NCBI GenBank assembly: GCA_947372535.1
Contig: CANBUA010000086.1
Location: 1-16,318, forward strand
Direction: 5' to 3'
From: Burkholderiales bacterium
GTDB lineage: Bacteria > Pseudomonadota > Gammaproteobacteria > Burkholderiales > Burkholderiaceae
DNA length: 16,318 nucleotides
The notes below the pieces were generated by a model. That model saw only the letters and a program-made list of their open reading frames with translations, did no database searches and was not told the origin of the DNA. The position numbers and the translations under genes are program-made. Positions within the stretch are counted from its first letter, which is position 1. The number at the start of each line of letters is the position of its first letter. This document shows, one piece after another, positions 1-16,318 of this stretch.

Positions 1-419
1 ATCGAGTTGACGATGCCCTTGCCCTGCACGCAGCGCAGGCCCGCCTCGATCACGTCCCACTTGGACGAGTCGATCATGATGGGCACGCGTGCGATCTCGG
101 GCTCGCCGGCGATCAGGTTCAGAAAGCGCACCATGGCCGCCTTGCTGTCTAGCATGGCCTCGTCCATGTTGATATCGATGACCTGGGCGCCGTTTTCCAC
201 CTGCTGGCGCGCCACGGACAGCGCGTCTTCGAAGCGGCCTTCCAGAATCATCCGCGCGAAGGCTTTGGAGCCCGTGACGTTGGTGCGCTCGCCCACGTTG
301 ACGAACAGCGTGCCCGCGCCGATGTGGACCGGCTCCAGGCCTGAGAGGCGCATCGGCGGTGGCGCGGCCTCGGTGGCGGTCTGTTGGTCGGAAAGGCTGG
401 GGCGGGCGGACTCGGTCAT
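1..419 (-). CDS. metH: Methionine synthase, pterin/cobalamin part (split MetH), N-terminal fragment
   Basis: Cobalamin-dependent methionine synthase transfers the methyl group of 5-methyltetrahydrofolate to homocysteine in the cytoplasm. Only about 139 residues are present; the gene runs off the left edge. About 25 residues from the start the protein enters the pterin-binding domain, with [41 protein letters not shown] and [15 protein letters not shown], all hallmarks of the MetH folate-binding barrel. The N-terminal homocysteine-binding module of full-length (about 1,200 residue) MetH is missing, so this is the second half of a split MetH. The ATG at 417-419 is preceded by an in-frame stop 12 bases upstream and lacks an obvious Shine-Dalgarno; Met23 is a possible alternative start. 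The upstream neighbour in the same direction is a patatin gene 34 bases away, not the homocysteine-binding half. Confidence 0.93.
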
Positions 420-436
420 CCCGGGATTTTACCGGG
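420..436. other. Small hairpin directly upstream of metH
   Basis: CCCGG (420-424) and CCGGG (432-436) are perfect inverted arms around a 7-base AT-rich loop, ending one base before the metH start codon on the minus strand. It occupies the place where a ribosome-binding site would lie, and no purine-rich Shine-Dalgarno is visible. It might affect translation initiation, or be chance in GC-rich DNA; there is no T-run on the minus strand to make it a terminator. Confidence 0.25.
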
Positions 437-453
437 GACCCTGCCCAGGCGTT

Positions 454-1566
454 TCAACTTTGGTTGAGGAACACACCTTCGATGTCCAGCGAGCTGCGCA
501 CGCCCACATCCGCCTTGTGCGACGTCAACCATGTGCTGGCTGACGCGTAGCCCATGTCGTGGAGCTGCTGCAAGAAGGCCCAGTCCGAGTTGAACTTGCT
601 CGATGCGTTGTAGGGCAGCAGCCCTTCGTCGTCGGAGACCATGTGCATGTTCAGGTTCTTGTAGCGACCGGCATCGATCTTCTGCTCGCTCAAAAGTTGC
701 TTCACGAAAGCGATCGCCCGCAACTCGCCGATCAGGCTCGTGTTGAAGGTGATCTCGCTCAAGCGGTCGATGATGTCCATGCTGCGCGTGGGCGTGTCGG
801 CACGGTGCAGGGCATTGATCTTGATCAGCAGGATGTCCGAGGCGTCGGTGTTGTAGATCAGCGGGTAGAGCGCCGGATTGCCCGTGTAGCCGCCGTCCCA
901 GTATGCTTCGCCATCGATCTCGATGGCCTGGAACACGTAAGGCAGGCAGGCCGAGGCCATCAGCGCGTCGATGCTGAGTTCTTCATCGGCGAACACCTTG
1001 GCCTGGCCGGTGCGCACCGAGGTGGCCGTCACGAACAGGCTGATGCCGCAGTGCGCGCTGCCCTGGCGCAGGGCCTCGATGTCCACGTGACGGTTGAGCA
1101 CGTCCTTGAGCGGGTTGAGGTTCAGGGGGTTGAACTCGTAGGGGCTGAAGGCCCGTGTGAACATGTTCATCCACTGGTAGACCGGGAACTGATCGAAATT
1201 GAACTCAGCCTTGAGCGTGCCGTTGGACTGGATGGACAAGGGCGAGAAGATGGGCCCATGCCGGCTGACGTCCTGCCAGAAATCCCGCAAGGCCTGCTGG
1301 GCCTGAACACGTGCGGCTTTCTCGTCCCCTTGGACGTGGCCTTTCGCGTAACCGCTGAGCATCACCGCACCATTGAGGGCGCCTGCGCTGGTGCCCGACA
1401 TGCCGGCAATGTTCAAGCCATCGTCTTCCAGCAGCCGGTCCAGCACGCCCCACGTGAAGGCGCCGTGCGAGCCACCGCCCTGCAAGGCCAGGTCGACCGG
1501 GGGACGCGAAGGCCTCGTTGTCTTCTTTTTCTGGGGCGTCTTGAACAGCTTGGGCGAGGTACTCAT
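454..1566 (-). CDS. Patatin-like phospholipase family protein
   Basis: A 370-residue predicted lipid acyl hydrolase. The patatin fold is recognisable: the glycine-rich oxyanion-hole loop QGGGSHG (about residues 29-35), the nucleophile elbow G-T-S-A-G with Ser60, and the D-G-G motif with Asp224, giving the Ser-Asp dyad. A basic N-terminal stretch (PQKKKTTRPSRPP) precedes the catalytic domain, and no signal peptide or membrane helix is evident, so a cytoplasmic or membrane-peripheral location is likely. Substrate cannot be read from sequence; family members cleave phospholipids or polyhydroxyalkanoates. The gene is divergent from recA, with 172 bases between the two start codons including the LexA-type box, and lies 34 bases upstream of metH in the same direction. 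The Shine-Dalgarno is weak. A large plus-strand frame across it is a shadow. Confidence 0.9.
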   Translation of the reverse strand: MSTSPKLFKTPQKKKTTRPSRPPVDLALQGGGSHGAFTWGVLDRLLEDDGLNIAGMSGTSAGALNGAVMLSGYAKGHVQGDEKAARVQAQQALRDFWQDVSRHGPIFSPLSIQSNGTLKAEFNFDQFPVYQWMNMFTRAFSPYEFNPLNLNPLKDVLNRHVDIEALRQGSAHCGISLFVTATSVRTGQAKVFADEELSIDALMASACLPYVFQAIEIDGEAYWDGGYTGNPALYPLIYNTDASDILLIKINALHRADTPTRSMDIIDRLSEITFNTSLIGELRAIAFVKQLLSEQKIDAGRYKNLNMHMVSDDEGLLPYNASSKFNSDWAFLQQLHDMGYASASTWLTSHKADVGVRSSLDIEGVFLNQS

Positions 1567-1658
1567 GAACCCAGTCTAGCGCGCATTGCTGCGGTGCAGC
1601 AAAAATATCGGTGTGATCGACCATCGCCCTTCTGGGGGTGGCAAAAATACAGCATGAA

Positions 1659-1678
1659 TACTGTACAAAGATCCAGTC
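1659..1678 (+). promoter_or_regulatory. LexA-type SOS box upstream of recA
   Basis: TACTGTACAAAGATCCAGTC has the layout CTGT-N8-CCAG, one base off the CTGT-N8-ACAG core of the gammaproteobacterial/betaproteobacterial LexA operator, with the flanking TA also conserved. It lies 60-80 bases before the recA start codon and just upstream of a -10-like hexamer, where LexA would block RNA polymerase. SOS control of recA is established for the family; binding here is inferred from the match. Confidence 0.72.
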
Positions 1679-1682
1679 TTTG

Positions 1683-1688
1683 CCATAA
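1683..1688 (+). promoter_or_regulatory. Probable recA -10 element
   Basis: CATAAT matches the sigma-70 -10 hexamer at five of six positions and sits 4 bases after the LexA-type box, an arrangement like that of E. coli recA. No good -35 hexamer lies 16-18 bases upstream (that span falls in the LexA box), so the assignment rests mainly on position. Confidence 0.45.
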
Positions 1689-1738
1689 TGGCGATCATTG
1701 ACATCAGCGGCCCACAGGCTGCATCACGGAGATACCGA

Positions 1739-2800
1739 ATGGAAGCCACCTCGAAGTCCGCCCTGAGCGCCGAAAAAGCCAAAGCCCTGCAAGCGGCGCT
1801 GGCGCAGATTGAAAAACAGTTCGGCAAGGGCTCGATCATGCGTCTGGGCGAGGGTGAGGTGGTCCAAGACATTCAGGTCGTCTCCACCGGCTCCCTGGGC
1901 TTGGACATCGCGCTGGGTGTGGGCGGCCTGCCCCGTGGCCGCGTGGTCGAAATCTATGGCCCTGAATCCTCCGGCAAGACCACCTTGACGCTGCAAGTGG
2001 CGGCCGAGATGCAGAAGCTGGGCGGCGTGTGCGCCTTCATCGATGCCGAACATGCACTTGATGCGCAATATGCGCAGAAGCTGGGCGTGAACCTGCAAGA
2101 CCTGCTGATCTCGCAGCCCGACACGGGTGAGCAGGCGCTTGAAATCGTCGATGCCCTGGTGCGTTCGGGCTCCGTCGATCTGATCATCATCGACTCGGTG
2201 GCGGCGCTCACGCCCAAGGCCGAACTCGAAGGCGAGATGGGCGATTCCCTGCCCGGCCTGCAAGCCCGCCTGATGAGCCAGGCCCTGCGCAAGCTCACAG
2301 CCACGATCAAGAAGACCAACTGCATGGTCATCTTCATCAACCAGATCCGCATGAAGATCGGCGTGATGTTCGGCAGCCCCGAAACCACCACCGGCGGCAA
2401 TGCCTTGAAGTTCTACGCCTCCGTGCGCCTGGACATCCGTCGCGTCGGCTCCATCAAAAAAGGCGATGAGGTCATCGGCAACGAAACCAAGGTCAAGGTC
2501 GTCAAGAACAAGGTCTCGCCCCCGTTCAAGACAGCCGAGTTCGACATCCTCTACGGCGAAGGCATCTCCCGCGAGGGCGAAATCATCGACCTGGGTGTGG
2601 TGGCCAAGGTGGTGGACAAGGCCGGTGCCTGGTACGCCTATGGTGGCGAGAAGATCGGCCAGGGCAAGGACAACGCGCGCGAGTTCCTGCGCGAGAACCC
2701 CGAACTGGCGCATGAGATCGAAAACAAGATCCGCACCTCGCTCGACATCGCCTTGCTGCCTCAGTCGGTGAACGGCGCTGCGGCTTCAGAGACTGAGTGA
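1739..2800 (+). CDS. recA: RecA recombinase
   Basis: RecA forms ATP-dependent filaments on single-stranded DNA, catalyses strand exchange and triggers LexA self-cleavage. The 353-residue product is the usual length and complete: the N-terminal polymerisation helix region ([21 protein letters not shown]), Walker [10 protein letters not shown] at residues 74-82, the hydrophobic Walker B strand ending in [10 protein letters not shown], and the L2 DNA-binding loop around [19 protein letters not shown]. The start at 1739 is chosen because GGAG lies at 1728-1731, 7 bases upstream, and because the protein then begins like other RecAs; an in-frame ATG at 1688 would add 17 atypical residues and has no Shine-Dalgarno. 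It overlaps recX by 4 bases. The LexA-type box upstream suggests DNA-damage induction. Confidence 0.98.
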
Positions 2801-3264
2801 ACGGGCGGGGTGGCCTCGGCCTGTCCCTGAAGGGGCGGGCGCTGCGCTACCTGGCCGCGCGCGAGCACTCCCGCGTGGAGTTGCTGCGCAAGCTCGGGCC
2901 CCACGCTGAATCACCTGAGCAATTGAACGCCGTGCTCGACGAGCTGGCGCAAAAAGGCTTCCTGTCCGATGAGCGGTTCGCCGAGTCGGTGATCCATCGA
3001 AAGGCGGCACGTTATGGCACGGCGCGGCTCAAGGCCGAGTTGCAGCAGCATCGCCTGCCCGAAGACATCGCCAAGGCAGCCATCGCCAGCTTGCAGGCCA
3101 CGGAGTTGTCGCGGGCCAGGGCCTTGTGGGCGCGGCGCTTTGGTGAGCCGCCCGCCACACCGCAAGAGCGTGCCCGCCAGATGCGCTTCCTGGCAGGCCG
3201 CGGCTTTTCAGGCGATGTGATCCGCCAGGTCCTCAAAGGCGGTGACGAGTCCTTCGAGGATTGA
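2797..3264 (+). CDS. recX: Regulatory protein RecX
   Basis: RecX binds RecA filaments and limits their extension. The 155-residue product has the compact, helix-rich RecX pattern: [23 protein letters not shown] at about 11-33, then [22 protein letters not shown], then [19 protein letters not shown] and a final [22 protein letters not shown], consistent with tandem three-helix modules. It starts with GTG at 2797 inside the recA stop (GTGA overlap), implying translational coupling, which is usual for recA-recX pairs. A little uncertainty remains on the start because a leading NGRGGLGLS stretch is poorly conserved, but no better start codon with a Shine-Dalgarno exists nearby. Confidence 0.94.
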
Positions 3265-3267
3265 GCC

Positions 3268-3290
3268 CGAGCATCAAGCGACGATGCTCG
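3268..3290 (+). terminator. Hairpin after recX, possible terminator
   Basis: CGAGCATC (3268-3275) and GATGCTCG (3283-3290) form a perfect 8-bp stem with a 7-base loop, 3 bases after the recX stop and in the short gap between two converging genes. There is no T-run on either side, so it is at best a weak or factor-assisted terminator; position makes it plausible for both strands. Confidence 0.4.
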
Positions 3291-3324
3291 CTCCCCAGGC
3301 TCCATTCATCGATCACACCATCGT

Positions 3325-5199
3325 TCACGCCGGCACGAAAAAGGCCGGGCTGTCGGCGGTCCAGTCCGGGGCGCCATTGATGTCGGTGCTAAAGAAAAGC
3401 ACGGTGTTGCCATCGATGTCCTGAGTGCGGAACTGGTAGACCGCGCGCAGACCAGGGCCGTCAGCCGAGTAGGCATGGAAAGCGATGCCGTCGGCCACCC
3501 AGCCCAGGCTGGACAAGTAGGCAGGGTCAGTCGAGTAGTGGTAGCGCTTGCCATTGGCCGGGCCGCTGGTGGGCCCGTAGAACCGATATACCGGCGTCGT
3601 GCCGGCGGCGGGCGCGGCCAGGGCCGAGAACGCACCCCCATCGAGCGTCATGCCGGCTGGCGTTTCCGTACCAATGGTGTAGTAGTGGCCTGCTGGGCCG
3701 CTGGCTGGTTTGGCACTGAACTGGCGCACTTCGGCCGTCTCACTCCAGGCGCTCGATAGCTTGCGGATCACATTGAGCGTGATGGTGCTGATGGGCGTGG
3801 GCGCTTGTCCGGCCAATTCGGGCGCCAGGCCGTAGGTCCAGTCCGTGGTGCCCGCATTGAAAACCGTGCCTTGTTTGCCGCCACGGCTGAACACGCCGAT
3901 CGCGGCATAGCCCGAGCGTTCGCCCGAGAAGCCCAGCGCCTGGGCTTGCGCGTCCCAGTTGCTCGCATCGGCTTGGGCCAGGATGCGCAGCGTGGGCGGC
4001 GTGCCGTCCAGGCCCGTGGGGTAGAAGCAGCCGTCGGTGCCACGGCGGAAATCGGCCGCATCGGTCTCGTAGCCCACATAGGCGCTGCCAAAGCTGACGT
4101 TCTGGGTGAAGTTCAAGCCGGCAAAGGCCCAGTGGCTGGGTTGCTGCACCACGAAAGGCGAGGGCGGGCGAGGCTGGGCATTGGTCCAGGACGCGCCCCG
4201 CAGGAAGCTCAGGCCGGTCGTTGTATTTTCGGGGTTGGCGGGGACGATGTCCTGCCAGTTGATGGTCTCCAACGCGCCATTGGTTTTGTCCAGGCTGGCC
4301 GACTTGTAGCAGACCATGGTCCGGTCCGTGCCGCCAGTGGCATCGAAGCGAACCTGCCACCAGCAGGTGTTGCCGCCCAGGATCGCGGCATTGCCGCCGC
4401 CGGCCACGAAAGCATCCAGGTTCTTGCGCATGGCTGACGACCAATATTCGTCGTGCCCTGCCGTGATGAACAGCTGATAGCCTTTGAGGAGGTTGGTATC
4501 CGCATGCAGGTCGATGCTGGTGCAGTAATCGACCGTGATGCCTTTGGATGCAAGCCACCGAACGAGGTTGGGTGTCCAACCATCGAAGCCGATGTTCCAG
4601 GGGTCGCTGAAGGGGCGGTTGAACGAGACCTGCGATGCGCGCAAGCCCATGCTGGAGTTGTACTCGTACAGGCTCTTGCCGCCGTAGGGGTTGTAGGCCT
4701 GCGCCGTGGTCACGGGGACCTGAACCAGGATCTTGGTGCCGGTCGCGGGCTTGGCGGCTCGCACGACGAAGGGCACGCAGCAGCCGTTGCCATCCGAGCC
4801 GAAGGTGGCCCAATAAACACCCGAAGGCCAAGTCGTCGGGATGCTCAGGCGGTAGGTGCTCGCCCAACGGCAACCCTTGCTGTAGGCATCGCTGGGCACG
4901 ATTCGGTTGTACAGCACGGCGGTGGTGGTGAACATCACGGTGTCTGGCGCGCCCATTCGGGTGATGGTCACGGCGTAGAACTTGCCGATCAGCCAGTTGC
5001 CTTTGGGATCCCGCGCACGGAACTCGATCGTGCCACCTGGCTTGACCGAGGTGGTGTCCGCGTAGGCCTCCAGCGAGCTGGTGCCGGCCTGCGCAGAGGG
5101 CAGCAGCAGCGGCGAGCCCATGCCCACGGAGGCCTGCACAAAACTGCGGCGGCTCACGCCGGCGGGGCGCTTGGGCTCGGAGGAGTCAGACGAGGACAT
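3325..5199 (-). CDS. Tat-exported protein with N,N-dimethylformamidase large-subunit-like domain and C-terminal DUF5648-like module
   Basis: A 624-residue protein of unknown substrate. Residues 1-38 are a twin-arginine signal: SRRSFVQAS at 16-24, a hydrophobic stretch, and an AQA cleavage site near residue 38, so it should be exported folded. The middle part resembles the large (beta) subunit of N,N-dimethylformamidase: AYNPYGG (168-174), then TAGHDEYWS (246-254) followed by a glycine-rich AAILGGNTCWWQ strand. In characterised dimethylformamidase the mononuclear iron is held by two Tyr and a Glu, and the H-D-E here (249-251) plausibly matches the His/Glu of that site; this is from memory of the family. 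The last roughly 95 residues (VYRFYGP, HYSTDPAYLSSLGW, GIAFHAY, VYQFRTQD, FFSTD) resemble the DUF5648 repeat of secreted proteins. No small-subunit gene is nearby, so amidase activity is not assured. It is divergent from the EPS genes. The Shine-Dalgarno is weak. Confidence 0.8.
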   Translation of the reverse strand: MSSSDSSEPKRPAGVSRRSFVQASVGMGSPLLLPSAQAGTSSLEAYADTTSVKPGGTIEFRARDPKGNWLIGKFYAVTITRMGAPDTVMFTTTAVLYNRIVPSDAYSKGCRWASTYRLSIPTTWPSGVYWATFGSDGNGCCVPFVVRAAKPATGTKILVQVPVTTAQAYNPYGGKSLYEYNSSMGLRASQVSFNRPFSDPWNIGFDGWTPNLVRWLASKGITVDYCTSIDLHADTNLLKGYQLFITAGHDEYWSSAMRKNLDAFVAGGGNAAILGGNTCWWQVRFDATGGTDRTMVCYKSASLDKTNGALETINWQDIVPANPENTTTGLSFLRGASWTNAQPRPPSPFVVQQPSHWAFAGLNFTQNVSFGSAYVGYETDAADFRRGTDGCFYPTGLDGTPPTLRILAQADASNWDAQAQALGFSGERSGYAAIGVFSRGGKQGTVFNAGTTDWTYGLAPELAGQAPTPISTITLNVIRKLSSAWSETAEVRQFSAKPASGPAGHYYTIGTETPAGMTLDGGAFSALAAPAAGTTPVYRFYGPTSGPANGKRYHYSTDPAYLSSLGWVADGIAFHAYSADGPGLRAVYQFRTQDIDGNTVLFFSTDINGAPDWTADSPAFFVPA

Positions 5200-5391
5200 G
5201 TCGGCAACCTAGGGTAAGGACTGAGATCCCGAGATCCTAAGGCTTTGCGCCCGATCCCGCTCGCCGCAAGCTCGTTCATTCAAGGGGGGTGCAGCGCCGC
5301 CATGGCTCAGTTGCGGGGTGGCTGTGCCGGGGGGCGCATGCTAGTATTTCCCCTCGGTTCTTGACCCCAATATGACAGGAGATGATGGCTC
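5200..5391. promoter_or_regulatory. Divergent intergenic region between the dimethylformamidase-like gene and the EPS operon
   Basis: These 192 bases must hold promoters for both directions, but no convincing -35/-10 pair is visible on either strand. It contains two GAGATCC copies one base apart (5223-5229 and 5231-5237), a further GATCCC at 5253-5258, and an interrupted inverted repeat GCTTTGCG (5242-5249) / CGCAAGC (5265-5271). These could be a regulator site. A strong AGGAG at 5377-5381 serves the EPS export gene. Confidence 0.35.
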
Positions 5392-6174
5392 ATGGTGCTC
5401 GCGAAAGGAAGTAACTCGAATTCGCGGGTTGAGTCAGGAGCGGTCTCTGTTGTTCGGCTGCTCGGCTGGGCGATGCTGTGGCTGGTGGCCAACGTCATGC
5501 CTGCTGCCTGGGGCCTCAGCCAGGCGGCCGAAAGCGTCGAATCACCCGCAGCCATGGCCGTTCAGCCCTCGGGCTACCGCGTGGGTCGTGGTGATGAACT
5601 GAACTTTCGTTTTTATTACACCCCAGAGCTCAACACGGTCGCATCGGTGCGTGCCGATGGCCGCGTGGCCTTGCCCTTGATCGGTGACATCGAGGTCGCT
5701 GGCTTGAGCGTGCAGGCTTTGGCGGCCAAGGTCGAAGCGGCTTTGGTGGGACGCGTCAAGCGTCCGCAAGTGGTGGTCAATGTGCAGGGTGGCAGCGGCT
5801 CGCAGCGCGTGTTTGTGGGCGGTGAAGTCGGGCACCCTGGTGCGCAGCCCTTGCTGGGGCCTCTGACCGTGCTGCAGGCCGTCATGGCCGCAGAAGGCTT
5901 CAAAGACACGGCCCAGCCAGCCAGCGTGGTGGTCCTGCGTGCCAACGCCAACGGCTCGCAGACCGAGCCCACGCTGCTCAAGGTGGACTTGGCTGGTTTG
6001 ATGAATGGCCAGCCTGGTGCGCGCGATGTGCTGTTGTCGGCGCAGGATGTGGTGATCGTGCCCCGCAGTGGGGTGGCCAACCTCAACCTCTGGATCGATC
6101 AGTACCTGCGGCGTAATCTGCCGATCAACTTCGGCGTCAACTACACGGTCAATCAGAACCGAGGCAACCCATGA
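5392..6174 (+). CDS. Polysaccharide export protein (Wza/GumB-like, Poly_export and SLBB domains)
   Basis: Export component that passes EPS through the periplasm and outer membrane. The 260-residue product has a hydrophobic signal-like segment around residues 20-46, a Poly_export domain from about 61 to 132 (GYRVGRGDELNF, ADGRVALPLIGDIEVAGLSV, RPQVVVNV) and one SLBB-type domain from about 138 to 190 (VFVGGEVGHPGAQPL, TVLQAVMAAEGF). It ends with LWIDQYLRRNLPINFGVNY, a tail common in GumB/EpsE-type proteins. It is shorter than E. coli Wza (379 residues) and has no lipobox cysteine. The ATG at 5392 has AGGAG 10 bases upstream; two nearer ATGs are out of frame. It is the first gene of the EPS run, and its stop overlaps the next start (ATGA). 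Confidence 0.9.
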   Translation: MVLAKGSNSNSRVESGAVSVVRLLGWAMLWLVANVMPAAWGLSQAAESVESPAAMAVQPSGYRVGRGDELNFRFYYTPELNTVASVRADGRVALPLIGDIEVAGLSVQALAAKVEAALVGRVKRPQVVVNVQGGSGSQRVFVGGEVGHPGAQPLLGPLTVLQAVMAAEGFKDTAQPASVVVLRANANGSQTEPTLLKVDLAGLMNGQPGARDVLLSAQDVVIVPRSGVANLNLWIDQYLRRNLPINFGVNYTVNQNRGNP

Positions 6175-7628
6175 ACCGGGATGCGGGCGAGTTGAGCAGC
6201 CTTGGCGCCCAGGTCGAGGCCTTGGCTCCTGCTCAAGCATGGCCAAACCATTGGTCGCAAGTCAGGCAGGATGCGCCCCGCATCGGCTTGGTGTTCGGCC
6301 TGGGGCTGGCGATCACCTGCGTGGTGGCCCTGATGGCCAGCAAGCAGTACACGGCTGAAGCCTCGCTGTTGTTGCGCTTGGGCCGCGAATACATGTACAC
6401 GCCTGAAGTGGGCGATGCCAATGGCCGCACGCCCTTGGCCTACGACCGCGAGCAGACCATTCAGTCAGAAACACGCATCCTGCTCAGCCGCGACGTGCTG
6501 GAAGCCGCGGTGGACCAACTGGGCGTGGCCTACGTCTACCCCAAGCTGGCGCAAGGCGATGCGCCGCCTGACATGAAGCGCGGCCGGGCCGTGCTCATGC
6601 TGGAGAAGGCGCTGGACGCCGAGTTGCTCAAGAACACCAACCTGATGCAGGTACAGCTCAAGCACGCCGATCCGCAAGTGGCGGCGCGCACCTTGGCCGT
6701 TTTGATCGATGCCTATCTGCAAAAGCGGCAGGGCGTGTTCGCAGGCATCGGCATCAAGTCGGCCGAAGCTGAGTTCAAGGCGCAAGAAGGCAAGCTGCAG
6801 GCCGTGGAGGCCAAGCTGAGCAAGTTCAAGCGGGCCCGTGGCTTCGTGGCCTTCACCGAAGAGCAAAGCCTGCTGCTGGCGCAGCGCAGCGCGCTGGAGC
6901 TCAAGCAATCCGATGTCGCCTTGTCACAAGCGCAAGCTGGTGGCCGAGTCACCTCTTTGCGCACGCGCATGCCTGCTGTGCCGGCCGAGGTGACCTTGTC
7001 GAGCGAAACGCAGCGCAGCGATGCGGCCGAAAGCACGCTCAAACTGCTGATGGACCTCAAGCTCAAGGAGCGGGATGTCAGCGCCAAGTTCAACGATACC
7101 GAGCCCATGGTGCAGGACGTCAGGCAGGACATTGCCCTGGCCAATGAGCACCTCAAGCTGTTGCGCTCCGATCCGCCGCGTTTGATCAAGGTGGGCCGCA
7201 ATCCGGTGAGGGATGCGGCCGAGGCCGACCTCGAACACTCGCTGGCCGACCAGAGTCAGGCGAGCGCCGGGCAATCGTCCCTGGCGACGCGCTTGTCCAG
7301 CATCGACAAGCGGCTGGCGCAAATGGCCGACAGCGAACGCGACTGGCACGACCTGGACCGCACCCGTCGCCTGGCCGAAGCCGACTACGAGGCCGCCGCC
7401 AAGCGTCTGCGTGAAGAGCGCATGATGGCCGATTTGGACCGCCAACGTCAGTCGAATGTGACCATGGTGCAAGCCCCCAAGGTGCCGCTTGAAGGGCGTT
7501 CGGCCCGAGCTGCAATTGTGGGCGTGGGCATGGCGCTGAGCCTGGCGGCGGCTTTGCTGACCGCCTTCATCTGTGCCTGGCGGCGTGGCGAAGTCGATGC
7601 GTCGGACGACCGTCGGCGGGTATCATGA
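6171..7628 (+). CDS. Chain-length determinant / GumC-like polysaccharide co-polymerase without kinase domain
   Basis: Inner-membrane co-polymerase that controls EPS chain length and docks the export protein. The 485-residue protein has a first transmembrane helix near residues 38-56, a Wzz-type domain after it (YTAEASLLLRLG, TIQSETRILLSRDVLEAAV), a long periplasmic coiled-coil region of about 250 residues rich in Ala, Leu, Lys and Glu, then a proline-containing QAPKVPLEGRSARAA and a second helix near 447-469, with a short basic-acidic tail. There is no Walker motif or tyrosine-rich C-terminus, so it resembles GumC or the N-terminal part of Wzc rather than a bacterial tyrosine kinase. Start and stop overlap both neighbours by 4 bases (ATGA at each junction), implying translational coupling. 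Confidence 0.88.
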   Translation: MNRDAGELSSLGAQVEALAPAQAWPNHWSQVRQDAPRIGLVFGLGLAITCVVALMASKQYTAEASLLLRLGREYMYTPEVGDANGRTPLAYDREQTIQSETRILLSRDVLEAAVDQLGVAYVYPKLAQGDAPPDMKRGRAVLMLEKALDAELLKNTNLMQVQLKHADPQVAARTLAVLIDAYLQKRQGVFAGIGIKSAEAEFKAQEGKLQAVEAKLSKFKRARGFVAFTEEQSLLLAQRSALELKQSDVALSQAQAGGRVTSLRTRMPAVPAEVTLSSETQRSDAAESTLKLLMDLKLKERDVSAKFNDTEPMVQDVRQDIALANEHLKLLRSDPPRLIKVGRNPVRDAAEADLEHSLADQSQASAGQSSLATRLSSIDKRLAQMADSERDWHDLDRTRRLAEADYEAAAKRLREERMMADLDRQRQSNVTMVQAPKVPLEGRSARAAIVGVGMALSLAAALLTAFICAWRRGEVDASDDRRRVS

Positions 7629-8935
7629 AAGCCGCCGCGCCTGCCCGCGTCCTCGCTCAGTTGAGCGGCACGTGGTGGCTGCTGGCCTTGGCACTTTTGC
7701 TTTACCTTGTGCTGTCGCCGCCGCTCCTGGCTGCCTTGGGCGTGCCTTATGACGCGCCAACGGGCAGCTTCCCCGTGAAGATCCATCCAGGGTCCTATGT
7801 GTTGATGGCGGCTTGCCTGGTGGCTTGGCAAGGCGTGGGCTTTGGCCTGGGCGGACTCCAGCGCGCCTGCCGAGAGCAGCCTTTGCTGGTGGGCTACCTG
7901 GCTTGCATGGTGGCCAGTTTCACCTGGGCCGTGGCACGGCATGGCCCAGGCGGTCTGGCCTATTTCATCGACACCTTGTTCATGCCGGCAGTCGCGGGTC
8001 TGTTGATCGCCAGGCAACCAGAGGCGGCCCGAATGCGCCTGCTGCACATCGTCATGGTGATGGTGTTGGTCAATGCCTTGCTGGCCGTGATCGAGTACGC
8101 CTTCAAGGCACACCTCGTGCCCGGCGTGATGGGGGCGGGCGAGTTGTATGACGAGGATTTTTTTCGGTCCGCCGCACTGCTGGGTCACCCCTTGACCAAT
8201 GCCAAGGTCACCGTCACAGCCATGCCGTTTTTGTGGTGCTTGCCTTGGACCACGCCTTGGCGCTTGAGCGCGGCCGTGTTGATGTCGCTGGCCTTGCTGG
8301 CCTTCGGTGGGCGGACCAGCCTTGCGGTTGGGGGCTTGGTGTATGGCCTGGTGGGTGGGGTGATCGTGCTCAGGCGCTTGCTGGCAGGGCGCTTCACTTA
8401 CCTGCAATTGACTGGCGGGAGTGTGGGGTTGCTGTTCGGTGGCAGCCTGGTGGCCATGGCCATCTTGTTGTCAGGCCTGGGCGAGCGCATCTTCCACCAA
8501 TTCACCTGGGACAACAGTGCGGACTCGCGCCTTCTGGCCTGGCAAACGCTCGACTATTTCAACGGCTTGGACCTCTGGCTGGGTCTGCCCATTGACCAGA
8601 TCGAGCACCTGGCCGAACGCGTGGGCATTGACCTGCGCTTTGGCACGATTGAGAACTTCTGGGTCTATCAACTGCTCTTGTTGGGCATCATCGGTTTCGT
8701 GCCCTTTGTCTTGGGCATCGGCCTGATCATTGCGCACTTCATCAAGCGGTCCACCCCGGTGTTGTGGCTGGCCATCCTGGTCTATTTCGTGGTGGCTTCG
8801 GGCACCAACTCACTGGCGTCCAAGACGATCAGCCTCTTGATGCTGTCGGTGTTTGTGCATGCCGCTGTGCGTGAGAAAAATCGGCAGGTGTCGCCTCGTC
8901 GGCAAGCCCTGCGCATCGAAGAAGCGTGGGGGTAG
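7625..8935 (+). CDS. VpsF/Wzy-like polysaccharide polymerase (O-antigen ligase family membrane protein)
   Basis: A 436-residue integral membrane protein with about ten to twelve hydrophobic helices, suited to joining lipid-linked repeat units on the periplasmic face. Support: FFRSAALLGHPLTNA (about 179-193), GGRTSLAVGGL (228-238), the long periplasmic-type loop with NSADSRLLAWQTLDYF (297-312) and NFWVYQLLLLGIIGFVPF, features of the Wzy/WaaL/VpsF superfamily, where conserved Arg residues in the loops matter. Sequence divergence in this family is large, so the polymerase role is inferred from topology, these motifs and its place beside export, co-polymerase and flippase genes. A ligase role is the main alternative. 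It overlaps the previous gene by ATGA, and one base separates its stop from the next start. Confidence 0.82.
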   Translation: MKAAAPARVLAQLSGTWWLLALALLLYLVLSPPLLAALGVPYDAPTGSFPVKIHPGSYVLMAACLVAWQGVGFGLGGLQRACREQPLLVGYLACMVASFTWAVARHGPGGLAYFIDTLFMPAVAGLLIARQPEAARMRLLHIVMVMVLVNALLAVIEYAFKAHLVPGVMGAGELYDEDFFRSAALLGHPLTNAKVTVTAMPFLWCLPWTTPWRLSAAVLMSLALLAFGGRTSLAVGGLVYGLVGGVIVLRRLLAGRFTYLQLTGGSVGLLFGGSLVAMAILLSGLGERIFHQFTWDNSADSRLLAWQTLDYFNGLDLWLGLPIDQIEHLAERVGIDLRFGTIENFWVYQLLLLGIIGFVPFVLGIGLIIAHFIKRSTPVLWLAILVYFVVASGTNSLASKTISLLMLSVFVHAAVREKNRQVSPRRQALRIEEAWG

Positions 8936-8936
8936 C

Positions 8937-10964
8937 ATGGTCAGAGTTCGTATTTTTTATCCGGCCGATCCTGCAGGTGTCGTGCCCGGTGGCATCGACA
9001 CCTTCATCCGTGGCGTGATCAAGTCGGCCCCGGCTGACGTCCTCATCAGCCTGGTGGGCATGAGCACGGATCCGGCGCGGCGCCCGGTCGGTGTCTGGCG
9101 GACTTGCCACATCGGTGATCGACCGTTCGAGTTCTTCCCCGTCATCGCCGTTGGCAACGCGGGCCAGCGCGGGCGCTTGCCCTTGTCCGTGCGCTTCATG
9201 ATGGGCGTGCGGCGACATGGCGCGGCCTTGAAAGACGATTTCGATGTGTTCGATTACCACCGCATCGAGCCCTTGTTCCAGCATGCGCGTGACCCACGGC
9301 CCAAGAGCATCTTTTTCCACCAAGATCCAGGCTACCTGAGGCTGAGCGCCTCCGACAACCTGTGGCGCCGCCTGCCGGCGGTGTACGAGAAGCTGGAAGC
9401 GCGGGCCATGCGGCATGTGGACAGCATCTGGTGCGTGCGTGAAAGCGGCGTGAAGGTCTTGCGCGAGCGCTATCCTGATCTGGCAGGGACGACGCGTTTT
9501 GTGCCCACCTGGGTGGACACCTCCGTGTTCTCCCCGATCCATGGGGCCGAGCGCACGCAATTGCGGGCCTTTCTTGGGCAGCGCCAGGGCCTGAGCGCCA
9601 AGGCCTCGTGGGTCATTTCGGTAGGACGCCTGGACACCCAGAAGAACCCGCAGCGTTTGTTGGAAGCCATCTCGCGCCTGAGTGACCAAGGGCGTCCGCT
9701 GCATTGGTTGATCATCGGCGATGGCGTGTTGCGTCCGGCTTTGGCCGACTCGGTGGTGCGGCTTGGCTTAAGCCAGCACGTTCGTTTCCTGGGCTTGCTA
9801 CCACCCGACGAGATCGCGCAATGGCTGCGCGTGGCTGACGTGTTCGCCATGTCATCGGCCTACGAGGGCATGCCCATGGCGCTGATGGAGGCCATGGGCT
9901 GCGGCCTGCCGGCGGTGGTGACCGATGTGGGCGAGGTCCGCCGTCTGGTGCGCCCAGGCATCAATGGCGCCATTGCAACCGAGCAAAGCGACGAGGCATT
10001 CACCGAGGCCTTGCGACTGGGCCTGGATCACGCTGAAGCCTGGCGCGGCCAGCCCGCGTGCGACGCGGTGTTGCCTTATCAACCCGGCAAGGTGCTGGCG
10101 CCCGTCTACGAGAACTACCGTGCGCTGGCCAGGGCGCATCGCCGAGGTGGCGAGGCGTATGAGTTTTCCAGCCCGATGCCTTTTCAACGTGTGATCGGCG
10201 TGGGCGTGGACAACATCAAGCGCAAGACCGCCGTCGATCGCATCATGAATTGGGCCTACAACCAGGAGTCGCGCTACGTGTGTTTTTGCAATGCGCACTC
10301 GGCGGTGCTGGCGACCACCCGGGCTGATCACCGGCGTGCTTTGGCCAATGCCGACATGGTGGCGCCCGACGGTGCCCCGGTCGCCTGGACCTTGTCTGTC
10401 AAAGGTGGGCGGCTTCAAAAGCGCGTCGATGGCCCGGGCATGATGCTGCAGCTTTGCAAGCTGGCGGCCCTCGAAGGGGTCCGCATTGGGCTGCTGGGAT
10501 CAACGCCCGAGGTGCTGGAACAGTTGATCTCGCGTTTGCGCCTGGCCTATCCCGGCTTGCAGATCGCCTATGCCTACTCGCCACCGTTTCGCGACTTGTC
10601 AGAAGAAGAGGACAAGCTGATGTGCGAGAGCGTGTCCGAAGCCGGGGTCGGCCTGCTGTTCGTGGGCCTGGGTTGCCCCAAGCAGGAAGCCTGGATGCGT
10701 GCGCACAAGGGGCGCATCCCTGCTGTGATGTTGGGCGTCGGCGCCGCCTTCGATTTCCACGCCGGGGCCATTCAACGGGCACCAGCGCTGATGCGCGGCA
10801 CGGGCCTGGAATGGGTCCATCGGCTGGCCTCCGAGCCGCGTCGCCTGTGGTGGCGCTATTGCACCTTCAACATGATGTTCGTGTCCAAAAGCGCGCTCGA
10901 CCTCGGCCGGATCATGGGGCGTCGCTTGAAGGCCTGGCTCATTGAACTTGGTGTGGCGCGGTGA
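8937..10964 (+). CDS. Fused glycosyltransferase: N-terminal GT4 domain and C-terminal GT26 (WecG/TagA/GumM) domain
   Basis: A 675-residue protein carrying two glycosyltransferases. Residues 1-400 form a GT-B enzyme of family GT4: VVPGGIDTF near the start, VGRLDTQKNP (229-238), LIIGDG (258-263) and the E-x7-E motif with Glu310 and Glu318 in SAYEGMPMALMEAMGCG. Residues about 412-675 are a complete GT26 domain: GVGVDNI, FCNAHSAVLA (450-459), ADMVAPDGAPVAW with Asp478, RVDGPGMM, GLGCPKQEAWM (577-587), GVGAAFDFHAG (600-610) and the C-terminal GLEWVHRLASEPRRLWWRY that in TagA completes the membrane-associated active site. Asp478 probably matches the catalytic base proposed for TagA. Both should act on lipid-linked EPS precursors at the cytoplasmic face. 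The ATG at 8937 follows GGGGG and begins a normal GT4 N-terminus; an in-frame upstream start would add 28 unlikely residues. The next gene overlaps by GTGA. Confidence 0.93.
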   Translation: MVRVRIFYPADPAGVVPGGIDTFIRGVIKSAPADVLISLVGMSTDPARRPVGVWRTCHIGDRPFEFFPVIAVGNAGQRGRLPLSVRFMMGVRRHGAALKDDFDVFDYHRIEPLFQHARDPRPKSIFFHQDPGYLRLSASDNLWRRLPAVYEKLEARAMRHVDSIWCVRESGVKVLRERYPDLAGTTRFVPTWVDTSVFSPIHGAERTQLRAFLGQRQGLSAKASWVISVGRLDTQKNPQRLLEAISRLSDQGRPLHWLIIGDGVLRPALADSVVRLGLSQHVRFLGLLPPDEIAQWLRVADVFAMSSAYEGMPMALMEAMGCGLPAVVTDVGEVRRLVRPGINGAIATEQSDEAFTEALRLGLDHAEAWRGQPACDAVLPYQPGKVLAPVYENYRALARAHRRGGEAYEFSSPMPFQRVIGVGVDNIKRKTAVDRIMNWAYNQESRYVCFCNAHSAVLATTRADHRRALANADMVAPDGAPVAWTLSVKGGRLQKRVDGPGMMLQLCKLAALEGVRIGLLGSTPEVLEQLISRLRLAYPGLQIAYAYSPPFRDLSEEEDKLMCESVSEAGVGLLFVGLGCPKQEAWMRAHKGRIPAVMLGVGAAFDFHAGAIQRAPALMRGTGLEWVHRLASEPRRLWWRYCTFNMMFVSKSALDLGRIMGRRLKAWLIELGVAR

Positions 10965-12115
10965 CGGCCTTGGCGGCCGGTGAGCCCTCTCAGGGTGACT
11001 GTTCTGCGGCTGTGCTTCAGCAGGTCGCCGTGGTGTTGCCGCATTTGCGCATGGGTGGGGGCGAGTTGTCCATGCTGCGCCTGGCCAGTGGCCTGGCACG
11101 CCTGGGCGTCCAGGTCGAGTTGATCGTCAATACCTTGAGCACGGCCGAGTTGCCGGTGCCCATGGGCTTGACGGTCACGGCGCTGGGCCATGAAGGCACG
11201 CTGTCGGGCATCAAGGCTTTGGCGGCGGCCCTGGTCCGCTCCAGGCCACAACTTGTGTTCAGTGCCTTTCCGCATACCAACCTGGCCGCGCTGGCCGCTA
11301 CCCGGTGGGCGGCTGTCGGTGCCCGTTGCGTGGTGTCCGAGCATGCGCCCTTGTCGCATCAGATCGCAAGAGAAGGAGGCTGGCGTTACCGGCTCTTGCC
11401 GCCGCTGGTTCGCTGGGCTTACCCGCGTGCCGACGCCGTGGTGGCCGTGTCGCAAGGTGTGGCGAACGATCTGGATGCCATGCTGGGCAAGCATCGGCCG
11501 ATCAGCGTGATCGCCAACCCCGTGATCGACGAGGCGGAGCAACTGGATCCCAAGGCCGCCCCGGGCCATCCCTGGCTGGCTGACCCGAGCCTGCAAGTGT
11601 TGATGAGCGTCTCGCGCCTCAGCGTGGAAAAAGACATCCCGACCTTGATGAGGGCCTTTGCCAAGTTGCACGCCAGCCGCCCTGATACGCGCCTGCTGCT
11701 GGTCGGCGAAGGACCGGATCGCCCGCGTTTGCAAGCCTTGCGCACCCAACTCGGCTTGGAGGCTGTGGTTGATTTGCCTGGGCAGGTGGCCCAACCTCGG
11801 CGCTGGATACAGCATGCCGCCGTGTTCGCCCTGGCGTCACAATATGAGGGCTTCGGCAATGTCCTGATTGAGGCCTTGTCCTGCGGCGTGCCCGTGGTTT
11901 CAACAGATTGCCCGGTGGGCCCGCGTGACATCCTGGCCGATGGCCGCCGTGGTCAACTGGTGCCGGTTGGCGATGTCGACGCCATGGCGGTGGCCCTGGC
12001 GCGGGCTCTGGATGAGCCGATGCTTTGTCTTGACAGCGGCAAGGCCTATGCCGAGGGCTTCACGGCCTCACGGTCCAGCCAGGCCTACTTTCAGTTGTTC
12101 GAGTCCCTGCTGTAG
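10961..12115 (+). CDS. GT4 family glycosyltransferase
   Basis: A 384-residue GT-B glycosyltransferase that should add a sugar to the lipid-linked EPS repeat unit in the cytoplasm. Visible motifs are HLRMGGGELSMLRLA (28-42) in the acceptor-side loop, VVSEHAP (124-130), AVVAVSQGVANDL (159-171), SVSRLSVEKDIPTL (216-229), LLVGEGPDRPRL (247-258) and the E-x7-E pair Glu296/Glu304 in SQYEGFGNVLIEALSCGVP. This arrangement is typical of GT4 retaining enzymes; donor and linkage cannot be read. It starts with GTG at 10961 inside the previous stop codon (GTGA); the first 20 residues are poorly conserved but no better start exists before the GGGE loop. Eight bases separate it from the flippase gene. Confidence 0.92.
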   Translation: MTALAAGEPSQGDCSAAVLQQVAVVLPHLRMGGGELSMLRLASGLARLGVQVELIVNTLSTAELPVPMGLTVTALGHEGTLSGIKALAAALVRSRPQLVFSAFPHTNLAALAATRWAAVGARCVVSEHAPLSHQIAREGGWRYRLLPPLVRWAYPRADAVVAVSQGVANDLDAMLGKHRPISVIANPVIDEAEQLDPKAAPGHPWLADPSLQVLMSVSRLSVEKDIPTLMRAFAKLHASRPDTRLLLVGEGPDRPRLQALRTQLGLEAVVDLPGQVAQPRRWIQHAAVFALASQYEGFGNVLIEALSCGVPVVSTDCPVGPRDILADGRRGQLVPVGDVDAMAVALARALDEPMLCLDSGKAYAEGFTASRSSQAYFQLFESLL

Positions 12116-12123
12116 AGCTGCTC

Positions 12124-13554
12124 ATGCTGCTGCGACACACCCTGCTTTACCTGCCGACCCAATTGCTGTCGCCTCTGGCCCAGCTCGGGTCCATGATCCT
12201 GTGGACGCATTGGCTGGCACCTGAGGCCATGGGCATGTTCACCCTGGTGTCCGTGATGCAGGAGATGGCGTACCTGACTTGCCTGGGCTGGTTCTCGACC
12301 TATGCCCTGCGCTACCTGCCGTCAGGGGCGCAGCCGGATGCGCTCAAGCGTTACCTGGCCACGGAGAACGTCGTGGTGCTGGCCTGCCTGGTGATGAGCA
12401 TGGTGGTGGCCATACCCGCCACCTTGACGCTGCCTCAAGCAGAGCACCACATCGGTACTTTCCTGGCCGTGGGCCTGTTCTTCGCAACGCGCGCCCTCAA
12501 TGCGCATTACGGCGAGCGCGCGCGGGCCCAGTCGTCCTTCGTGAGCTATGCCGTTTTGCAACTGGCTGGTCCTGTCGGGGGATTGTTGTTGGGATGGATG
12601 GCCTTGCAGCGCATCGAAGCCAGTGCCCAGGTGCTGTTGCTGTCCTACGCCTTGGCGCAATTGGTGGGCAGCCTCCTGGCCTTGCCTGGCCTGGGCATGC
12701 ACTGGCGGCTCAAGGCCCCCGACGCGACCTTGCTGCGGCAGGCGCTGGCTTTTGGCGCGCCGGTCCTGGGCCTTTCGGCCCTGGGTTGGGTGGCCGAGAA
12801 CCATGTCCGCTACCTGGTGCAATGGCAATCCGGGGCGGCGGCGCTGGGCCTGATGATCGTGGGCTGGTCGCTGGGCCGGCGTTGTGCGTCGGTGGCCGCC
12901 ATGCTGGTCACGACGGCGGCTTTCCCGCTGGCGGCGCGCCTCTTGAACGAAGGCCGACATGACGAAGCCCTGCGGCAATTGCGCGTCAATGCTGCCTTGA
13001 TGCTGGCCGTGCTGGTGCCCGTCACGGTGGCCATGCAGTTGGTTGGCCCTGATTTGGCTGCTTTGGCCGTGGCCCCCGCGTACCGGGACATCACGGGTCA
13101 GCTTCTGGGTTTGTCGGTGCTGGCCGGCATGTTGCGCAACCTTCACGTGCACGCGACCGATCAACTGATGCTGTTGCATCGGCGCATGCGCATGATCGCC
13201 CACGTCAGCGTGATCGAGATCCTGGCCTGTGGCCTGGCCTCAATGCTCGGGCTTTGGCTGAAGGGCGTTCACGGCGCGGTGATCGGCCAGGCGGTGGGCT
13301 CCACCCTGGCGTTGGGTGTCAGCCTGTGGTGGGCCCGCAGTCAGCTCGGGTTTCGATGGCCCTGGATGGACACGGCCCGCATCGTGGCGGCCTCTGGCGT
13401 GATGGCCGCTGCCTTGCTGGCCTGGCATCCGCATGCCGGCGTCCTGGGCTTGGTCCAGTGGGTGGCGTGGGGCGCGGTGGTGTACCTCCTGGCTTGCGCC
13501 ATGCTGTTCCAGGCGGTGCTGCGTCAGCAATGGCGTTTGCAGCGCATGGCCTGA
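12124..13554 (+). CDS. Wzx-like polysaccharide flippase
   Basis: A 476-residue membrane protein with about twelve to fourteen hydrophobic helices and short loops, the pattern of the MOP/PST exporter superfamily. The N-terminal helix pair (LLYLPTQLLSPLAQLGSMILW, then HWLAPEAMGMFTLVSVMQEM) is typical: Wzx proteins usually carry a G-x-F motif at this point. It would move undecaprenyl-diphosphate-linked repeat units across the inner membrane for the polymerase encoded upstream. The assignment rests on topology, length and operon context, since members share little identity. It lies 8 bases after the GT4 gene; the Shine-Dalgarno is weak (AGAG), suggesting coupling to upstream translation. Confidence 0.87.
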   Translation: MLLRHTLLYLPTQLLSPLAQLGSMILWTHWLAPEAMGMFTLVSVMQEMAYLTCLGWFSTYALRYLPSGAQPDALKRYLATENVVVLACLVMSMVVAIPATLTLPQAEHHIGTFLAVGLFFATRALNAHYGERARAQSSFVSYAVLQLAGPVGGLLLGWMALQRIEASAQVLLLSYALAQLVGSLLALPGLGMHWRLKAPDATLLRQALAFGAPVLGLSALGWVAENHVRYLVQWQSGAAALGLMIVGWSLGRRCASVAAMLVTTAAFPLAARLLNEGRHDEALRQLRVNAALMLAVLVPVTVAMQLVGPDLAALAVAPAYRDITGQLLGLSVLAGMLRNLHVHATDQLMLLHRRMRMIAHVSVIEILACGLASMLGLWLKGVHGAVIGQAVGSTLALGVSLWWARSQLGFRWPWMDTARIVAASGVMAAALLAWHPHAGVLGLVQWVAWGAVVYLLACAMLFQAVLRQQWRLQRMA

Positions 13555-13666
13555 ACAAAGCGACCACTGATACGCATTTGTCACGCTCAGCGCTGCCCCA
13601 TCCCGCCACAATGATGCGCTGCGGCACCTTGTGAGCCGCTTCATCCGCCAAGGGCAAGGGGTTTCA
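13555..13666. other. Short gap between the flippase and the GH12 gene
   Basis: These 112 bases carry no open reading frame worth calling and no convincing promoter: TTGTCA at 13578 and CACAAT at 13607 are 23 bases apart, too far for sigma-70. An AAGGGG at 13656-13661 is the likely ribosome-binding site of the GH12 gene. The GH12 gene may be read through from the EPS operon. Confidence 0.4.
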
Positions 13667-14560
13667 ATGGGTGCTGGACAGACACACAAGCTGACAGTCA
13701 GTCGGCTCGCAAGCGCATTTTGCTTGACGGGCTTGGTGGCTTGCGGCGGCGGTGGGCCAGCATCTGGTGCCTCGCCGGCCGCCACGGGGACCGTCGTCCA
13801 GACCATCAGCTGCTCGCCGGATTTCCACCTGACCCGCGCCGATGGCAGCATCCTGTTCAACAACACTTGGAACGCCGTCGCCGCCGGCTCGCAGCCCTGG
13901 TCGCAATGCCTGCAAAGCCGCACCGTCAACGGTGGGCCGACACAGCATGGCTGGCGCTGGTCCTGGCCGCTGTCCGGCGGGGCGCTTTACGCCTACCCTG
14001 AACTGGTCGTCGGTGCCAAACCCTGGGAGACCGGGCCGGGCAATGACTCGCGTTTTCCCATCCAATTAAGTCAGGTCAACACCCTCAACCTGAACTTCAG
14101 CGTCGAGACCCAGGCCACCGGCAGCCGCAACCTCGCGGCGTCCATCTGGATGATCAGCACGCCTCAGGTGGCCGCCCCGCCCGTGTTCTCCGACATCAAG
14201 GCCGAGGTCATGATCTGGACGGACTACACCGATGACATGGTGGCCGACCCCGGTACAACCACCAAGCGGGGCGAGTTCACCGATGCCAGCGGCCTGCAAT
14301 GGGAAGTCTGGGCTGACGAGACTTGGGGCGATGCCTCCGGCGGCGCGAGCAACCAATGGGTCTACGTGGCCTACCACCTCAAGCCCGGCCAGCGCCGCAG
14401 CAGCGCCAACATTGATGTGCGCGCCATCCTGCGCCATGCCGCCATCACCTTGCACCTGCTCGACACCGCCTGGTACGTGGCCGATGTGGAGCTGGGCAAC
14501 GAGCTCGTGTCCGGCCAAGGCGAGACCTGGCTGAGCAATTTCGCCCTCACCGTCAATTGA
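13667..14560 (+). CDS. Glycoside hydrolase family 12 lipoprotein (endo-beta-glucanase-like)
   Basis: A 297-residue predicted lipoprotein. After a basic n-region the hydrophobic segment ends in the lipobox L-V-A-C with Cys26, followed by Gly, which favours outer-membrane sorting. The mature part is a GH12 beta-jelly-roll: FNNTWNA (64-70), YPELVVGAKPWE (110-121), NLAASIWM (155-162), KAEVMIWTDYT (178-188) with Glu180 as the expected nucleophile, and WYVADVELGNELVSGQGETWL (269-289) with Glu279 as the expected acid/base. GH12 enzymes are mainly beta-1,4-glucanases or xyloglucanases that retain configuration. The ATG at 13667 is chosen because AAGGGG lies 5 bases upstream and it gives a proper lipoprotein signal; an in-frame GTG at 13631 would add 12 residues. 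Its position after the EPS genes suggests trimming, release or remodelling of the polymer; a nutritional cellulase is the alternative. Confidence 0.88.
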   Translation: MGAGQTHKLTVSRLASAFCLTGLVACGGGGPASGASPAATGTVVQTISCSPDFHLTRADGSILFNNTWNAVAAGSQPWSQCLQSRTVNGGPTQHGWRWSWPLSGGALYAYPELVVGAKPWETGPGNDSRFPIQLSQVNTLNLNFSVETQATGSRNLAASIWMISTPQVAAPPVFSDIKAEVMIWTDYTDDMVADPGTTTKRGEFTDASGLQWEVWADETWGDASGGASNQWVYVAYHLKPGQRRSSANIDVRAILRHAAITLHLLDTAWYVADVELGNELVSGQGETWLSNFALTVN

Positions 14561-14566
14561 ATAAAA

Positions 14567-14582
14567 GCCCCATGAAAGGGGC
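14567..14582. terminator. Short hairpin after the GH12 gene
   Basis: GCCCC (14567-14571) and GGGGC (14578-14582) form a 5-bp GC stem with a 6-base loop, 6 bases after the GH12 stop. The run TAAAA lies before it, so the T-tract is correct for the minus strand (GGGGC then TTTTA), where no gene ends here. On the plus strand it lacks a U-run, so it can only be a weak end for the EPS/GH12 transcript. Confidence 0.35.
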
Positions 14583-14595
14583 AAGGCCAGCGGGT

Positions 14596-14623
14596 TTGCC
14601 GCCACACGGCTCGGTGCTATGCT
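14596..14623 (+). promoter_or_regulatory. Candidate sigma-70 promoter for sucCD
   Basis: TTGCCG (14596-14601) and TATGCT (14618-14623) each match the sigma-70 hexamers at four of six positions and are 16 bases apart, about 87 bases before the sucC start. The location in the only gap upstream of sucC supports it; no start-site data are available. Confidence 0.4.
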
Positions 14624-14709
14624 GATTGCTGCACCGCAGGAATCCATCCGATTCCCTGGCGGCGCGGCCCAGTTCAACAAGAACGCAACACTACCCCGCG
14701 AGTCATCCC

Positions 14710-15870
<1,161 letters not shown>

Positions 15871-15891
15871 GCCCAGGAATCGAGACCCATC

Positions 15892-16318
15892 ATGAGCATC
15901 CTCATCAATAAAGATACCAAGGTCATCACCCAGGGCATCACGGGCAAGACCGGGCAGTTCCACACCCGCATGTGCCGCGATTACGCGAACGGCCAGAACT
16001 GCTTCGTCGCCGGCGTGAACCCGAAGAAGGCCGGTGAGGACTTCGAAGGCATCCCCATCTTCGCCAACGTGACCGAGGCCGCTGCCGCCACCGGTGCCAC
16101 GGTCAGCGTGATCTATGTGCCGCCGGCCGGTGCCGCCGCCGCCATCTGGGAGGCCGTCGAGGCCGATCTCGATCTGGCGATCTGCATCACCGAGGGCATT
16201 CCGGTTCGCGACATGCTCGAAGTGCGCAACCGCATGAAGGCCAAGGAAGCCAAGGGTGGCAAGAAGACGCTGCTGCTCGGGCCGAACTGCCCGGGGCTGA
16301 TCACGCCCGACGAGATCA
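15892..16318 (+). CDS. sucD: Succinate-CoA ligase subunit alpha, N-terminal part
   Basis: Alpha subunit of succinyl-CoA synthetase; the gene runs off the right edge after 142 residues. The N-terminus is the CoA-binding Rossmann domain: MSILINKDTKVITQGITGKT, then GQFHTRM, AGVNPKKAG and VIYVPPAGAAAAIWEAVEA, then CITEGIPVRDM and GPNCPGLITP, all conserved in the family. The phosphorylated active-site His (about residue 246 in E. coli) lies outside the window. AGGAA about 12 bases before the ATG is a loosely spaced Shine-Dalgarno, and tight spacing to sucC supports co-transcription. Confidence 0.97.
   Translation, partial: MSILINKDTKVITQGITGKTGQFHTRMCRDYANGQNCFVAGVNPKKAGEDFEGIPIFANVTEAAAATGATVSVIYVPPAGAAAAIWEAVEADLDLAICITEGIPVRDMLEVRNRMKAKEAKGGKKTLLLGPNCPGLITPDEI

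Follow-up and report, generated by a model that had tools for sequence, protein, structure and literature searches.

The assembly of xanthan in a Wzx/Wzy pathway requires GumM of the glycosyltransferase family GT26 and GumH of family GT4, which are separate proteins. In the window, the stretch of 16,318 nucleotides from a Burkholderiales bacterium that was analysed here, members of the same two CAZy families are joined in one polypeptide encoded at positions 8937 to 10964. The equivalence with GumM and GumH drawn in the initial annotation is based on this family membership and is putative. Two-domain glycosyltransferases are already known as a kind. The locus nevertheless raises the questions whether this chain is genuine, whether both of its domains are active, how they came to be joined, and what a joined pair would contribute to polysaccharide assembly. 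To our knowledge, the coordination of cytoplasmic glycosyltransferases with the Wzx/Wzy/PCP export complex is still an open question. The reading that we favour, and hold to be rather probable, is that of a bifunctional, membrane-associated repeat-unit glycosyltransferase of a Wzx/Wzy-dependent exopolysaccharide pathway, in a lineage that seems to have lost a pseudokinase-PCP link proposed for its relatives.

Results

Frame, domains and structural model of the fusion protein

The gene is one unbroken frame of 675 residues on the forward strand, from an ATG at 8937 to a stop codon at 10962-10964 (Table 1). An alternative TTG start 84 bases upstream would give a protein of 703 amino acids; the closest homologues (P0002, P0003 and P0007) begin at the ATG. 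The initial annotation had described the frame as a full GT4 domain followed by a full GT26 domain, and the Pfam search bears this out. PF00534 matches residues 221-361 (E 1.6e-31, 109.6 bits against a cut-off of 26.4), PF13692 matches residues 226-360 (E 3.7e-31), and PF03808 matches residues 472-641 over positions 1-168 of the 168 of its model (E 6.8e-56, 189.1 bits against a cut-off of 27.4). The N-terminal half of the GT4 domain gave a weak match to PF13439 under the cut-off (E 0.0043). The motifs named in the initial annotation all lie where it had placed them, namely Glu310/Glu318, CNAHS at 451-455, PDGAP at 477-481, GLGCPKQE at 577-584 and FDFHAG at 605-610. Among the NCBIfam models, TIGR00696 for the GT26 superfamily reached 154.5 bits, above its cut-off of 69. 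The next nearest models, which are EpsA in the case of GT26 and EpsE/stp2 in that of GT4, were all far under their cut-offs, and the model of the TarA N-acetylmannosaminyltransferase (NF041710) was not reached, with 102.5 bits against an equivalog cut-off of 350. The Rfam search gave no match above the gathering score.

The AlphaFold model of the fusion has a mean pLDDT of 89.7 and a pTM of 0.65, with pLDDT values below 50 across the linker (406-414) and a long C-terminal helix at 634-674. The equivalent of residues 398-416, which contains the linker, varies from 16 to 58 residues across 71 relatives. By structure comparison of the model, the GT4 part resembles MshA (3c4q, TMt 0.80-0.81) and the GT26 part TagA (7mpk, TMt 0.91-0.92, rmsd 1.9). 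A sequence search of the PDB likewise points to GT4 plus GT26, in accord with Pfam, NCBIfam and the model. Because a pTM of 0.65 does not fix the placement of the domains relative to each other, the model lends no support to channelling between them.

Table 1 Features of the fusion gene, of its cluster and of the neighbouring GT4 gene in relatives
Feature	Positions	Strand	Basis or remarks
Wza-type export protein (Poly_export, SLBB)	5392..6174	+	PF02563, 69.9 bits, over cut-off
Probable Wzz/PCP without kinase domain	6171..7628	+	PF02706 and TIGR03007, both under cut-off
PCP C-terminal end, docking-type tail motif missing	7578..7625	+	Comparison with pseudokinase-bearing relatives
VpsF-family protein, probable Wzy polymerase	7625..8935	+	NF038256, 249.6 bits, cut-off 150
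GT4-GT26 fusion gene	8937..10964	+	675 aa; frame, Pfam, homologues, AlphaFold model
GT4 domain, residues 1-399	8937..10133	+	GT-B fold, E310-x7-E318, R231, K236, H128
Linker, residues 400-413	10134..10175	+	Low pLDDT, length variable in relatives
GT26 domain, residues 414-650	10176..10886	+	N452, D478 (TagA Asp65), R496, Q583, E584, R629/R636/R640
End of C-terminal helix, residues 651-675	10887..10961	+	Possibly membrane-associated, by analogy with TagA
Second GT4 gene, without N-terminal GINT1_N part	10961..12115	+	Pfam, comparison with relatives
Wzx-like flippase	12124..13554	+	PF01943 and NF050818 HfsF, both under cut-off
GH12-like glycoside hydrolase	13631..14560	+	Pfam, locus comparison
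Next GT4 gene with GINT1_N part, relatives	L001 4544-7288; L002 12700-15324; L007 12632-15394		Pfam

Gene cluster and genomic setting

The genes for Wza, PCP, VpsF, the fusion, the second GT4 and Wzx are adjacent or overlapping on the forward strand, with four-base overlaps between Wza and PCP, PCP and VpsF, and the fusion and the following GT4 gene. The cluster probably encodes a polysaccharide pathway of the Wzx/Wzy type, with the Wzx and PCP assignments lying under the curated cut-offs. No priming enzyme (PF02397) was found among the eight proteins of the cluster region scanned by Pfam. PF02397 is present in all nine genomes that carry the fusion and in none of them on the contig of the fusion; in three genomes with split genes (G005, G006 and G008) one copy lies about 12-19 kb away. 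With no priming enzyme linked to it, the cluster by itself does not reveal the whole pathway.

Together with a DMFA2_C/DUF5648 gene, the cluster (window 3325-14560) sits between recX and sucC. In all three loci examined from the genus Aquabacterium (L125-L127) recA, recX and sucC are continuous without the cluster, so that about 11 kb have apparently been inserted in the window. In 39 of 42 genomes of this genus the best match shares 89-94% identity with the RecA of the window, and three gave no match; the host is thus probably a related burkholderial. In L001, the DMFA2_C gene lies on the other side of its cluster. A gene for a patatin-like phospholipase (454-1566, reverse strand) is found upstream of recA in the window.

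The GT4 gene that follows the fusion carries a long N-terminal GINT1_N part (PF24793) in all three relatives scanned by Pfam and lacks it in the window. BLAST also detected this part in G441 and in G444, where it forms a frame of its own, and did not find it at E 1e-8 in L116, L118 and L120. A remnant of GINT1_N in the window was considered and rejected: the sole match is a stretch of 30 residues inside the end of the fusion gene, and it comes from the part in which the L001 frame overlaps the fusion gene. Genes of glycoside hydrolases accompany several of the clusters. A GH5 (cellulase family) gene precedes VpsF in L002 (7302-8576), L007 (7526-8704) and L003 (134-1444); none was observed in the window or in L001. 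GH12-like genes lie behind Wzx in the window, in L001 and in some other relatives.

Pseudokinase module of the relatives and the PCP tail

Forty of the listed homologues (the best 120 of 412) have at least 850 residues, and 39 of these possess an extra C-terminal domain; P0107, whose end is an unrelated stretch and not a pseudokinase, was left out of this count. For two such third domains NCBIfam gave EpsG and further tyrosine autokinases of polysaccharide systems as weak matches under the cut-off. A profile built from 28 stand-alone relatives found VpsO (6u1q, E 1.4e-24), CapB, Etk and Wzc among PDB entries. This kinship rests on the sequence profiles, as the lists of the structure search with the three-domain model were filled by GT4 and GT26 chains. 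The Walker-A lysine is replaced by threonine in all 39 fused copies. It is found in none of 89 near stand-alone copies (two gapped) and in two of 28 far ones (two gapped). The Walker-A' aspartate is present in none of the fused rows, in 22/89 near and in 23/28 far stand-alone copies, and the Walker-B aspartate in 39/40 fused rows (P0107 included), 89/89 near and 27/28 far copies. Homology to BY-kinases combined with loss of the Walker-A lysine identifies the third module, as judged from these alignments, as a BY pseudokinase that is most degenerate when fused. Caution is required in that two of four ordinary kinase-like neighbours (L025 and L036, stand-alone proteins from other betaproteobacterial clusters) also lack this lysine and have arginine instead; thus its loss alone is not peculiar to the pseudokinase family of the fusion.

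The fusion is immediately followed by a separate pseudokinase gene in G002, G003 (for each of its two copies), G007, G411, G441, G444 and G456, and in G468 the pseudokinase is part of the chain itself. In the latter genome (L121 4829-9087) the order is Wza, PCP and the GT4-GT26-pseudokinase gene, whose first possible start codon overlaps the stop of the PCP gene; the 16 kb read there contained no gene resembling VpsF, Wzx or the second GT4. The window protein and its cluster are devoid of a pseudokinase, with no such Pfam domain and a best tblastn E of 0.18, which is noise. A hidden pseudokinase in G001 was likewise rejected, as the kinase-like matches there reach at most 84.5 bits and the nine real ones at least 222 bits.

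Two BY pseudokinases, EcpK from Myxococcus and HfsB from Caulobacter, are considered to act by attaching to the cytoplasmic C-terminal tail of a PCP that has no kinase domain (PMC12004946). A docking-type tail, some 26-29 residues long and bearing the motif LG[LIV]P[LMV]LxA[IV]P, occurs in the PCPs of all eight pseudokinase-bearing loci with a readable PCP (G002, G003 C56, G007, G411, G441, G444, G456 and G468) and in neither of the two without pseudokinase, the window and G001, where a short unrelated end takes its place. This tabulation omits G003 C105, whose PCP lies outside the sequence read at that locus, G004, which has the tail and whose pseudokinase region would lie past the contig end, and P0002-P0011 from the clade of the window. 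A similar tail motif is also found in PCPs beside two ordinary kinases (L005 and L049). By analogy with EcpK and HfsB, the PCP tail is probably the contact site of the pseudokinase in the relatives. The window and G001 fall into one clade (SH-aLRT 100), and the joint absence of pseudokinase and tail thus counts as a single evolutionary event. The pattern is suggestive of a loss of the pseudokinase-PCP link in the lineage of the window, in which both partners would have disappeared together.

A farther-reaching interpretation is that the BY-kinase module docks on the PCP tail and thereby places repeat-unit synthesis at the polymerase, the window being secondarily uncoupled. We give this somewhat less than an even chance. 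It draws on the third domain in 39 of the best 120 of 412 homologues, the kinship with VpsO, CapB, Etk and Wzc, the lack of the Walker-A lysine in fused and near stand-alone copies, the distribution of the tail, the position of the triple fusion in G468 directly after the PCP gene, and the EcpK and HfsB precedents (PMC12004946). It is weakened by the single event behind the joint absence, by the separate pseudokinase in seven of the eight loci, where docking could concern the PCP alone, by the missing lysine in two of four ordinary kinase-like neighbours, and by G468 being the only genome with the triple chain, and one in which VpsF, Wzx and second-GT4 genes were not detected nearby. In its full form, as a single-chain assembly line in which a dead BY-kinase, attached or alongside, would tether sugar assembly to polymerisation and export and the window would be a natural deletion experiment, the proposal is tentative.

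Catalytic residues and selective constraint

The favoured reading of a bifunctional repeat-unit transferase demands two active domains. Residues were compared in an alignment of 71 of the 121 fused proteins (that of the window and the 120 listed homologues). Within the GT4 domain H128, R231, K236, E310 and E318 are invariant in all 71, among which we take E310/E318 to be the E-x7-E site and R231/K236 the nucleotide-binding Arg/Lys pair of GT4. Within the GT26 domain D478, R496, Q583 and E584 are invariant and N452 is kept in 70/71. D478 aligns with Asp65 of TagA, and N452, R496, Q583 and E584 are the equivalents of Asn39, Arg83, Gln167 and Glu168; in PMC6493773, Asp65 is described as the catalytic base and the roles of the other four residues are likewise given. 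R629, R636 and R640 are kept in 71/71, and the alignment is gapped where Arg221, an active-site arginine in the C-terminal appendage of TagA, would pair. Loss of catalytic residues in close homologues, which the initial annotation had held to be fatal to its reading, was not seen, the nine core positions being unchanged throughout the 71 proteins.

Between the window and L001 the dN, dS and dN/dS values are 0.24, 1.31 and ~0.18 for the GT4 part, 0.26, 0.96 and ~0.27 for the GT26 part, 0.91, 1.86 and 0.49 for the linker (17 codons) and 0.33, 0.48 and 0.70 for the last 25 residues (23 codons), all from this one pair and with dS near saturation. These values suggest that both domains are under constraint and that linker and tail are much less constrained. 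Both glycosyltransferase domains are apparently active.

It is accordingly improbable that one domain serves as a non-catalytic scaffold or regulator and the other alone transfers a sugar. This possibility gains some weight from the position of Thr37 of TagA, a sugar/donor contact, which is Phe450 in the window and phenylalanine in 124 of 126 fused GT26 domains. The same position is variable in stand-alone proteins too: 99 unfused GT26 have Ile (61), Leu (13), Ala (10), Val (8), Phe (5) or Thr (2). Threonine here, present in only two of the 99, is a mark of TagA-like members rather than a defining feature of the family. The unchanged core residues and the low dN/dS of both domains also speak against a scaffold.

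Two glycosyltransferase domains in one chain could also act in alternation to polymerise a two-sugar backbone, like dual-domain capsule polymerases, rather than build a repeat unit, and the matches by structure to the triple model include the solved capsule multi-enzyme Cps3D (8qoy). We consider this very improbable, because the cluster's own probable Wzx and VpsF/Wzy would be superfluous and because an Und-PP-sugar is the substrate of TagA, the GT26 member whose structure is known (PMC6493773).

Distribution and origin of the fusion

Both Pfam domains are present in all 120 listed homologues (the best 120 of 412; 84% to 51% identical). The search returned 412 proteins below E 0.001 among 7,998 scored, with a full-length query that favours fused relatives. 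Ten copies of the full fusion were found in nine whole genomes, G003 containing two, of which C105 and the copy of G456 look nearly identical in that score and frame length are equal. Codon-position composition is even along the frame. A frameshift, sequencing error or misassembly joining two genes, against which the initial annotation had cautioned, is so improbable in view of this recurrence and evenness that we reject it.

The fusion is sparsely distributed. In the family of G001 (399 genomes) 20 match at 1e-100, with full length in G001 only; one of 399 genomes has the fusion in the family of G002, and in the order of G003 two of 399 match, one of them (G944) with a lone GT4. For these three surveys the two best candidates per genome were scored, so misses are possible. 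At the level of the genus, with up to 11, 22 and 10 candidates per genome scored for G003, G001 and G007, respectively, the fusion was found in 1/42 genomes for G001 and 1/89 for G007. The genus of G003 gave strong matches in 9/81 genomes, comprising seven with the full fusion, G004, where it is cut by the contig end, and G005, where the genes are split. In G005 (Rubrivivax gelatinosus; L005 9143-11998), GT4 and GT26 are encoded on opposite strands by genes that converge.

Unfused GT4 and GT26 genes lie adjacent and in the domain order of the fusion in L006 (Nitrosovibrio) and L061 (Omnitrophota). The initial annotation had regarded the order of the domains, reversed relative to the presumed reaction order, as notable. 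In view of these split pairs a functional meaning is unnecessary and we do not retain it, since the order may just preserve the gene order. Of the 126 fused domains in the GT26 tree, 125 group in a single clade (SH-aLRT 91) neighboured by L006, and 101 of 120 rows of the GT4 subfamily among the matches listed are stand-alone by length. Both trees were made by a quick method, and their only support values are SH-aLRT. The GT4 tree is not rooted, an Omnitrophota row lying on a very long branch and the midpoint root falling among fused rows. Among its labels, L109 counts as stand-alone only because its gene runs off the end of the contig, P0214 (401 aa on a contig of 2,572 bases) may be cut too, and L112 is a second, GT4-only match in G468. 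From gene order and the GT26 tree, and not from a rooted GT4 tree, we infer that the fusion arose by joining of an adjacent GT4-GT26 gene pair.

The exceptional row is P0114, which is placed among stand-alone rows in the GT4 tree and just outside the fused clade plus L006 in the GT26 tree. It probably represents a second, independent joining; alternatively, a single ancient fusion may have been split again in places. Cohnella has another, distant chain of GT4 and GT26 (L010, 10550-12538), a probable independent fusion as well.

Discussion

The domains and their catalytic residues, the fusion, the gene context, the pseudokinase of the relatives and its absence here together with the tail can be read from sequence, and on these features we base the proposal of a bifunctional repeat-unit transferase. 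A phosphoglycosyltransferase encoded elsewhere would provide the Und-PP-sugar, unlinked priming being presumed. The GT26 domain would then add the second sugar with inversion and with Asp478 as base, as TagA does, and the GT4 domain the third with retention. The separate GT4 would add a further sugar, and Wzx, VpsF/Wzy, PCP and Wza would flip, polymerise and export the product. In many of the relatives a BY-kinase homologue devoid of catalysis, either a protein of its own or attached behind GT26, would contact the PCP tail. Donors, acceptors and the order of reactions in this scheme are inferred, as are membrane attachment and physical coupling.

The initial annotation had proposed that the fusion couples two successive sugar additions on one lipid-linked acceptor. 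Two apparently active glycosyltransferases in one chain within a Wzx/Wzy-type cluster make such coupling plausible, and the model leaves the relative positions of the domains unsettled. The suggested anchoring by the GT26 tail agrees with the C-terminal helix at 634-674, which is like the TagA appendage; that appendage is membrane-binding (PMC6493773). By this analogy, the helix might hold both additions at the membrane.

BY pseudokinases acting with PCPs are already known. Among the papers listed by searches of open-licence full texts, no title or abstract start refers to a GT4-GT26 fusion or to a glycosyltransferase fused to a BY pseudokinase, and neither a GT4-GT26 nor a GT4-GT26-pseudokinase chain is described in the accessible parts of PMC13310844, PMC3684757 and PMC9850573. 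A chain with two transferases for the repeat unit, joined in relatives by a pseudokinase of the PCP-binding type, would make the coordination of sugar assembly and export directly testable, with the cluster of the window as a natural uncoupled counterpart. The wider fusion family merits more attention than the copy in the window, and the larger result lies outside positions 8937-10964.

Compared with known systems, the GT26 part shares with TagA/TarA and the WecG/TagA/CpsF group the fold, the equivalents of the catalytic Asp65 and of Asn39, Arg83, Gln167 and Glu168, and the C-terminal helix. In contrast to TagA/TarA, it sits behind a GT4 domain and has Phe450 in place of Thr37. With MshA and BshA, the GT4 part has the common GT-B fold and the E-x7-E site, but it belongs to a separate subfamily that is fused to GT26. 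The likeness to EcpK/HfsB-type systems consists in the kinase-less PCP and, in relatives, in the BY-kinase homologue without Walker-A lysine and the PCP tail as its probable contact. Unlike in those systems, many relatives fuse the pseudokinase to the GT4-GT26 chain, whereas the window contains neither pseudokinase nor tail.
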